A stretch of DNA of 64,000 nucleotides from Catalinimonas alkaloidigena (GTDB taxonomy: Bacteria; Bacteroidota; Bacteroidia; Cytophagales; Flexibacteraceae): positions 595,348 to 659,347 of the forward strand of contig NZ_FNFO01000003.1 in NCBI RefSeq assembly GCF_900100765.1, in the 5' to 3' direction. Below the pieces are notes generated by a model that ran no database searches, was not told where the DNA came from, and saw only the letters and a list, made by a program, of their open reading frames with translations. Below, piece by piece: positions 1 through 64,000 of this stretch (the first letter of the stretch is position 1; each line of letters opens with the position of its first letter). A program made the position numbers and the translations under genes.

Positions 1-324
1 AAACTCGACAGCTTTACGAATAGCGCTATCGCCTCCGGCAATCAACCCGATGACCAACCCGTGTGGTACGCCATACGTCGGGGGGCACTCCGAAGCGTCC
101 ACAATGCCGAGGCGGCCACTGGTCCCGGCTCCGATGTAAAAAAGTCGCCCACCGGCTTCCATCTTCGCCACCGTAGCTTCCACCAGTTTTTCAAGCTGCG
201 GAATGGCCTTGGCGACGGCTTCCGGCACGGTACGATCCTCTTCGTTGATGTGGTTCAACAGATCGCGTACCGACATTTGTTCCAGTTGGTTATAGCGCGA
301 AGAAGATTCAGTAATGCTTGTCAT
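1..324 (-). CDS. murQ: N-acetylmuramic acid 6-phosphate etherase, N-terminal part (cut by window edge)
   Basis: This is the first 108 codons of a MurQ-type etherase, which cleaves the lactyl ether of MurNAc-6-phosphate to give GlcNAc-6-phosphate during cell-wall recycling in the cytoplasm. The ATG at 322-324 opens MTSITESSSRYNQLEQMSV, followed by LLNHINEEDRTVPEAV and the SIS-domain sugar-phosphate loop FYIGAGTSGRLGIVDASECP with a PPTYG motif, all characteristic of MurQ. The rest of the gene lies to the left of the window. There is no other gene within 230 bp upstream, so it probably has its own promoter there. Identification is firm despite truncation. Confidence 0.93.
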   Translation of the reverse strand, partial: MTSITESSSRYNQLEQMSVRDLLNHINEEDRTVPEAVAKAIPQLEKLVEATVAKMEAGGRLFYIGAGTSGRLGIVDASECPPTYGVPHGLVIGLIAGGDSAIRKAVEF

Positions 325-502
325 CGGATTGGGGTAAAGCGTAAGGATGTATGAAAGGTAAAGTTCGGATTTTTTCGGCCTTTGACGAAGCGTCTCAGCC
401 GATTTAGCGGAGCGTTTACGATCGGTTGATGCTATCGTAACGCGAGAGGACAGCACCGGTGCCTCGACGGAGCGGCGGTCCGCATCCTACCACTAAGCCT
501 AT

Positions 503-534
503 AAAAAAAGCGCCGACTACTGCCGACGCTTTTC
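503..534 (-). terminator. Weak hairpin terminator after the T9SS protein gene
   Basis: AAAAGCG (506-512) pairs with CGCTTTT (527-533) around a 14-nt loop. On the minus strand it is followed by a T run (503-509), about 20 bp after the stop codon of the 555-2627 gene. The stem is only 7 bp, so strength is doubtful. Confidence 0.45.
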
Positions 535-554
535 TCGCACATAAACGTGCTATT

Positions 555-2627
555 TTATTGTTTCGTCACTTTCAGGAAGTAAACCTGGTCGGGAGTGTCC
601 ACTTCAACGCGCAGGAAGTATACGCCTGCTGAGCGGTTGCTCAAATCGAACATCACTTCCGGCGACTTCAGGTTATCGAATTTCCACTCGCCAATCTGCT
701 GCCCCCGTACGGTGTAAGCCTTCACGTAGGTGTAGCGCGGCGACCGGGTAGTCGGATCGAAGCGCAGGGCAAACTGACCTGAGCTGGGGTTCGGATAGAG
801 AATGAAAGGATTGGAGCGCACCAGATTGGAATCGTATACGGCGCTCACCACACCGCAACCGCCTTCCTGCGGACCTTTGCCCGACGGCGCTACGTTTTCG
901 TTGTTCACGTAGAGGCGATCCAGGTAAAAGCCAGGGTCCCGGTACGCAATTTCGATCGAGTTGTAACCGCTGGTTAAGATGAACGAGCGGTCGCGCATCC
1001 AGTTCCATTGGAACGTAGAGGCCGTTTTCAGGCCGTTCCACAGGAACCATGCACCACCGTTAATGCGCACCCAGCAGGCATTTTTGTTGGTAGCCGGTGC
1101 CAGGGCTCGCGCGTAAATGTAGTACGCCCCCGTGGTGCTGATGTGGAAGTTGAAACGAACAATGTCAATGTTGGTAAGCGAGTCGGGATTGGGCTCAAAC
1201 ACGTTTTGTGCGATGAGCGATACCCCACCCGATGGGTCGGCCTCGGTATTGTTCTGCTTCCACTTGGAGCCCACTTGAGCACACTCGGCCTCCAGCCAAT
1301 AGGTCGTAAACGTAGTAGTGTCGTCGATGTTCGAGGCCAGCGGCCCCAGCACCGATGCGGCAGGATCGAGCGTAGCGACGTCGGTAGCAATCATGATCTT
1401 GTCCAGTTGCGTCCCACTCTCGCGGCAGGCAAAATCAATCGTGTTCAGACCTTCGGTGAAACTGAACGTCCCATCGGCAAGTTTACCTTTGCTCCACTGA
1501 AAATTAGGCGATTGGTTTACGTCAAAGAGTTTCCAGTCGCCACCGTTCAGGCGTACCCAGAATGAGTTCGAGGCGGCCGTTGTGGCACGTACGCGTGCGT
1601 ACAACAGATAAGCCCCAGGTGTTTCGATCGTAGTTTCGAAGCGAACAAAACTACTGATGGTATCATCGGCGGCCTGAAGTGCGCTGACTTGTGCGCCCGC
1701 ATAACGTGCTCCCGAAGCTAGAATGTCTTCCGTAATCAGCCAGCGACCTCCCACTTGGGCGTGCTCGGCTTCCAGCCAAATGTTGGCGTCTTGCGCGGCC
1801 GATACGGTAACGTATGTTTTACGTGCGGCCGTAGCGCCGTTGGCATTGATCACAGTCAGCGTGATGGGATGCGTTCCCAGCGGTAAGTTAACCGTCGGAG
1901 AAACGCCCGTGGCGCGGGGTTGCCCTTCGATGTCCCAGAGGTAATCGATGATGCTGCTTCCGGCGGCGGGTATCGACGTGCTGGCATCCAGCATAACCGC
2001 TTCCATCCCGTTGCCATCGGCGTCTACTACCTGCGTTACGGCCTGGATCTTGGCCACGGCAGCGGCCGAAGGCGAAGTGCAGCTAACGGCCGGAGCGCCC
2101 ATGTCGGCAGGAGCTGTGGCCGAAGAACTGATGATGAGTTTGTCGAGGCGGGTATCGCCTTCGCGGAACGTAAAGTCGATCGTATGGGGGCCGGCACTTA
2201 AACTGAAGGCCGAATCCAACATTGGAGCCCACGCATACCCACTGGCAACCGGCGTGCTCCACAACCGCCACGCGCCATTGTCAACACGAACGTAGAATGA
2301 GTTGCGCGTAGTGTCTATGGCCAGAATCCGGGCAAAGGCGTAAATGTTTTCAGCCTGTGAAAGAGAAAATGTAAACCGGATCCGATCAGTGACTTTGCTA
2401 CTCGGCAAATACCCATACTTACCAATAACAATCAGGGATTTTTGGCCCGAGGCATTGGCGTCAGTCACGTACTGCCAGGCTTCGCCCACCTGCGTACATT
2501 CTGCTTCCAGCGAGATCGTGGTCTGCGCAATAGCACTTTGAGCAAACCCAAACGCTATACAAACGCTAGCTCCTAGCGTACGCCATAGCGCTACCTTGGA
2601 TAAGGTACTGCGTAAAGATTTCAGCAT
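555..2627 (-). CDS. Secreted T9SS cargo protein with three carbohydrate-binding-like repeats and a PKD domain
   Basis: A 690-residue protein with an N-terminal signal peptide (about 1-35, cleaving near SAIAQ). Three homologous units follow at about 36-170, 281-418 and 441-575. Each starts with a LEAE-hAQVG motif and ends with a GxxLD(K/R)L/I strand; the pattern resembles malectin/CBM-like beta-sandwich modules. A PKD-like domain (about 190-277, with a YLWDIEG core) sits between units 1 and 2. The last 80 residues carry the T9SS type A sorting domain: YPNPSSGQF, a VRGQQIGEW turn and a final GVYFLRVEV strand. No catalytic domain is visible, so a surface adhesin or glycan-binding role is inferred. 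It appears monocistronic, with a weak terminator downstream. Confidence 0.88.
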   Translation of the reverse strand: MLKSLRSTLSKVALWRTLGASVCIAFGFAQSAIAQTTISLEAECTQVGEAWQYVTDANASGQKSLIVIGKYGYLPSSKVTDRIRFTFSLSQAENIYAFARILAIDTTRNSFYVRVDNGAWRLWSTPVASGYAWAPMLDSAFSLSAGPHTIDFTFREGDTRLDKLIISSSATAPADMGAPAVSCTSPSAAAVAKIQAVTQVVDADGNGMEAVMLDASTSIPAAGSSIIDYLWDIEGQPRATGVSPTVNLPLGTHPITLTVINANGATAARKTYVTVSAAQDANIWLEAEHAQVGGRWLITEDILASGARYAGAQVSALQAADDTISSFVRFETTIETPGAYLLYARVRATTAASNSFWVRLNGGDWKLFDVNQSPNFQWSKGKLADGTFSFTEGLNTIDFACRESGTQLDKIMIATDVATLDPAASVLGPLASNIDDTTTFTTYWLEAECAQVGSKWKQNNTEADPSGGVSLIAQNVFEPNPDSLTNIDIVRFNFHISTTGAYYIYARALAPATNKNACWVRINGGAWFLWNGLKTASTFQWNWMRDRSFILTSGYNSIEIAYRDPGFYLDRLYVNNENVAPSGKGPQEGGCGVVSAVYDSNLVRSNPFILYPNPSSGQFALRFDPTTRSPRYTYVKAYTVRGQQIGEWKFDNLKSPEVMFDLSNRSAGVYFLRVEVDTPDQVYFLKVTKQ

Positions 2628-2846
2628 AACTTGAGATGTGTAAATTAAAAGTTAATACGAGACTTTAGGCTATTTGTTACTTGCTACCCACAGTTCGGTG
2701 GGCGGCAGCTCCGTGGCCGTCGGTCTAACTATAAAAAGGTGGCCGATTTTTCCTCCCGAAAATTTAAAATCAAGCCACAATATTAGCAGTCATTCCTGAA
2801 ATCCAAACCTATGCCTTTCGACAATAACCACTTCATTACCAATTTT

Positions 2847-3608
2847 TTATGGACGGGTTATAGCCAGAGTTTCGCTGTCTGTTGCCAAAATGCGCTCTAG
2901 TTGCAGGTAACGCGACTGGCTCAGGTAATTCGCGTCGTTGTAGTAAATAAACAGGCAACTTCCTCCTTTTATTTTATCGATCACCTGCTGATACACTTCC
3001 CAACTCATGGCCGGACATCCGTAACTACGCCCCAGGCGTCCCACTTTTTGGATGAACGCTTCGCTGACGTAGTCGGCACCGTGCATTACCACGGCCCGAC
3101 GGCGCGCGTTGTCGTTGTATCCCTTATCCATACCGTCCAAGCGCAAAGAGTAACCGTGCTTACCTTGGTAAGTTTCTGCAGTAACGTAAAATCCGATGCT
3201 GCTCATATGGGAGTCGGGCGTATTCGAGAATTTTTTTGCCAGATCAGCGCCACTTCCCTGGCCGTGCGAGGTGTAGGTGTGCAGCACCAGGCGGCGTTGC
3301 ACCATGTCGATGACGTAAAGGCGCTTTTGAGAGGAAGGGAGACTAAAGTCGATTACGGTGAGCGGAGCTCCGGGACGAAGGGCCCCCTCCTTCGCGAGGT
3401 TGAGGTACCCAATGTACGCTTGCCGGAAGGCGGTATAGTTGAGTTTGCCTTCCAACCCGAACGTCGTGTAAACCTGTTGGACCCGGTATTCAAACTCGTA
3501 CTGGCGTTTGTCGTTCAGGTCCGTGTCGGTCGCCCGGGCAGGCGAAGAAAAAAGAGCGAGGCTGGAAAGGATCAGAAGCAGAATCGGGTTGAAGAAGCGC
3601 GTAATCAT
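2847..3608 (-). CDS. Murein L,D-transpeptidase catalytic-domain family protein (YkuD_2 type)
   Basis: A 253-residue exported protein with a signal peptide ending near FSSPARA. The C-terminal two-thirds carry the YkuD_2 pattern: FSLPSSQKRLYVIDM, a VVMHGADYV block and the catalytic-cysteine block GRSYGCPA. By family, such proteins act on peptidoglycan cross-links in the periplasm, but the exact reaction of this subfamily is not well established, so the substrate is inference. The start ATG at 3606-3608 precedes MITRFFNPILLLILSS, a good signal sequence. It sits between two unrelated minus-strand genes with gaps of 150-220 bp, so it is likely transcribed alone. Confidence 0.85.
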   Translation of the reverse strand: MITRFFNPILLLILSSLALFSSPARATDTDLNDKRQYEFEYRVQQVYTTFGLEGKLNYTAFRQAYIGYLNLAKEGALRPGAPLTVIDFSLPSSQKRLYVIDMVQRRLVLHTYTSHGQGSGADLAKKFSNTPDSHMSSIGFYVTAETYQGKHGYSLRLDGMDKGYNDNARRRAVVMHGADYVSEAFIQKVGRLGRSYGCPAMSWEVYQQVIDKIKGGSCLFIYYNDANYLSQSRYLQLERILATDSETLAITRP

Positions 3609-3757
3609 GCTGTTCGTTTGAGTGATCGATTTGCGAGCGTCCTTCTAACCTCAGTTGAGTAAAGATGGTTCCTAGGCGCCTTGCACTTATCCTATCAATA
3701 CCTTCACAGAAATTCGACTTTATTGAATTTTAACAATAAACCTCCCTTCCGTCCAAG

Positions 3758-5317
3758 TTACCGGAACCGCACCACCACCACGGTTACGTCGTCGTGAATG
3801 TCGTTGCGCTGCAACCAGGTTTTGCCCAGCGTGCGAAGTTGGTCGGTGATGTCGGCCGGCCCTCGCGACGCCGCCAGTTCATGAAAGCATTGCCGGATGC
3901 GCTCATATCCCAGCATTTCCCCGTCAGCGTTGGCTAGTTCGGCCAGGCCATCGGTGATGATGAGCAGCAAATCGCCGGGTGCTACCTCGCTCTCAAACTC
4001 GTTGAACGAATGCTTCAGGTCCGAGCCCAGGAAGAGCCCTTTCAGCAGAATGGTCTCGGTCGTGTTTTGCTGCTTCCGATGCAAGAACAGAGGTGGCATC
4101 CCCGACGAAGCGATGGACAGTTTGTGGTGCTGGTAGCGCACCACCGTCACACCCATGTACATGGCTCGCAGGCCCAGATTGCGGATGCCGACCGAGATGC
4201 GCCGCAAAATGCTGGCGGGTGAGTAATGGTGCGCGAGGGTCTGGAAGTAGCTCTTGGCAGTGGCCACGATGATGCCTGCCTTGAGACCATGACCGGTCGC
4301 ATCGCCAACCGCCAGTGTGACCGACTCGGTCTCTTCTTCGTAGCTGTAGTCGTAATAGTCACCGCCCACTTCGGTGGCCGTTTCCATGTGCATGTCGAGC
4401 TCGATGCAGGTGAACGGGGGAAGCTCCATCGGCAGCATCGACATCTGTAGTGTACGTGCTTCGTTCAGCTCTTTGCTTTTGCGCTCGTTTTCGGCCTCAA
4501 TGGCGCGATACGCTTCCTGCAACTCGAACTGGCGCATTCGCAACTGCTCCTGCGTATGCTCCTGTTGCGCCAAAATCTCTTTGAGGCGCTGGTTGGCGGT
4601 GCTTAGTTCTTCCGTGCGTTGGGAAACACGCGCTTCCAACAGGTTGTTATTCTCTTCGATCAGGTCGTAGGCACGGTCGCGCTGGTACATCTGCACGTTG
4701 AGCCAGACAAACGTCGCCGCCAAAAATACGAGGCCTACCACCACCCCGATCACCAAAAACTTTTCGGCTTTTCCTTCGCTGGCGGACATCTGCTGATCGC
4801 GCTCCACCAGCAGCGAATGCTCCTCGACAATCAGGCTGTCGATTTCGTTGCGCAGGCTGTCCATAATCAGGTAGCCTTCGCCGGTACGGCCTCGTAAAAG
4901 CCCGGCGAGTCCGTACGTATCGCGGCGTTCTTTGCGGTCGTTCAGCAACTGAGTTTTCCGGGCCATCAACTGTTGCACGCGCTGCAATCGCTTCTGTTGC
5001 CGTTCGTTGTCCTGCGTCAGCTTATCCAAGGTGACAAAGGCGGTATCGAGATCCTCGTCGTGTGCGTACGTCGGTTGCAGGTATACGCTGTCGCCCGTAA
5101 TCATGTAGCCCCGGTAGGCCGACTCCTTTTCGTTCATCAACGAAAACAGGCGCTCCCCCTGAATAATGACCTGTTGCGTATGAATAACTGCCTGTGTGTT
5201 CTCTTCCCACGTCGAAAAACTCTGGTGCGTGACGTACTCCAGCAACGCGATAACGAAAATGGCAGCCGCAAAAATCGTATTGACCAGGGAGCGTCGGAGA
5301 AAGAATTTTTTCAACAT
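3758..5317 (-). CDS. CHASE3-sensor SpoIIE/PP2C-type serine phosphatase
   Basis: A 519-residue membrane signalling protein. TM1 (about 12-30) and TM2 (about 187-207) flank an extracytoplasmic helical CHASE3-like region with the typical ESAYRGYMITGD segment. A long coiled coil (about 215-290) leads into a PP2C/SpoIIE phosphatase domain: VGGDYYDY (317-324), VGDATGHGLKAG (337-348), ITDGLAE and the terminal DDVTVVVVR, giving the metal-binding Asp residues. It probably dephosphorylates an anti-sigma-factor antagonist or a similar phosphoprotein in response to an external cue. No anti-sigma or STAS gene is adjacent, so the partner is unknown. The next gene upstream ends 145 bp away. Confidence 0.9.
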   Translation of the reverse strand: MLKKFFLRRSLVNTIFAAAIFVIALLEYVTHQSFSTWEENTQAVIHTQQVIIQGERLFSLMNEKESAYRGYMITGDSVYLQPTYAHDEDLDTAFVTLDKLTQDNERQQKRLQRVQQLMARKTQLLNDRKERRDTYGLAGLLRGRTGEGYLIMDSLRNEIDSLIVEEHSLLVERDQQMSASEGKAEKFLVIGVVVGLVFLAATFVWLNVQMYQRDRAYDLIEENNNLLEARVSQRTEELSTANQRLKEILAQQEHTQEQLRMRQFELQEAYRAIEAENERKSKELNEARTLQMSMLPMELPPFTCIELDMHMETATEVGGDYYDYSYEEETESVTLAVGDATGHGLKAGIIVATAKSYFQTLAHHYSPASILRRISVGIRNLGLRAMYMGVTVVRYQHHKLSIASSGMPPLFLHRKQQNTTETILLKGLFLGSDLKHSFNEFESEVAPGDLLLIITDGLAELANADGEMLGYERIRQCFHELAASRGPADITDQLRTLGKTWLQRNDIHDDVTVVVVRFR

Positions 5318-5461
5318 ACATTTCCAGATACAGGGCTATCTGGCGCCCGCAAAGATAAAGTCGATCACACCATCAAAAAACGCGCCCGCGCCGCAACAGA
5401 TGCTATCCTACGTACGAATTTGGGGAGCGATCGGATGAAGCTTGCTGGCACGGTTCGGAGT

Positions 5462-6436
5462 CTATTTGGTCCGGTCGATGGTATACTGCACCAGTTGGTC
5501 GAGCGACTGCCGCGCCGGCGAATCGGGAAACTGGGCGAGCAGCGCACCGGCTTCGTCACGAAAACGGTGCATGGCCTCGGTAGCGTATTGCAGACCGCCG
5601 GTTTCTTTGACGTAGGCGATCACCTCGGCCACTTTGCGGGGGTTGTCGGCATGGTTCCGCACCAGCCCGATGATGCGTCTTTTTTCCCGCCACGAACTTT
5701 GCTGCAGGGCGTAGATCAACGGCAGCGTCATCTTTTTCTCTTTGATGTCGATCCCGAGCGGCTTGCCGATCTTGTCGGTCCCGTAGTCGAACAGGTCATC
5801 TTTGATCTGAAACGCAATGCCCACTTTCTCGCCAAAATCGCGGGCCAGACGAATGGTAGCCGGATCGGTGGTGACCGAAGCGGCCCCCACGGCGCAACAG
5901 GAGGCGATTAAGGACGCCGTTTTCTGCCGGATGATCTCGTAGTATACGTCCTCGGTAATGTCGAGCGTGCGAGCTTTTTCGATCTGCAACAGTTCGCCCT
6001 CGCTCATTTCCCGCACGGCTTCGGACACGATCTTCAGCAGATGAAAATCGTCGTGATCGATGGAAAGCAATAACCCGCGCGACAACAGGTAGTCGCCCAC
6101 CAGCACGGCGATTTTGTTCTTCCAGAGGGCGTTGATGGAAAAGAAACCCCGGCGGTAATTTGCGTCGTCGACCACGTCGTCGTGCACCAGCGTGGCCGTA
6201 TGCAAGAGTTCGATCAGGGCCGCGCCCCGGTAAGTGGAGTCGTTGACCTCGCCGCAGGTACGGGCCGTCAGGAACACAAACATCGGGCGCATTTGCTTTC
6301 CTTTGCGCCGCACGATGTAGCTCATGATTTTGTCAAGCAACAGGACGTTGCTCTTCATCGATTGACGGAACCGGGTTTCGAAGTTCCGCATCTCCTCCGC
6401 AATCGGAGCCTGAATGTCGGCGATCTGGGCGTTCAT
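5462..6436 (-). CDS. Polyprenyl (octaprenyl-type) diphosphate synthase
   Basis: A trans-isoprenyl diphosphate synthase that elongates farnesyl- or geranyl-type diphosphates with IPP, probably for the menaquinone side chain. Both aspartate-rich motifs are present: HDDVVDD at 85-91 with the following RRG, and DDLFDYGTD at 213-221. The KGKQMRP block (45-51) binds diphosphate. Length (324 aa) fits the family. I chose the ATG at 6434-6436; a TTG four codons upstream is possible but less likely. Chain length and quinone role are inferred; IspB-like is the best label. Confidence 0.9.
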   Translation of the reverse strand: MNAQIADIQAPIAEEMRNFETRFRQSMKSNVLLLDKIMSYIVRRKGKQMRPMFVFLTARTCGEVNDSTYRGAALIELLHTATLVHDDVVDDANYRRGFFSINALWKNKIAVLVGDYLLSRGLLLSIDHDDFHLLKIVSEAVREMSEGELLQIEKARTLDITEDVYYEIIRQKTASLIASCCAVGAASVTTDPATIRLARDFGEKVGIAFQIKDDLFDYGTDKIGKPLGIDIKEKKMTLPLIYALQQSSWREKRRIIGLVRNHADNPRKVAEVIAYVKETGGLQYATEAMHRFRDEAGALLAQFPDSPARQSLDQLVQYTIDRTK

Positions 6437-6666
6437 TATGCGCTGCAAACATAGTTAAATACAAGCGAAGGGAAGGCGACTCTGCCATAGCACGGTGCAC
6501 GCCGTTTTTGTGCCCCACAAGCGCGCATCGGCAAACGACGCGCTGACATGGGCGGCCCATTACGAAGCGTGCCGGTTTGGTGTAGTGGCACGTACGTTGC
6601 CGCGCTTGCGAACCGCCTTAACCTGCGCTTAACGTTTACGTAACGTATAGACAACGTTTACTCAAA

Positions 6667-7860
6667 TTGTACGCTTCTTACCCTGCTCTTTTCCGATTCC
6701 TCCTTGGTACGGCGTGGTTTCTGTACGCCAGCGTTGGTCAGGCCCAAACCGTCGACTCTTCCATTACGCGCACCGTTTACGACGACGGTTTTTACATGGT
6801 AAGCGATGATCAGACGCTGCGCTTCGGCGGGAGAATCCAGACCGACTTCCATTGGTCAACTACCCAGGGGGGCGAATGGTTAATCCGGCGGGCTCGTATG
6901 CTGGCCACCGGGTATGCATTTCCGCACTTCCGTTACATGCTCAGTGCCCGCTTCGACCGCGGCGAGGCCGAGCTCGATCAGGCGTTTGTCGAATCGCGCC
7001 ATCTGCCTTATGTACGGGTACGGGCCGGGCAGTTCAAGGAGCCGTTCAGCCAGAGTCGTCTGCTTTCTTCGCTGCAACTCGATCTGATGGAGCGCCCTAT
7101 GGTCGTGAACGCGCTGACGCCTACTTCCGACATCGGCTTGATGGCGTTTGGCGACGTGCTGGGCGGCTCCCTCGAATACGCCGTCGGCGTCTTCAACGGC
7201 CGCCCCTTCAACCAACCGGAAAACAACCGCGCGAAAGATGTAGTCGGTCGGTTGGTAGCCCGGCCGTTCGCACACCGAAAGGCAGCCGCAAGTCACCTCT
7301 ACGTAGCTATTTCGGGCGCTTCGGGTCTTCGAAACGATTCGCTCGACCTGGTGTCGTTCGAGACTCACCGGGGCACTGCGTTTTACCCACACGCGTCTGT
7401 TTTACAGCACGACGGCCGCCTGACACGCCTGGGAGCCGACCTCGAATGGCTCTGGTCGCGTTATACGTTACGGGCCGAATGGTTGCGGGGGCAGTGGAGC
7501 GACGTGCGTCATACCCAAACGAACGGGCAACTGGAGGTCGCCGGATTTTACATCACCGCAGGACTGATGCTGACCGACGACGAAAAGCCGCGCACCACTT
7601 TGCTGTACCCGCAACACGAATTTCATCCGATGCAGGGGGAGTGGGGCGCCTGGGAAGTTGTGCTTCGCTACGAGCAGATGACCATTACCAATCCGTTGGC
7701 CGAACGATTCACCGCGCGCGATCCGTACCGCACCTCCGCCTGGACCGCCGGTCTGAACGGGTATCTGACAGAACACATCAAATGGTCACTGGTGTCGCAA
7801 TGGGCCACCTGGACAGCGCAGGAACACTCAGTACTGACCCGCATACAGGTAGCCTTTTAA
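6667..7860 (+). CDS. OprO/OprP-family outer membrane porin (TTG start)
   Basis: A 397-residue porin resembling the phosphate-selective porin O/P family. A signal peptide (FRFLLGTAWFLYASVGQAQ) is followed by LRFGGRIQTDFHW, a WLIRRARML strand and VRAGQFKEPFS, typical of the first strands of this barrel family; the last residues end in an amphipathic strand with a terminal Phe (TRIQVAF). No ATG precedes the signal sequence: the frame is closed by TAA at 6619-6621 and the next in-frame ATG lies beyond the signal peptide, so the TTG at 6667 is the only start that keeps it. The next gene starts 12 bp downstream, so the two are probably cotranscribed. Substrate is not deducible. Confidence 0.82.
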   Translation: MYASYPALFRFLLGTAWFLYASVGQAQTVDSSITRTVYDDGFYMVSDDQTLRFGGRIQTDFHWSTTQGGEWLIRRARMLATGYAFPHFRYMLSARFDRGEAELDQAFVESRHLPYVRVRAGQFKEPFSQSRLLSSLQLDLMERPMVVNALTPTSDIGLMAFGDVLGGSLEYAVGVFNGRPFNQPENNRAKDVVGRLVARPFAHRKAAASHLYVAISGASGLRNDSLDLVSFETHRGTAFYPHASVLQHDGRLTRLGADLEWLWSRYTLRAEWLRGQWSDVRHTQTNGQLEVAGFYITAGLMLTDDEKPRTTLLYPQHEFHPMQGEWGAWEVVLRYEQMTITNPLAERFTARDPYRTSAWTAGLNGYLTEHIKWSLVSQWATWTAQEHSVLTRIQVAF

Positions 7861-7872
7861 CGTTTCTTCGCC

Positions 7873-9153
7873 ATGCCTGACGTCTTTATTTCACTACTGA
7901 TTTCTCTGGGACTAGGCCTGCTGGTCGGGCTGCAACGCGAACACGCCGACCAAGCGCGCATCGCGGGCATCCGAACGTTTCCGTTGGTGACGCTTTTGGG
8001 CACCATGACCGGTCTGCTGGCCCACGATTTTGGGGGTTGGATCATAGCCGCAGGGCTGCTTACGCTCGGGGGCCTGTTGTTCGCCGTCAACTTCAAGTTT
8101 CTCGATCGGAAGGTGCTGCATCCCGGGCAAACCACCGAAGTGGCTTTGCTGGTGATGTACTGCATTGGCGCTTACCTGGCTACGGGCCAACGCGCCCCGG
8201 CCCTGGTGATGGGCGGCCTGGTGATGGTGCTTCTCTATTTCAAGCAGCCGCTGCATCAGTTTGCCGAACGGCTGGGGCAGCGCAACGTGCACGCCATCGT
8301 GCAGTTTGTCATCGTGGCGTTGATCATTCTTCCCGTTCTGCCCGACCGGACGTTCGGTCCCTACGACGTACTGAACCCGCGCCAGCTCTGGCTCATTGTC
8401 GTGTTGATTGTGGGCGTCAGCGTTGGCGGCTATTTCATCTACAAGCTGGTCGGTCACAAAGCGGGTACGTTCCTGAACGGGCTTCTGGGTGGGGTGATTT
8501 CCAGTACGGCCACCACCATTTCGTACGCCCGCATGAGCCGGGCCGACGCAGGCAACGTTCGCGCTACGGTCCTGGTCATCTTGATTGCGTCGGGTGTCTC
8601 GTTTGTTCGGGTACTGGTCGAAGTATTTGCAATTCTGCCCCAGGCGTTGCCGCAGGTAGGGCCGCCGTTGCTGCTCATGGTCGGGCTGTTTGCCTGCCTG
8701 ATCGTCTTCCTGTCTTTTTTCCGTACGCCACCGCAGGAGCCGATGCCCGAGCCCGAAAATCCTGCCCAACTGAAAAGCGCGGTGGTGTTCGGGCTAATTT
8801 TCGCGGTGGTGCTGCTGGCCACGGCGGCGGCCCGCGATTACCTCGGGAACAAAGGGCTGTACGGCGTCGCCCTCTTCTCCGGACTTACCGATGTGGATGC
8901 CATTACTATCTCGATTGCTCAGATGGCCGGAGAAGAAGAGGCCGGCGTATCGTACGCCGATGCCTGGCGACTGATCCTGATCGGGTCGCTGGCCAACATG
9001 CTTTTCAAAGGTGGCGCGGTCGCAGTGCTGGGCAGCCGGGCGTTGCTCCGGTGGGTAGTGCCGTTATGGAGTGCTGTGTTGGTTGGCGGCCTTTTACTCA
9101 TTCTGCTGTGGCCCGCCGAAACCGAGTGGTCATTTCTCAGGCTGTTCCGGTAG
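7873..9153 (+). CDS. MgtC/DUF4010 polytopic membrane protein
   Basis: A 426-residue inner-membrane protein with an N-terminal MgtC/SapB-like domain (LGLGLLVGLQREHAD, GIRTFPLVTLLG) and a C-terminal DUF4010 domain (LNGLLGGVISSTATTISYARMSR; FSGLTDVDAITISIAQMA). About twelve hydrophobic segments are visible. The molecular role of DUF4010 proteins is not established; some form of ion or small-molecule transport is a guess. It follows the porin by 12 bp and its 3' end overlaps the convergent acyl-CoA reductase gene by 17 bp. Confidence 0.85.
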   Translation: MPDVFISLLISLGLGLLVGLQREHADQARIAGIRTFPLVTLLGTMTGLLAHDFGGWIIAAGLLTLGGLLFAVNFKFLDRKVLHPGQTTEVALLVMYCIGAYLATGQRAPALVMGGLVMVLLYFKQPLHQFAERLGQRNVHAIVQFVIVALIILPVLPDRTFGPYDVLNPRQLWLIVVLIVGVSVGGYFIYKLVGHKAGTFLNGLLGGVISSTATTISYARMSRADAGNVRATVLVILIASGVSFVRVLVEVFAILPQALPQVGPPLLLMVGLFACLIVFLSFFRTPPQEPMPEPENPAQLKSAVVFGLIFAVVLLATAAARDYLGNKGLYGVALFSGLTDVDAITISIAQMAGEEEAGVSYADAWRLILIGSLANMLFKGGAVAVLGSRALLRWVVPLWSAVLVGGLLLILLWPAETEWSFLRLFR

Positions 9154-10171
9154 GCAATTCGACCAGAAATTGCATTGTATCGACCCCATCGGCATACTCC
9201 CACACCCGGGGGCGTTGCGCCGTACCGAACGGTACACTGCCGGGGTAAGCGCCTTCCCGAGAAACCAGTGTTTGCAGTTGATTCTCGTGCGCTGCCAACC
9301 GTTCCGTGAGGTCCTGATCGCTCTGATAAAACTCGTAATACAACACCGCCAGTGGCGACACCAGCGCCGTTTTCTCTTCCAGCAGCACAATGCCGTTATC
9401 GAGGTGGGGTAACCGATTGACGAGGTAAATCGACTTCCGGTAGTCGTAATTGTTGGCGTATTTGTGGTGCAAGATCACTTCCTGGCGCGCGCTCAACACC
9501 TCCAGCAGAGGCACGAAGTCGTAGCCCTCGGGGACATACAGTTTGGCCACATTCCGGCAGCCCAACCCGAAATAGAGGAAAATGTCGTCGGCTAACGCAG
9601 CAAAATCCGCTGGCGTTTCCTGTCCGTCCAGCACGGCTGCGGAAGCACGATTTTGCCGGATGATGTGCGGGCGACTGGCAAAGTAGTGATGAAAATAGCG
9701 CGCGGTATTGTCGCTGCCGGTGGCGATGATCGCCTCCGCATCGTTCAACCGTTCCACGAACTGAATGCGATCGGCGAAGGCGGGTTGCAGGCGCACCAGT
9801 TCGTTGCGTACGTACGTAGGCAACACTTCGTCCTGCGAACTGAGCTTGGCCAGCAGCGTATGCCCACTGAGCAGCACGCTCATCATGTCGTGGAACCCCA
9901 CCAGCGGAATATTGCCCGCCATCACGACCCCTACTTGTTTCGGAGTCACTTGGTCGAGCGGATAGCGGTCCAGCCAGGTGCGCAAATCAGTGGGCTCCAG
10001 GAGCCGCACCAACCCGGCCAGGGCGGTCAGAATGTTGCCTTCTGTAAACCACCCGTTTCGTTGGCTGGCCTGAGTGATGGCCGTCGCCAGGGCGGGGGCC
10101 TCCGGTCGCCGGAACTGTTCGCGTAATTGAACGAACGCCTCGAGGCGCTCGGCAAGAGAAAGAGGTTGCAT
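9137..10171 (-). CDS. LuxC-like acyl-CoA reductase
   Basis: A 344-residue member of the acyl-CoA reductase (LuxC) family, which reduces acyl-CoA to a fatty aldehyde with NADPH in the aldehyde-dehydrogenase fold. Visible are VVMAGNIPLVGFHD (82-95), a nucleotide-binding ATGSDNTARYF segment and the FGLGCRNVAKLYVP block with candidate catalytic Cys205. The family usually exceeds 400 residues in luminous bacteria; the shorter form is what I expect in Bacteroidota. It is transcribed divergently from a ferredoxin gene across 81 bp. No LuxE or LuxD partner is nearby, so bioluminescence is not implied. Confidence 0.85.
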   Translation of the reverse strand: MQPLSLAERLEAFVQLREQFRRPEAPALATAITQASQRNGWFTEGNILTALAGLVRLLEPTDLRTWLDRYPLDQVTPKQVGVVMAGNIPLVGFHDMMSVLLSGHTLLAKLSSQDEVLPTYVRNELVRLQPAFADRIQFVERLNDAEAIIATGSDNTARYFHHYFASRPHIIRQNRASAAVLDGQETPADFAALADDIFLYFGLGCRNVAKLYVPEGYDFVPLLEVLSARQEVILHHKYANNYDYRKSIYLVNRLPHLDNGIVLLEEKTALVSPLAVLYYEFYQSDQDLTERLAAHENQLQTLVSREGAYPGSVPFGTAQRPRVWEYADGVDTMQFLVELPTGTA

Positions 10172-10180
10172 AGTGCTTTT

Positions 10181-10212
10181 TTTGCGTCCGCAACTTAATG
10201 CGCTTACTTTTG
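10181..10212 (+). promoter_or_regulatory. Bacteroidota-type promoter of the ferredoxin gene
   Basis: TTTG (10181-10184), 20 nt, then TACTTTTG (10205-10212), an exact match to the Bacteroidota -33/-7 consensus. It is 40 bp upstream of the ferredoxin ATG. An inverted repeat CTTACTTTT (10203-10211) / AAAAGTAAG (10217-10225) covers the -7 box and likely start point, so it could serve as an operator. Confidence 0.7.
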
Positions 10213-10216
10213 TTAA

Positions 10217-10603
<387 letters not shown>

Positions 10604-10630
10604 CGTTACGGCGCTTTGCCATACGCAAAC

Positions 10631-10667
10631 GGCGTCCCGGAATCATCTTCCGGGACGCCGTCTTTTT
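10631..10667 (+). terminator. Rho-independent terminator of the ferredoxin gene
   Basis: A perfect 12-bp stem, GGCGTCCCGGAA (10631-10642) with TTCCGGGACGCC (10648-10659), 5-nt loop, followed by TCTTTTT. It lies 28 bp after the ferredoxin stop codon. Confidence 0.93.
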
Positions 10668-10727
10668 ATATCGTGTAGCAGGCTTCGTGCTTGGCGTTAC
10701 GCCTGCCTCGGCCCAACGCCTGTACGT

Positions 10728-10949
10728 TTAGAAATCTGTCTCGATCTTTTCTTTTAGCTTCTCATCCTGCTCTTCGGGAGGCGTATCGGTGATGTTGCCG
10801 AACTCATCCACAAAGGCTAACATTTCGGGCAGGGTTCCACCCGACGAGTTTTCCTGGCGCTCTTTTTTGCGCTGCATTTTCTCTTCCTTTTTCTTTTGTC
10901 TCTTTTTCTCTTTTTGTCTTTTGATGAAGCTATTTTGAGATCTGCTCAT
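10728..10949 (-). CDS. Small charged conserved-type protein, function unknown
   Basis: A 73-residue protein. The first 34 residues are almost entirely Lys/Arg/Glu/Gln (MSRSQNSFIKRQKEKKRQ onwards), predicted as a single charged helix. The C-terminal half carries SGGTLPEMLAFVDEFGNITD followed by an acidic PPEEQDE tail. The FVDEFGNITDTPP segment looks like a small protein I have seen beside cold-shock genes in Bacteroidota, but no CspA-fold domain is present here, so no function is assigned. Upstream on the minus strand is the gene-free 418-bp stretch with the candidate structured RNA. Confidence 0.7.
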   Translation of the reverse strand: MSRSQNSFIKRQKEKKRQKKKEEKMQRKKERQENSSGGTLPEMLAFVDEFGNITDTPPEEQDEKLKEKIETDF

Positions 10950-11050
10950 GTATCAGGGTTTATGTTTAAAAATGATAAAGCGTTTTCACCGCGGGCCCGC
11001 CTACGCTGCCCGGCTTGCTTACTGAAAACCACGGTCGGTCAGACCACTGC

Positions 11051-11216
11051 GGTTAGGAAATCGCCGGTGTCAGGTAGATTCCGCTCCAAAAGGGGAAAGA
11101 GATCGCAGGAAGAAGAGGGAATACAGCCTCGGCAAGGCTACGGATCTTCCCGAAAAGGATCTCAGCGGAGAAAACTGAAGGACACAGGCGTGTGTAGAGT
11201 TTCCTGTTCTATAACT
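11051..11216 (+). ncRNA. Candidate structured RNA: long nested hairpin, possibly 6S-like
   Basis: This lies in a 418-bp gene-free stretch (10,950-11,367). Helices nest in order: GGTT 11051-11054 with AACT 11213-11216; AGGAAA 11055-11060 with TTTCCT 11200-11205; CGCC 11062-11065 with GGCG 11187-11190 and GTGTC 11067-11071 with GACAC 11181-11185 (one G.A mismatch between them); TCCGCT 11080-11085 with AGCGGA 11164-11169; GAGATC 11099-11104 with GATCTC 11158-11163; GGGAA 11117-11121 with TTCCC 11147-11151; and a tip AGCCT/AGGCT at 11125-11139. The result is a rod with a 13-nt one-sided bulge. The possible G.U pairs (54.206, 51.216, 79.170) only work on the plus strand, and a plus-strand terminator lies downstream. 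Folding was by eye; identity is unknown. Confidence 0.45.
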
Positions 11217-11313
11217 GTAAATATACCATTTTAGTTTGGTTCTTTCTCCCGCTGTTCAGCCTGCCCCTTACGTTCGTACCGAAAGGAGCGCAACAAGGTG
11301 GCTTATACGCCAA

Positions 11314-11352
11314 TAGGCCACGATTCTGCGAACCGTGGCCTACCATTTTTTT
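11314..11352 (+). terminator. Plus-strand hairpin terminator downstream of the candidate RNA
   Basis: TAGGCCACG (11314-11322) pairs perfectly with CGTGGCCTA (11334-11342), followed by ACC... and T8 (11345-11352). There is no T run on the other side, so it does not suit hemB, which ends on the minus strand at 11368. No plus-strand gene ends here, which suggests a non-coding plus-strand transcript. Confidence 0.6.
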
Positions 11353-11367
11353 TGCAATTTCAAGTTA

Positions 11368-12351
11368 CTACCAGCGCCCTTCTTTCACGCCCTGAGCGTA
11401 CTCTTTGGCGAAGTAAGTCAGGATGATTTTAGCGCCGGCCCGTTTGATGCTCAGCAGCGATTCCAGCATAATCCGTTCGCCGTCGAGCCAGCCCTGGGCC
11501 GCAGCCGCTTTGGTCATGGCATATTCGCCACTGACGTTATAGGCCGCAATCGGAATGGGAAAGGCTTCGCTCAGGTCGCGGATGATGTCGAGGTAAAACA
11601 GCGCCGGTTTCACCATCAGCATGTCGGCTCCTTCTTCGAAGTCCAGCTCGGCCTCAAGCAGTGCTTCGCGCCGGTTGGCCGGATTCATCTGGTAGGTTTT
11701 CTTGTCGCCGAATTTCGGGGCCGAATCGAGGGCATCGCGAAAAGGATTGTAGAACGCCGACGCGTATTTGGCCGTGTACGACATGATCGATACGTCCGTG
11801 AAACCAGCGGCATCGAGCTGCTGCCGCATGTACCCGACGCGCCCGTCCATCATGTCCGACGGGCCCAGAATATCGGCACCGGCTTCGGCCTGCGCCACGG
11901 CCATGTTTCCGAGGATTTCGAGCGTCTCGTCGTTCAGGATTTTACCGTCCTGCACCAGTCCGTCGTGCCCGTCTGAACTGTATGGGTCCATGGCCACGTC
12001 GGTCATCACGCACACGTCCGGGTAGTGTTCCTTGATTTTACGCAGCGTGCTCAGGTACAGCCCTTCCGGATTGGTGCCTTCGGTAGCGCGTCGATCTTTC
12101 TTTGATTCCGGTAAACTCGGGAACACGTCGAACGTACGAATGCCCAATTCGGCACAGGCGCCGATCTCGTCCAGCAGGCGATCGGGGGAGTAGCGATACA
12201 TGCCGGGCATCGAATCGATCGCGACTGCCTGGTTATCGCCCTCGATCAGAAAGATCGGAAAAATCAGGTCGCGCACCGACAGGGTCGTTTCTTCGACCAG
12301 TTCGCGGATTACCGCCGACTTACGGTTGCGGCGCGGTCTTCGTATCATCAT
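11368..12351 (-). CDS. hemB: Delta-aminolevulinic acid dehydratase (porphobilinogen synthase)
   Basis: A 327-residue HemB, which condenses two 5-aminolevulinates to porphobilinogen in heme synthesis. The Schiff-base lysines are in YTAKYAS (K195) and MVKPA (K247-248). The metal site reads DVAMDPYSSDGHDG: residues 120, 122 and 130, where zinc-dependent enzymes have three Cys, are Ala, Asp and Asp. This marks the zinc-independent, Mg-stimulated class. The gene follows lgt on the same strand with a gap of about 18 bp, so the two are probably one transcript. Confidence 0.96.
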   Translation of the reverse strand: MMIRRPRRNRKSAVIRELVEETTLSVRDLIFPIFLIEGDNQAVAIDSMPGMYRYSPDRLLDEIGACAELGIRTFDVFPSLPESKKDRRATEGTNPEGLYLSTLRKIKEHYPDVCVMTDVAMDPYSSDGHDGLVQDGKILNDETLEILGNMAVAQAEAGADILGPSDMMDGRVGYMRQQLDAAGFTDVSIMSYTAKYASAFYNPFRDALDSAPKFGDKKTYQMNPANRREALLEAELDFEEGADMLMVKPALFYLDIIRDLSEAFPIPIAAYNVSGEYAMTKAAAAQGWLDGERIMLESLLSIKRAGAKIILTYFAKEYAQGVKEGRW

Positions 12352-12369
12352 AGCGAGGAAGTCTGAACG

Positions 12370-13467
12370 TTAGTTTTCGGAAACGTTTGCGTGCGTTTCC
12401 TTGTGTTTTCGGCTCACGTAAATCAGCACAAAAATGCCTGCCAGTACCAGCGGAATGCTGAGCCATTGCCCCATGTTCAACGGAATATCCGCCTCGAAGG
12501 CTACCTGATCGGCTTTCACGAACTCGACCAGGAAACGGAAGCCGAACAAGGCAATAAGAAAAATGCCGAAGATTTTGCCTTCTGCCCAAGTAGTGCGGTA
12601 ACGTTTCCAGAGGAAAAACAGCACCAGGAAAAGAGCCAGGTAGAAACTCGATTCGTACAACTGGGAGGGGTGGCGGGCAATGCCGGCGGCTTGTAGTTTC
12701 ACTTCGACGCCCGACGGATCGCGCCAAATGTCGAACTTGGGCTCCTGACCGGGGGGGAGGTAGACGTCTTCGATGACCCGGGAGGACGTCAGCACCGGTT
12801 GCACAGCGGCCTGCAGCAACCGATCGATTTCCATATCGTTCCGGTAGTTGCGACGCACCGTAATGTCCAGGGTCACGGGCGTTTCGCCCACTGTGCCTCC
12901 CTTTTCGGCCTCGACGTCCAGAATGGCGTCGTTACGCGCCATGATCCACTCTTCGGCCAGCCGCGCAAACACCACGCCGTATTGGCTGTTGGTGGGTTTT
13001 CCGACGATCTCCGAGTTCATAAAATTGCCGAGGCGAATCAGGCACCCCGTCAACGCTACTACGATTACGATCCGATCCAGAATCCAGAAATAGCTTTGAT
13101 TGGGTCGCTTGCGTGCGTACAGCCAGAGCGCGAACAGAATACCGAACGCGCCGCCGTGGCTCGCCAGACCGCTCAGCCCTCCGTTCCAGAAACGGATGAC
13201 GCCAATCGGGTCTTCCACAAAAATTTCCGGCTCGTAGAAAATCACGTGCCCCAGCCGCGCCCCGATGACGGTCGCCACCACCATGTAGATCGTCAGCGTG
13301 TCGACGTCTTTCTGCGGACGGCCATCTTTCCGAAAGAAATAAAACATGATCTGCTGGCTGATGATGAACCCCAGCGCGAAAAACAGACTGTAATACCGAA
13401 GCGGGAAGTTGATTCCAGGAATGGTAAAAATTTCCGGATTAATGTCCCAGACAATGTAGGAAAGCAT
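12370..13467 (-). CDS. lgt: Prolipoprotein diacylglyceryl transferase
   Basis: A 365-residue polytopic inner-membrane enzyme that transfers diacylglyceryl from phosphatidylglycerol to the lipobox Cys of prolipoproteins. Motifs include LSGLASHGGAFGIL, RLGNFMNSEIVGKPT and RHPSQLYES. The ATG at 13465-13467 (MLSYIVWDINPEIF) is chosen over an upstream GTG because it matches the family N-terminus. Typical Lgt has 260-300 residues; here about 80 extra residues, charged and apparently soluble, sit between the NSEIVGKPT motif and RHPSQ. The insert faces the periplasmic side by topology and is a form expected in Bacteroidota. Probably cotranscribed with hemB. Confidence 0.95.
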   Translation of the reverse strand: MLSYIVWDINPEIFTIPGINFPLRYYSLFFALGFIISQQIMFYFFRKDGRPQKDVDTLTIYMVVATVIGARLGHVIFYEPEIFVEDPIGVIRFWNGGLSGLASHGGAFGILFALWLYARKRPNQSYFWILDRIVIVVALTGCLIRLGNFMNSEIVGKPTNSQYGVVFARLAEEWIMARNDAILDVEAEKGGTVGETPVTLDITVRRNYRNDMEIDRLLQAAVQPVLTSSRVIEDVYLPPGQEPKFDIWRDPSGVEVKLQAAGIARHPSQLYESSFYLALFLVLFFLWKRYRTTWAEGKIFGIFLIALFGFRFLVEFVKADQVAFEADIPLNMGQWLSIPLVLAGIFVLIYVSRKHKETHANVSEN

Positions 13468-13587
13468 GTAGCGTAACAAAATGGTTGGCCCCCGTAAAGG
13501 TAACGCAACCACCCCTGAATTGCTTGCTTTTTAGTAGGCGTGCTTGGCAGCGAGGGGCAACCCTATGCTCTCCTGCCTGTGTCGCCC

Positions 13588-14844
13588 TTACAGGGTAGTA
13601 CTTGCGGTGGCTTTAAAAGCCAGCACCGTCTGTTCGATGATGTCGCAACACGCGTGCAATTGCGCTTCGGTCATGACCAGAGGTGGCGCAAAGCGGATGA
13701 TGTTGCCATGCGTTGGCTTGGCCAACAGGCCGTTTTCTTTGAGTTGCAGGCACAGGTTCCAGGCCGTTTCACTCTCCTCGGAATCGTTGATGACGATGGC
13801 GTTGAGCAAACCCTTGCCACGTACCAGCGTCACCAGATCGGTCTTCTCGATCAACTGTTGCATCCGCTCCCGGAAAAGCACACCCAACCGGTCGGCCTGT
13901 TCGGCCAACTTTTCGTCGCGCACGACTTCCAGGGCCGCCATGGCCACTTCGCAGGCGAGGGGATTGCCGCCAAACGTGGAGCCGTGTTCGCCCGGCCGGA
14001 TGGTCAGCATGATTTCGTCGCGGGCCAGCACAGCCGATACCGGATAAACGCCGCCCGAAAGGGCTTTCCCCAGAATCAGAATATCGGGACGGAAACCTTC
14101 CCAGTCGCAGGCCAGCAGCTTGCCGGTGCGTGCGATGCCCGTCTGCACTTCGTCGGCAATAAAAAGAACGTTTTTCTCCCGACACATGTCGAAAGCTTTG
14201 CGCAGGTAGCCGTCGTCGGGCACCACCACGCCCGCTTCGCCCTGAATGGGCTCAACCATAAAACCTGCTACGTTCGGGTCTTGCAGCGCCTGCGCCAGCG
14301 CTTTCAGGTCGTTGTAGGGGATCACTTCGTAGCCCGGCATGTAAGGACCAAAGCCCCGGAAGCTCACCGGATCGGTCGACGCGGAGATGGCCGCCAGGGT
14401 ACGCCCCCAGAAATTGCCTTCTACAAAAATGATTTTGGCTTGGTTTTCGGGCACACCTTTGACCGTGTAGGCCCACTTCCGACAGAGTTTGATGGCGGTC
14501 TCGCCCCCTTCTACACCCGTATTCATGGGCAGCACGCGGTCGTACCCAAAAAATTCGGTGATGAAGCGCTCGTATTTGCCCAGAATGTCGTTGTAGAACG
14601 CTCGCGAAGTCAGGGTAAGTTTTTGTGCTTGGCTCACCAATGCCTGGATAATTTTGGGGTGGCAGTGGCCCTGATTCACAGCGCTGTAAGCCGACAGAAA
14701 ATCGTAGTACCGCCGGCCTTCTACGTCCCACAGGTACACGCCTTCGCCACGCGCAAGCACCACGGGGAGCGGATGGTAGTTATGGGCGCCGTAGCGGTCT
14801 TCCAGGTCGATGGCCTGTTGGCTCTGTGGAATGAGTTCGGTCAT
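13588..14844 (-). CDS. rocD: Ornithine--oxo-acid aminotransferase
   Basis: A 418-residue class-III PLP aminotransferase that converts ornithine plus 2-oxoglutarate to glutamate semialdehyde plus glutamate. Visible are [19 protein letters not shown], the [13 protein letters not shown] phosphate-binding block, [15 protein letters not shown] and the PLP lysine in [21 protein letters not shown] closes the active site. The ATG at 14842-14844 ([10 protein letters not shown]) matches OAT lengths; the open frame upstream of it is antisense to a small plus-strand gene and is not used. It stands alone, 120 bp from lgt. Confidence 0.95.
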
Positions 14845-14928
14845 GGTCGTAGGATCGGTCAAGGTGCCTGCCTTTTGAACAAAGCAGCGGCAGGCAGGTT
14901 TCTGAACAATAAAGGTACCACCAAAAAC

Positions 14929-15114
14929 GTGAAGAAGGAAAAAGACGAATCGGCAAACGCACCGCGCCCCAGAGGCGCTGCTCACCTGCAACCCGGCGAC
15001 TATTACTACAACGAGCAGGGGTTTCTGGTGTTTACAGCGCAGTATCACCTCCGCCGGGGGTATTGCTGCCGCAGCGGCTGCCGGCACTGCCCGTATGGAT
15101 TTAAGCCAAATTAA
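14929..15114 (+). CDS. DUF5522-type cysteine-rich miniprotein (GTG start)
   Basis: A 61-residue protein recognised by its core [20 protein letters not shown] followed by [17 protein letters not shown]. The four Cys (CC-x3-C-x2-C) suggest a small metal site. DUF5522 has no known function. The only sensible start is GTG at 14929, after an AAGG-like stretch; the frame stays open upstream because it runs antisense to rocD. It is divergent from rocD (84 bp) and is followed 70 bp later by rpmB. I am confident in the domain, less so in the start. Confidence 0.75.
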
Positions 15115-15126
15115 TCTGCCATCACG

Positions 15127-15158
15127 GTTGACTCTTTCAAATCCTTTCGCGACATTTG
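15127..15158 (+). promoter_or_regulatory. Probable rpmB promoter
   Basis: GTTG (15127-15130), 20 nt, GACATTTG (15151-15158). Each element is one base from the Bacteroidota TTTG / TAnnTTTG consensus and the spacing is ideal. It lies 26 bp upstream of the L28 start codon. Confidence 0.45.
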
Positions 15159-15184
15159 CCCTCCATTTTAAAAGACGCTTTGTT

Positions 15185-15421
15185 ATGTCACAGGTTTGTC
15201 AGATCACAGGGAAGCGCCCACGCACTGGTAACTACGTATCGCACGCTAACAATAAAACGAAACGCAAGTTTTATCCAAACCTGCACAAGAAGCGCTTCTA
15301 CATTCCCGAAGAAGATCGCTGGGTTACGCTGAAGATTTCATCGACGGCGTTGCGCACCATCAATAAAAAAGGCATCACTGCCGTTTTGAAAGAAGCACGC
15401 GCAGCCGGCAAAAAATTCTAA
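15185..15421 (+). CDS. rpmB: 50S ribosomal protein L28
   Basis: A 78-residue L28: [20 protein letters not shown], then [20 protein letters not shown] and the C-terminal [12 protein letters not shown]. The ATG at 15185 matches the family N-terminus exactly. In many Bacteroidota rpmB is followed by rpmG (L33); here a strong terminator follows directly, so L33 is elsewhere. Confidence 0.97.
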
Positions 15422-15466
15422 TATTTCTATTCCGTTTAAACGGAAAACGTTGAGGTTTAAGTAAAA

Positions 15467-15500
15467 AGAGAGCGACTGCGAACAGTTGCTCTCTTTTTTT
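15467..15500. terminator. Bidirectional terminator between rpmB and topoisomerase IB
   Basis: AGAGAGC (15467-15473) and ACTG (15475-15478) pair with CAGT (15483-15486) and GCTCTCT (15488-15494) around a CGAA tetraloop, with T7 on the right and A5 on the left. It can serve the plus-strand rpmB and the minus-strand topoisomerase gene, which ends at 15511. Confidence 0.93.
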
Positions 15501-15510
15501 GTTCTCGGCG

Positions 15511-16566
15511 CTACGCGGCGTGTGCTTCCGCCTCCATGATGGCCATCAGCTGCATTTCTTCGGGCTTGAGGTAGTCTTCGTAGCGGCGGTATTTTCGCTG
15601 CCCCTGCTGCATAAAGTCGGCAACTGTGCCGTCTTCGACTGCTTGTAACACCGCCGGATGGATGTAGTATTCGCGGCACACCGCCACCGTGTTACCCAGC
15701 AATTCCGCTACCTTTTTGACCAGACACTGTTGAAGCTTTTTTCGGGGATGGGTACTAACTTCGTCACAGGCTTCTTCCAGGCGCAGCAAGGCCAGCGTAC
15801 TGCCCCCCCAGGTCCGGAAATCTTTGGCCGTAAACGACTGGCCCGTAATTTCATTCAAGTAATGGTTGACGTCCTGCGAATCGATGCGGTGGCGTTCGCC
15901 GTCCTCATCCCAGTATTTAAACACCTCGTAGCCCGGCAATTCGGCGCACTGCTTCACCAGGCGGGCAAGGCGGCGGTTCTGAATCTTCACTTTGCGATTT
16001 TTCCCGCTTTTGGCTTTATACTCGAACGTAATGCTTTTGCCTTCTTCGTGGATGTGCTTGCGTCGCAGGGTCGTCAGCCCAAATGTTTTGTTTTGTCGCA
16101 CGTAAGTCATGTTCCCAATGCGGATAAACGATTCGTCCAATAGGCTCGTCACCAACGCCAACACCTTCGTTTTGGTCCACTTCCGCTGGCGCAGGTCACG
16201 CTCTACGGTCTCGCGAATCAGGGGCAGGTTTTGACCGAACTGCAACAGGCGGTAAAACTTTGTTCGGTTGCGATAGTCGGTCCAGTCCGGATGGTAGAGG
16301 TATTGCTTCCGTCCACGCTCGTCGCGCCCGGTAGCTTGCAGATGTCCGTCTGCCGCGGAGCAAATCCACACGTCGGTATAGGCCGGAGGGATGCCCAACC
16401 CTCGCAGGCGCTCCAGCTCATGTTCGTTTTTGATATACTTCCCTTCAGCATCCAGAAAGGCAAAGCCACGGCCTTTACGCACGCGCGTATAGCCCGCTTC
16501 CGTGTCGGCGGTATAGGTCAGGTTGGGTGGCGCGATGGCGTCGGGTGGTAAAGCGATGGCTCCCAT
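15511..16566 (-). CDS. DNA topoisomerase IB (poxvirus/bacterial type)
   Basis: A 351-residue type IB topoisomerase that relaxes supercoils through a 3'-phosphotyrosine intermediate. An N-terminal domain (GRGFAFLDAEGKYIKNEHEL, IPPAYTDVWIC, YLYHPDW) precedes the catalytic core with RIGNMTY, the KSGKNRKVKI hairpin, DFRTWGGS and the active-site tyrosine in CREYYIHP. The start is taken at ATG 16564-16566 (MGAIALPP); an upstream TTG would add 14 residues without family support. It is convergent with rpmB. TopIB is a sporadic accessory enzyme in bacteria. Confidence 0.93.
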   Translation of the reverse strand: MGAIALPPDAIAPPNLTYTADTEAGYTRVRKGRGFAFLDAEGKYIKNEHELERLRGLGIPPAYTDVWICSAADGHLQATGRDERGRKQYLYHPDWTDYRNRTKFYRLLQFGQNLPLIRETVERDLRQRKWTKTKVLALVTSLLDESFIRIGNMTYVRQNKTFGLTTLRRKHIHEEGKSITFEYKAKSGKNRKVKIQNRRLARLVKQCAELPGYEVFKYWDEDGERHRIDSQDVNHYLNEITGQSFTAKDFRTWGGSTLALLRLEEACDEVSTHPRKKLQQCLVKKVAELLGNTVAVCREYYIHPAVLQAVEDGTVADFMQQGQRKYRRYEDYLKPEEMQLMAIMEAEAHAA

Positions 16567-16820
16567 AGGGCACAGGGGTCTAAAGTGGATTGCAACTTCT
16601 ATACGCAAAGCCGCAGGCTAAGTTAGCGCGGACAGCAGTCGGAACGCCACCGGCAAACCCGGCAACCATCCTGTTAAAAAAAATGAACAACCACGCTATT
16701 TTGAAATACTTAAGAGAGTATTGAAACCGTATGCAAACAAGTGGCGTATTTTAAAATGTAACTAACGCCAATAAATTACTTGGCATTTACAATTTTTAGA
16801 ACTAGAAACAGATTACAGTT

Positions 16821-17381
16821 ATGAGTAAACTGAAAGATAAAAAAGTTGCCATTTTGGTAGCGAATGGATTTGAACAAGTAGAATTTACCGAACCCAAAAA
16901 AGCGCTGGAAGAAGCGGGAGCTACCGTGCACGTAGTTTCTCCGGAAGACGGACACGTGAAAGGATGGGATCATACCGATTGGGGGATTACTGTCCCGGTC
17001 GATGTCGCTGTAGATCAGGCCAACGCACAAGAGTACGACGCCTTGATGTTGCCGGGTGGTCAGATGAACCCCGATAACCTGCGGGTCAACCCGAAAGCTG
17101 TGCAATTTGTACGTGATTTCTTCGCACAACATAAACCCGTAGCGGCCATTTGCCACGCGCCCCAATTGCTGATCGAGGCGGGTGTGGTCGAAGGACGTAC
17201 CGTTACTTCGTTCCCGTCCATTAAAACGGATTTGATCAATGCTGGTGCTAATTGGGAAGATCGCGAAGTGGTAACCGATCAGGGGCTGGTCACCAGCCGT
17301 AAACCTGACGATATTCCGGCGTTTAACCGGAAAATGATTGAGGAAATTCGCGAGGGTAAGCACGCCGAGCAGACTGTATAG
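16821..17381 (+). CDS. PfpI/DJ-1-family protein (type 1 glutamine amidotransferase-like)
   Basis: A 186-residue PfpI-like protein of the DJ-1/ThiJ superfamily, associated with stress and with deglycase or protease activity; the actual reaction is uncertain. The nucleophile elbow is AICHAPQLL (Cys around 112), with conserved Glu in FEQVEFTEP and LMLPGGQMNPD. It ends DIPAFNRKMIEEI, typical of the family. The gene is monocistronic with a strong terminator 29 bp downstream. The 210 bp upstream is AT-rich and probably carries its promoter; no clear consensus was found. Confidence 0.92.
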   Translation: MSKLKDKKVAILVANGFEQVEFTEPKKALEEAGATVHVVSPEDGHVKGWDHTDWGITVPVDVAVDQANAQEYDALMLPGGQMNPDNLRVNPKAVQFVRDFFAQHKPVAAICHAPQLLIEAGVVEGRTVTSFPSIKTDLINAGANWEDREVVTDQGLVTSRKPDDIPAFNRKMIEEIREGKHAEQTV

Positions 17382-17409
17382 ATTGCTCAACTTGCTGCTT
17401 AAATTTGCA

Positions 17410-17446
17410 AAAGTCGATTGGAGTCTCTATCCGATCGGCTTTTTTA
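17410..17446 (+). terminator. Terminator of the PfpI gene
   Basis: A 12-bp stem with two G.U pairs, AAAGTCGATTGG (17410-17421) with CCGATCGGCTTT (17431-17442), 9-nt loop, then a T run. Confidence 0.88.
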
Positions 17447-17473
17447 TGGCCCTAATTCCTTATTATTTTTAAG

Positions 17474-17525
17474 CTACATACAAAAAGCCCGTGCTATTGG
17501 TATAGCACGGGCTTTTTGTATGTAG
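17474..17525. terminator. Perfect 24-bp bidirectional terminator hairpin
   Basis: The two 24-nt arms (17474-17497 and 17502-17525) are exact reverse complements around the 4-nt loop TGGT. A5 and T5 runs flank the GC core GCCCGTGCTA. It sits between the plus-strand PfpI gene and the minus-strand gene ending at 17541. Confidence 0.92.
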
Positions 17526-17540
17526 TTAGTAAATGCTTTG

Positions 17541-17954
17541 TTAAGCGGAAACCATTTCTTCTACATCCGCTACTTTTTCCACGTCCTGCATCTTCAGAAT
17601 TTTTGCAGTGATGCCGTGTTTTTCCAGCAAGCGGTTGGTGAAGCTCAACTTTCCGTAAGGGACCAGCAGATAAAACTCACCGTTGCGGTGCTCTGCCAGC
17701 GTAGAGAAAAGGCGCCATTTGCCAGCGGTCTTTAGTTTATCACTTTTCGATTCCGTCACAATATCAAAATAGCACTTTCCTCCATTTCTGCGCGCAGTGA
17801 TATCCGGCACGAACGATTCCTCGTCGTTTTGGCGAACGATGGCCGCCGGTTTTTCTTTATCGGGGACATCAGCGCGAATCTGGTCGTATCCTTTTTTCTC
17901 CAGGTAATCAACTGCGGCGCTTATCAAATAAGAATACTCTTTGCTAGAAGGCAT
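17541..17954 (-). CDS. Hypothetical protein with PD-(D/E)XK-nuclease-like pattern
   Basis: A 137-residue soluble protein I do not recognise as a named family. The centre reads SFVPDITARRNGGKCYFDIVTESK: a PD followed about twelve residues later by a D-I-V strand and an ESK, the spacing of a PD-(D/E)XK restriction-endonuclease-like core. It continues with FYLLVPYGKLSFTNRLLEKHGI, reminiscent of the third strand and following helix in that fold. The nuclease idea is weak without a structure comparison. No methylase, helicase or toxin partner is adjacent; it stands alone next to a strong terminator. Confidence 0.75.
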   Translation of the reverse strand: MPSSKEYSYLISAAVDYLEKKGYDQIRADVPDKEKPAAIVRQNDEESFVPDITARRNGGKCYFDIVTESKSDKLKTAGKWRLFSTLAEHRNGEFYLLVPYGKLSFTNRLLEKHGITAKILKMQDVEKVADVEEMVSA

Positions 17955-18198
17955 AATGTGTTTTTTTAGTGAAAATAATTGCTTGCGGTACGTCGTTCAA
18001 CGCCCGAATAATAATGATCCAGCCAAAAATGGAAGCCGAATAAGAAGGAGTGCTCTAGTATAACCCCTGGGCTAGCTGATAAGTTCCTTGCTCCTGAATT
18101 CAATGTAAAGAGATGATGTAAGCGCGGCGTAGGGGTCCTTGTCAAAAGAGCTAGGGGAAACGACATCAAACCAAGAGGCCTTTACGTAAACAGCAGGC

Positions 18199-18816
18199 AT
18201 GACCCCAACTGCACCACCCGTCCCGATCGCGGTTTTCGATCTTAACCAGGCTCTCTATCGAAAGTCTTCCAAGGAAGAGTTTTACAAATTCATCTGTTTC
18301 AAGCACGAAACGAAGCTTTTCAATCTGGTTCGGCAACGGCTCGCCGGGCTGGCCCATCGCCTCGGCCTAATGGGTCAAACCGAATTCAAAGAGAATTTCT
18401 TTCGCTACCTGGATGGCCTGCCGCCCGAAAAAGTCGCCGAGTACGCCCGCGAATTCTGGCATATTGAGTACCCAAAGCACTTCAATGCTCCCTTGCTGAC
18501 ACGCCTGCGTGAGTTGCAAAGGTTAGGTATCGACGTGTGGATTTCGTCAGGGGCTTTTGAAGTTTACTTGCTGCCCCTCGGTGAATACCTGGACATCACC
18601 GGACTTTTCGGGACGCGCGTCGCGTACCGAAACGGAAAATATCAGGTGGTGGGGCAGGCCAACAAAGACGGTGAAAAAATAAGGCGCTTCGATGGCCACT
18701 ATGGCTCGGGACAGTATCGGATCGTAGAGGCGTATTCGGACGGAGACGCTTCGCTGCTGGCGAAGGCCGACAAAGGCTATACAGTAGAACCGGACGGCTC
18801 GTGGCATCTGGCCTAA
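18199..18816 (+). CDS. HAD-superfamily protein (SerB-like, IB type) with altered motif I
   Basis: A 205-residue HAD-like protein. Motif I reads VFDLNQAL: nucleophile Asp14 is present, but the acid/base Asp two residues later is Asn16 and the usual Thr is Ala18. Motif II is WISSGAFE, motif III KDGEKIRRF and motif IV AYSDGDAS, with a helical cap of about 70 residues between I and II as in phosphoserine phosphatases. Loss of the second Asp usually reduces or changes phosphatase activity, so the substrate is open. It is monocistronic and followed by a bidirectional terminator. Confidence 0.88.
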   Translation: MTPTAPPVPIAVFDLNQALYRKSSKEEFYKFICFKHETKLFNLVRQRLAGLAHRLGLMGQTEFKENFFRYLDGLPPEKVAEYAREFWHIEYPKHFNAPLLTRLRELQRLGIDVWISSGAFEVYLLPLGEYLDITGLFGTRVAYRNGKYQVVGQANKDGEKIRRFDGHYGSGQYRIVEAYSDGDASLLAKADKGYTVEPDGSWHLA

Positions 18817-18820
18817 ATGC

Positions 18821-18847
18821 AAAAGCCCCGCTTTTCACGAGGCTTTT
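18821..18847. terminator. Bidirectional terminator between HAD gene and fadD
   Basis: AAAAGCC-C-CG (18821-18830) pairs with CG-A-GGCTTTT (18838-18847), 7-nt loop, one internal mismatch. It follows the HAD stop by 4 bp and precedes the convergent acyl-CoA ligase stop at 18870. Confidence 0.82.
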
Positions 18848-18869
18848 GGGAGATGAATATCTTGTTTAT

Positions 18870-20546
18870 TTATCGCAGTTCGCGGCGCAGAATTTTCCCT
18901 ACGTTCGACTTCGGTAACTGGTCGTAAAACTGAACATGCTTCGGCACTTTGTAACCGGTCAGCGTTTTGCGACAGTGGGTGATCACGTCCTCTTCTGTCA
19001 GATTAGGGTCTTTTCGCACAATGCACGCCTTAACGCGTTCGGTCGATTCGGAGTCGGGCATACCGACCACAGCGCATTCCAGTACACCCGGGTGTTTTGC
19101 GATTTCGTCCTCCACTTCGTTGGGATAGACGTTAAAGCCCGATACGAGAATCATATCTTTCATCCGATCCACGATGCGCACGTATCCTCCTTCGTCCATA
19201 ACTCCCACATCGCCAGTGCGAAACCAACCGCCCGCGAAAAATACCCGCTTGGTCTCTTCGGGTTGTTTAAAGTAGCCTTTCATGACCTGAGGGCCACGCG
19301 CACAAATCTCGCCCCGTTCGCCCATCGGCACTTCCTGTCCCTGGTCGTCCATGATCCGCAGTTCGGTGCGTGGCAGGGGCAGGCCGATCGTGCCGGGGCG
19401 GTTCTGCAGCGGATGGTTACACGTCAAGACCGGTGACGTCTCGCTTAACCCGTATCCTTCCACGATAGGACAGCCCGTCAGTTGCAGCCAGCGTTCGCCG
19501 ACCGCCTGTTGCAGGGCCATACCACCCGCGATGTAAAGTCCGTTTTCGGGAAACTTGATGCTGGTGAAGTCTGCCTGATTCATCAACCCATTGAACAGCG
19601 TGTTCAGTCCGGTAAACACCGTGAAGCGGTGTTTCTGCATGGTTTTGATAAATCCGGGCATGTCGCGCGGGTTGGTGATCAGAATCAACTTAGCCCCCAG
19701 GTGCATCAGGAAAAGGCTGTTGACCGTCAGCCCAAAAATGTGGTAGAACGGAAGCGCCGCCAGTAAAACTTCCTGCCCTGGTTTCAGACGCGAATACCAC
19801 TCTTTCGATTGCAACACATTCGCTACGATATTGGCGTGCGAAAGATCTGCCGCTTTGGGCACACCCGTAGTGCCGCCCGTATATTGCAAAAAGAGGGTCT
19901 GATCGGAGCTGACCGAAGGTTTCTGGTACGTTTGGTTACGCCCGCTTCGGAGTGCTTTGGTAAACGAAATGGCTTGCGGCAGTTGAAACGCCGGAACCAT
20001 TTTCTTTACGTATTTGACCACCGCGTTGATCAAGGTACGCTTCAGCGGCGGCAGCATGTCGCCTACCTCCGTGACCACGACCAACTGAAGCTTGGTCTCG
20101 GGCAAAATCTTCTCCAGCTTGTCTGCGAAATTGGCCAGAATCACAATCGCTTTAGCATCCGAATCACGCAGAGGCTTCAGCATTTCGCTGGCCGTATACA
20201 GGGGGTTCAGGTTAACAATCGTAAGCCCCGCCCGAATGGCCCCATAGAGGGCAACCAAATACTGCAGCACGTTGGGCATCTGCAGGGCGATGCGATCGCC
20301 GGGCTTTAGTCCGTTGCTTTGCAGAAAGGCCGCGAAGTGGCAGGAAGCTTCCTCCAGTTGATCGTACGTCATGGTATACCCCAAGTTCTCCTGAGCTTCA
20401 TGATCGCCGTAACGGGCAAACATCTCTTCCAACATTTCTACCACGTTGGAATAAGCAGCGGGATCGATGTCCCACGTGACTCCTTCGGGGTAGGAATTTA
20501 GCCAGGGCATCGCAGTCTTTTCGGTGGGTGTGGTGGTGTTACTCAT
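18870..20546 (-). CDS. fadD: Long-chain fatty-acid--CoA ligase (FadD type)
   Basis: A 558-residue AMP-forming acyl-CoA synthetase, close to the 561 residues of E. coli FadD. Motifs: LFLQYTGGTTGVPKAADLSH (AMP binding), VEGYGLSETSPVL, GWFRTGDVGVMDEGG and the C-terminal KDMILVSGFNVYPNEVE and KSNVGKILRREL with the catalytic Lys. It activates long-chain fatty acids for beta-oxidation or lipid use at the inner membrane. It is divergent from mutM with about 130 bp between. Confidence 0.94.
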   Translation of the reverse strand: MSNTTTPTEKTAMPWLNSYPEGVTWDIDPAAYSNVVEMLEEMFARYGDHEAQENLGYTMTYDQLEEASCHFAAFLQSNGLKPGDRIALQMPNVLQYLVALYGAIRAGLTIVNLNPLYTASEMLKPLRDSDAKAIVILANFADKLEKILPETKLQLVVVTEVGDMLPPLKRTLINAVVKYVKKMVPAFQLPQAISFTKALRSGRNQTYQKPSVSSDQTLFLQYTGGTTGVPKAADLSHANIVANVLQSKEWYSRLKPGQEVLLAALPFYHIFGLTVNSLFLMHLGAKLILITNPRDMPGFIKTMQKHRFTVFTGLNTLFNGLMNQADFTSIKFPENGLYIAGGMALQQAVGERWLQLTGCPIVEGYGLSETSPVLTCNHPLQNRPGTIGLPLPRTELRIMDDQGQEVPMGERGEICARGPQVMKGYFKQPEETKRVFFAGGWFRTGDVGVMDEGGYVRIVDRMKDMILVSGFNVYPNEVEDEIAKHPGVLECAVVGMPDSESTERVKACIVRKDPNLTEEDVITHCRKTLTGYKVPKHVQFYDQLPKSNVGKILRRELR

Positions 20547-20675
20547 CGTTTGGTAATTAAGACAGGTTACAGCAATATAATGATTTTTGTGGATTACCTG
20601 CCGTACGGCATACGGTGCCCTGAAACAATCAGAGGCCCTAAATGCTTGTATTTTTATTCATTTTTTCGTTTTGAG

Positions 20676-21482
20676 ATGCCCGAATTACCCGAAGTAGAAT
20701 GGCTGCGGCGGTACGCCGAAGAGACTGCCTTGCAACTCCCCATCGAAGAGGTTCTGATCGAACCGGGCTACGAAGCCCGGCTGGCCGTAGCGCCGGAAGC
20801 CATGCGCGCCGCGCTGGTAAGGCAGGCGTTTGTCGCTACCGACCGGATCGGGAAATACCTGTTTTTGCACCTCGACAGCGGCACGGTGCTGATGATGCAT
20901 TTCGGGATGACGGGCTGGTTGCAGTACTACCGCGACGAGCCGCCCCGCTTTGCCCGCTTCCAACTGGAATTTGAGAACGGCTACCGGCTGGCCCTGACCG
21001 ATCCGCGCAAATTCGCCCGGTTGGATCTGACCGATTCGGTGGAAGGCTACCGACAAAAGAAGAAACTGAGCCACGACGCCCTCACCATGTCGGCCGATGA
21101 GCTTTGGGAAAACCTGCGTAGACGGAAGACGATGATCAAACCGGCGTTGCTCGACCAGCGGGTGGCGGCGGGCGTGGGCAATTGGATCGTCGACGAGGTG
21201 TTGTTCCAGACCCATCTCCATCCGGAAACCCGCGTAAACGAACTCGACGAAGCGCAGGTCCGCGACCTCCACCAGGCGCTGCAACGCATCCTGCGCGTCG
21301 CCATCGAACACGAAGCAGATTACGCCACGTTTCCGCGCGGATTCCTGATCAAGAACCGTTGGGTGAAAGACCACGAGCGCGACGGCGGCGCGTACACGTG
21401 TCCACGCTGCGAAAGCCCGATTCTGTACACGCAGGTGGGAGGGCGGGGCACGTACTACTGCCCCGTTTGCCAGGGCACATGA
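20676..21482 (+). CDS. mutM: Formamidopyrimidine-DNA glycosylase (Fpg/Nei family)
   Basis: A 268-residue base-excision repair glycosylase/lyase for oxidised bases. It begins MPELPEVEW, with catalytic Pro2 and Glu3, has the conserved Lys in DRIGKYLFLHL, the H2TH region VAAGVGNWIVDEVLFQ and a C-terminal zinc finger CPRCESPILYTQ...YYCPVCQ. The ATG at 20676 is fixed by the need for an N-terminal Pro. The start MPELPEVEWLRR differs slightly from the usual MPELPEVET, so Nei-like substrate preference is possible. A terminator follows. Confidence 0.92.
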   Translation: MPELPEVEWLRRYAEETALQLPIEEVLIEPGYEARLAVAPEAMRAALVRQAFVATDRIGKYLFLHLDSGTVLMMHFGMTGWLQYYRDEPPRFARFQLEFENGYRLALTDPRKFARLDLTDSVEGYRQKKKLSHDALTMSADELWENLRRRKTMIKPALLDQRVAAGVGNWIVDEVLFQTHLHPETRVNELDEAQVRDLHQALQRILRVAIEHEADYATFPRGFLIKNRWVKDHERDGGAYTCPRCESPILYTQVGGRGTYYCPVCQGT

Positions 21483-21484
21483 AA

Positions 21485-21510
21485 AAAGCCCCTTCGGGTG
21501 AAGAGGCTTT
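21485..21510. terminator. Hairpin terminator between mutM and the cupin gene
   Basis: AAAGCC-C-CTTC (21485-21495) pairs with GAAG-A-GGCTTT (21500-21510) around GGGT with one mismatch; A6 lies on the left, favouring use by the minus-strand cupin gene as well as by mutM. Confidence 0.75.
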
Positions 21511-21537
21511 CAAAATTCAATGACTTCCGAACCGCTA

Positions 21538-21873
21538 TTAGTCGCGGTCGTGCAGATGAGCCGGCGGTGAAGTCACCTCAACGGCCGAAAAGGTTTCCAG
21601 AATTTTGTAGGTGTGCTTCGCACCCTTCGGCACGACGTACGAGTCGCCAGGCTGCAACACTACGGTTTGTCCTTCGGACTGCAACTCGGCTTTGCCTTTC
21701 AGCACGTAACCGACCGTTTCGTAAGGGCGGCTCACTTCCGGTTTCTGTTCGCCGGGTTCCTCGTCTTCCCACTTCCGCATGGCCAGGCTCACGCCGGTGG
21801 CCAGAAATTTCTCACCGTGCTCGGCGGTGGGTGAATAGTCGGAATCTATTTTTTTGATGGTTGTATCTCCCAT
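21538..21873 (-). CDS. Small single-domain cupin protein
   Basis: A 111-residue cupin. Motif 2 is clear, PGDSYVVPKGAKHTYKI with its His, and the beta-strand pattern GYVLKGKAELQSEGQTVVLQPG is typical. In motif 1 the usual H-x-H pair is missing: the segment is SRPYETVGYVLKG. A standard metal site is therefore doubtful. Such small cupins are often sensors or isomerase-like enzymes; no function is assigned. Monocistronic. Confidence 0.85.
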   Translation of the reverse strand: MGDTTIKKIDSDYSPTAEHGEKFLATGVSLAMRKWEDEEPGEQKPEVSRPYETVGYVLKGKAELQSEGQTVVLQPGDSYVVPKGAKHTYKILETFSAVEVTSPPAHLHDRD

Positions 21874-21981
21874 GATCTGTTACATTTTAAAAGTTTGTTC
21901 GCCACAAAGGCGTACTCTATGTAACGATCTGGAAGAAAAGCGGTTACACTTGAAGAAGAAGTGCTTATATAAAGTGAGTCT

Positions 21982-22446
21982 TTACTTTTCTAATTTTTCC
22001 CCAAATAGCTTGAGGCATGTTTGGTAGGCGCTTCGTTCAAATCTATATTGGGGCAAGTCGAACCATTCAACTGCGGTTCCGATCTTCTCTGGAATTGTAG
22101 AAAAGGAAATGTCTCTTCCTATTCTTTGCCAAGTGATTATGTCGTTGCTGTGGTTGATCTCAACCACAATCACTGTGCAAGTAAAGTCGCAATCGTCAGG
22201 ACACATCAGGATCGGGGCAACTGCGCAATGACCATCCTCAGGCAACACACGGCTCCATGTCACACGACGCTCTTCCTCGTTCTCAAGCCAGTGTAGAAGC
22301 GTAGGAACTAGTCCTTTCAATCTCAACTTATCTTCCGGATCTACTGCATGAATGATGTGGTCTAACGGCTGTCCATCGATAAGCAGTACTAAATGAGCCT
22401 CGTCAGCATACGCGCTCTTTTGCATCTTCGCTTCGAGTACGTTCAT
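21982..22446 (-). CDS. Unrecognised protein directly downstream of sbcC
   Basis: A 154-residue soluble, acidic protein. The ATG at 22444-22446 lies 2 bp after the sbcC stop, so translation is probably coupled. Features: EAHLVLLIDGQPLDHIIHAV near the N-terminus, LKGLVPTLLHWLENEEERRV in the middle and CPDDCDFTCTVIVVEINHSN with three Cys. I do not recognise a family. Its base composition is visibly lower in G+C than sbcC, which suggests a different history. It might be an immunity-like or accessory protein, but nothing in the sequence proves it. Confidence 0.7.
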   Translation of the reverse strand: MNVLEAKMQKSAYADEAHLVLLIDGQPLDHIIHAVDPEDKLRLKGLVPTLLHWLENEEERRVTWSRVLPEDGHCAVAPILMCPDDCDFTCTVIVVEINHSNDIITWQRIGRDISFSTIPEKIGTAVEWFDLPQYRFERSAYQTCLKLFGEKLEK

Positions 22447-22448
22447 GC

Positions 22449-25400
22449 TCACTCCCAACTGTACGACACCTGGCTGCCGTGTTCGCGGTGGTTCTCGATC
22501 CTGAGGTAGACGCCGATTTCCTGTTGCAGTTCTTCGACGTGGGAGATGATGCCGACGATGCGGTTTTCTTTTTGCAGCGCCTTGAGGGTTTCGAACACGA
22601 GCCGAAGCGAGTCCTTGTCGAGCGCGCCGAAGCCTTCGTCGAGGAAGAAAAAGCTTTGTTCCGCCTGATTGAGAGCCTTCACGTTCTCGGCGAGGGCGAG
22701 GGCGAGGCACAGGGCCGCCTGGAAGGTCTGTCCGCCCGAGAGGGTTTTCAGCAAGCGGGTTTTGCCATCGTTCAGGTGATCGCGCACCACAAACTCGTTC
22801 GTGTCGCTCAGCTCCAGACTGAAGTGGTTGCGCGTCAGGCGGGTAAACCGCTCGTTGGCCGCTTCGCAGAGGTTCTGGAGGTAGATGCTGGAGACGTAAT
22901 CGACAAAGCCGCTACCGCGGAACAAACCCGCCAGTTCTTTCAGGTTGTCGAGGCGGTGCTGTTGCACTTCCAGCATCTTTTCCACGCTCTGGCGGTTCTG
23001 CCGACGGACGATCAGCTCGTCTAAGGCTTTGTTTTGCAACGCAATCTCGCGTTTGTCTTCGTCCAGTTCCTTCTTGGCCGAATCGAGCGCGCCGCAGTGG
23101 TGCAGGTATTCGGCTTCGTCCCACTGCTGTCCGCTGGCCCGCTCGCGCAACAGACTCAGGTTATACTCCGTGGTATCGAGCAACCTGTAAAAGTCCTGAA
23201 TTTCTTTGCGTTCCTGCGCAATGTCGAGTGATTCGCGCAGCAGCGCTTCCACTTCGGGCAGATCCTGGAATTCGTGAACGGCGCACAGGCGCGTCAATTC
23301 TTCCGTCGCCTGCGTTTCTTGCACGCGGAGGTGCTGCAACGCGAGGGTTTCTGTGCTGAGTTGCCCTTCCAGAAGGCTGCGCTGCTGTTCATGCTGGCGC
23401 TGGGCAGCATCGGCCTTCTCGTAGTTCTGCTCAATTTCGGCGATGCGGGCCTGTCCTTTTTCCAAGTTGGCTTCCAGCCGTTCTACCGAAAACCTCTCGA
23501 ACTGTGCCTCTTCGAAATGCTTCAACAGGTTGCTGTAGGCTTCCACCTGCGTTCGGGTCGCGACCCGCTTCTTCTCAAATTCGTTGAGCGCGAGTTGTGC
23601 TTTCTGGTTGACTTCCTCCTGAGTCTGTACGTCTTCGCGGAGTTGCTTCAGCGCCTGCCGGGAGTTGTGCAGTTCGGCCTGATGCTGGCGGGCGGCTTTC
23701 AGTTGCTGCTCCACCGCGTCGAGCGTGGCCCCGGCGTAATCGGACCAGACAAACTGCTGCTGATGGGTTTCGACCTGCTGCTGCGCGCGTTGCAGCACGC
23801 CTTGTTGCGTTTCCAGTTGGGCGTCGATCCGACTCGCTTCCGTGTCCAGCAGACGCACTTCCTCGCGCAACTGATGCAGGCGCTGTTCGCCTTCTTCAAA
23901 CTTCTTAACGCGCGCCTCGGCTTCGGCGACGTCCTGGTCGGCCGTGTGGCGGACCGTCACGGCGGGGTGGTGCGTTGCGCCGCAAAGGGGACACGATTCG
24001 CCTTCGCGCAGGTCGTCGGCGTACCGAGCCAGGGTCTGACGGATCAGTGCCTGTTGCAGCTCGTGGCGCAACTGTTGCAGCCGGGCGTGAATCTTTTGCT
24101 CTTCTTCGCTGACACGCTCGTAAAACGGAGCGAAGTCCGTCAGGCCCGCGAAGGCTTTGGTCTGGTTCAGGCGCTCCTGCAGCCGCTGCGTTACGGCTTT
24201 CTTCTGCGTACACAACCGCTCCTGCTCCGCTTTGGCCTCTTCGAGCGCGCGGTGCTGTTTGTCGCGCTGTTGCAGCCAGTTTTGCACCTGCGTCAGTTCG
24301 GCCGTGTCGGGCTGGTTGGTTTCCTGCTCGGCCAGTTGCTGCTCGCGTTCCGTCAGTTGCCGACGGTGGAGCTTCAGTTTCGTTTCGACCTGCTGGGCGC
24401 GGGCCTGTTCGGTTTCGGCCTGTTCGGCGAGGCTGTCCTGTTCGGCCCGCAGGTTTTTCAGACGGATCAGGTGCCGCAGGTCGTCGGCCTGTTCTTTTAG
24501 ACGGTCGCGCGTTTCGTAGGCCGCTTTGGCCTCTTGGAGTTGGTGGGCGGCCGTTTGCAGGGCGGTCTGGTTTTCGTCCGCCTGCTGTTTCAGTTGCGTC
24601 AGGCGCGTTTCTTTCGCGTCGATTTCCTGCTGCCGTTGCACGCGACGCTCCAGCTTGTCGCCGAAGTAGGTACGGGCGCGTTCGTAGCGCAGCATCCGCT
24701 GTTCCTGCGCATGGTAGTGCTGCTTTTGTTCGCAGAGCATCGCCCATTGCGCTTCGGCCTCGCGGATTTCGCGGAACAGCTTCCGCAGTTCGTCGAGTTG
24801 CGCCTTTCGCAATTCCAGGTTTTTCACCTCAGCTTCGCCCGCCCGGATGCTGATTTTCAGTTCCTCGATGCGGTGCTGCCGGTTCGCGATGTCGTCTTCG
24901 TCCACCACGCCGATGCCCGCCAATTGCCCTTCCAGGTTGGAGATGACGTGCTTGGTGCGGCTGGTCAGGACGTTGGTCTTTTGAAAGAGGTCGAATTTTT
25001 CCAGGTGGAACAACTGCTTCAGCATTTTGGAGCGGTCGTTCGGTTTCTGGTCGATGAATTCGCGGAACTTGCCCTGCGGAATGATGATCGTCTGCATGAA
25101 GTTCTCGTAACTCATGCCGATGATGCGCTCGGCATCGCTCACGCCGATCATCGGGTCCCAGTCGGCTTTCTCGTCGCACCAGCGCAGGAACCGCCGGGCG
25201 TCGACACTCACCTGGTCGAACCGCTTTTTCTTCCGCTTCGCTTTGAACAGGAACCGGTATTTCTGTTGATTCTGTGGCCCGCAGCGGAACGTGAAGTCGA
25301 TCGACATCTCGTCGCTTTGCAGGTTCATCATGTTGTAATACCGGTCGTCGCCCGACTTGTTGAGCCGGTCGCTCCGGTCATAGAGCACGAACATGATGGC

Positions 25401-25538
25401 TTCGAGGATGCTGGATTTCCCACTGCCGACCGCCCCGAAGATGCCAAACAACCGCGACGACGTGAGGGTGGCAAAGTCGATGGTTTGCGGTTCTTTGTAG
25501 GAGTAAAGGCCCTGAAGGGTCAGGAGTTCGGGAATCAT
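22449..25538 (-). CDS. sbcC: SbcC-type SMC-like ATPase (DNA repair exonuclease subunit)
   Basis: A 1029-residue SMC/Rad50-family ATPase. Walker A is GAVGSGKSS (35-43), two long coiled-coil arms flank a zinc hook CPLCGATHHP near residue 516, and the C-terminal head carries the signature TLSGGQTFQAALCLALALAE and Walker B FFFLDEGFGALD. With SbcD it would open and trim hairpins and DNA ends. An sbcD nuclease gene is normally beside sbcC, but none lies next to it or anywhere in this window. It is flanked by two unrecognised, lower-GC genes. Confidence 0.93.
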   Translation of the reverse strand: MIPELLTLQGLYSYKEPQTIDFATLTSSRLFGIFGAVGSGKSSILEAIMFVLYDRSDRLNKSGDDRYYNMMNLQSDEMSIDFTFRCGPQNQQKYRFLFKAKRKKKRFDQVSVDARRFLRWCDEKADWDPMIGVSDAERIIGMSYENFMQTIIIPQGKFREFIDQKPNDRSKMLKQLFHLEKFDLFQKTNVLTSRTKHVISNLEGQLAGIGVVDEDDIANRQHRIEELKISIRAGEAEVKNLELRKAQLDELRKLFREIREAEAQWAMLCEQKQHYHAQEQRMLRYERARTYFGDKLERRVQRQQEIDAKETRLTQLKQQADENQTALQTAAHQLQEAKAAYETRDRLKEQADDLRHLIRLKNLRAEQDSLAEQAETEQARAQQVETKLKLHRRQLTEREQQLAEQETNQPDTAELTQVQNWLQQRDKQHRALEEAKAEQERLCTQKKAVTQRLQERLNQTKAFAGLTDFAPFYERVSEEEQKIHARLQQLRHELQQALIRQTLARYADDLREGESCPLCGATHHPAVTVRHTADQDVAEAEARVKKFEEGEQRLHQLREEVRLLDTEASRIDAQLETQQGVLQRAQQQVETHQQQFVWSDYAGATLDAVEQQLKAARQHQAELHNSRQALKQLREDVQTQEEVNQKAQLALNEFEKKRVATRTQVEAYSNLLKHFEEAQFERFSVERLEANLEKGQARIAEIEQNYEKADAAQRQHEQQRSLLEGQLSTETLALQHLRVQETQATEELTRLCAVHEFQDLPEVEALLRESLDIAQERKEIQDFYRLLDTTEYNLSLLRERASGQQWDEAEYLHHCGALDSAKKELDEDKREIALQNKALDELIVRRQNRQSVEKMLEVQQHRLDNLKELAGLFRGSGFVDYVSSIYLQNLCEAANERFTRLTRNHFSLELSDTNEFVVRDHLNDGKTRLLKTLSGGQTFQAALCLALALAENVKALNQAEQSFFFLDEGFGALDKDSLRLVFETLKALQKENRIVGIISHVEELQQEIGVYLRIENHREHGSQVSYSWE

Positions 25539-25713
25539 GCGCGACAGAAACGAATGTTACGTTAGCAAGTCACATTGAAGTTAGAAAATTCCCGCAATTG
25601 CAGAAGAACGCAAAAGCGCATTGTGGAAAAGTTGTGGAAAAAGAATTGGTAATCCACAGGTTGTCGACAGAGTTGTACGTTTCGGGCTTGGTTTTCAGGA
25701 AGATTCATTCGTA

Positions 25714-25735
25714 GCGACGGAATTAATTCCGTCGC
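25714..25735. repeat. Perfect 22-bp palindrome
   Basis: GCGACGGAATT followed by its exact reverse complement AATTCCGTCGC, in the 248-bp gap between sbcC and the hypothetical gene at 25787. No T run adjoins it, so it is not a standard terminator. It may be one end or a remnant of a dispersed repeat; only one copy was noticed in this window. Confidence 0.6.
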
Positions 25736-25786
25736 AATAGAGGTTTAAATTTATCTGCTTGCCGTTGCCACAAACAGATATTAAGA

Positions 25787-26230
25787 TCATGTACTGGCGG
25801 CCAAGCTATTAAGAAAATTAAGCCACTTTGTAGCAATTTGTCGAAACACCAGGGTATCCAAGTTCATTCTGTCATCTTTCACAGCCATTTTTATACCCTC
25901 TGTCAAATTTTTTTCTGAAGTAAAATATGTTTTATGAGGATCAATAATCGCAGTCAACAGAACTGATACTAAAACTTCATCTCCCCAGTTTCTCTCCACC
26001 ACTTCGTCTATTGTAGGTATCAAATCTTCTGTAATATCTTTTTCATGCCAATTAAATCGAAAGAAATCTCCTACATAGTTGTAGTAACCCGTCTCTAAGT
26101 CCTTTACAAAGAGAGTAGGTGCATTAAGTTTCTGCTCAAACACATAGCATTCTAATTCATATTTACCACAGCTCAGCACAGTTAAGCTAAACTTTACACT
26201 TTCTTGTATATATGGGTTCTTACTTCTCAT
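25787..26230 (-). CDS. Unrecognised low-GC protein upstream of sbcC
   Basis: A 147-residue soluble protein with no motif I recognise. It contains YELECYVFEQKLNAPTLF, an aromatic YYNYVGDFFRFNWHEKD segment and a helical C-terminus. Codon use is strikingly AT-rich (AAA, TTT, ATA common) compared with the 55% G+C neighbours, so recent horizontal acquisition is likely. It ends 248 bp from sbcC and starts about 27 bp from the 3' end of moaA. Start ATG 26228-26230. Confidence 0.7.
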   Translation of the reverse strand: MRSKNPYIQESVKFSLTVLSCGKYELECYVFEQKLNAPTLFVKDLETGYYNYVGDFFRFNWHEKDITEDLIPTIDEVVERNWGDEVLVSVLLTAIIDPHKTYFTSEKNLTEGIKMAVKDDRMNLDTLVFRQIATKWLNFLNSLAAST

Positions 26231-26257
26231 GATAACACTGATTCATACCTGATACAA

Positions 26258-27256
26258 TCATCCGCCAATGGTAGCCATCGATTCGGTGACGGGCGTGCGC
26301 TGGCGTTCGGCTTCGAAGCCGTCTTTGGCACGGTGCCGAAAGGTGTGGATGAGGGAAGTCTTGATTTGTTCGTCGGAGGCGTCGCTACGAAGTAAGGCCC
26401 GTAGGTCGAGGACGCCTTGATCGTAAAGGCAGGTTTTCAGGCCACCCTGGGCCGTGATGCGGAGGCGGTTGCAGGTGCCACAAAACGTCCGGCTGAACGC
26501 CGCGATGATGCCGATCCGTCCTTGGTAGCCGGGCACCACGTAATGGTGCGCGGTAGAGTTGGGATGGTCTTCCACCTTTTGCAGATCGGGGTAGTGCGTA
26601 CGCAGGTAGTCGAAGATGCGCTTGTAGGTCCAGGTGAGGGTAGGGTAGTGGTTGCCCTCGCCATTGAACGGCATCTCTTCAATGAACCGGATGTCGACCG
26701 GCTGGTGGCGCGTCAGTTCCACGAGCGGCAGGATGTCGTCGATGTTTTGCCCTTCCATCACCACGGCGTTGATCTTTACCGCGATATTGTGCTCCAATAG
26801 CGACTCGTACGTAGCCCAGACCCGGTCGAACTCGTCGCGGCGGGTGATTTGCAGGAACCGCTGGCGGTCCAGCGTATCGAGGCTTAAGTTCACCGTCCCG
26901 ACGCCCATCGCCTTCAGCGCGGGTACATGCGGTTGCGTCAGCACGCCGTTGGTGGTCAGGTTCAATTGCTCGATGCCCGGGATGGCACTCAGCCGCTCCA
27001 TGAATGGCACCAGATCGCGGCGGACGAACGGTTCGCCACCCGTGATGCGCACTTTTCGGATGCCCAGTTGCGCCAGCAACGTCACCAGCCGCTCCATCTC
27101 CTCGTAGCGCAGCAATTCCTTTTTGGGCAGGTATGGAATCCCTTCCGCCGGCATGCAGTAGAAGCAGCGCAGGTTGCACCGATCCGTCACCGCCAGCCGC
27201 AGGTACTGTAGCGGGCGTCCGTGGTTATCGTACAAAGTCGGGAAAGGAGCGTCCAT
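26258..27256 (-). CDS. moaA: GTP 3',8-cyclase (molybdenum cofactor biosynthesis)
   Basis: A 332-residue radical-SAM enzyme that converts GTP to 3',8-cyclo-GTP, the first Moco step. The radical-SAM cluster is CNLRCFYC (C27, C31, C34), the SAM-binding stretch RITGGEPFVRRD follows, and the second cluster uses CGTCNRLRITAQGGLKTCL near the C-terminus. The C-terminal Gly-Gly tail (ATIGG), needed for activity in characterised MoaA, is present. It is divergent from moaD across 147 bp. Confidence 0.97.
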   Translation of the reverse strand: MDAPFPTLYDNHGRPLQYLRLAVTDRCNLRCFYCMPAEGIPYLPKKELLRYEEMERLVTLLAQLGIRKVRITGGEPFVRRDLVPFMERLSAIPGIEQLNLTTNGVLTQPHVPALKAMGVGTVNLSLDTLDRQRFLQITRRDEFDRVWATYESLLEHNIAVKINAVVMEGQNIDDILPLVELTRHQPVDIRFIEEMPFNGEGNHYPTLTWTYKRIFDYLRTHYPDLQKVEDHPNSTAHHYVVPGYQGRIGIIAAFSRTFCGTCNRLRITAQGGLKTCLYDQGVLDLRALLRSDASDEQIKTSLIHTFRHRAKDGFEAERQRTPVTESMATIGG

Positions 27257-27363
27257 AACGGGAAGTTCAATTCATCAAAAGTCAGGATCGGGGCTTTTTG
27301 TTCCGAGGGTGGCCGTTCGGGAACGATAAAGTTAACGTTTTTGCTTGCATGAAGTTAGACGCC

Positions 27364-27393
27364 TTTGTTTTTCACCCGCTTGTCTTAGTTTTG
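27364..27393 (+). promoter_or_regulatory. Promoter of the moaD transcript
   Basis: TTTG (27364-27367), 18 nt, TAGTTTTG (27386-27393), an exact Bacteroidota consensus pair, ending 10 bp before the moaD ATG. The leader would be almost absent. No Moco riboswitch-like structure was seen in the moaA/moaD gap. Confidence 0.65.
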
Positions 27394-27403
27394 ATCTCAC
27401 AAC

Positions 27404-27646
27404 ATGGAACTGAACCTTTTGCTTTTTGGCATTACCCGCGAGGTAGTGGGCGCGTCGCAGTTGCCCTACACGCTTCCGGAAGCGGCGACGGTGGATGCGT
27501 TGCTGGCCCAGTTGCGGAACGATTACCCGCCGCTGCAAAAACTCACCTCGCTGCTGGTCGCGGTCAACAGCGAATACGCCGAACCCGATCAGGTGTTGCA
27601 CCCTTCCGACGAGATTGCGCTGATTCCGCCCGTCAGTGGCGGCTGA
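27404..27646 (+). CDS. moaD: Molybdopterin synthase sulfur-carrier subunit
   Basis: An 80-residue ubiquitin-fold protein ending in the thiocarboxylate-forming tail PPVSGG. It donates sulfur to MoaE for making molybdopterin. The body matches MoaD (LLFGITREVVGA, NSEYAEPDQVLHPSDEIALIPP). No adenylyltransferase (MoeB) that would charge it lies in the window. Its partner moaE is 3.1 kb downstream rather than adjacent. Confidence 0.95.
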   Translation: MELNLLLFGITREVVGASQLPYTLPEAATVDALLAQLRNDYPPLQKLTSLLVAVNSEYAEPDQVLHPSDEIALIPPVSGG

Positions 27647-27659
27647 TTCCCTGCACCGT

Positions 27660-28211
27660 ATGGCGAAACTACGTTTCCGAAAGATTAAGTCAGAAAACCT
27701 GATTGCCTGGATGGCCACCCTGGTCAGTATCTGCGCGCTCGGCACCACCGCTTACCAGACCTACATCCTCAAACAACAGCAACACGCGGCTGTATGGCCC
27801 CGGCTGGAACTGCTGCACGGCTGGAGGGTGAATGGCGAAGACTCATACTACCGCCTCAACTTGCGCAATACTGGCGTAGGCCCTGCCATCATCCGCCGGG
27901 TGACGATTTTGTACGCAGGCGATACCCTCCGCGATTTTGCCCATCTGGCGCAAGCCGTAGCTGCCAAGCATCATTTACCCGACAGCCTAGCGTACCAGGA
28001 CTATCAGGATTTACTGGCGGACATGGTCATTCCCCAACAGGAAGAAAAACGTTTGCTTTACCTTGACAAAGAAGCCTACGTCGCCAACTTGGGGCACTCC
28101 ACACGGAGCAATGCCGGGGATCTGATTCAGGTGTCGGTCGTGTACGAATCGCTCTACGGCGACGCCTGGGAAGTAACGTATCCGCAAACCAGCCACCGGG
28201 AAGTGGATTAG
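27660..28211 (+). CDS. Single-pass membrane protein, function unknown
   Basis: A 183-residue protein with a basic N-terminus, one membrane segment (LIAWMATLVSICALGTTAYQ, about 15-34) and an extracytoplasmic beta-rich domain with LRNTGVGPAIIRRVTILYAG, a pattern seen in many small membrane-anchored Bacteroidota proteins. The ATG at 27660 starts 13 bp after moaD; a GTG 24 bp earlier would overlap moaD and is less likely. No function is assigned. Confidence 0.78.
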   Translation: MAKLRFRKIKSENLIAWMATLVSICALGTTAYQTYILKQQQHAAVWPRLELLHGWRVNGEDSYYRLNLRNTGVGPAIIRRVTILYAGDTLRDFAHLAQAVAAKHHLPDSLAYQDYQDLLADMVIPQQEEKRLLYLDKEAYVANLGHSTRSNAGDLIQVSVVYESLYGDAWEVTYPQTSHREVD

Positions 28212-28261
28212 CTTTCCGTCAACCATTTGTCCATCAGCCATTTATCAATTTGCCACTCTCT

Positions 28262-28651
28262 ATGCACATCGAACACCTCGCGCTCTGGACCTACGAGTTG
28301 GAAGCCATGCGCCAGTTTTACGAAACCTATTTCGGCGGGACAGCGAATGACAAATACACCAACCCGCGGAAGCAATTTGAGTCATATTTTCTGACGTTCG
28401 CGAAGGGACCTCGCCTGGAACTGATGCAAATGCCGGGCATTGCCCCCAATCCGAATACTCCGACTTCACAGGCGGGTGGCTGGGTCCACGTTGCCTTTTC
28501 GGTCGGTAGCAAGGAAGCCGTCGATGCCCTCACCGAACGGCTCCGCCACGACGGCTATACCATCGTCGGTGAACCCCGCACGACCGGCGACGGTTACTAC
28601 GAGAGCGTGGTGCTCGACCCCGACGGCAACCGCATCGAAATCACTGAATAG
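28262..28651 (+). CDS. VOC (glyoxalase/bleomycin-resistance) family protein
   Basis: A 129-residue vicinal-oxygen-chelate protein. It starts MHIEHLALWTYELEAMRQFY with the first metal-ligand His, and ends VVLDPDGNRIEI with the last Glu ligand. Middle segments RLELMQM and GGWVHVAFSVGSKEAVDAL fit the beta-alpha-beta-beta-beta repeats. Could be a lactoylglutathione lyase-like or thiol-adduct enzyme; the substrate is unknown. The ATG at 28262 is preferred to a TTG four codons upstream. Confidence 0.9.
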   Translation: MHIEHLALWTYELEAMRQFYETYFGGTANDKYTNPRKQFESYFLTFAKGPRLELMQMPGIAPNPNTPTSQAGGWVHVAFSVGSKEAVDALTERLRHDGYTIVGEPRTTGDGYYESVVLDPDGNRIEITE

Positions 28652-28920
28652 CGACAAAACATCTTTTGTAACTTGTTCATTATCAGTGCCCTTAACGTTT
28701 TCGTAGAGAAAACTCCCCCTTTCTCAAGATAAATCTCTGGTTCAGCAGGAACGGTCTATCCAATTCTGCATTAAGTCCCTATTTTGATTTCAGATAGGCG
28801 CAACCGTCGGTTTGCCCATCTGGAAGCAGATATCGCATGCCCTATGCAGGCAGTGCGTTTCAGAGCCTTCTGTTTTTTAGCTCTTTTTATCTCCAAGCAC
28901 TCTTTAAACTTTCCTTCCAC

Positions 28921-29571
28921 ATGATTACGAAAGCTGGTGTACTCGCTTTTTGTCTGTTGACAGCAACGACTACTAGTTACGCGCAGGTCTCTGTGGCACC
29001 GCGCATTGGTTTCGGAATTACCAGTGTAACACAAGCCTTTGACCCAAATAAGCCCCGGCTGACACTACACGCCGGCGTTGAAGGGGCTTATGAACTGATA
29101 GAAAACTTAACGTTACGGTCAGGCCTTCTCCTGGAAGGAAAAGGCGTAAGAACGTCGGACAAATCTGGCGGCAATTCCATCAAAGCATCCATTGGGTTTA
29201 TCTACCTCACTATTCCCCTCCACGCTCAGTACTCGCTCCCCATTGCAGACGAATTCGATGTTTGGGGAAGCGCAGGTTTTTACTTCAGTGCCGCTATCAA
29301 TGGAGTAGCGAAATACAAGTACAATATCAACGGTACGCAATCGTCAGACAGCGATCACATCGATTTTGGGTTGGACAACGACGGCATCCGCCGGGGCGAT
29401 GGTGGTTTTGACATCGGTGCGGGCATTTCGGTACCATTCCTGGCCAATAAACTAGACGTCGGCTTCGAACTCAGCCTGGGACTCGTCAACCTGAACGACC
29501 CTGACGAAAGTGACGAACTCTACAACCGTTCGATCAAGCTGCTTGCGCGCTACCCCCTGGTGTTCGAATAG
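28921..29571 (+). CDS. Outer-membrane beta-barrel protein (PorT/OMP_b-brl-like)
   Basis: A 216-residue exported protein with signal peptide MITKAGVLAFCLLTATTTSYA followed by alternating amphipathic strands typical of small porin-family beta barrels (VAPRIGFGITSV, LTLRSGLLLEGKG, FIYLTIPLHAQYSLP). The C-terminal strand LLARYPLVFE is barrel-like. The 269 bp upstream hold no gene; I saw only a short ACAAAA/TTTTGT hairpin at about 28654-28669. It is followed 51 bp later by the vWA lipoprotein gene, so the two may be functionally linked. Confidence 0.82.
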   Translation: MITKAGVLAFCLLTATTTSYAQVSVAPRIGFGITSVTQAFDPNKPRLTLHAGVEGAYELIENLTLRSGLLLEGKGVRTSDKSGGNSIKASIGFIYLTIPLHAQYSLPIADEFDVWGSAGFYFSAAINGVAKYKYNINGTQSSDSDHIDFGLDNDGIRRGDGGFDIGAGISVPFLANKLDVGFELSLGLVNLNDPDESDELYNRSIKLLARYPLVFE

Positions 29572-29622
29572 CGCTGGTCGTCCTGTCTCCTTCCTACTTT
29601 TCTTCACTTCAATCTCCCTCCC

Positions 29623-30624
29623 ATGTTCTCGCCTAAATTTTCCTTCCTCCTCGCCGCTTGCGGCACGTTCCTGTTCCTCCAAAGCTGCCATTCAGACGAT
29701 GAAGAGCCTCGACGCGACCTAAACGGTAAAGCCAGCGGTGCATTCGTTAGTAGTTCGGTCGCGCAGATTGACAACAATCGGCTGACCTGCCAAATCATGC
29801 TTTACATTGTGGATGACGACGGAAACTTCGTGAACGACCTCCGAGTTTCGGCTTTTGAGCTGAATTCTGATGATACAAACGCCGAGTTTACCATTACAGG
29901 TGTCTCGCAGAGTCGCCTGGATCACAAAGGAAAGTACGCCTCCGCTTTACTGATGGACCAGAGCGGTAGCATGAGCAGCAACGACCCCAACGATCTCCGC
30001 ATCGGAGCCGCCGAGATCTTCATGAATTCGCTGGGCAGTACCGATCAGGTGATGCTTGCCTCGTTTACGAGTAACTATCGAGCTGACCTGTGGATTCACG
30101 GCGATGGGAAGTTAACACACGATGTGGCAGATCTGATACAGGAGGTTAACGACTTGGCAGGCCAAGAAGGCGGAGGCACACCTCTGTATAGGTCGTGTTA
30201 TGCGATGAGTGGCCACCTCGCTGATGCCGCCGACGACATTGGCTACACCAACCGCGCACTGATTGCGTTCACAGACGGCCAGAACACCGATTACGCAGAT
30301 ATTGACGACGTAGTGGATTACGCAAACAGCCAGCATGTGATGATTTACACCGTAGGGTTGAGCGACGGGACCGATCCTAAGGTACTTTCTTACTTGGCTG
30401 GGCAAACAGGCGGTGCTTACATGCAAGCAGAAGATGCTGAGCAACTGATCACGATGTTTGGAACACTGGGCGATCTGCTGAGCGGCACCGCAAAGCTCTA
30501 CAGCGTAGCTTGGGAAGCACGCACTACCTCTTCTTGGCAAAAAGGTAATACCTTTACCGCCTACATCGACATTGATATCGGAGGCAATGTGTACGTCCGT
30601 GTCCCGTTCTCCATTGTCATCTAA
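29623..30624 (+). CDS. Lipoprotein with von Willebrand factor A domain
   Basis: A 333-residue lipoprotein: signal peptide with lipobox FLQSC (Cys about 22), acidic stretch SDDEEPRRD, then a vWA domain. The MIDAS motif is MDQSGSMSS (DxSxS), with the later Thr in GGGTPLY and Asp in IAFTDGQNTDY, so metal-dependent ligand binding is likely intact. The C-terminal 60 residues form a separate beta domain. Probably exposed on the outer membrane and working with the barrel protein encoded just upstream. A strong terminator follows. Confidence 0.9.
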   Translation: MFSPKFSFLLAACGTFLFLQSCHSDDEEPRRDLNGKASGAFVSSSVAQIDNNRLTCQIMLYIVDDDGNFVNDLRVSAFELNSDDTNAEFTITGVSQSRLDHKGKYASALLMDQSGSMSSNDPNDLRIGAAEIFMNSLGSTDQVMLASFTSNYRADLWIHGDGKLTHDVADLIQEVNDLAGQEGGGTPLYRSCYAMSGHLADAADDIGYTNRALIAFTDGQNTDYADIDDVVDYANSQHVMIYTVGLSDGTDPKVLSYLAGQTGGAYMQAEDAEQLITMFGTLGDLLSGTAKLYSVAWEARTTSSWQKGNTFTAYIDIDIGGNVYVRVPFSIVI

Positions 30625-30647
30625 GTTATAGGGCGCCCTACTACGAG

Positions 30648-30679
30648 GTGGTATGTCGTTTTGACGTACCACTTTTTTT
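30648..30679 (+). terminator. Terminator after the vWA lipoprotein gene
   Basis: GTGGTATGTC (30648-30657) pairs with GACGTACCAC (30663-30672), one G.U pair, 5-nt loop, followed by T7. It separates the inserted gene group from moaE. Confidence 0.92.
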
Positions 30680-30750
30680 GTGCGTTTCTCTATAATATTT
30701 TCTTGCCATGCCCTGCAGCATTCCAGTAACTTGGGGCAATTGTATCGCTT

Positions 30751-31173
30751 ATGCCGACTCCCTACCTCCATCTTACCGACCAACCCCTCGATACGCAGGA
30801 AGCCATCGACCGGGCTTCGTCCGACGCGGCGGGGGCGGTCGACGTCTTTCTGGGCATCGTGCGGAACAAAACCGCCGACCGCCCTGTGGTGCGCCTGGAA
30901 TACGAGGCGTACGACCCAATGGCGTTGCGCGAGATGGAAAAAATCGCGGCCCAGGCTGCTGAACGCTGGCCCGTTCAGGGCCTGTCGATTGTCCACCGGA
31001 AGGGCACGCTGCACATCGGCGACCTTGCGGTGGTGATTGCCGTGTCGACCCCGCATCGGCGCGAGGCGTTTGAGGCGTGTCGGTTTGTAATTGACACCTT
31101 GAAAGAGACGGTGCCCATCTGGAAGAAGGAAGTGTTTGAAGACGGCGAAATCTGGGTTTCGGCACATCCTTGA
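30751..31173 (+). CDS. moaE: Molybdopterin synthase catalytic subunit
   Basis: A 140-residue MoaE that inserts two sulfurs from MoaD into cPMP. Conserved features are GAVDVFLGIVRNKT, LEYEAYDPMALREM, IVHRKGTLHIGDLAVVIAVS, the active-site HRREAF and VPIWKKE with two catalytic lysines. It starts 18 bp ahead of nothing else; the MOSC gene follows by 18 bp and is probably cotranscribed. Confidence 0.95.
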   Translation: MPTPYLHLTDQPLDTQEAIDRASSDAAGAVDVFLGIVRNKTADRPVVRLEYEAYDPMALREMEKIAAQAAERWPVQGLSIVHRKGTLHIGDLAVVIAVSTPHRREAFEACRFVIDTLKETVPIWKKEVFEDGEIWVSAHP

Positions 31174-31191
31174 TCTTTTTACTTTCACGCC

Positions 31192-31962
31192 ATGCCTCAT
31201 CTTTCCCGCATTCTGGTGTATCCCATCAAGTCGATGGACGGTGTTTCGGTTTCCGAAAGCGAACTGACCGCCGGTGGTGCCCTGGGTTTTGATCGCCGCT
31301 GGGCCTTTTTCGACGAAAACGACCGCACCGTCAATGCGAAAAAGTATCCGGCCATCCAGCAGATCCGCGCTGATTTTCAACTAGCGCAGCAGCAGGTGAC
31401 GTTCGAAACAGCCACCGGACGCGCAACGTTCGACCTGGAAGCAGAAAGCAACTTGCTAGAACAATGGGCCAGCGACTACTTTGGGAAGCACGTGTTTTTG
31501 CGCCGCAGCGAACAGAACGGCTTTCCGGACGATGACGAACGGCCCGGCCCGACGGTGATTTCAGAAGCGTCGTTACAGGAAGTGGCGCGCTGGTTCGGCC
31601 TGACAACCGACGAAGTGCGGCGGCGCTTCCGGGCCAATCTGGAAATCGGTGGGGTGGAGGCGCCTTTTTGGGAAGATCAGCTCTGCGGACGCCTGCCCGC
31701 CCAACCCGTAGCTTTCTCGATCGGCAACGTCCGGTTCGAAGGCTTGAAGATGTGCGCTCGCTGTCCGGTTCCGTCGCGTAATTCCTACACCGGTCAGGCC
31801 GAGCCCGTTACGTTCTCGAAAGAATTTTCGGCCAAACGCGAGCAGTCGTTGCCGTCGTGGGCTTCTCCTGCGCAGTTTCCGCACTTCTATTTTCTCTCGG
31901 TCAATACCCGCATCACCGCGGGCAACCACATACGGGTCGGCGACGCGCTGCAACTTCTTTAA
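31192..31962 (+). CDS. MOSC domain protein with beta-barrel N-terminal domain
   Basis: A 256-residue protein of the MOSC family (mARC/YcbX-like). The N-terminal domain begins LSRILVYPIKSMDGVSVSE with LGFDRRWAFFD; the MOSC core carries CARCPVPSRN with the Mo-ligand Cys candidate and ends ITAGNHIRVGDALQLL. Such proteins bind Moco and reduce N-hydroxylated compounds; the location in a Moco region fits. No fused ferredoxin domain is present, so an external electron donor is needed. Confidence 0.92.
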   Translation: MPHLSRILVYPIKSMDGVSVSESELTAGGALGFDRRWAFFDENDRTVNAKKYPAIQQIRADFQLAQQQVTFETATGRATFDLEAESNLLEQWASDYFGKHVFLRRSEQNGFPDDDERPGPTVISEASLQEVARWFGLTTDEVRRRFRANLEIGGVEAPFWEDQLCGRLPAQPVAFSIGNVRFEGLKMCARCPVPSRNSYTGQAEPVTFSKEFSAKREQSLPSWASPAQFPHFYFLSVNTRITAGNHIRVGDALQLL

Positions 31963-31986
31963 GCGTGATTTTTGGTTTAACGCTGC

Positions 31987-33135
31987 CTAACGTTGAAGCG
32001 TCTTCATGGCCTCGTCGCGTTCGGCGGGTTCGTTGGCGTTGTGCAGCGCATTGGCGTGTGGAACCGGAAGGACGTGGCAATCGGAGTTGATCAGCACCTT
32101 GCGCGGGCAGGAATAGCCCTGGCTCAGAAAGTCTAGCAGAATGGGGTAACTCTTCGGTTCCCAGAGGGTCAGGAGCGGATCGGGAAAGGCCGTATCGGGA
32201 TTCAGAAATGCAGTGGCGACTTTGCTCGGATCGCGTTGTTTTTTCAGGTGCGCAAAGACGGACGCATCGGCAAAGGGCAGGTCACACGCCACCACCAACC
32301 ACGCCGCATTCGGGTTCGATTGGAACGCCGTCAGGATTGCACCGTAGGGTCCTAAGCCCGAAAACGTGTCGGGCAGTGCCGGAAACGAATCCTCCAATTC
32401 TCCAACTTGATCGGGGCGACACGAAAGGAAAACCTGATCGCATACGGACGCTAATTGTTCAGCCAGATACCGGCGGTGGGCCGTGCCTCGGTAGGCGATC
32501 TGGCTCTTGTCCTCCTGCATGCGCGTGCTGCGTCCGCCCACCAAAACCAGTCCGTGCAGCGGCGGGACGGCATTTACTACAAATTCACTAACCCAAGCGC
32601 TTATTTTTTCTATTTCCGATAACCGATAAAGCGGCAATTCCGCCCAGTGGGGCAGATAGGCCTGCAGATAGTCGGGAACCGCTTCTACTCCTTCTGCCAA
32701 CAGAATCAGGCGTACATCGGTCAATTTTTCCAGCTTCTTTTCGAGCGATTTCTTCGGATCGATCACCACAATCTGGCTTTGGGCCGGAAAGTGATTCCCA
32801 TTGACCACGACCAGATCCATCTCCCGGAAGAAGCGTTTCTGGTGATGCGCGTTGGGCTGTACAGCGTACTGGAATTGTCCAAACTGAATTTTATCTGTGT
32901 ATCCTGCCGCTCCGCCGTACGTCAACACGGAAGTAGGATCAGGGACTGCTTCATCGGCGCTTTGGTGATCGGCATCGACATAAGCGACTTTCCATTGTTT
33001 CGCCAGTGCTTCGGTCAGTTGCCGGACCAACGTTTGGATGTTGCCGCACGGTGTGCCCAGGATCGCCAGTTCGTTTCGGCCGAATTCGCCGAGGTGGGGG
33101 CGGGTCAGTTTGGCGTGTTTCGCATGTGATTTCAT
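31987..33135 (-). CDS. mobA: MobB-like/MobA fusion: molybdenum cofactor nucleotidyltransferase
   Basis: A 382-residue two-domain protein. Residues about 190-382 form a MobA-type nucleotidyltransferase (GLVLVGGRSTRMQEDKS at 195-211; DLPF at 285-288) that adds GMP or a similar nucleotide to Mo-molybdopterin; the usual RMG reads RMQ. Residues about 20-180 resemble the MobB P-loop protein (LAILGTPCGNIQTLVRQLTEAL, YVDADH), but the loop GTPCGNIQT lacks the GKT/S of a working Walker A. The ATG at 33133-33135 overlaps the moaC stop by 4 bp (ATGA), so the two are translationally coupled. Confidence 0.85.
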   Translation of the reverse strand: MKSHAKHAKLTRPHLGEFGRNELAILGTPCGNIQTLVRQLTEALAKQWKVAYVDADHQSADEAVPDPTSVLTYGGAAGYTDKIQFGQFQYAVQPNAHHQKRFFREMDLVVVNGNHFPAQSQIVVIDPKKSLEKKLEKLTDVRLILLAEGVEAVPDYLQAYLPHWAELPLYRLSEIEKISAWVSEFVVNAVPPLHGLVLVGGRSTRMQEDKSQIAYRGTAHRRYLAEQLASVCDQVFLSCRPDQVGELEDSFPALPDTFSGLGPYGAILTAFQSNPNAAWLVVACDLPFADASVFAHLKKQRDPSKVATAFLNPDTAFPDPLLTLWEPKSYPILLDFLSQGYSCPRKVLINSDCHVLPVPHANALHNANEPAERDEAMKTLQR

Positions 33136-33614
33136 GAACGTGTAAAGTCTTGTTTGCCGCCTGTTTTTTCCATCAACTTCGTTTCCCGGATCACGATGTC
33201 GTGCGAAAGCGCCTTGCACATGTCGTAGACCGTGAGCGCCGCCACCGACGCGCCGGTGAGCGCTTCCATCTCTACCCCGGTTTTGGCCGTGACGCCGACC
33301 GTGCAGGTAATGACGACTTCGCGCTGTGCGTTCACCCGGATGTCTAGCTTGCACTTCTCCACGGGCAGGGGATGGCAGAAGGGAATCAGGTCGGACGTGC
33401 GTTTTACGGCCATGGTGCCGGCGATGATGGCCGTCTGAAACACTGGGCCTTTTTTCGTATGAATTTCGTCGTTTTGCAAGTGACGCATAATTTCGTCACC
33501 CAACACCACGACCGCCTGGGCCGTGGCTTCCCGCCGGGTCACCTGCTTCTGGCCTACATCGACCATCGTGGGGTTACCGGTTGCGTCTACGTGCGAAAAT
33601 TCGGAAGAAGCCAT
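33132..33614 (-). CDS. moaC: Cyclic pyranopterin monophosphate synthase
   Basis: A 160-residue MoaC, converting 3',8-cyclo-GTP to cPMP after MoaA. Conserved blocks: FSHVDATGNPTMVDVG, RTSDLIPFCHPLPVEKCK, TGVEMEALTGASVAALTVYDM and the C-terminal KTGGKQDF with the catalytic Lys. It is first gene of a moaC-mobA pair and divergent from moeA across 129 bp. Confidence 0.96.
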   Translation of the reverse strand: MASSEFSHVDATGNPTMVDVGQKQVTRREATAQAVVVLGDEIMRHLQNDEIHTKKGPVFQTAIIAGTMAVKRTSDLIPFCHPLPVEKCKLDIRVNAQREVVITCTVGVTAKTGVEMEALTGASVAALTVYDMCKALSHDIVIRETKLMEKTGGKQDFTRS

Positions 33615-33743
33615 GCGTCGTTATAGAGTTATTATGTTAATCTGGGATGAGTTTGCGAGTCGCGTACCTACCGATGCGTGCGATCTCCGTATCAACAACA
33701 TCATCTCGCTGAAATTCTGTTCATTCAAAAGTAACGCTTGCTT

Positions 33744-34949
33744 ATGATCTCGGTTACGGAAGCCCTCCAGATTATACTGAACCATGCGCCCCGCGCTTCG
33801 GTGGTGACTTTGCCGCTGGAGCTTGCTGTGGGCCGCATCCTGCGCGAACCCGTGTCGGCCGACCGCGATTTCCCGCCGTTCGATCGGGTGACGATGGACG
33901 GCATTGCGTTCACCTGGCAACCGACGCCTCGGCGGCTCCGCGTGGAAGGCCGGCAACTGGCCGGTGCGCCACAAGGGCAATTGCAAGATCGAGCGAACGG
34001 TTGCCTGGAGGTAATGACGGGGACAGTACTGCCGCAGAACGCCGACACGGTGGTGCGCTACGAAGACGTCACCTTGCAGGAAGAAGCGGAAAGCGTCTGG
34101 GCCGACGTGCAGGTATGGCCGGAACGGGCGGGGCAGAACGTCCACCGGCAGGGCAGCGACCGTAGCCAACACGACGTATTGCTGGAACCGGGCGTTCGCC
34201 TGTCGCCCGCTGAGATTGCAGTAGCCGCCACCGTAGGCAAAGCGGAGGTGCAGGTGAGCCACATGCCGCGGGTAGCGCTGATCGCAACCGGCGATGAGTT
34301 AGTCGAGGTGACGCAAGCGCCCGCCCCCCACCAGATTCGCCAGTCGAACAGTCATGCTTTGCAAGCGGCATTGCATCAAGAAGGGATCGGTGCGGAACGC
34401 TACCACTTGCGCGACGATTATGACGCGCTGAAGACGCAGCTTCGGGCGTTGCTGGAGGCGCACGACCTGCTGATCCTGAGCGGCGGCGTCTCGAAAGGAA
34501 CGTCTGATTTTGTGCCCGATGTGTTGGCCGACCTGGGTGTGCAGCGGCATTTTCATCGCCTTGCGCAACGGCCCGGGCAGCCGATCTGGTTCGGTACCAC
34601 TGCTTCCGGTAAGGTGGTGTTTGCCCTGCCGGGCAACCCGGTTTCTACATTTTTCTGTTTTTACCGCTACGTGCGGCCGTGGCTCTACCGTCACCTGGGC
34701 GTAGATTTTCCGACCGAATACGCCCAACTGACGGTGGAAGTCTCGTTCAAACCAGCCTTGACCTACCTGCTTCCGGTACGGGTAAACAGCAGTCCGAACG
34801 GTGTACTGCTGGCTGTGCCACTGGCGGGGCAGGGGTCGGGCGATCTGGCGAATCTATCACAATGCGACGGCTTCCTGGAGTTACCGCCCGATCAGGATAC
34901 GTTTCCGGCGGGTGCCAGCTTTCCGTTCTTTCGATTTCGGCGGTTATAA
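33744..34949 (+). CDS. moeA: Molybdopterin molybdotransferase
   Basis: A 401-residue MoeA that inserts molybdate into adenylated molybdopterin. It begins MISVTEALQII with FPPFDRVTMDGIAF, has VMTGTVLPQNADTVVRYED, VALIATGDELV, the catalytic LLILSGGVSKGTSDFVPDVL and FALPGNPVSTFFCFYRYV. The ATG at 33744 matches the family start. No MogA domain is fused and no mogA gene is adjacent. Its 3' end overlaps a convergent membrane-protein gene by 6 bp. Confidence 0.95.
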   Translation: MISVTEALQIILNHAPRASVVTLPLELAVGRILREPVSADRDFPPFDRVTMDGIAFTWQPTPRRLRVEGRQLAGAPQGQLQDRANGCLEVMTGTVLPQNADTVVRYEDVTLQEEAESVWADVQVWPERAGQNVHRQGSDRSQHDVLLEPGVRLSPAEIAVAATVGKAEVQVSHMPRVALIATGDELVEVTQAPAPHQIRQSNSHALQAALHQEGIGAERYHLRDDYDALKTQLRALLEAHDLLILSGGVSKGTSDFVPDVLADLGVQRHFHRLAQRPGQPIWFGTTASGKVVFALPGNPVSTFFCFYRYVRPWLYRHLGVDFPTEYAQLTVEVSFKPALTYLLPVRVNSSPNGVLLAVPLAGQGSGDLANLSQCDGFLELPPDQDTFPAGASFPFFRFRRL

Positions 34950-36371
34950 TCCTCTGGCGGCCGTTTGCGTGCGCACGTACACCCCCGGTTGGCCGGATGG
35001 CTGGTACTGTTCGCGTAGCGTTGGGATGCGGAAGAACAACTGCGGGACCATTTCTTCCTGGTCGATGATGACGTCGGGCGGATCGTTCACGAAATTTTCG
35101 TACACGTCTACCACCGCCCGGTAGGTGTCCAGCCCGTGTAAATGCTTTTTCGCCAGATTCCAGTCGAGGTAAGGCGTGGCCAGCGCATGATCCTGATAAG
35201 CAACCAGCGCATCGCCCAACACGAGTACACGCTTGCCAGATGCAATGTCGCGGGCCGGATCTTCGCTTCGCTCCACCAGGTAATCGTCCAGGGGGCCCAA
35301 CGCCTCTGCGCTCATCCATTGAGGTCCGTACAGCGACGCCACCACCGCCAGCACCAGCACGCCGAATCCGGCTTCGTACTGCCACCGCTTCCGGGCCAGC
35401 ACAAATACGTGCGTGATGAAATAAGCGGCCGCAGGCACCAGCACCATGAACTGCGACGGCGTTCGCCGGTAATCGAAAAAGATCACGGCCACGCCACCGA
35501 TCACCCACATTACCATAATCTGCTGGCAGATGCTCTGGTAATTGGTGTACTGATGGTTGCCGCTCATCATCAGCGCACCTGCCAGCATGAGCAGCACCGG
35601 AATACCGAAAATGATCGCCAGCGTCTGGTATTCGGCAAAGTTCACCGAGGCCAGCGATAACAACGTGGCCCAATAGTTTCGATAGAAGAGTAGGGCCGCA
35701 TCGTACCAATAGTAGTACAGAAAGGCAATGGCAATGGGCAGCGCAGCACCGATCAGAATCAGGACGTATTGCCGGGCGGTAGTGCCTGAATAAAGCAGAA
35801 AAGCTAAAATGGGCAACGCCAGAAACACCAGAATGGGCAGGTGAAACAGCGCCGCAATGCCTACAAACAGGCCGATGAAAAACAGATCGTCGTCTTCGAG
35901 TCCCAGTCGTATGTGGCGGAAAACGCGGTGCAGCGCCGGAAGCAGAAACGTGACGGCCATCAGCGCGGGCGAGAGCGTCAGAAAATCGAAGAAGAGACTG
36001 CTGACCAATACGTACATCAGGCCCGGCAGCGAAGTGCGGTCCGGATACACGTCGTCTTGGTCCATGTAGCGATTGAACAGAAACGCCTGCACGGCCACCA
36101 GCACCAGCGCCGCCCACTGGAACGCCAGCTGCGACTTGCCGAACAGCGTATGCAGCAGGCCATAGACCACACTGGCCAGCGGGGCGGTGGTATCCCATAC
36201 GTCGCGGTACATTACGGCCCCGTGGCTTACTTTTTCACCCACCACCATCCAACCTACTTCGGTCACGGTCAGGGGCGTCGTGCCCAGAAGCCACGGCAGC
36301 CGGAGCCCCACCAGAATTACCAGAAGCGCTACCAGACGCAGGGGCGAGATTGTTTTAAAGAAGCTGATCAC
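34944..36371 (-). CDS. Polytopic membrane protein, GT-C glycosyltransferase-like
   Basis: A 475-residue protein with about ten membrane segments and a soluble C-terminal domain of roughly 110 residues. Near the N-terminus WDTTAPLASVVYGLLH, in the first extracytoplasmic loop after TM1, resembles the Asp-containing motif of PMT/ArnT-like GT-C glycosyltransferases that use lipid-linked sugars. The rest shows no diagnostic motif, so the call is tentative; it may instead belong to an uncharacterised Bacteroidota membrane family. It starts 100 bp from rbfA in divergent orientation. Confidence 0.7.
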   Translation of the reverse strand: MISFFKTISPLRLVALLVILVGLRLPWLLGTTPLTVTEVGWMVVGEKVSHGAVMYRDVWDTTAPLASVVYGLLHTLFGKSQLAFQWAALVLVAVQAFLFNRYMDQDDVYPDRTSLPGLMYVLVSSLFFDFLTLSPALMAVTFLLPALHRVFRHIRLGLEDDDLFFIGLFVGIAALFHLPILVFLALPILAFLLYSGTTARQYVLILIGAALPIAIAFLYYYWYDAALLFYRNYWATLLSLASVNFAEYQTLAIIFGIPVLLMLAGALMMSGNHQYTNYQSICQQIMVMWVIGGVAVIFFDYRRTPSQFMVLVPAAAYFITHVFVLARKRWQYEAGFGVLVLAVVASLYGPQWMSAEALGPLDDYLVERSEDPARDIASGKRVLVLGDALVAYQDHALATPYLDWNLAKKHLHGLDTYRAVVDVYENFVNDPPDVIIDQEEMVPQLFFRIPTLREQYQPSGQPGVYVRTQTAARGL

Positions 36372-36427
36372 GATTGGTGAACTTTTATGAAATACGATGC
36401 ATTTGCTACATGGAAAGCTGCGAAAAT

Positions 36428-36458
36428 ATTGGGAGAAAGAAAATAAGACGTAACTTTG
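36428..36458 (+). promoter_or_regulatory. Promoter of rbfA
   Basis: ATTG (36428-36431), 19 nt, TAACTTTG (36451-36458), matching the Bacteroidota promoter with one mismatch in the -33 box. The -7 box is 13 bp before the rbfA ATG, so the leader is very short. Confidence 0.65.
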
Positions 36459-36471
36459 CAGCCCTTATTTT

Positions 36472-36873
36472 ATGGAAAGCCAGCGACAACAGAAATTTGC
36501 GAGATTGCTCCAGCGGGATTTGGCTACCATTTTCCAACAAGATAGTAAGCATTGGTTCGATGGGGCGTTTATCACGGTGACTAGCGTGCGCGTGAGCCCC
36601 GATCTCAGTGTGGCCAAAGTCTACCTTAGCTTCCTGCTAACAAAAGATCCACAGGGCCTTTTGGAACGCATCGAAGAGCGGAATAAACAGATCCGTCATC
36701 AACTGGCGGCTCGTATCAAAAACCAAGTCCGCATCATTCCCGAGTTACGTTTTTACCCGGATGATACCGCTGAATACGCTTCGCACATCGACTCTCTCCT
36801 AGACAAGCTGGACATTCCACCGGAGGAAAATGATGAAGACGTTAACCGCACCCGCACGGACCGAAACGAGTAG
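36472..36873 (+). CDS. rbfA: 30S ribosome-binding factor A
   Basis: A 133-residue RbfA, a KH-fold factor for late 30S maturation and cold adaptation. It matches by SQRQQKFARLLQRDLATIFQ, the VTSVRVSPDLSVAKVYLSFL strand and the conserved PELRFYPDDTAEYASHIDSLL. The charged tail (EENDEDVNRTRTDRNE) is an extension. It heads a probable operon with a methyltransferase and a LolC/E-like permease. Confidence 0.95.
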   Translation: MESQRQQKFARLLQRDLATIFQQDSKHWFDGAFITVTSVRVSPDLSVAKVYLSFLLTKDPQGLLERIEERNKQIRHQLAARIKNQVRIIPELRFYPDDTAEYASHIDSLLDKLDIPPEENDEDVNRTRTDRNE

Positions 36874-36883
36874 TTCGTGTACT

Positions 36884-37693
36884 ATGCAATACGAAAGTCT
36901 GAAGACCAACCTGAACGACCTATTTGGGACTACAGGTTTCTATCGAAAAATTCTCTACTTTCTGCTCGACCTGCTGCTGCTCCGTTCCTGGCACATCCAC
37001 AAGGAGATCAAGCTGTGGGGTAGAAAGTTGCGCAAGCAGTCCATTCACATTTTGGATGCCGGCACCGGTTTTGGGCAGAACGCCTGGTACCTGAGCCGCG
37101 TGAGCGACAAATGGAGTGTACTGGCGGTGGATGTAAAAGAAGACCAGGTCTGTTCCTGTAACTCTTTCTTCCACCAATCCGGGGTCGACAATGTGTTTTG
37201 TAAAACACAGGACCTGAACGACCTGGACCGCCCCGATTCGTTCGACCTGGAGTTGTCAGTCGACGTACTGACCTACATTCAGGACGACGTACAGGTGCTT
37301 ACCAACATGTACCGCGCGCTTAAACCCGGCGGGATGCTGCTGATTTGCAGCCCCTCGCGGCAAGCCGGCACGTCGACGCTCGACGGCGCAGACGCCATGC
37401 AACTCGACTCCCGGATTCGTCCCGGGTACGACAAGCAGGAGTTGCGCGAAAAACTGTGCGCGGCGGGCTTCCGCAAAATTGCGATGCGCTACATCTACGG
37501 CCGGGCCGGACGCCTTTCGTGGCTGCTTTCCATGAAGTACCCCGCCACGCTGCTCCAGCGTTCCTCGGCGTTTCTGTGGCTGCTGATTCCCTACTACATG
37601 GTGGTCTATCCGTTCTGCTTCGTGTTGAACTGGCTGGACATGCGCTGGAACCACCGCAGTGGCATGGGACTGCTGGTCAAAGCCTGGAAATAA
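36884..37693 (+). CDS. Class I SAM-dependent methyltransferase
   Basis: A 269-residue methyltransferase with the SAM motif HILDAGTGFGQNAWYL, an acidic end of strand 2 (LAVDVKEDQ), and FDLELSVDVLTYIQDDVQVL / ALKPGGMLLICSPS. The C-terminal 60 residues contain a hydrophobic segment (FLWLLIPYYMVVYPFCFVL), suggesting membrane association, perhaps on a lipid or quinone substrate. I start at ATG 36884, 10 bp after rbfA; another in-frame ATG at 36830 would overlap rbfA by 44 bp. Confidence 0.85.
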   Translation: MQYESLKTNLNDLFGTTGFYRKILYFLLDLLLLRSWHIHKEIKLWGRKLRKQSIHILDAGTGFGQNAWYLSRVSDKWSVLAVDVKEDQVCSCNSFFHQSGVDNVFCKTQDLNDLDRPDSFDLELSVDVLTYIQDDVQVLTNMYRALKPGGMLLICSPSRQAGTSTLDGADAMQLDSRIRPGYDKQELREKLCAAGFRKIAMRYIYGRAGRLSWLLSMKYPATLLQRSSAFLWLLIPYYMVVYPFCFVLNWLDMRWNHRSGMGLLVKAWK

Positions 37694-37750
37694 AATCCGA
37701 AAATCCTTCCGGCAGTCGTTATCTTGCTAACGTTCCTGAGTTACTGACGT

Positions 37751-38977
37751 ATGCAACTGCCCCTGTTTGTCGCCAAACGCTACTTCTTTTCCCGCAAGAA
37801 AAAGAGCTTCATCAGCATCATCTCGGTGATTTCCATGCTGGGGGTCGCCGTGGGCGTTACGGCGCTGGTGGTGGCGTTGTCGGTATTCAATGGGCTTGAG
37901 GACATGATCCGCCGCCTGTACGGCACGTTCGATCCGGAAATTAAAATCAGCGCGGCCGAAGGCAAGTCGTTTGAAATAGACAGCGCCATGCTCGAGCAAC
38001 TTCGCACGGCCGAGGGCGTACGGTACGTCACAGAAGTGATCGAAGACAATGCGCTGATGCGCTACCGCGACGCCCACATGGTCGTGAAGGTGAAGGGCGT
38101 CAGCGACAACTTCACCAAACAGGCCCGCCTCGACTCGGCGCTGGTGAGCGGGCAACTGGTCCTATCCAAAGCCGATACCAACTATGCCATCGTAGGGTTA
38201 GGCGTGCAGTACGCGCTGAACATAGTGCTCGACAATCACTTTTATCCGCTGCAACTCTGGCACCCCAAGAAAACCCGACAGGTGGGCCTGAGTCCCGAAA
38301 GCGCCTTCACCCGGATGAACATCCGGCCAGGCGGCGTTTTTTCGATCGAACAGCATTTCGACGATAACTACGTGTTTGTGCCCCTCAGCTTCGCCGAGGC
38401 GCTCACGAGCTACGGCAACCGACGTACTTCCTTGGAGATTCAGACAGAACCGGGGAGCGACCTGGAGGCGGTGCAGAAACGCCTCAAAGCCTTACTCGGC
38501 GACGCCTTTCTGGTGCAAAACTCCGATGAGCAGCACGCCAGCCTGATCCGCGCCATCCGGGTCGAACGCCTGTTTGTGTTTCTGACCTTTGCGTTTATTC
38601 TGGGTATCGCCTCGTTCAACATTTTCTTCTCCTTAAGCATGCTTGCCATCGAAAAGAAGCACGACGTGGCGGTCTTTTATGCACTGGGCGCAACGCCCGG
38701 CTTCATCCGTCGCCTTTTTATGAACGAAGGGGCGCTCATCGCCTTCACGGGCGCGGCCATCGGTCTGGTAGGGGGCTTGATCTTCTGCCTTTTGCAACAG
38801 CATTACGGCATTATTTCCATGGGCATGCAGACTTCCATTTTAGACGCCTACCCCATCAAAATCCAGTGGGAAGACTTTGTTTTTTCTGCGTTGCTGATCA
38901 TCGTCATCACGTTGCTGGCTACGTACCGCCCCGCCTCCCAGGCAGCCAGTACGTCCCTACTCGAACTGCAGGTTTGA
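37751..38977 (+). CDS. LolC/LolE-like ABC transporter permease (FtsX family)
   Basis: A 408-residue permease with the LolC/E layout: TM1 (SIISVISMLGVAVGVTALVV), a large periplasmic domain (about 55-265), then three TM segments near the C-terminus. The N-terminal FVAKRYFFSRKKKSFISIIS is diagnostic. It should export outer-membrane lipoproteins from the inner membrane with a LolD-type ATPase; no ATPase gene is adjacent. It lies 57 bp after the methyltransferase gene. Confidence 0.92.
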   Translation: MQLPLFVAKRYFFSRKKKSFISIISVISMLGVAVGVTALVVALSVFNGLEDMIRRLYGTFDPEIKISAAEGKSFEIDSAMLEQLRTAEGVRYVTEVIEDNALMRYRDAHMVVKVKGVSDNFTKQARLDSALVSGQLVLSKADTNYAIVGLGVQYALNIVLDNHFYPLQLWHPKKTRQVGLSPESAFTRMNIRPGGVFSIEQHFDDNYVFVPLSFAEALTSYGNRRTSLEIQTEPGSDLEAVQKRLKALLGDAFLVQNSDEQHASLIRAIRVERLFVFLTFAFILGIASFNIFFSLSMLAIEKKHDVAVFYALGATPGFIRRLFMNEGALIAFTGAAIGLVGGLIFCLLQQHYGIISMGMQTSILDAYPIKIQWEDFVFSALLIIVITLLATYRPASQAASTSLLELQV

Positions 38978-39152
38978 GGCTTTGGCGAAAGTTGGCCTCA
39001 AAGGTTGCTTTATCCTTAAATTAAATCCTGCAATTTTTACATTTTGACAACAGTAATGACCTTTCTGTAAAGAATTATTAACTCAAATTAAAAGGATTTT
39101 AATTTCAGGTTACAGCGCTATTTCTTAACATTGGAGATTTATTGCGCTACCC

Positions 39153-42053
39153 ATGCACGTATCTAAAGCCAAGCCATTTCAGATCATTTATTCGCTCTAT
39201 GGCCACGAGTACCTCGGTTACCTGATCGAATCGTTCGTGGTGCAAAAAGATGATCATGGTCGGCTCACCCTCCAGCATCAGAACATCTCGGCGAAAAACG
39301 CTCCCGAATTTGCCGAGGGCCTCGACGAAACCGACTTTCGGTTGATCGAACTAATGGACCAGATCCAGCACGATACCATCGTCAAGACGTTCTCTCCGAA
39401 AAAAATTTCCACGACCGATTTTTACCTGAAGGTGTACGATCCTGAAAAAGGCGACAAAGCGCTTCAGGAACGCATCGACGCCTTTATCGAAACCCGCAAA
39501 TCGGAAATTCTGCCGCTGCTCCGCGACAAAATGATCTTCGAGATGGGCAACGACGGCGAACCGACCTGGCGGCAGGTGTATATGTCGGAAGAAAAGGCCA
39601 CGGTGTTGTTCCACTTTCGGCGGAACGAGGACAACACGCACTATTTCCCGACGATCAAGTACAAAGGCGAAAAGCTCGATTTTCAGTACAAAAATGCGAT
39701 GATCGTGTGCCGGGAACCGGCCTGGATGCTGCTGGGAAACTGCCTGTACGACTTTGAGAAAAACGTAGATGGCAACAAGCTGAAGCCTTTCCTCAACAAG
39801 AAGTTTATCACCATTCCGCGGAAGGTGGAAGAGATGTACTTCAAAAAATTCGTGGCACCGCTCGTAGAGTCGTACGACGTTTACGCCAAGGGCTTTGAGA
39901 TCACGTGTGATGAACTTCAGCCCGAGCCGGTCCTTATGTTTTCGGAAATGACCGACAGCAACGGCAACGACGGCGAACTGGAGTTTACGCTCTGCTATGC
40001 GTACGGAGCGTTTACGTTCGAGGCCGATCCGCAGCAGCCGGTGAGCGTGGCCGTCGAGACGGTAGGCGACTCGTACGTTTTCCACCGCATTCGCCGCAAG
40101 AAGGCGTGCGAACAAGCAGTGGTCGAAAAGCTCAAGACCCTGGGCCTGAATTTCGGGACGGGTAACCGCCACCGCGTGCCTCGACAGGAAGGTTTTCAGT
40201 GGCTGGCCGATCACGTAGAGGCACTGCGGGAGCAAGGCTACACCATCCGCCAGCAACAGCAGGACGACAAGCGTTACTTCCTCGGCAAATCGTCGATCAA
40301 CCTGGAAATCACCGAGAACCGCGACTGGTTCGACATCCACGCCATTGTGCGCTTCGGCGACTTTGAAGTGGCGTTTCTGAAACTGCGGAACCTGATTTTG
40401 CAGAAAAAACGGGAGTTTACGCTGCCCAACGGCGAAGTGGCGGTGATTCCGGAAGAGTGGTTCGTTCGCTACTCAGAGCTACTGGCCTTTACGGAAGAGC
40501 AGCGAAACGGACACGTTTCCGAAAACCTGAAGTTGCAGAAACATCACCTGGCGCTGATCAAAGAACTGGAACAGGGCAACCTGGCGCAGGTAACCATCAG
40601 CCGCAAGCTGGAAAAGCTGCGTGAATTCGAACAGATCGAAGATGTTCCTCTGCCACAGGGCTTTAACGGCACGTTGCGGCCTTACCAGAAGGCGGGCTAC
40701 AACTGGATGCTCTTCCTGAACAAGTACCGGTTCGGGGGCTGTCTGGCCGACGACATGGGCCTGGGCAAAACCGTGCAGACGCTGGCGCTGCTCCAGCAAC
40801 AGAAAGAAGCGGGTGTGGAACAGGCGTCGCTCCTGGTGCTGCCCACGTCGCTCATCTACAACTGGGAAGTGGAAGCGCGCCGCTTTACGCCCGAACTGCG
40901 CATCTTTACCTACATTGGAACCTCACGCGAAAAGGACATCTCGATTTTCCAGAATTACGACGTCATTCTGACTTCATATGGCATCGCGCGCATCGACATT
41001 GACCTCCTCAAGCAGTACTTCTTCAACTACGTGATTCTGGACGAATCGCAGGCCATCAAAAACCCGTCGTCAAACATCGCGCGGGCGGTGCGGAAGTTCA
41101 ACGCACGCAATCGCCTGATTCTGACGGGGACGCCGCTCGAAAACAGCACGATGGACCTCTGGTCGCAAATCAGCTTCGTAAACCCGGGTCTGCTGGGCAA
41201 CCAACATTTCTTCCGGCACGAGTTCCTGAATCCGATCGAGAAGAAACACGACGAGGTGAAGACGCAGCGGCTCTACAACATCATCAAACCGTTTGTGCTC
41301 CGTCGGCACAAGTCGCAGGTCGCCCGCGAACTGCCCGAAAAGGTGGACCACGTGCAGTATTGCGACATGAGCGAGACGCAACAGAAGATTTACGAGGAAT
41401 CGAAATCGTATTACCGCAACAAAATTCTCGATTACATCGAGCACAACGGCGTGTCGCAGTCGCAACTGCTGCTGCTGCAAGGCCTCACCGCCCTGCGTCA
41501 ACTGGCCAATCACCCACGCATGATCGACGAGGGCTACGAAGGAGATTCGGGCAAGATGGAAGACGTGATCTACAAACTGGAAAGCATCCTGGGCGAAAAT
41601 CACAAGGTGCTCATCTTCAGCCAGTTTGTAAAACATCTGCAAATCCTGAAAAGCCGCCTGGACAAGAAAAAGATCAAATACGCTTACCTGGACGGCAGCA
41701 CGAAAGACCGGCAAGCGCAGGTAGAGAAATTTCAGGAAAACGAAAAGTTGCAGATCTTCCTGATCTCGCTAAAGGCCGGGGGCGTGGGCCTGAACCTCAC
41801 CGCCGCCGACTACGTGTTCATTCTCGATCCGTGGTGGAATCCTGCCATTGAGGCGCAGGCCATCGACCGTGCGCACCGCATCGGACAGGAACGGAAGGTG
41901 TTTACCTACAAATTCATCACCCGCGACACGGTAGAAGAGAAAATTCTCGCCCTGCAACACGACAAGCGCAAACTCGCCAGCGAACTGATCACCACGGAAG
42001 AGTCGTTCGTCAAAAGCCTGAGTAAGGAAGACATCATGTCTATCTTGGTTTGA
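39153..42053 (+). CDS. SNF2-family DEAD/DEAH-box helicase-like ATPase
   Basis: A 966-residue SNF2-family DNA translocase. The first 500 residues are a poorly conserved N-terminal region. The ATPase core has DDMGLGKTVQTLAL (motif I), ILDESQAIKNPSS (DESQ, motif II), LILTGTPLENSTMDLWSQ (III), and the second lobe KVLIFSQFVKHLQIL, LISLKAGGVGLNLTAADYV and DRAHRIGQERKVFTYKFI. It likely remodels protein-DNA or RNA-polymerase complexes. It is preceded by a 175-bp AT-rich leader without a clear promoter match. Confidence 0.94.
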   Translation: MHVSKAKPFQIIYSLYGHEYLGYLIESFVVQKDDHGRLTLQHQNISAKNAPEFAEGLDETDFRLIELMDQIQHDTIVKTFSPKKISTTDFYLKVYDPEKGDKALQERIDAFIETRKSEILPLLRDKMIFEMGNDGEPTWRQVYMSEEKATVLFHFRRNEDNTHYFPTIKYKGEKLDFQYKNAMIVCREPAWMLLGNCLYDFEKNVDGNKLKPFLNKKFITIPRKVEEMYFKKFVAPLVESYDVYAKGFEITCDELQPEPVLMFSEMTDSNGNDGELEFTLCYAYGAFTFEADPQQPVSVAVETVGDSYVFHRIRRKKACEQAVVEKLKTLGLNFGTGNRHRVPRQEGFQWLADHVEALREQGYTIRQQQQDDKRYFLGKSSINLEITENRDWFDIHAIVRFGDFEVAFLKLRNLILQKKREFTLPNGEVAVIPEEWFVRYSELLAFTEEQRNGHVSENLKLQKHHLALIKELEQGNLAQVTISRKLEKLREFEQIEDVPLPQGFNGTLRPYQKAGYNWMLFLNKYRFGGCLADDMGLGKTVQTLALLQQQKEAGVEQASLLVLPTSLIYNWEVEARRFTPELRIFTYIGTSREKDISIFQNYDVILTSYGIARIDIDLLKQYFFNYVILDESQAIKNPSSNIARAVRKFNARNRLILTGTPLENSTMDLWSQISFVNPGLLGNQHFFRHEFLNPIEKKHDEVKTQRLYNIIKPFVLRRHKSQVARELPEKVDHVQYCDMSETQQKIYEESKSYYRNKILDYIEHNGVSQSQLLLLQGLTALRQLANHPRMIDEGYEGDSGKMEDVIYKLESILGENHKVLIFSQFVKHLQILKSRLDKKKIKYAYLDGSTKDRQAQVEKFQENEKLQIFLISLKAGGVGLNLTAADYVFILDPWWNPAIEAQAIDRAHRIGQERKVFTYKFITRDTVEEKILALQHDKRKLASELITTEESFVKSLSKEDIMSILV

Positions 42054-42103
42054 GTGCAGGTCCGCGCTATCTTTCGGACTTCTTTCAACTCAACCTTTTT
42101 ACC

Positions 42104-42517
42104 ATGCGCTTCTGGCTCGCTGCTTTTTTCGCCTTTACACTTTTGGTACGGATTGATGTACATGCGCAAACGAGTAGCGCGGTAAGTACAGAAATTTCTA
42201 CGGACACCGTCTTACGAGTAGTTGACGAAATGCCTGAGCCTGTTGGCGGCAAAGCCGCCTTTGGTAACTACCTAAGTAAGACGCTTACTTATCCCAAACT
42301 AGCTCGCAAAGAGAAAATACAGGGTAGGGTATTTGTGGAATTTATTGTTGAGAAAGACGGCTCGCTCACCAACGCACGTATAGTCAAAGGAATCGGTGGC
42401 GGGTGCGACGAAGAAGCACTAAAAGCCATCAACGCTTCTTCGCCCTGGATTCCTGGTAAACATGAGGGCACTCTCACGCGCGTCCGGATGATCATTCCCA
42501 TTACGTTCACTTTGTAA
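42104..42517 (+). CDS. Small periplasmic TonB C-terminal-domain protein
   Basis: A 137-residue protein with signal peptide ending near VDVHAQ-like VHAQ and a TonB/TolA C-terminal fold: FGNYLSKTLTYPKLARKEKI, GRVFVEFIVEKDGSL, and CDEEALKAI. It lacks the N-terminal membrane anchor and Pro-rich spacer of real TonB, so it probably is not an energy transducer. The ATG at 42104 fits the signal peptide. Confidence 0.88.
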   Translation: MRFWLAAFFAFTLLVRIDVHAQTSSAVSTEISTDTVLRVVDEMPEPVGGKAAFGNYLSKTLTYPKLARKEKIQGRVFVEFIVEKDGSLTNARIVKGIGGGCDEEALKAINASSPWIPGKHEGTLTRVRMIIPITFTL

Positions 42518-42535
42518 GATATTGTTTGAGCTGCC

Positions 42536-43438
42536 ATGCGTCTTCTGCTGTTCTTCTGGCTTTGTATTGGCAGTGGAGGAGGCCTTGCAATTGCCCAATA
42601 CGCCGACACAGCTCAGGTCAACAAAAAGAAGCTGACGCGGATCATCCTGGCCGAAAGTGCGTTCTACGTCGCCGGCATGTCGTATTTGCAGTTCATCTGG
42701 TACAAGGACCACGAAGCGGTTCCGTTTCACTTTTACGACGACCACAAAGGCTATCTGCAGATCGACAAGTTCGGACACGTGTTCGGCAGTTACCTGGAAA
42801 GCTACGCAGGTTACCATTTGCTGCGCGATGCGGGCGTCAGTCGTAAAAAGTCCTTGATGTATGGCGGAGCACTCGGGTTTGTGTTGCAAGCCCCCATTGA
42901 AGTGTTCGACGGCTTGTACGAAGGCTGGGGCTTTTCGTGGAGCGATGTGGTGGCCAACGCAACCGGGTCAGCGTTGGTCGTTGGGCAAGAGTTGCTGTTT
43001 CGGGAGCAACTGGTCAAATACAAGTTCAGTTTCTGGCGCTCGCCTTACGCAGCGCAGGCCAACGGTTACATGGGACGCAATTTTTTGCAGAGCCTGTTCC
43101 TCGATTACAACGGGCACACCTACTGGCTGAGCGCCCCGCTGAACAAGCTGGTGTGGCACGAGACACTACCGCCCTGGCTCAGCGTCGCGGCAGGCTACAG
43201 CGCTAACGGCATGTTCGGCGAATTTGAAAACCTTCGCTACTACCGGGGTGTGTGGCTACCCGAAACGGCACGGTATCGGCAATTTCTGCTGTCGCTCGAT
43301 GTGGATTGGACGCGTATTCCCACGCGATCGCGTTTTTTGAAGAAAGTATTTAATGTGCTGTTCTTCGTCAAGGTACCCTTCCCCGCCCTGGAGGTCAACA
43401 CGCAAGGCCAACTGAAAGGCTACTGGCTTTATTTCTAG
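42536..43438 (+). CDS. DUF2279/YfiM-like exported protein
   Basis: A 300-residue protein with a signal peptide and the DUF2279 core: FHFYDDHKGYLQIDKFGHVFGSYL, GALGFVLQAPIEVFDGLYEGWGFSWSDVVANATGS. The remainder contains amphipathic strands that suggest an outer-membrane association. Function is unknown. It follows the TonB-C gene by 18 bp and ends 1 bp from the convergent DsbD-like gene. Confidence 0.88.
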   Translation: MRLLLFFWLCIGSGGGLAIAQYADTAQVNKKKLTRIILAESAFYVAGMSYLQFIWYKDHEAVPFHFYDDHKGYLQIDKFGHVFGSYLESYAGYHLLRDAGVSRKKSLMYGGALGFVLQAPIEVFDGLYEGWGFSWSDVVANATGSALVVGQELLFREQLVKYKFSFWRSPYAAQANGYMGRNFLQSLFLDYNGHTYWLSAPLNKLVWHETLPPWLSVAAGYSANGMFGEFENLRYYRGVWLPETARYRQFLLSLDVDWTRIPTRSRFLKKVFNVLFFVKVPFPALEVNTQGQLKGYWLYF

Positions 43439-43439
43439 T

Positions 43440-45587
43440 TTACTTCAAGGCCACCTGTTGCTGATAGGCTTCACGGCCAGCGTCCAGGAATTCTACAAAA
43501 TGCTGTACGTCCAGGTCATATGCCGTCGGGGGCACCAGCGGCTTGCCCGTCACAGGGTCCAGGAGGAGGTAGTACGGCTGGGCGTTGTTGCCGTACCGCC
43601 CGATTTGCAGATCGGCGTTTTTCTTTCCGATGGTGCGTTTTTCCTTTCCGTCGTATTCCGACACGTACCATTCCGCTTCGGGCAGGTCGGTCTTATCGTC
43701 TACATACAGCGAAGCGATCACGAAGTTTTCGTTCAGGCGTTGCAGGACGCGAGGATCGGACCAGACCCGCGCTTCCATCTCGCGGCAGTTGACGCACCCG
43801 TGGCCGGTAAAATCCACGAAGACCGGCTTGTTTTGCGCGCGGGCGCACGCCATCGCCTGTTCCAGATCGAAATATCCCTGCAGGCCGTGTGGCAGGTGCA
43901 AAAAGTCATACTTGGGCGGTTCACATCCTTCGAGCGAATTCGAGGCCAGCACGCCAGTGCCACCAGCCCTACGTTGGTTTGTCAGGTCGAAGTCCAGCGT
44001 ATTCTGCGGCGGCAGGTAACCCGCCAGTGCTTTCAGCGGTGCGCCGAACAGGCCCGGAATCAGATACACGACAAAGCCCAGCGTGACCAGTGCCAGCAAC
44101 AGACGCGGCACAGAAATGCTTTCCAATACACTGTCGTGAGGAAGACGGATCTTCCCGAACAGGTAGAGCGCCAACCCGGCGAAAACGGCGATCCAGATCG
44201 CCAGATAAATTTCCCGGTCCAGCAGGTTCCAGTGGTAGGCCTGATCGGCCACGCTGAGGAACTTGAACGCCAGCGCCAGTTCCAGAAAGCCCAGCACCAC
44301 CTTGACGGAATTCAACCAGCCACCCGACTTGGGCAGATTGCTCAACCACTGCGGGAAAATGGCGAACAGGGTAAAAGGCAGCGCAAACGCCAGCGAGAAG
44401 GCAAACATGCCTGCGATGGGACGCAACACTTCTCCTCCGGCCGAGGCCACCAGCAGACTTCCGACAATGGGACCGGTGCACGAAAACGAAACCAACACCA
44501 ACGTGAAAGCCATGAAAAAGACCCCGACTAACCCGCCTTTGTCGGCTTGTGCGTCGACTTTACTGACCAGACTGCTGGGCAATACGATTTCGAACATGCC
44601 CAGAAAGGCCAGCGCGAAGAAAATAAATACGGCAAAAAACAAAATATTCGGCAGCCAGTGGGTGCTGACGAAATTGGCAAACTCCGGGCCGTTCAGCCGC
44701 GAAATCACCGTACCGATCAAGGTATAGATCAGAATGATGGAGAGTCCGTAAATCAGCGCCTGTTGAATGGCTTTGCTGCGTGCCCCGCCGCTGCGCGTGA
44801 AGAACGACACGGTCATGGGAATCATCGGAAATACGCAGGGCGTCAAAAGAGCCAGCAGTCCCGATCCGAAAGCGACTACCATAAAGCCCAATAAGCCTCC
44901 GCTGGCCGCTGTGGCAGTTGCCGCGGAAGAATAACGCGTCACTGCCGTTTGCTGCACAGTCGCCGTATCTTGCGCGGCCGGCATTTTGCCGGCGACGGCG
45001 GGTTCGGTGGTATCGTCCTGCACGTACGCGTCGCGCGTGACGTCCGCCACGGCTTGGGTAGGTTTTTCGTCCAGCGAGGCCTTACCGGTGGTCGGTTCGG
45101 ATGTGGATGTTGCTGCGTTGCCACTCACCCGAATGTCGCTGAAGGTGTGATCTTCCTCGAACAAAACGCACTGCCCGGTTTCGTCGGAGCAAATCTGGTA
45201 TTCGATGTGGGCCACAATGCTGGGATTGGCTTTCAGCATCCGCACTTTCTGCCGAAACTCCGCGTGCTTCTTGAAGTAGGTGTACTCGCCATCCCAGATC
45301 TCATCGTACTTCTTTTTCGGATTGATCGGTTTGATGTCGCCGACCAGTTCGTACGTCGCGTTCGGGGTAAACGTAAACTCGGTGACGTAAGGCCCCAGGT
45401 CAGGATCGAAGTCGGTGGAGTAGAGGTACCAGGCCGGATCGATTTCCGCCTGGAAAATCAGCTCGGTTTCGTCGCCTGCTTTCACTTCCTGTTTGCTGAC
45501 GCTGTACGTCCAGGTGGGCGGTTGCACCATTTGTGCCTGCAACACAAACGGCAGAAAGAATGCCAGGAGCATCCCGAAATAGTTCAT
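43440..45587 (-). CDS. DsbD-like thiol:disulfide interchange protein
   Basis: A 715-residue membrane protein with a signal peptide, an N-terminal immunoglobulin-like DsbD domain (about 25-150), a linker rich in Thr/Ala, an eight-TM CcdA-like module (GFMVVAFGSGLLALLTPCVFPMIPMTV; LVSFSCTGPIVGS supplies the two membrane Cys) and a C-terminal thioredoxin domain with GHGCVNCREME near residue 598. It carries reducing power from the cytoplasm to periplasmic thiols. The DsbD N-domain looks degenerate but still contains Cys in QICSDETGQC. Confidence 0.93.
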   Translation of the reverse strand: MNYFGMLLAFFLPFVLQAQMVQPPTWTYSVSKQEVKAGDETELIFQAEIDPAWYLYSTDFDPDLGPYVTEFTFTPNATYELVGDIKPINPKKKYDEIWDGEYTYFKKHAEFRQKVRMLKANPSIVAHIEYQICSDETGQCVLFEEDHTFSDIRVSGNAATSTSEPTTGKASLDEKPTQAVADVTRDAYVQDDTTEPAVAGKMPAAQDTATVQQTAVTRYSSAATATAASGGLLGFMVVAFGSGLLALLTPCVFPMIPMTVSFFTRSGGARSKAIQQALIYGLSIILIYTLIGTVISRLNGPEFANFVSTHWLPNILFFAVFIFFALAFLGMFEIVLPSSLVSKVDAQADKGGLVGVFFMAFTLVLVSFSCTGPIVGSLLVASAGGEVLRPIAGMFAFSLAFALPFTLFAIFPQWLSNLPKSGGWLNSVKVVLGFLELALAFKFLSVADQAYHWNLLDREIYLAIWIAVFAGLALYLFGKIRLPHDSVLESISVPRLLLALVTLGFVVYLIPGLFGAPLKALAGYLPPQNTLDFDLTNQRRAGGTGVLASNSLEGCEPPKYDFLHLPHGLQGYFDLEQAMACARAQNKPVFVDFTGHGCVNCREMEARVWSDPRVLQRLNENFVIASLYVDDKTDLPEAEWYVSEYDGKEKRTIGKKNADLQIGRYGNNAQPYYLLLDPVTGKPLVPPTAYDLDVQHFVEFLDAGREAYQQQVALK

Positions 45588-45704
45588 AACTCAAAGGTCG
45601 TTACGTGATGTACGCTTACGGTGCGCGGACGCGTATTCTTGGAAACGGAAGCCACCCGGCAAAAGATTCCCGCGGGTTGGTCGGGCGGCCGACGTTTCCG
45701 GCAA

Positions 45705-46343
45705 TTACAACTGGTGGTAGAGCAGAAACCCGAACAGGTACAGCCAGAGCACGTCCACAAAATGCCAGTAGAGGTTCACCAGCCGCAACCGCGACACTTT
45801 CACGGGATTCAGCGTCTGCAAAAATGAGTCCACGTAGTGATGATGACGCCAGCCGTCCACCAGTGCATAGGCCACCACCAGCATTCCCCCCAGCACGTGC
45901 GCCAGGTGCAATCCCGAAAAAAGGTACACAAACGCGCCAGCCGTATTGCCCTGCAAAGTAATACCTTCTTCCAACAGTTGCTGCCCGCCTAAGACCTGTC
46001 CCACCGCAAACACCAGCGCGAGCACGAAGGTGGCGCTCAGCAACAGGCGGTAGGTCAGAAATTTTTCCCGGTGAAAGGCGCGTCGCGCGGCCGTCAGGGT
46101 AAAGCTGCTGATCATGATGGCGGCCGTGGTAAGCCAGAAAATACGCGGCAGGGCAAAGGTTTCCCACTGGGCACCCCCCTTCCGAAGCACGTACACCACG
46201 CTGAGGAACAGAAAGATCAGGGCACTCCCCAGCATGCCCAGGTAGATCATCAGTTGATAGGGGTCCCGCCGGGCGTAGAGCGTGCTCCGCATGAACTGAC
46301 GTGAGGAGGAGACGGGTTTATGTTTTGAGAATTCGGATGGCAT
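45705..46343 (-). CDS. Heme-copper oxidase subunit III
   Basis: A 212-residue COX3-family membrane protein with five predicted TM helices. Conserved features include FALPRIFWLTTAAIMISS, LTYRLLLSATFVLALVF, and GLHLAHVLGGMLVVAYAL with YWHFVDVLWLYLFGFLL, where the Glu/His pattern of subunit III is seen. The ATG overlaps the upstream M1 peptidase stop by one base (TGATG). No subunit I or II gene is near, so this is an isolated copy. Confidence 0.9.
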   Translation of the reverse strand: MPSEFSKHKPVSSSRQFMRSTLYARRDPYQLMIYLGMLGSALIFLFLSVVYVLRKGGAQWETFALPRIFWLTTAAIMISSFTLTAARRAFHREKFLTYRLLLSATFVLALVFAVGQVLGGQQLLEEGITLQGNTAGAFVYLFSGLHLAHVLGGMLVVAYALVDGWRHHHYVDSFLQTLNPVKVSRLRLVNLYWHFVDVLWLYLFGFLLYHQL

Positions 46344-47983
46344 CACTTTTTGTCTGAAGTCACATAAAACGACTGTGTATCAATTTCTAATCCACTTTTG
46401 GCCGGCTTGGCCGGAACAAACTCCTGCCATGTTTGCGTAGGCGTGAGGGTTTGCCACACACCTCCCTTGGTGCGCACGCGCAGCGGCATGTGAAACCCTT
46501 CGGCGTCGGCTTTCCACTGGTACCGAACCCGATGTCCGGCACGGTCTACCTTGTACACGAATTGCGGCGGGCTGGGGTGGCGTAGGTACTGGTCAAAAAA
46601 TGCGGACAGATCGCATCCCAAATGTTGTTCCATGTATCCGATTACCTGCTCTGTAGTAACCGTCTGGTAGCGAAAGTGTTGCGCCAGTCCGTACAAGGTT
46701 TCAAACCAGAGCGAATCGTGGCCGATTACGTTCCGCAACGTGTGCAACATCCAGGCCCCTTTGTAATACATGTCGGCATCGTTCCAGCCGGTGTAGTTGA
46801 CCTCCAGCGGCCCCAGCATCGGCTCCCGGTTGGCAATGGGGTACACGTCCAGTCGTTCCTGAAGGTACGTTACGGAGGCATCGTATCCGAACCTGGCTTC
46901 GACGTAGAGTGCTTCTGCATACGTGCAAAAACTCTCGTGAATCCACATTTCGCCGTGGTCGCGGCAGCTCACGCTGTTGCCCCAATACTCGTGTCCGCTT
47001 TCGTGCACGATGATGTAGTCGAAGTTCCAGTGCGGCAGGTTTTCAAACTCGTTTCCGTACGCCACGGCACTCTGGTGCTCCATGCCCCAATAAGGCGTTT
47101 CGACCAGGGCGTAGCCATCGTCCCAAAAGGGGTATTTTCCGAACAACTTCTCGTAGATCGCCAGCATCGGTTTTACCTGCTGAAAATGTTCGCGGGCGCG
47201 CGTGGCGTGGGGCGGCAACACGTAGTAATTGAGCGCGAGCGTATCGCCGTCGTGACTGACGTAGGCATCGGTCAGTTCCGTGTAATCGGCAATGTTCAGC
47301 GTCACGTTGTAATTGTTGATGGGATAGCCTACAAACCACTCGAATCGGGTATATCCATCGGAGAGGGACGTTTGCCGCCGCAGTCGCCCGTTGGCGACGG
47401 CCTTCAAACCGCTCGGCACGTCCAGGCTGATCTGCATGCTATCCGGCTCGTCGGAGAGGTGATCTTTGTTGGGCCACCAGAGACTGGCCCCGGCACCTTC
47501 GCACGCCACCGCAATCCAGGGCTTGCCCTGCCCGTCGCTCGCCCATACGAAGCCACCGTCCCAGGGAGGCTTGATCGCTTCGGTGGGCCGTCCGTGGTAG
47601 GCGATGCGCAGGGCGGCTTGCTGTCCTGCCGGTACTGCGTGTGGCAGTTCGACCAACAGTGCGTTGCCATCGCGCTGAAAGGTTACTTCGGCCTCGTGAA
47701 ACGTAATGGCATCGACTTCCATGTTCTGGAACAGATCGACCTGCATTACCTGAAAAGGCTCCGTTGCCCTGAAAAAAATTTCGTTGGACCCGGTAATGGT
47801 CTGCTGAGCAGGATCAACCTGAACCTGCAGGTCGTAGTACGTGACGTCGTAGCACCGACGCATCGGATTCAGGCTACCCCGCAGGCTATCTTCTCTTGAA
47901 AAGGGCGTATGCTCCGCCCACGCTGCAGAAAAAATTCCCAGGCAGCACCACACAAACAGCCCCAATCTAGCCCTACTACGCAT
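46343..47983 (-). CDS. M1-family metallopeptidase
   Basis: A 546-residue exported zinc aminopeptidase. A signal peptide (LGLFVWCCLGIFSAAWA) precedes the M1 N-terminal domain (YDVTYYDLQVQVDPAQQTITG). The zinc site is HESGHEYWGN...WIHESF, the HEXXH-X18-E pattern, and the exopeptidase motif is replaced by YWGMEHQSA (GxMEH rather than GAMEN), common in M1 relatives. The ATG at 47981-47983 is preferred to a GTG two codons earlier. Cotranscribed with the oxidase subunit III gene by one-base overlap. Confidence 0.92.
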   Translation of the reverse strand: MRSRARLGLFVWCCLGIFSAAWAEHTPFSREDSLRGSLNPMRRCYDVTYYDLQVQVDPAQQTITGSNEIFFRATEPFQVMQVDLFQNMEVDAITFHEAEVTFQRDGNALLVELPHAVPAGQQAALRIAYHGRPTEAIKPPWDGGFVWASDGQGKPWIAVACEGAGASLWWPNKDHLSDEPDSMQISLDVPSGLKAVANGRLRRQTSLSDGYTRFEWFVGYPINNYNVTLNIADYTELTDAYVSHDGDTLALNYYVLPPHATRAREHFQQVKPMLAIYEKLFGKYPFWDDGYALVETPYWGMEHQSAVAYGNEFENLPHWNFDYIIVHESGHEYWGNSVSCRDHGEMWIHESFCTYAEALYVEARFGYDASVTYLQERLDVYPIANREPMLGPLEVNYTGWNDADMYYKGAWMLHTLRNVIGHDSLWFETLYGLAQHFRYQTVTTEQVIGYMEQHLGCDLSAFFDQYLRHPSPPQFVYKVDRAGHRVRYQWKADAEGFHMPLRVRTKGGVWQTLTPTQTWQEFVPAKPAKSGLEIDTQSFYVTSDKK

Positions 47984-48021
47984 ACACACGATAAACGATT
48001 TTAAACAAAAGCGGTACGTAC

Positions 48022-49464
48022 TTACAACTTCAGACAGATGTTTTTCGGTTCAGTGAAAAACCGCAAAACTTCCCAGCCGCCTTCACGCCCTACACCCGAC
48101 TGCTTCATCCCGCCGAAAGGCGTGCGCAGGTCCCGCAGCATCCAACAGTTGACCCAGACGATTCCGCTCTGCAAGGCGCTTGCCACACGGTGAGCCCGCT
48201 TCACATCCGACGTCCAGACCATCGCCGCCAAGCCATAGGGTGTGCTGTTGGCCCAGGTTACGGCTTCATCTTCCGTGTCGAAAGGAGTCAGGGTAACGAC
48301 CGGGCCAAAAATTTCTTCCTGGTTGGTACGGCACTGAGGCGACAGGCCTTCCAGGACCGTAGGCGCCATAAAAAATCCTTTGGTGCAACGGCCTTCCACT
48401 TGCACCGAATGCCCCCCGGTCAGCACGGTGGCGCCTTCGTCACAGGCCAGATCGAGGTAGGAGAGGACCTTCCTGAAGTGCGACTCCGACACCACGGCCC
48501 CTACCTTGGTGGTTTCGTCTTGCGGATCGCCGACTTGCCAGTGCGCCACTTCCTGCAGAAACGCTTCGCGAAATGGTTTGTAGAGGGCGCGTTCCACGAA
48601 AATGCGGGAACCACACAGACAGATCTGTCCCTGATTCGTGAAGGCAGCACGAACGCTCTCGCGCACGGCTTCGTGCAGATCAGCGTCGGCAAAGACCAGA
48701 TTCGGGTTCTTTCCGCCTAGCTCCAGCGACAGCTTTTTGAACAAAGGAGCCGCCGCGGCCGCAATGCCACGCCCCGTCTGCGTGCCGCCCGTAAACGAAA
48801 TCGCGGCCACATGCGGATGGGTAACCAACGCCTGTCCGGCTTCGGCCCCGCGCCCGTGTACGATGTTGAGCACGCCGGCAGGAAAGCCGATCTCTTCGCA
48901 AATTTCGGCCAGATGAAACGCCGTCAGCGGCGTTACCTCCGAAGGTTTGGCAACTACGCAATTCCCGGCGGCCAGCGCCGGGGCTATCTTCCAGGTAAAA
49001 AGGTAAAGCGGCAGATTCCAGGGCGAGATGCAGCCCACCACGCCCAAAGGAGACCGGACGGTATAGTTCAGCGCCACCTGGTCGGTCAGGTGCGACTCGG
49101 AGGCGAAATGCAGCATCGCCGTGGCGAAAAAACGGAAGTTCTCCGATGCACGCGGAATGTCGACTGCCCGGGCCAGCCACAGGGGTTTGCCCGTATCGCG
49201 CGACTCGGCCTGCGCCAGCGTTTCGTGTCGTGCCTCGATGGCTTCGGCCAGTTGCATCAGCCATGCCGACCGCTCGCGCACCGGCAGTGCTGACCACGCC
49301 GGAAAGGCGCGTTGGGCAGCAGCCACTGCGTCGTCGACATCGGTCGGACCCGAAGCGGGCACTTGCGCGAACACCTGGTCAACGGCCGGGTCCACGTCGT
49401 CCAGGTACTGCCCCGTGTGCGGTTCCCGCCATTTTCCTCCGATGTAGTTGCACAGTGTGATCAT
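48022..49464 (-). CDS. Aldehyde dehydrogenase, 2-aminomuconic/2-hydroxymuconic-semialdehyde type
   Basis: A 480-residue NAD-dependent aldehyde dehydrogenase. It carries SPWNLPLYLFTWKIAPAL, FTGGTQTGR, LELGGKNPNLVF with the base Glu and NQGQICLCGSRIFVE with the catalytic Cys. The CLCGSR flank and the C-terminal EPKNICLKL are typical of the 2-aminomuconic/2-hydroxymuconic semialdehyde group, which suggests tryptophan (kynurenine) or aromatic catabolism. No other kynurenine-pathway genes are in the window. It sits 18 bp downstream of an ABC exporter gene on the same strand. Confidence 0.88.
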   Translation of the reverse strand: MITLCNYIGGKWREPHTGQYLDDVDPAVDQVFAQVPASGPTDVDDAVAAAQRAFPAWSALPVRERSAWLMQLAEAIEARHETLAQAESRDTGKPLWLARAVDIPRASENFRFFATAMLHFASESHLTDQVALNYTVRSPLGVVGCISPWNLPLYLFTWKIAPALAAGNCVVAKPSEVTPLTAFHLAEICEEIGFPAGVLNIVHGRGAEAGQALVTHPHVAAISFTGGTQTGRGIAAAAAPLFKKLSLELGGKNPNLVFADADLHEAVRESVRAAFTNQGQICLCGSRIFVERALYKPFREAFLQEVAHWQVGDPQDETTKVGAVVSESHFRKVLSYLDLACDEGATVLTGGHSVQVEGRCTKGFFMAPTVLEGLSPQCRTNQEEIFGPVVTLTPFDTEDEAVTWANSTPYGLAAMVWTSDVKRAHRVASALQSGIVWVNCWMLRDLRTPFGGMKQSGVGREGGWEVLRFFTEPKNICLKL

Positions 49465-49482
49465 GGCAAGCAGAAGAGAGAC

Positions 49483-51249
49483 TTAGACCACCTCTTTATA
49501 CTGCATGCGGTGCAACTGCGCATAGTAGCCATTTTCGGTCAGCAGCTTCTCGTGCGTGCCGCGTTCCTTGATCTCGCCTTTGTCGAGCACCAGAATCTGG
49601 TTGGCGGTTTGGATGGTCGACAAGCGGTGGGCGATTACGATCGACGTACGCCCGAACATCAGCTTCTCGATGGCGTTCTGGATCATTTCCTCCGTTTCGG
49701 TATCGACCGACGAAGTGGCCTCGTCCAGAATGATGATCTGGGGATCGTATACCATCGCCCGGATGAATGAAATCAGTTGCCGCTGTCCGACCGAAAGGGT
49801 AGCCCCCCGTTCCATCACTTTATAGTCCAGTCCGCCGGGAAGGGCCTCGATAAACTTCCGGGCTCCCACCAGTTCGGCGGCTTCCCAGATGCGGTCGCGG
49901 CTGATGTCTGGGTTGTTCAGCGTGATGTTTTCTTCGATGCTTCCCGAAAAAAGAAACACGTCTTGCAAGACCAGCCCGATGTGGCTCCGCAAATTGGTCA
50001 GGTCGAACTCGCGGATGTTCACACCGTCGAGCAGGATTTCGCCGCGGTTGATTTCGTAAAAGCGGTTGAGCAGGTTGATGATGGAGGATTTGCCGGCCCC
50101 CGTCGCCCCGACCAGGGCCAGGGTCTCGCCTTTCTTTACCTGAAACGAAATGTCCTTCAGTACATAGTCGGCATCGTTGTACGCAAACCAGACGTTTTTA
50201 AACTGTACATCCCCTTTCAGTTTGGCAGGACGGTGTTCACCGCCGTTCACGATGTGCTCGCGGTTGTCCAGCAGTTTGAAGATGCGGTCTGTGCTCACTA
50301 CCCCCAGCTGCAACGTGTTGAAACGGTCGGCAATGGCACGTACCGGGCGGAAAAACATGGAGATGTACATGATGAACGCCACCAGCGTCCCGAAGGTCAC
50401 GTCTTCTTTCAACACCCCACGCGCGCCGTACCACACCAGCAAACCCGTTCCGATGGCGGCAATGATTTCGGCCACCGGGTAGTAGATCGAGTAATAGAGT
50501 ACCGACTGAATGTTGGCTTTGCGATGCACTTCGTTGATCTCCTTGAACTTCTCGTACTCCTGCGCTTCGCTACTGAAAATCTGCACGATGTTCATACCGG
50601 TGATGTGTTCCTGTACGAACGAGTTCAGGTTGGACACCGCCGTGCGTACATCGTTGAACGCGTACTTGATTTTCTCTTTGAAGATGTAAGTACTGATCAG
50701 CAGGAGGGGCAGGGTCGAAAGGCTGACCAGCGTCAATTCCCAGTCGGAATAAAACATCAGGGCCAGAATGAAGAAGATCTGCACCACATCGCCGGCCATG
50801 GCGGCTAGCCCTTCGGAAAAGACGTTTGAGAGCGTTTCGACGTCGGATACGTTGCGCGTCACCAGCCGGCCGATTTGCATTCGGTCGAAGAACTTCAACC
50901 GCAGGCTCAAAATGTGTTCGTAGAGCTGCACCCGAATGTCGCGGATCACGTTCTGCCCCAGCCAGCCGGAAATGTACGTGTGGGCGTACTGCGTGCCCGA
51001 CTGCACCACCAGCAGCCCCAGCAGGATGTAGAGCATGTTGCTCAGCCCGCTGTAGTCACCGGCAGCAATCTGCTGATCGATCATCACCTGAAACAGGTAG
51101 GGGCGAATCGGGCCGGAAAATCCCAACAGCAACGTCAGGAAGATCAGCAGGTAAAACATGCCCTGGTAAGGCTTGGCGAATCTCATCAGTCGACGCAGGA
51201 TACTCAGGTCGAATAAATTGCCACTTTTATCGGTTGTTGTTTCTTCCAT
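49483..51249 (-). CDS. ABC exporter half, BmrD/YheH-like (consensus Walker B, altered signature)
   Basis: A 588-residue exporter half: six TM helices (about 1-310) and one nucleotide-binding domain. Walker A is GATGAGKSS, the signature is LSVGQRQLISFIRAM with Val for the second Gly, Walker B is IIILDEATSSVD with the catalytic Glu, and the switch is IVIAHRLST. The partly degenerate signature with intact Walker B matches the BmrD/YheH/TM288 side of heterodimeric exporters. The likely partner is the half encoded at 51872-53656. Substrate unknown; a drug or lipid is plausible. Confidence 0.92.
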   Translation of the reverse strand: MEETTTDKSGNLFDLSILRRLMRFAKPYQGMFYLLIFLTLLLGFSGPIRPYLFQVMIDQQIAAGDYSGLSNMLYILLGLLVVQSGTQYAHTYISGWLGQNVIRDIRVQLYEHILSLRLKFFDRMQIGRLVTRNVSDVETLSNVFSEGLAAMAGDVVQIFFILALMFYSDWELTLVSLSTLPLLLISTYIFKEKIKYAFNDVRTAVSNLNSFVQEHITGMNIVQIFSSEAQEYEKFKEINEVHRKANIQSVLYYSIYYPVAEIIAAIGTGLLVWYGARGVLKEDVTFGTLVAFIMYISMFFRPVRAIADRFNTLQLGVVSTDRIFKLLDNREHIVNGGEHRPAKLKGDVQFKNVWFAYNDADYVLKDISFQVKKGETLALVGATGAGKSSIINLLNRFYEINRGEILLDGVNIREFDLTNLRSHIGLVLQDVFLFSGSIEENITLNNPDISRDRIWEAAELVGARKFIEALPGGLDYKVMERGATLSVGQRQLISFIRAMVYDPQIIILDEATSSVDTETEEMIQNAIEKLMFGRTSIVIAHRLSTIQTANQILVLDKGEIKERGTHEKLLTENGYYAQLHRMQYKEVV

Positions 51250-51394
51250 ACGTTGGTGCGCTGTAACTCCCTGTGCTCAAATGATGAACTCTATTTGCAC
51301 TATACAGGGCTAATTTTAGCTTTTAAGACCCTTTTGCAGAGTCGCGTAAGATTTTGAGGCGAAAATGCCCGTTTTTTTATCCACATTTAGGAAA

Positions 51395-51410
51395 ATCGTC
51401 TATTGACGAT
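51395..51410. promoter_or_regulatory. Inverted repeat between ABC exporter half and ArsR gene
   Basis: ATCGTC (51395-51400), 4 nt, GACGAT (51405-51410). A second pair, ACACGTG (51450-51456) and CACGTGT (51475-51481), lies nearer the ArsR start. Both are in the 264-bp divergent region and could be operator sites; neither has been tested. Confidence 0.3.
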
Positions 51411-51513
51411 GCCGGATTTCTCAAAAAATCCCTTTTTTTTGCAGCAACAACACGTGCGCTGACACCTTGACATCCACGTGTGTTTACGTACGTTCTCATC
51501 CTAAAACTACCTT

Positions 51514-51840
51514 ATGGCCTACACAAAAAAGGACGAATTTGATTACGAAGAGGTCACACTGGCCGCGTATGCCAAAGCCCTGGGACACCCCGCCCGCATT
51601 GCCATCCTCAAGCTCCTGGCCGAGCGTGGCAAATGCATTTGCGGTGACATCGTAAACGAACTGCCGCTTTCGCAGTCGACAGTATCGCAACACTTAAAAG
51701 AACTTAAAGCCGTAGGGCTGATCAAAGGTAAAATCGATGGCCCTCGTGTTAGCTACTATGTAGACGAAGAGACCTGGAACAAAGCCCGGATTTTCTTCGA
51801 CCGGATGTTCCGCCAGCGGATGCAACCCGTGATGGTATAA
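51514..51840 (+). CDS. ArsR-family winged-helix transcriptional regulator
   Basis: A 108-residue ArsR/SmtB-type repressor. The core reads [18 protein letters not shown], then [11 protein letters not shown] in which a C-x-C resembles the alpha-3 As(III)/metal site, and [21 protein letters not shown] is the recognition helix. A thiol-reactive or metal ligand is thus suggested. It is divergent from one ABC exporter gene and convergent with the other, so it is well placed to control them. Confidence 0.92.
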
Positions 51841-51871
51841 CTGCTTCTGCCGTTGTACGACAAGTGCCTCA

Positions 51872-53656
51872 TCAGGCGGCTTCTTCCGTCGTGAGTTGCT
51901 TGTCGTACAACTCTTTGTACACGCCCCCCGCCGCCAACAGGGTATCGTGCGTACCCTGCTCCACTACTTTTCCCTCGTCCAAGACCAGAATCCGGTCCGC
52001 CAGCTTGGCCGACGACACCCGGTGTGAGATGATGACCGTCGTCCGGTTTTCCATAATTCCTTTCAACCTGCCTAAAATCCGGTTTTCCGTTTTCGTATCT
52101 ACGGCCGACAGTGAGTCGTCCAGAATCAGGATGTTCGGATCGCGGACCAGGGCGCGCGCAATCGACACGCGCTGTTTTTGTCCGCCCGACAGGGTAATGC
52201 CGCGCTCTCCGACTTTTGTGCTGAACCCTTCCGGGAAGTCAATCACGTTGTGATACAGATCAGCGTCTTCGGCGGCCTGAACGACGCGGTCGTCGGAGAC
52301 ACCCTGCAACCCGAACGTGATGTTGTTGCGAATGGTATCAGAAAACAGAAAGACGTCCTGCGGCACGTACCCGATCTGCCCCCGCAGCGAATGCAGGTTG
52401 TAGTCGCGTACGTCCACCTCATCGATGGTGACATTTCCGCCCGTCGGGTCGTACATGCGGCAAATCAGGTTGGCTACGGTGCTTTTGCCTGATCCGGTGG
52501 TGCCCAGAATGGCGATCGATTCCCCCGGTTTTACTTCGAACGACACGTGGTCCAGCGCCTTGATGCCCGAGTCGGGATAAACGAAGCTTACCTGATCGAA
52601 TACGATTTTGCCGTGAATGTCTTTCGACAATTCTTTGCGCGACACGATGTCGGTCTTTACGTCCAGAAATTCGTTGATCCGCTGCTGCGAGGCAGCCGCC
52701 CGCTGAATCAGACTGGCGGTCCAGCCCAGGGACGCGACCGGCCAGGTGAGCATGTTCACATAGATGACAAACTCGGCGATGATGCCGACCGTGATTTTCC
52801 CGGCCATAACCTGCAAGCCGCCAATGTAAACCGTCAGGATCGTGCTCAGCCCAATCAGCGCCAGCATCAGCGGGAAGAAGAGGGAATCGACCCGCACCAG
52901 CCGCATGGACTTGTAGCGGTAATCGTTGCTTTCTTTTTCGAACTGCGCGAGCGAATCGCCTTCGCGTGTAAATGCCTTCAGCACCCGAATGCCCGAAAAC
53001 GCTTCCTGCACAAAGGTGGACAGGTTGGACAGGCTACGCTGGATCTCTTCCGAACGCTTGTTGATGATGTTGTTAACAAAATAGATGCTTACGGACAGCA
53101 CCGGCAGCGGCAACAGCACGTAGAGCGACAACTCGGCGTTTACGCTGAACATGTAGCTGATCACCAAGGCAAACAGCGCAATCAGGTTGATGCCGTACAT
53201 AATGGCGGGGCCTACGTACATCCGCACGCGGCTGACGTCTTCCGAAATGCGGGCCATCAGGTCGCCGGTGTTGTGACGCCGGTAGAAACTCAGGGGCAGT
53301 GACTGGTAGTGCTCGTAGATTTCGTTCTTCTGATCGTATTCGATATGCCGCGACATCACGATGATGGTCTGCCGCGTAAAAAACAGAAAGACACCGCGCA
53401 ACAGCGCCATGCCCACAATCAAGATACCGTAGAAAAGAATCTTGTCGAGGAAGATGTCGTAAAAAGCCTCTTGCAGCTCGAAGCCTTCGTACGTGCGGTA
53501 GATGTCGATCGTCTCTTTGATGAGATCAAACGCCTGCCGTACGACCTGCGCCGGCACCACCGCAAATACGTTGGAGATGATGATAAATATAGTCCCCCAG
53601 ATCAGATGAGACTTGTATTTATAGAAGTAATGGTTGATTCGACGTAGTGCTTTCAC
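51872..53656 (-). CDS. ABC exporter half, BmrC/YheI-like (degenerate Walker B)
   Basis: A 594-residue exporter half with six TM helices and one nucleotide-binding domain. Walker A is GTTGSGKST, the signature is a perfect LSGGQKQRVSIARAL, but Walker B reads ILILDDSLSAVD: the catalytic Glu is Asp. That and the wording of the region match the BmrC/YheI/TM287 side of heterodimeric exporters. It would form one consensus and one degenerate ATP site with the 49483-51249 protein. The two genes are separated by the ArsR gene. Confidence 0.92.
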   Translation of the reverse strand: MKALRRINHYFYKYKSHLIWGTIFIIISNVFAVVPAQVVRQAFDLIKETIDIYRTYEGFELQEAFYDIFLDKILFYGILIVGMALLRGVFLFFTRQTIIVMSRHIEYDQKNEIYEHYQSLPLSFYRRHNTGDLMARISEDVSRVRMYVGPAIMYGINLIALFALVISYMFSVNAELSLYVLLPLPVLSVSIYFVNNIINKRSEEIQRSLSNLSTFVQEAFSGIRVLKAFTREGDSLAQFEKESNDYRYKSMRLVRVDSLFFPLMLALIGLSTILTVYIGGLQVMAGKITVGIIAEFVIYVNMLTWPVASLGWTASLIQRAAASQQRINEFLDVKTDIVSRKELSKDIHGKIVFDQVSFVYPDSGIKALDHVSFEVKPGESIAILGTTGSGKSTVANLICRMYDPTGGNVTIDEVDVRDYNLHSLRGQIGYVPQDVFLFSDTIRNNITFGLQGVSDDRVVQAAEDADLYHNVIDFPEGFSTKVGERGITLSGGQKQRVSIARALVRDPNILILDDSLSAVDTKTENRILGRLKGIMENRTTVIISHRVSSAKLADRILVLDEGKVVEQGTHDTLLAAGGVYKELYDKQLTTEEAA

Positions 53657-53726
53657 AGAGTAAATGTTTCATACCCTCCTCATAAACCACAACCCGGGGG
53701 CATAGTTCGGAAAGGCGAAAATAAAG

Positions 53727-53734
53727 TAAGTTTG
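53727..53734 (+). promoter_or_regulatory. -7 element upstream of leucine dehydrogenase gene
   Basis: TAAGTTTG, an exact TAnnTTTG match 73 bp before the ATG. The only -33 candidate, TTCG at 53706-53709, is poor, so the promoter call rests on the -7 box. Confidence 0.45.
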
Positions 53735-53807
53735 CAGCCACGACAGGCCGATTTTTCAAGTATACGGTCTGACGCTACACCAACCCACAACCCCACCCCC
53801 AATTTTT

Positions 53808-54923
53808 ATGGTAGAAACCAAAGAAACCGGTTCCGTGGCGAACTCCGCTGCGGCGGCGACGTCGCTGTTCGGAGAGATTGCTAAATACGAACACGAGCAA
53901 GTCGTGTTTTGCTATGACCCCGCAACGGGTCTGAAAGCCATCATCGGCATTCATAATACTGTGCTGGGCCCTGCCCTGGGTGGCACGCGCATGTGGAACT
54001 ACGCTACCGAGGCCGAGGCGGTCCGCGATGTGCTGCGGCTCTCGCGCGGCATGACCTATAAAAATGCCGTCGCCGGCTTGAATCATGGTGGTGGAAAAGC
54101 GGTCATTCTTGGTGACCCACGCCAGGGCAAATCGGAGGCGCTGCTGCGTCGGTTCGGCAAATTTATTCAAAGTCTGAACGGAAAGTACATAACAGCCGAA
54201 GATGTTGGCATGTCGACCCGCGACATTGAGTACGTAGCGATGGAAACACGCTGGGCCTCGGGCCGGCCGGAAGGCGACGGCGGCAGTGGCGATCCTTCGC
54301 CGGTAACTGCCTACGGGACCTGGATGGGCATGAAAGCAGCGGCGGCCAAAGCCTTCGGAAGCGACAGCCTGGCCGGGCGACGCATTTCGGTGCAGGGGGC
54401 CGGCAGTGTGGGCAGTCACCTGATTGGCCATTTGATCAAAGAAGGCGCGATCGTTTTCGTCACCGACCTCCACGAAGATCGGCTGGAGGTAGTGGCACAG
54501 CAACACCCGATTACGGTGGTGAAACCTGACGAGATTTACGACCTGGACGTCGACATCTACGCACCTTGTGCGCTGGGCGGAACGTTGAACCACGATACCC
54601 TGCCGCGCCTGAAATGCCGGGTGGTGGCGGGAGCAGCCAACAACCAGTTGGAAAACGAAGACCTTCACGCCGATGCGTGCGCAGAACGGGGCATCCTCTA
54701 CGCCCCCGACTTTCTGATCAACGCCGGTGGTGTGGTCAACGTCGCCATGGAATTTACGGGCTACAACCGCGAGAAGGCGTACAAACACGCCGAGAAGATT
54801 TATGACACAACGCTGAGGATTTTCGAGAAGGCCGAGCGCGAAGGCATCAACACCCACCAGGCCGCCATGCGCGTCGCGCAGGAGCGTATTCAGCAAATGG
54901 CGCAGCTCAACGCACGTTTATAA
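53808..54923 (+). CDS. Leucine (Glu/Leu/Phe/Val) dehydrogenase
   Basis: A 371-residue NAD-dependent amino-acid dehydrogenase of the branched-chain type. Substrate-binding GPALGGTRMW, catalytic Lys in LNHGGGKAVILGDP, and the Rossmann segment RISVQGAGSVGSHLIGHL followed by Asp in VTDLHEDR. It deaminates leucine or valine to the keto acid. The N-terminal 20 residues (VETKETGSVANSAAAATSLF) are an extra tail. Monocistronic as far as seen. Confidence 0.94.
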   Translation: MVETKETGSVANSAAAATSLFGEIAKYEHEQVVFCYDPATGLKAIIGIHNTVLGPALGGTRMWNYATEAEAVRDVLRLSRGMTYKNAVAGLNHGGGKAVILGDPRQGKSEALLRRFGKFIQSLNGKYITAEDVGMSTRDIEYVAMETRWASGRPEGDGGSGDPSPVTAYGTWMGMKAAAAKAFGSDSLAGRRISVQGAGSVGSHLIGHLIKEGAIVFVTDLHEDRLEVVAQQHPITVVKPDEIYDLDVDIYAPCALGGTLNHDTLPRLKCRVVAGAANNQLENEDLHADACAERGILYAPDFLINAGGVVNVAMEFTGYNREKAYKHAEKIYDTTLRIFEKAEREGINTHQAAMRVAQERIQQMAQLNARL

Positions 54924-55041
54924 CGCAAGATTGCCGCTCACCACAACGTAACCGGGAAAAAGCGCGTAAGCAGAAGAGAACTGACGAAATACCTTATATT
55001 TAACTCAGTAGTAGCTCTGAACCAATCTCCTAGCTCTGAAT

Positions 55042-55509
55042 ATGTACAAATTCTTCAAACTGGATAGCCTTCTGGAAAACCTCACGGGGTACATAGAAGC
55101 ACGCATCGAACTTTTGCGACTCACGGCCATCGAAAAGGCGGAGGCTACTAGTGACAAAGTATCCGAGTCGGGTGGCACTGCCATCTTTTTTGCCATTGTC
55201 GCGTTTCTCGGATTGTTTCTGTTCGTCTTTCTCAACATTGCCACCGCTACCACACTTAACCATGCGCTGAACAGTACCTTCTGGGGGTACTGGATCGTCA
55301 CCGGCTTTTATCTACTTATTATAATCATCTTGCTTCTGGCCAAGAAATCGATCATCGGTTCCTTCAAGAATACCATCAAAGCCCAACTCGATCCAGCGAT
55401 TGCTAAGCTGCGCAAAAGCCCCCCCAGCCAGAATGGGCAGGCCGCGCATATGGAAATTAAAAACGGAGTTATCCAAGAAACTGTAATCGATCATGAGCCA
55501 ACCGTCTAA
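55042..55509 (+). CDS. Phage-holin-family (YqjE-like) membrane protein
   Basis: A 155-residue protein: an amphipathic N-terminal helix (LDSLLENLTGYIEARIELLR), two TM helices (about 48-72 and 80-108) and a hydrophilic tail. This is the Phage_holin_3_6/YqjE family, common in Bacteroidota chromosomes and not evidence for a prophage. It overlaps the next gene by 17 bp. Confidence 0.86.
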   Translation: MYKFFKLDSLLENLTGYIEARIELLRLTAIEKAEATSDKVSESGGTAIFFAIVAFLGLFLFVFLNIATATTLNHALNSTFWGYWIVTGFYLLIIIILLLAKKSIIGSFKNTIKAQLDPAIAKLRKSPPSQNGQAAHMEIKNGVIQETVIDHEPTV

Positions 55510-55969
55510 ATCCTCGTTTTTCGCAAACGACCAGGAAGCACGCAACTATTATCAACGACGCCAGGAGCGTTACCAGCAAGCCCTTTCCGACGACTTGTTT
55601 TTCATCAAAAGCGATGCGAAAAAGTCGGCCAAGCGAGGGGCTATGGTCGCGGCCGGCGTGTTGGGCGGCCTCTACCTTCTTAAGAAAGTCGCTACCCGCA
55701 ACCGCCACAAAGTAAAAGTGCGCGAGCGCGTCATTGTTCGCGAAGTACCGTCGATCATCAAAGAAACTCCATCTTCGTCGGGGAGTGGTAATGCCGTCTA
55801 CCTGCCGCTGGTTTCGGTGCTACTGGGTGTATTAGCTTCCGCTACTGTCTCGCTGTTCCGCGATCAAATCCTTAACTTGCTTGACAATCGGAAGAACAAA
55901 GACAAGGACTCAGTACATGAAGGAGACAAACCTACCCTCCGTATATTCTCGTCTGCTTCGGGATCATAA
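55493..55969 (+). CDS. Two-TM hypothetical protein linked to GGGPS
   Basis: A 158-residue protein with a soluble basic N-terminal helix rich in Arg/Lys/Gln, one short TM (about 50-66), a KVRERVIVREVPS strand-like linker and a second TM (about 103-125). I do not recognise a family. It overlaps the preceding holin-like gene by 17 bp and the following GGGPS gene by 53 bp in another frame, so coordinated translation is likely. Confidence 0.75.
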   Translation: MSQPSKSSFFANDQEARNYYQRRQERYQQALSDDLFFIKSDAKKSAKRGAMVAAGVLGGLYLLKKVATRNRHKVKVRERVIVREVPSIIKETPSSSGSGNAVYLPLVSVLLGVLASATVSLFRDQILNLLDNRKNKDKDSVHEGDKPTLRIFSSASGS

Positions 55970-56696
55970 GCGCGGCTACAAAGCCGTTGCGGTTCTGGTC
56001 GATCCCGACAAAACCACAGAAGATCAATGCGATGAGCTGCTCACCAATGCGCTGCTGCATCGCATTGATTATTTCTTTGTAGGGGGGAGCCTGATCACCA
56101 CTGACCACATTCATCTGCTGGTGGAGCGGCTGCGAAAGCAAGATTCGATTCCGGTTCTGCTGTTTCCGGGCAGCAACCTGCACATCGACCCCAAGGCCGA
56201 TGCCATTCTGCTCCTGTCACTGATTTCCGGACGCAACCCTGAATTGCTGATCGGGCAACACGTGGCCGCGGCGCCCATTTTGCGCCGCAGTGCTCTGGAA
56301 GTGATTCCCACAGGCTATCTGCTGATCGATGGCGGTCGGCAGTCGGCGGTGCAATACATCAGCAATACCACTCCCATTCCGCACGAAAAAAATACCATTG
56401 CCGTCTGCACGGCCATGGCCGGCGAGATGCTGGGGCTAAAGTTGATTTACCTGGATGCGGGCAGTGGTGCCTTGCGGACCATTTCGCCCTCGATGATTTC
56501 GGCGGTGCGCCGTTCTATCGAAGTCCCGCTGATTGTAGGGGGGGGTATTACCGATGCCGATACGGCCCGGAAACTGCTGGAAGCGGGCGCCGACCTGGTG
56601 GTGATTGGCAACGGGATAGAAAAAAACCCCGAACTGTTGTCCGAGGTTTCCCAAAAGGTCAGGGCCATGAATGCGGCCTTAAACGTTCATGAGTGA
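55917..56696 (+). CDS. Geranylgeranylglyceryl/heptaprenylglyceryl phosphate synthase
   Basis: A 259-residue TIM-barrel prenyltransferase of the GGGPS/PcrB family, which links a polyprenyl diphosphate to sn-glycerol-1-phosphate. Conserved parts: VAVLVDPDKTTEDQ, YFFVGGSLIT, PVLLFPGSNLHIDPKADAIL, LIYLDAGSGAL and the phosphate loops VGGGITDADTARKL and VVIGNGIEKNP. Bacteroidota members are known (group II GGGPS). The ATG at 55917 is chosen because it fits the family start; it lies inside the preceding gene. The 3' end overlaps the convergent AraC gene by 18 bp. Confidence 0.92.
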   Translation: MKETNLPSVYSRLLRDHKRGYKAVAVLVDPDKTTEDQCDELLTNALLHRIDYFFVGGSLITTDHIHLLVERLRKQDSIPVLLFPGSNLHIDPKADAILLLSLISGRNPELLIGQHVAAAPILRRSALEVIPTGYLLIDGGRQSAVQYISNTTPIPHEKNTIAVCTAMAGEMLGLKLIYLDAGSGALRTISPSMISAVRRSIEVPLIVGGGITDADTARKLLEAGADLVVIGNGIEKNPELLSEVSQKVRAMNAALNVHE

Positions 56697-57602
56697 TTCG
56701 CGGCGGCGCATCTTCCCGGCCGGAATGCCAAACATCATTTTGAAGCGGCGGCAGAAGTAGGCAGTGTCTTTGTAGCCCACTTCGCGGCCGATTTCCCGGA
56801 TGCTTTTCTTGGTGGTGCGCAGCATGTGAACGGCTTTTTCCATCCGCTGGTACTCGATATAATCCTGCGGGTTGATCCCGGTCAGCATCTTGAAGTACTG
56901 TCCCACATAATCTTCCGATACGTTGGCTACGCTGGCGAGTACCTTGTTCGATAGGTCGCCACCGATTTCGTCTTTGATGTACGCAAAGATGTTCAGCAGG
57001 CGCGGGTCTTTGAAGTACGTGCTGTTGGTCGCCAGCTGCTCTACAAACAGGCGATGCACCAGAATGTAGCGAATGGTCTCGATGACGATTTTCTCCGTAT
57101 TGTTGAGAATGATGCGGCCTTTGCCCGGTACTTCGTTCATCTCTTCCACGATCAGCTCATCGACCAGGTGACGCAGTTTCTCGCTCTTGATGACAAACGG
57201 CGGGATATCGAGCGACGCAAAAAAGTTAACCGTATCGAATACTTTGGCTTCGAAGGTTACCGTGCTGAAGTTCTCCTCGTCCAGCTCCGACGGAGCAATC
57301 GACTTGTTGACTTCGTAGTAACGGTCTTTGTTTCCGATATACGTTTCGTAGTTCACCTTCGGAGGATTTCCCCCACCGTACGTGACGCTCGCCATCTTAC
57401 CACCGGGGATAAACAGGATCTCGCCTTCTTCCAGCGTCTCCACCTCTTCTGTACCAAAAGAGATTTTCCCCTTGTTCAGGAGGATGATTGTATTCTCGAT
57501 GTCGTAAAAGTTAGTCAGGGCGACCGGCTTCAGCATTCGTACGTTACGTGCTTTTACGTACTTCACCCCGAGCGACTCGATTATTTTATTGTAATCTTCC
57601 AT
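56679..57602 (-). CDS. AraC-family transcriptional regulator
   Basis: A 307-residue regulator. The N-terminal half is a cupin-like sensor domain (TIILLNKGKISFGTEEVETL, ILFIPGGKMASVTYG). The C-terminal two helix-turn-helix units are VLASVANVSEDYVGQYFKML and IREIGREVGYKDTAYFCRRF, followed by MFGIPAGKMRRRE. Its target is unknown; neighbours are GGGPS (convergent) and acyl-CoA dehydrogenase (upstream, same strand, separate). Confidence 0.93.
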   Translation of the reverse strand: MEDYNKIIESLGVKYVKARNVRMLKPVALTNFYDIENTIILLNKGKISFGTEEVETLEEGEILFIPGGKMASVTYGGGNPPKVNYETYIGNKDRYYEVNKSIAPSELDEENFSTVTFEAKVFDTVNFFASLDIPPFVIKSEKLRHLVDELIVEEMNEVPGKGRIILNNTEKIVIETIRYILVHRLFVEQLATNSTYFKDPRLLNIFAYIKDEIGGDLSNKVLASVANVSEDYVGQYFKMLTGINPQDYIEYQRMEKAVHMLRTTKKSIREIGREVGYKDTAYFCRRFKMMFGIPAGKMRRRESLMNV

Positions 57603-57651
57603 TGCGAGTATAGATAAGGTTTAAAGGGGAATACTTTTTTATTACAATACG

Positions 57652-57659
57652 CAAAGATA
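57652..57659 (-). promoter_or_regulatory. -7 element of the AraC-type regulator gene
   Basis: On the minus strand this reads TATCTTTG, an exact TAnnTTTG match about 50 bp before the start codon. The -33 box is not clear. Confidence 0.45.
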
Positions 57660-57749
57660 AAAAAAATCGATTAGTAGTTAGGCCAAGTCGCAAAAATTGC
57701 TTGCCAGCAACCTATTAATGCGGACCATTGTTCGATTAAGGTAGAGTTC

Positions 57750-58889
57750 TCAATCGAGGATTTCCCGGGAAATTACAATCTTTTGAATCTCGGAAGTACC
57801 TTCATAGATCTGCGTAATTTTTGCATCGCGCATCAAACGCTCCACATGGTACTCTTTTACGTAGCCATACCCGCCGTGTACCTGCACTGCTTCGGTGGTG
57901 ACCTGCATGGCTACTTTCGAGGCAAACAGCTTTGCCATGGCGCTTTCTTTCGAGAAAGGTTTCTTCTGATCTTTCAGTACCGCCGCCTGCAAACAAAGCA
58001 ACCGGGCCGCATCGATTTCGGTAGCCATATCGGCCAACTTGAACTGAATGGCCTGATGCTCGGCAATGGCTTTCCCGAATGCTTTCCGCTCTTTTGCGTA
58101 ACTGAGGGCTAGTTCGTATGCGCCTGAGGCGATGCCTAACGCCTGCGCAGCAATGCCGATTCGACCGCCGTTGAGGGTACTCATGGCGAATTTGAAACCA
58201 AAGCCTTCATCGCCGATCCGGTTTTCCTTGGGCACCTTCACATCCGAAAACATCAGCGAATGTGTATCGGACGCGCGAATGCCCATCTTGTTTTCTTTGG
58301 GCCCGACCGTAAAGCCTTCCATGCCTTTTTCAACAATCAACGCGTTGATGCCTTTGTGCTTCAGTTCCGGAGTGGTTTGCGCCATGACCAGATAGACCGA
58401 AGCGCTCCCGCCGTTGGTGATCCAATTTTTGGTCCCGTTCAGCAGGTAATGGTCGCCCTTATCCACCGCGGTTGTGCGCTGCGAAGTAGCGTCTGAACCC
58501 GCTTCGGGCTCCGACAGACAGAAGGCACCGATGATTTCGCCTTTGGCCAGGGGGACCAGGTATTTTTGCTTTTGTGCTTCGGTACCGTACTTCTCCAGAC
58601 CCCAGCAAACGAGCGAATTATTGACCGACATCACCACCGACGCCGACGCATCAACTTTGGAGATTTCTTCCATCGCCAGCACATACGAAATGGTATCGAG
58701 TCCGCTACCGCCGTAGGCCGGGTCCGTCATCATGCCCAGGAAGCCCAGTTCGCCCATCTTCTTGATTTGCTCGGCCGGAAACTGTTGTTTCTCGTCACGC
58801 TCTATAACCCCGGGCTTCAATTCATTTTGTGCAAAATCGCGAGCTGCGTCTCGAACAGCCAGCTGCTCTTCGGTGAATTCAAATCTCAT
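57750..58889 (-). CDS. Acyl-CoA dehydrogenase (short/medium-chain type)
   Basis: A 379-residue flavoprotein for the first beta-oxidation step, passing electrons to ETF. Motifs: GAFCLSEPEAGSDATSQ (FAD/substrate), YLLNGTKNWITNGG, and the C-terminal MRDAKITQIYEGTSEIQK with the catalytic Glu in the position found in short-chain and bacterial acyl-CoA dehydrogenases. Length is canonical. Together with fadD elsewhere it supports fatty-acid oxidation. Confidence 0.95.
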   Translation of the reverse strand: MRFEFTEEQLAVRDAARDFAQNELKPGVIERDEKQQFPAEQIKKMGELGFLGMMTDPAYGGSGLDTISYVLAMEEISKVDASASVVMSVNNSLVCWGLEKYGTEAQKQKYLVPLAKGEIIGAFCLSEPEAGSDATSQRTTAVDKGDHYLLNGTKNWITNGGSASVYLVMAQTTPELKHKGINALIVEKGMEGFTVGPKENKMGIRASDTHSLMFSDVKVPKENRIGDEGFGFKFAMSTLNGGRIGIAAQALGIASGAYELALSYAKERKAFGKAIAEHQAIQFKLADMATEIDAARLLCLQAAVLKDQKKPFSKESAMAKLFASKVAMQVTTEAVQVHGGYGYVKEYHVERLMRDAKITQIYEGTSEIQKIVISREILD

Positions 58890-58980
58890 AGGTGGCTTGT
58901 TTTTGAAAGAGGTTGCAATAAAAATAGAGAGGCAGCTGTTTTACGCCTCAAAACTAGGACTTTTTTCCGATTAAGCCTCA

Positions 58981-59011
58981 AAAAAAAAGCGGGAAATTTC
59001 CTCCCGCTTTT
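58981..59011 (-). terminator. Terminator of the panC-to-YugP minus-strand gene run
   Basis: AAAAGCGGGA (58985-58994) pairs with TCCCGCTTTT (59002-59011). Reading the minus strand, T8 follows the stem (58981-58988). It lies 30 bp after the stop of the metallopeptidase gene at 59042. Confidence 0.88.
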
Positions 59012-59041
59012 CAAAAGCATGTGCTTCAGGCTTGAAAGTTG

Positions 59042-59722
59042 TTAATCTCGGCGGCCGCCTAACAACGAAGCATAGTACAAAAGCGTAGCCAGTGAACTCA
59101 ACGCCGCGACTACGTACGTCATGGCAGCCCACCGGAGCGCGCCTTTCGACAGGGTATATTCCTGGCTCGTGACCACACCGCGGTCGTGAATCCAGGCCAG
59201 GGCACGTTTGCTGGCATCGAACTCCACAGGCAACGTGATGAAGCTGAACAAGGTAGTAAGCGCAAACAAGGCGACCCCAATGGCCAGCGGCAGGGGCGTG
59301 TATTGCAACATGAAAATTCCGCCGATGATGATAAAAGGCATGAAGCGCGACGTTACCGACAACATCGGTACCATGGCAGAACGGAACTTCAGGAAGGAAT
59401 ACGCCTTTGCGTGTTGCACGGCGTGGCCACATTCGTGGGCCGCCACCGCCGCGGCGGCAGCATTCCGTCCGTAGAAAACTTCGTGGCTTAGGTTCACCGT
59501 GCGGTCGGCAGGGTTATAGTGGTCGGTCAACCGCCCCTGGACCGAGACGACCCGTACGTTGGTGATGCCATGATCACGCAACATCTTTTCGGCAATTTCC
59601 TGCCCGCTCAGGTTAGAGCGTAACGGCGTTTGTGCATACTGGCGGAACTTGCTTTTCAAGCGCCAGCCCACAAACCAACTCCCCAGCATGGTGAGGATAA
59701 CGATCAAATAGATTCCTGACAT
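59042..59722 (-). CDS. YugP-like zinc metallopeptidase (membrane)
   Basis: A 226-residue protein with an N-terminal TM (GIYLIVILTMLGSWFVG), the catalytic AAHECGHAVQHAKAY (HEXXH) and further TM helices (VPMLSVTSRFMPFIIIGGIFML; LFSFITLPVEFDASKRAL). This is the YugP/Zn_peptidase_2 family of membrane metalloproteases; the substrate is unknown. It is the last gene of the run starting at panC and begins 1 bp after rfaE2. Confidence 0.93.
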   Translation of the reverse strand: MSGIYLIVILTMLGSWFVGWRLKSKFRQYAQTPLRSNLSGQEIAEKMLRDHGITNVRVVSVQGRLTDHYNPADRTVNLSHEVFYGRNAAAAAVAAHECGHAVQHAKAYSFLKFRSAMVPMLSVTSRFMPFIIIGGIFMLQYTPLPLAIGVALFALTTLFSFITLPVEFDASKRALAWIHDRGVVTSQEYTLSKGALRWAAMTYVVAALSSLATLLYYASLLGGRRD

Positions 59723-59723
59723 C

Positions 59724-60203
59724 TCAGTATAATTTTTTTATGTGTTCTACCAAAAGAGAGGTAGAGTACCCTTTCACTAACGATACGGTTTCTACCCTTC
59801 CGCCGTTTTCTAAAACAAAATCTGCACCAACAATGGTATCGATTGTGTAGTCGTCGCCTTTGACCAAAATGTCAGGACATATTGTCTGAATAAGCTCCAG
59901 CGGCGTTTCCTCGTTGAATAGCACCACGGCATCTACAAAAGCCAGCGCTGCCAACAGCCGGCCGCGCGCGTATTCGTCCAGAATTGGTCGGTTAGGACCC
60001 TTTAAACGCCGGACCGATGCATCGGAGTTCACGCCCACCACCAGTCGCTCGCCTTTTGCGCGCGACTTTTCCAGGTAATCGACGTGTCCCAGGTGCACCA
60101 GATCGAAGCATCCGTTAGTGAACACTACGCTTTCGCCGGCGCGGCGCCACTCTTCTCGCTGCTGCCGGGCGGCCTCCCACGTTAAAATCTTCGACTCGGT
60201 CAT
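59724..60203 (-). CDS. rfaE2: D-glycero-beta-D-manno-heptose 1-phosphate adenylyltransferase
   Basis: A 159-residue nucleotidyltransferase making ADP-heptose for lipopolysaccharide core. It contains FTNGCFDLVHLGHVDYLEKS (the HxGH motif), VVGVNSDASVRRLKGPNRPI and LVKGDDYTIDTIVG. It has no fused kinase domain, so it corresponds to the stand-alone RfaE2 (HldC-like). Its start overlaps the stop of the flippase-like gene by 4 bp (ATGA). Confidence 0.95.
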   Translation of the reverse strand: MTESKILTWEAARQQREEWRRAGESVVFTNGCFDLVHLGHVDYLEKSRAKGERLVVGVNSDASVRRLKGPNRPILDEYARGRLLAALAFVDAVVLFNEETPLELIQTICPDILVKGDDYTIDTIVGADFVLENGGRVETVSLVKGYSTSLLVEHIKKLY

Positions 60204-61213
60204 GGTTTCTCTACCAGCGATGGCGTTTTCTTGTAAAAGAAGGTCAGAAAGAAGCAGAAGCCTCCAAAAATCAACAAAAATAAGGTTTGCGACGTGTGCA
60301 TCAGGGCGGCGGCAGCGGCTCCGTCGTGTTCACTGACTCCGTAGAGCATCAGGCCCCCGCCAACCATAAAATGATAGGCACCCACGCCTCCCTGCACGGG
60401 CGCCACCATGCCTAACCCGCCGAGTACAAAAATGACCAGCGCGATCTTGGCGCCCAGCCCGGCGGTGGCCGGAAACGCCAGCATGGCCCAGTAAGACATT
60501 AAGAAATAGCATACCCAGATCAACATCGTATACAACAGGAACAACACCGGGCGACGAACGTAGCGGATGCTAACGACGCCCTGCCACAGGCCTTTGCCGA
60601 AACCCAGTAGTTTTTGCACCAGGGCTGAAGCTTGCAGGCGCTTGCGTTGTGTCCAGACCAACACCGCCAACCCGACGCCCAGCAAGACGGCTAAGCCCAG
60701 TCCCCAGACTAACCCTGACAAACCGCTCTGAGTGTTATTGAGCTTGTCGGAAAAAAGTGGCGTCAACAGCTCGCTCAGTTGGTCAAACTCCAGCATAAAC
60801 GCCAGGCCGATGGTGCACAGCAGCATGATCAGGTCGAAGGCCCGCTCGGCGACAACCGTCCCCAGCGAGATATCCATCGGAATGCCGTCGGTGTTGCGCA
60901 GAATACCGCAGCGACTTACCTCACCGGCACGCGGCACAATCAGGTTGACAAAGTAGAGCGACATCACCGCCAGGAAAGCCGTCACGAACCGGGGCCGATG
61001 CCCCAACGGTTCCAGCAACAAGCGCCATCGTTCCGACCGGGCCAAGTGGCTGATCAAGGCCGGGATGATCGACAGCAGAATCCAGCGGTAGTCGGCTTTC
61101 TCCAGGTCGCGCCAGAGTTGCTCCAGCGAGGTGTCACGGTAAACGTACCATAGCAGCAGCAATGCCGCTCCGACAGGCAACGCGTATTTCAGAAATGCCT
61201 TGAGTCGCTCCAT
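60200..61213 (-). CDS. Lysylphosphatidylglycerol-synthase TM-region / flippase-like protein
   Basis: A 337-residue polytopic membrane protein with about eight TM helices. It matches the LPG_synthase_TM (UPF0104) family by LLWYVYRDTSLEQLW, SHLARSERWRLLLEPLG, LYFVNLIVPRAGEVSRCGIL and VVAERAFDLIML. No soluble lysyl-transferase domain is present, so it is more likely a lipid-related flippase than an aminoacyl-lipid synthase. It is 23 bp after panD. Confidence 0.92.
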   Translation of the reverse strand: MERLKAFLKYALPVGAALLLLWYVYRDTSLEQLWRDLEKADYRWILLSIIPALISHLARSERWRLLLEPLGHRPRFVTAFLAVMSLYFVNLIVPRAGEVSRCGILRNTDGIPMDISLGTVVAERAFDLIMLLCTIGLAFMLEFDQLSELLTPLFSDKLNNTQSGLSGLVWGLGLAVLLGVGLAVLVWTQRKRLQASALVQKLLGFGKGLWQGVVSIRYVRRPVLFLLYTMLIWVCYFLMSYWAMLAFPATAGLGAKIALVIFVLGGLGMVAPVQGGVGAYHFMVGGGLMLYGVSEHDGAAAAALMHTSQTLFLLIFGGFCFFLTFFYKKTPSLVEKP

Positions 61214-61236
61214 GAAAGCCGAAAGAGAAGCCTCGC

Positions 61237-61584
61237 CTACGAAAGACGATTGTTGTTGTTAGGAAAAATGATGGTGGGTTTGAACGACTTGGCTTCTTCA
61301 AAATCCATACTTCCGTACGAAATGATAATCACCATATCGCCCACCTGTACTTTACGGGCGGCCGGGCCGTTCAGGCAAATCATGCCCGATCCTCGTTCGC
61401 CAGGAATCACATAGGTCTCCAGCCGTTCGCCGTTGTTGATGTTGACAATCTGTACTTTTTCGTTCTCGATGATATTACTAGCCTCCATCAGGTCCTGGTC
61501 GATGGTGATACTGCCGACGTAGTGCAACTCGGCCTGCGTCACCTTCACCCGATGGATCTTCGATTTCATTACTTGAATCTGCAT
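61237..61584 (-). CDS. panD: Aspartate 1-decarboxylase
   Basis: A 115-residue pyruvoyl-dependent enzyme making beta-alanine for pantothenate. The self-cleavage site is HYVGSITID (Gly24-Ser25), the same position as in E. coli, which supports the chosen ATG at 61582-61584 rather than the internal Met6. Conserved [17 protein letters not shown] and [11 protein letters not shown] follow. Located directly downstream of panC (63 bp). Confidence 0.96.
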
Positions 61585-61647
61585 GATCTGTTGGTAACTA
61601 TGCTTGTGCGTGACCGCAACAAATTTTGTACTGGTTTTGTCCCTTTG

Positions 61648-62496
61648 TTATTTTTCTTCCATCAACACGTTGTCGATAAGGCGCACTTCGCCTACGTACG
61701 CGGCCAGGCAAAGCGCCAGGGCTTCTGCCTGATGCACGTCTTGCACGGGCTCCAGCGTATGCGCATCGACGACCTCGAAATACTCGAGCCGGATGGAGGG
61801 GGAGGCAGACAACTGTTCTTCAACCATGCGGTGGAGTTGCGGCAAAGGTAGCTCAAATACCCGGGCGGCTGCGCGCTGCAGGGTTGCGTACAGCTGGCCG
61901 GCTTCGTGGCGCTGCTCGGGGGTTAACCGCCGGTTGCGCGACGACATTGCCAACCCGTGCGCTTCGCGTTGGATGGGTACCATCTCCAGTTGCACATCGA
62001 AGGACAGATCGCGCACCAGTTGGGCCACAATGCGGAACTGCTGAAGATCCTTCTGTCCAAAAAATGCCTTATCGGGCGATACCTTATGGAGCAGCTTGGC
62101 AACGACCAACCCTACGCCATGGAAGTGTCCCGGTCGATACGCACCCTCCATTCGTTGCTCCAAGGGTCCGAAATCCAGACGCAGAAGCCCTTGATCCGGA
62201 TAAATCTCTTGTTCATCAGGGCAGAAAAGCACATCGCACCCGGCGGCTTCCAACAAAGCGCGGTCCGCTTCCAGCGTGCGTGGGTATTTGGCCAGATCGG
62301 TGGAATTATTAAACTGGGTGGGATTGACGAAAATACTACAAACCGTGCAGTCCGTAGTCCGTTGAGCGGCTTCCAGCAGCGACAGGTGGCCTTCGTGCAG
62401 CGCGCCCATCGTGGGCACGAACCCGATTATTTTGCCGCTGCAGCGCTGTTGAAATAAATATTTTTTTAGTGCCGCGGAAGTCTGAAATACCTCCAT
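61648..62496 (-). CDS. panC: Pantothenate synthetase
   Basis: A 282-residue ligase joining pantoate and beta-alanine with ATP. Motifs: GFVPTMGALHEGHLSLL (HxGH), CSIFVNPTQFN, GLVVAKLLHKVSPDKAFFGQKDLQQ and AMSSRNRRL. It leads the panC-panD-flippase-rfaE2-YugP run on the minus strand. The divergent promoter region with the glycogen-synthase-like gene is 120 bp. Confidence 0.96.
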   Translation of the reverse strand: MEVFQTSAALKKYLFQQRCSGKIIGFVPTMGALHEGHLSLLEAAQRTTDCTVCSIFVNPTQFNNSTDLAKYPRTLEADRALLEAAGCDVLFCPDEQEIYPDQGLLRLDFGPLEQRMEGAYRPGHFHGVGLVVAKLLHKVSPDKAFFGQKDLQQFRIVAQLVRDLSFDVQLEMVPIQREAHGLAMSSRNRRLTPEQRHEAGQLYATLQRAAARVFELPLPQLHRMVEEQLSASPSIRLEYFEVVDAHTLEPVQDVHQAEALALCLAAYVGEVRLIDNVLMEEK

Positions 62497-62515
62497 ATTT
62501 TAGTGAAAATGGCTA

Positions 62516-62523
62516 CAAAACTA
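62516..62523 (-). promoter_or_regulatory. -7 element of the panC transcript
   Basis: Minus-strand TAGTTTTG, exact TAnnTTTG, 20 bp before the panC start codon. No good -33 partner was found. Confidence 0.45.
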
Positions 62524-62565
62524 GCGTAAAGCCCTGTTATTGTAGCCTTTGATCAGCTTTTTTTG

Positions 62566-62573
62566 TATATTTG
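62566..62573 (+). promoter_or_regulatory. -7 element of the glycogen-synthase-like gene
   Basis: TATATTTG, an exact TAnnTTTG match 44 bp before the ATG, in an AT-rich run typical of Bacteroidota promoters. The -33 box is uncertain. Confidence 0.55.
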
Positions 62574-62616
62574 CATTCTAAATTATGTCCTCATCTTAAT
62601 TTAAAATCCCACACGT

Positions 62617-63429
62617 ATGTCCAAACTACGAATCCTTTACGTAGCCAGTGAAATCAATCCTTTCCTGCAAACTTCGAAAGTGGCGGATTTTGTTAGAAAA
62701 CTACCGCAAGCGATGCAAGAGCGGGGTATGGAAATTCGCATTCTCGTTCCGCGCTTTGGGTTGATCAACGAGCGCAAAAATCGGTTACATGAAGTGGTTC
62801 GTCTATCAGGAATTAACATCGCCGTAGGGGAGGAGGAAAAGCCGCTGGTCATTAAAGTAGCGTCTATTCCTAATGCCAAACTTCAGGTTTACTTCATAGA
62901 CAACGAGGACTATTTCCACCGCAAATCCATTTTCTTCGACAAGGATAACCGGTTTTTCGCAGATAATGACGAGCGCGCCATTTTCTTCTGCAAAGGCGTG
63001 ATCGAAACGGTGAAAAAATTGGGCTGGGCGCCGGACATCGTGCATTGCAACGACTGGATGACGAGCCTGATTCCGATGTATTTGAAAACGACTTACCGCA
63101 AAGACCCTATTTTCAAGTCGGCGAAGACCGTATTTTCGATCTACAACAATTACTTTGCGCACAAATTTGATGCAAGCCTTCTGGAAAAGGTGAAGATGCT
63201 TGACATTGAGGACGAGATGCTTCTGCACCTTAAAACCGCCGACATCGAAGGATTCCTGCGGGTGGGTATTGAGTACGCAGACGTGACGATCAAAGCCGGA
63301 GAAGAGTTTAACGATAAGCTTACCGAGCTTTTCGAAAGTGTGGATACTAACAAGAAGATTACGTCGTTCGAGGGAGAAGCAGACCTTGCCGATTCATATT
63401 ACAACTTGTATAATGAGCTTACGAATTAA
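62617..63429 (+). CDS. Glycogen/starch-synthase N-terminal-domain protein (half GT5)
   Basis: A 270-residue protein equal to the N-terminal Rossmann domain of GT5 glycogen synthases: ILYVASEINPFLQTSKVADFVRKLP (with KVAD replacing the KTGGLAD motif) and WAPDIVHCNDWMTSLIPMYL. The nucleotide-sugar-binding C-terminal half is absent, as in other Bacteroidota proteins annotated this way, so normal glycogen synthase activity is unlikely. It is divergent from panC and overlaps the next gene by 17 bp. Confidence 0.87.
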   Translation: MSKLRILYVASEINPFLQTSKVADFVRKLPQAMQERGMEIRILVPRFGLINERKNRLHEVVRLSGINIAVGEEEKPLVIKVASIPNAKLQVYFIDNEDYFHRKSIFFDKDNRFFADNDERAIFFCKGVIETVKKLGWAPDIVHCNDWMTSLIPMYLKTTYRKDPIFKSAKTVFSIYNNYFAHKFDASLLEKVKMLDIEDEMLLHLKTADIEGFLRVGIEYADVTIKAGEEFNDKLTELFESVDTNKKITSFEGEADLADSYYNLYNELTN

Positions 63430-64000
63430 ACGTTCGTCAACTAACCATATTACAAAGGGGCTGATTGGTACATCAGCCCTTTTTCTCTTTCTACTGGCTT
63501 CCTGTAACGACCCTGCCGATGACTTGGGATATAAAGTAGGAGAAATCGATGAAATAGGGGCACAGACCGACTCGTTTGAAATTACGATCAGTACGGTCCT
63601 ATACGATCCTCTTGTCTCTTCCATACCGGGCGAAGGGGCCAACGTCTCTACTACCAGCTACCGCTCGCTTATGGCGGGCACAGTAACCGATCCCGAGTTT
63701 GGTGCCACGCGAGCGGAGGCGTTCTTTCAATTGGCGCCGGTCTTGTCTAAATTCAGCATAGACACGGCAGCGGTTTACGACTCCATGCAGGTCTATCTCT
63801 CGTACCAGAATTTCTTCGGCGATACGACGGGCAGTCAGACCTTGCAGTTTTACGAGTTGCAGCAAGCGCCTGCGGTCGGTACTCCCTACACGGTAGTGTC
63901 GGAAGGTCTTCCCTATCAACACGACTCATTGCTTGGGGAAATGGTGTTCGACGAAGTGCTGGTAGATTCGCTCTTGAAAACCAACACCTCGGGGCTGGTC
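63413..64000 (+). CDS. DUF4270 lipoprotein, N-terminal part (cut by window edge)
   Basis: An open frame of 196 codons running off the right edge. It starts MSLRIKRSSTNHITK, has a signal peptide with lipobox LLASC, then NDPADDLGYKVG and the DUF4270 region (SLMAGTVTDPEFGATRAEAFFQL, DSMQVYLSYQNFFGD). DUF4270 proteins are outer-membrane lipoproteins of unknown role in Bacteroidota. The ATG at 63413 lies 17 bp inside the preceding gene, suggesting translational coupling; this pairing is seen in the phylum. Confidence 0.88.
   Translation, partial: MSLRIKRSSTNHITKGLIGTSALFLFLLASCNDPADDLGYKVGEIDEIGAQTDSFEITISTVLYDPLVSSIPGEGANVSTTSYRSLMAGTVTDPEFGATRAEAFFQLAPVLSKFSIDTAAVYDSMQVYLSYQNFFGDTTGSQTLQFYELQQAPAVGTPYTVVSEGLPYQHDSLLGEMVFDEVLVDSLLKTNTSGLV

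Follow-up and report, generated by a model that had tools for sequence, protein, structure and literature searches.

The rod-shaped fold at positions 11051-11216 of the window (the whole 64-kb stretch of DNA that was analysed) is tentatively assigned to the 5'-terminal folded domain of an mRNA leader of about 264 nt that would belong to p73, the small gene on the minus strand beside it. We give this assignment a little under an even chance of holding; it is the best-supported reading of the fold, and that of a free 6S-like RNA is not supported. A sigma-A-type promoter with its −7 box at 11225-11218 would initiate the transcript near 11213, the RNA would fold into the rod from about +9, and an A/U-rich stretch would sit ahead of the p73 start codon (Table 1). 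By analogy with the leaders of cold-shock genes, the most likely role of the rod would be to control how stable the p73 mRNA is or how it is translated, because relatives of p73 make up the N-terminal portion of cold-shock-domain proteins, and genes for a DEAD-box helicase or a csp-like protein adjoin some of them. Start site, transcription, function, temperature response and kinship with other rods are, as far as the window is concerned, all inferred.

Table 1. Positions of the features discussed, numbered from the first base of the window.
Feature	Positions	Strand	Description
p73	10728..10949	-	73-residue basic protein; homologous to the N-terminus of cold-shock-domain proteins, itself without that domain
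A/T-rich stretch	10950..10985	-	precedes the p73 start codon; GC 0.28 in 10940-10979
Inferred 5' leader of p73 mRNA	10950..11213	-	about 264 nt; from the −7 box and g77/g94 leaders of 210-350 nt
Rod	11055..11205	-	seven nested helices, 38 Watson-Crick pairs; interval studied 11051-11216
Helix 1	11055-11060/11200-11205		6 pairs
Helix 2	11062-11065/11187-11190		4 pairs
Helix 3	11067-11071/11181-11185		5 pairs
Helix 4	11080-11085/11164-11169		6 pairs
One-sided 13-nt bulge	11086..11098	-	separates two stacked helices
Helix 5	11099-11104/11158-11163		6 pairs
Helix 6	11108-11113/11145-11150		6 pairs
Helix 7	11125-11129/11135-11139		5 pairs
Candidate −7 box	11218..11225	-	TATATTTA; one mismatch to TANNTTTG, 6-base consensus; A/T-rich dip
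15-pair hairpin	11312..11344	-	−26.7 kcal/mol; 24 nt past the hemB stop; without T run
Terminator-like hairpin	11314..11353	+	12 pairs at 11314-11342, then T8 (11346-11353); −21.3 kcal/mol
hemB	11368..12351	-	PF00490, E 3.4e-139

The rod between p73 and hemB

The 418-bp gap between p73 and hemB (10950-11367) holds no supportable gene, as had been stated in the original prediction; it is crossed only by part of a 112-residue plus-strand open reading frame, for which a coding reading was rejected, as it has no Pfam match. The nesting, the 38 Watson-Crick pairs and the one-sided bulge of the original prediction were likewise recovered, with the helices opposite the bulge abutting at 11163/11164, while the number of helices had to be corrected from six to seven.

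How unusual such a fold is was assessed by a nested-rod score, which rates the highest-scoring series of perfect helices without branches, with dinucleotide shuffles as the null. The gap scores 38, compared with a mean of 31.4 (sd 3.4) for the shuffles, 14 of 400 of which reach at least 38, as do 17 of 305 equal-size tiles of the window. In terms of folding energy, the exact interval 11051-11216 gives z −2.72 on the minus strand (5 of 800 shuffles as good) and z −1.88 on the plus strand (34 of 800), values that are flattering because the interval was chosen by eye; for 284 tile folds, the mean z is −0.22 (sd 1.25) with a 5% quantile of −2.52. The plus strand, which had been favoured on account of G.U pairs, is thus the weaker of the two. 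Wider intervals fold more weakly than 11051-11216: z is −1.35 (14 of 200 shuffles) on the plus and −1.64 (13 of 200) on the minus strand for 11030-11216, and −0.87 (38 of 200) on the minus strand for 10950-11216. For 10950-11370, the interval for which a comparison with shuffles had originally been proposed, the plus strand gives z −1.75 (4 of 100). The rod is present, yet merely mildly unusual, and it exceeds chance weakly.

Chance folding is a serious, if doubtful, contender. It would mean that the helices are what a careful reading of 64 kb of mid-GC DNA turns up by eye, and that they are functionless even inside a leader. The shuffles and tiles that equal the rod score speak in its favour, as do an exact-interval z merely near the 5% quantile of the tiles and the lack of a rod homologue in the genomes searched. 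It is opposed by the minus-strand z, which 5 of 800 shuffles attain, and by the position of the rod and the spacing of its outer helix, both of which match the leader rods of another genus, g77, that are described below.

Putative leaders of p73 homologues in other genomes

Of 390 genomes from the order, which gene content suggests to be Cytophagales, 245 encode a homologue of p73 (E <= 1e-6), the source genome included. Among the matches listed, some homologues are short, with 61-95 residues, and others form the N-terminus of larger proteins (148-150 residues) with a C-terminus that looks like a cold-shock domain as judged by eye; p73 itself reached the cut-off of no Pfam or NCBIfam model. 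A DEAD-box helicase adjoins the p73 homologue in four of ten loci read (L082, L087, L088 and L090; names by eye), a csp-like gene does so in L090 and L082, and the gene upstream looks like methylglyoxal synthase in all three g77 loci read (L070, L071, L074). The neighbours of p73 in the window, namely hemB, a ferredoxin-like and a LuxC-like gene, include none with a link to cold shock, which counts against a cold-shock role. The ferredoxin-like gene (10253-10603) is directly followed by a strong terminator-like hairpin of 14 pairs at 10629-10661 on the plus strand. p73 is 77% identical to the short g77 homologues, although the HemB proteins of other genomes are at most 76% identical, and other genomes of its own family encode longer homologues only, with 42-46% identity, or none. 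This pattern suggests strong conservation or transfer.

The consensus TAnnTTTG is given as the sigma-A −7 box, located at −12 to −5, in PMC9723704, and the same consensus also appears in PMC7366714. A perfect TANNTTTG lies 130-360 nt upstream of the ATG in 26 of 37 p73-family loci; one further locus has a perfect box at 33 nt only, and ten are without a perfect box within 500 nt. The window has 26 perfect sites, both strands counted, which amounts to a background of about 0.1 for every 500 nt of one strand. The distant boxes therefore imply long leaders in p73 homologues, of 210-350 nt in g77 and g94 (a second genus with p73 homologues) and of some 120-350 nt overall. As the median 5' UTR measures 24 nt in Flavobacterium psychrophilum and 32 nt in Bacteroides thetaiotaomicron according to PMC9723704, leaders of this length make p73 a candidate for post-transcriptional control.

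Folding was carried out for the 26 leaders whose perfect box precedes the ATG by 130 nt or more; in loci with two boxes, the nearer one was taken in L103, L104 and L080, and otherwise the farther one, except for L083 and L071. The related species are not independent, and mean z values and ranks thus overstate the certainty with which the 26 leaders fold better than shuffles (mean z −1.74) and with which their first 25 nt engage in more long-range pairing than in shuffles (mean rank 0.24). Control pieces also beat shuffles, with a mean z of −0.99 for 78 adjacent pieces of equal length and of −0.45 for 26 pieces upstream of the promoter, and the folding excess of the leaders is therefore modest. 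Rfam gave no match at 20 p73-family loci.

A leader structure with covariation was obtained for g94, 13 of whose 16 genomes encode p73 at E <= 1e-15. A perfect box is located 276-359 nt upstream in ten of these 13, and the boxes of the other three end in A, like that of the window. For an alignment of 11 of the 13 leaders, with L121 and L124 left out as divergent, RNAalifold returned a nested rod of 16 pairs, six of them with changes on both sides. Its covariation score of 0.242, as opposed to 0.135 (sd 0.020) in shuffles, was reached by none of 500 shuffles and exceeds all six slid controls. The g94 p73 leader begins with a covariation-supported nested rod. Single-sequence folds begin at +7, the position in the alignment, in only two of 13 cases. 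The covariance model derived from this group (R3) later matched L121 (E 0.002) and gave no match to L124 at E <= 10. The rod, which lies at L092:1177-1276 and opens the leader in ten further g94 loci, had no Rfam match where tested.

For g77, nine of 14 loci were aligned; L070, L100 and L105 were left out for their divergent leaders, and L089 and L106 for want of a perfect box within 500 nt. A nested three-helix domain is common to these nine leaders (P1 ATCCTGA:TCAGGGT, P2 TCTGA:TCAGA, P3 GCCGC:GCGGC). Pairing is retained in 96.6% of cells, one pair shows changes on both sides, and the covariation is weak (score 0.108 versus 0.069, sd 0.012, with 11 of 500 shuffles as high). The corresponding model R1 found matches in nine of 50 genomes of the genus, solely at the nine training leaders. 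The outer helix in the alignment begins 20 nt after the start of the box, the same distance as in the window, and seven of 12 single-sequence folds begin at +9. The g77 and g94 loci gave no clear match to each other's model, the best cross match being L105 with E 0.94.

With regard to the window itself, just two boxes on the minus strand of the gap deviate from the consensus at no more than one position; of these, the one in A/T-rich DNA lies upstream of the rod. One-mismatch boxes are frequent (3.8 per kb and strand, the plus strand having five within the gap), which makes the window box weak evidence by itself; no clear −33 element was seen upstream of it. The outer helix of the rod, at 11205, is 20 nt past the first box base at 11225; among 400 shuffled versions of the window leader, 28 have a first helix in a similar place. 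It counts against the leader reading that the window leader, taken in full, is comparable to shuffles in its folding (z −0.92, and −0.87 for 10950-11216) and that the pairing of its 5' end is ordinary, being equalled or surpassed in 23 of 50 shuffles. Neither R1 nor R3 matches the window at E <= 10, and of three covariance models, i. e. R1, R3 and one built from the single window sequence, none ties the window rod to the other rods. The leader of the minus-strand 73-residue protein had originally been raised as the alternative to a free RNA. This part of the prediction is supported by the long leaders with sigma-A boxes in homologous loci and by the covarying 5' rod of g94; for the window, the leader is predicted from a one-mismatch box and from position. 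Just past the rod toward p73, a weak terminator-like hairpin occurs at 11031-11047 on the minus strand (three such sites in the region, 1.4 expected), which may represent an attenuator.

Comparison with known leaders

The nearest known mode of action that we infer for the p73 leader is that of the cspA-like leader described in PMC9450479, without claiming membership. As with the cspA-type leaders of E. coli, a long structured 5' leader would be combined with kinship to cold-shock proteins; the leader is predicted in the window and indicated in homologues by box position and structure. In contrast to the cspA type, p73 has no cold-shock domain (no Pfam match at cut-off, N-terminal kinship only), and its leader, known here from sequence, has no predicted temperature switch. 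In silico comparison of 10 and 37 °C, by a method not benchmarked on cspA, changed the openness of the start region in the window little, from 0.40 to 0.46, and gave no signal of a temperature switch.

A second parallel is provided by the structured 5' regions without Rfam match of F. psychrophilum (PMC9723704), which are also Bacteroidota leaders unassigned in Rfam; unlike the p73 leader, they rest on transcript data, and the p73 family is not among the examples from that paper that were considered. The rods of the g77 and g94 leaders resemble the window rod in being nested, in starting about 20 nt past the start of the −7 box and in their location upstream of p73, and differ from it in that the models built on them have no match in the window.

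It is conceivable, if rather unlikely, that these rods represent a class of fast-evolving mRNA leaders, in which gene, leader length and 5'-terminal rod are retained despite complete turnover of the RNA sequence. The p73 protein or a helicase would then perhaps recognise the long 5' helix and not a sequence, the leader would be autoregulatory, and p73, small and basic, would act as a cold-shock accessory, possibly an RNA-binding one. A limited search of the open-access literature for this family or for cold-shock gene leaders in the phylum returned no description of the p73 family. For a phylum about which little is known in this respect, the family offers a concrete example, open to testing, of RNA regulation that may be linked to cold.

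Other possible transcripts and DNA elements

An independent small RNA on the plus strand, extending from about 10970 to 11353 and possibly antisense to the p73 leader, appears improbable. It would end at the terminator-like hairpin and T8 and could start from TATGTTTA at 10961-10968 (+), a candidate box that has one mismatch; boxes of this quality are common, the plus-strand z is weaker than that of the minus strand, and no homologue was found in the genomes searched. The hairpin itself is very stable (z −4.69 on either strand). It had been described as an orphan plus-strand terminator, and indeed a hairpin with T8 exists; its minus-strand form is longer and stronger, with 15 pairs and −26.7 kcal/mol compared with −21.3 kcal/mol, so that the hairpin is no proof of a plus-strand transcript. 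It may terminate antisense transcripts before they enter hemB, or it may be where the hemB mRNA has its 3' end.

The original prediction had likened the rod to a free, 6S-like RNA on the plus strand. A hallmark of 6S RNA is its large open bubble at the centre, by which it imitates an open promoter. The rod shares with 6S RNA and 6S-Flavo its long, unbranched shape with a bulge, and no other 6S RNA has been located in this genome. It differs from both in that its bulge is one-sided, with no two-sided bubble, and in that it matches neither model. The models RF00013 (6S) and RF01685 (6S-Flavo), with which a search had originally been suggested, gave zero matches across the 7.1-Mb genome including the region at E <= 10, which leaves the 6S RNA of this lineage unplaced. 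Moreover, no Rfam family was found in the 64-kb window at gathering scores or in the region 10800-11450 at E <= 10. Homologues are lacking, too, in the relatives searched: the model built from the one rod sequence, a weak probe, returned from 49 sources the rod itself and one chance-level site in the window (E 1.7), and from 38 distant relatives a best E of 0.32. Together with the better minus-strand z, these results do not bear out the 6S-like reading, and it is highly improbable that the rod is the 6S RNA of this organism.

At the DNA level, 59 genomes (own included) were searched, and the whole region was found in its own genome only; other matches were short pieces of the chance type with E 0.008 to 1. 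A multi-copy element was rejected, since this search gave one copy. The least probable reading of all is that a small transposable hairpin element left the rod behind as a relic; the resemblance of the outer helix to a terminal inverted repeat could be cited in favour, and the single copy in the 7.1-Mb genome at E <= 1 speaks against it. The lineage is isolated among the genomes searched, judging from the closest HemB outside its own genome, which is 76% identical in sets that include no other genome of the genus. A scan of genome contigs with the first 101 residues of HemB as query gave two loci and no near relative.

A conserved RNA downstream of hemB was also considered and rejected: ten loci of one family (f19) share a gene-free gap, but its DNA is A/T-rich and unrelated (13 sequences, by eye). 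In these loci (L049, L051, L054, L055, L060, L061, L062, L063, L066 and L067), about 515-521 nt of gene-free A/T-rich DNA lie between hemB and the next gene. These stretches had no Rfam match, contain similar pieces near their end and could hold a long leader of the next gene.
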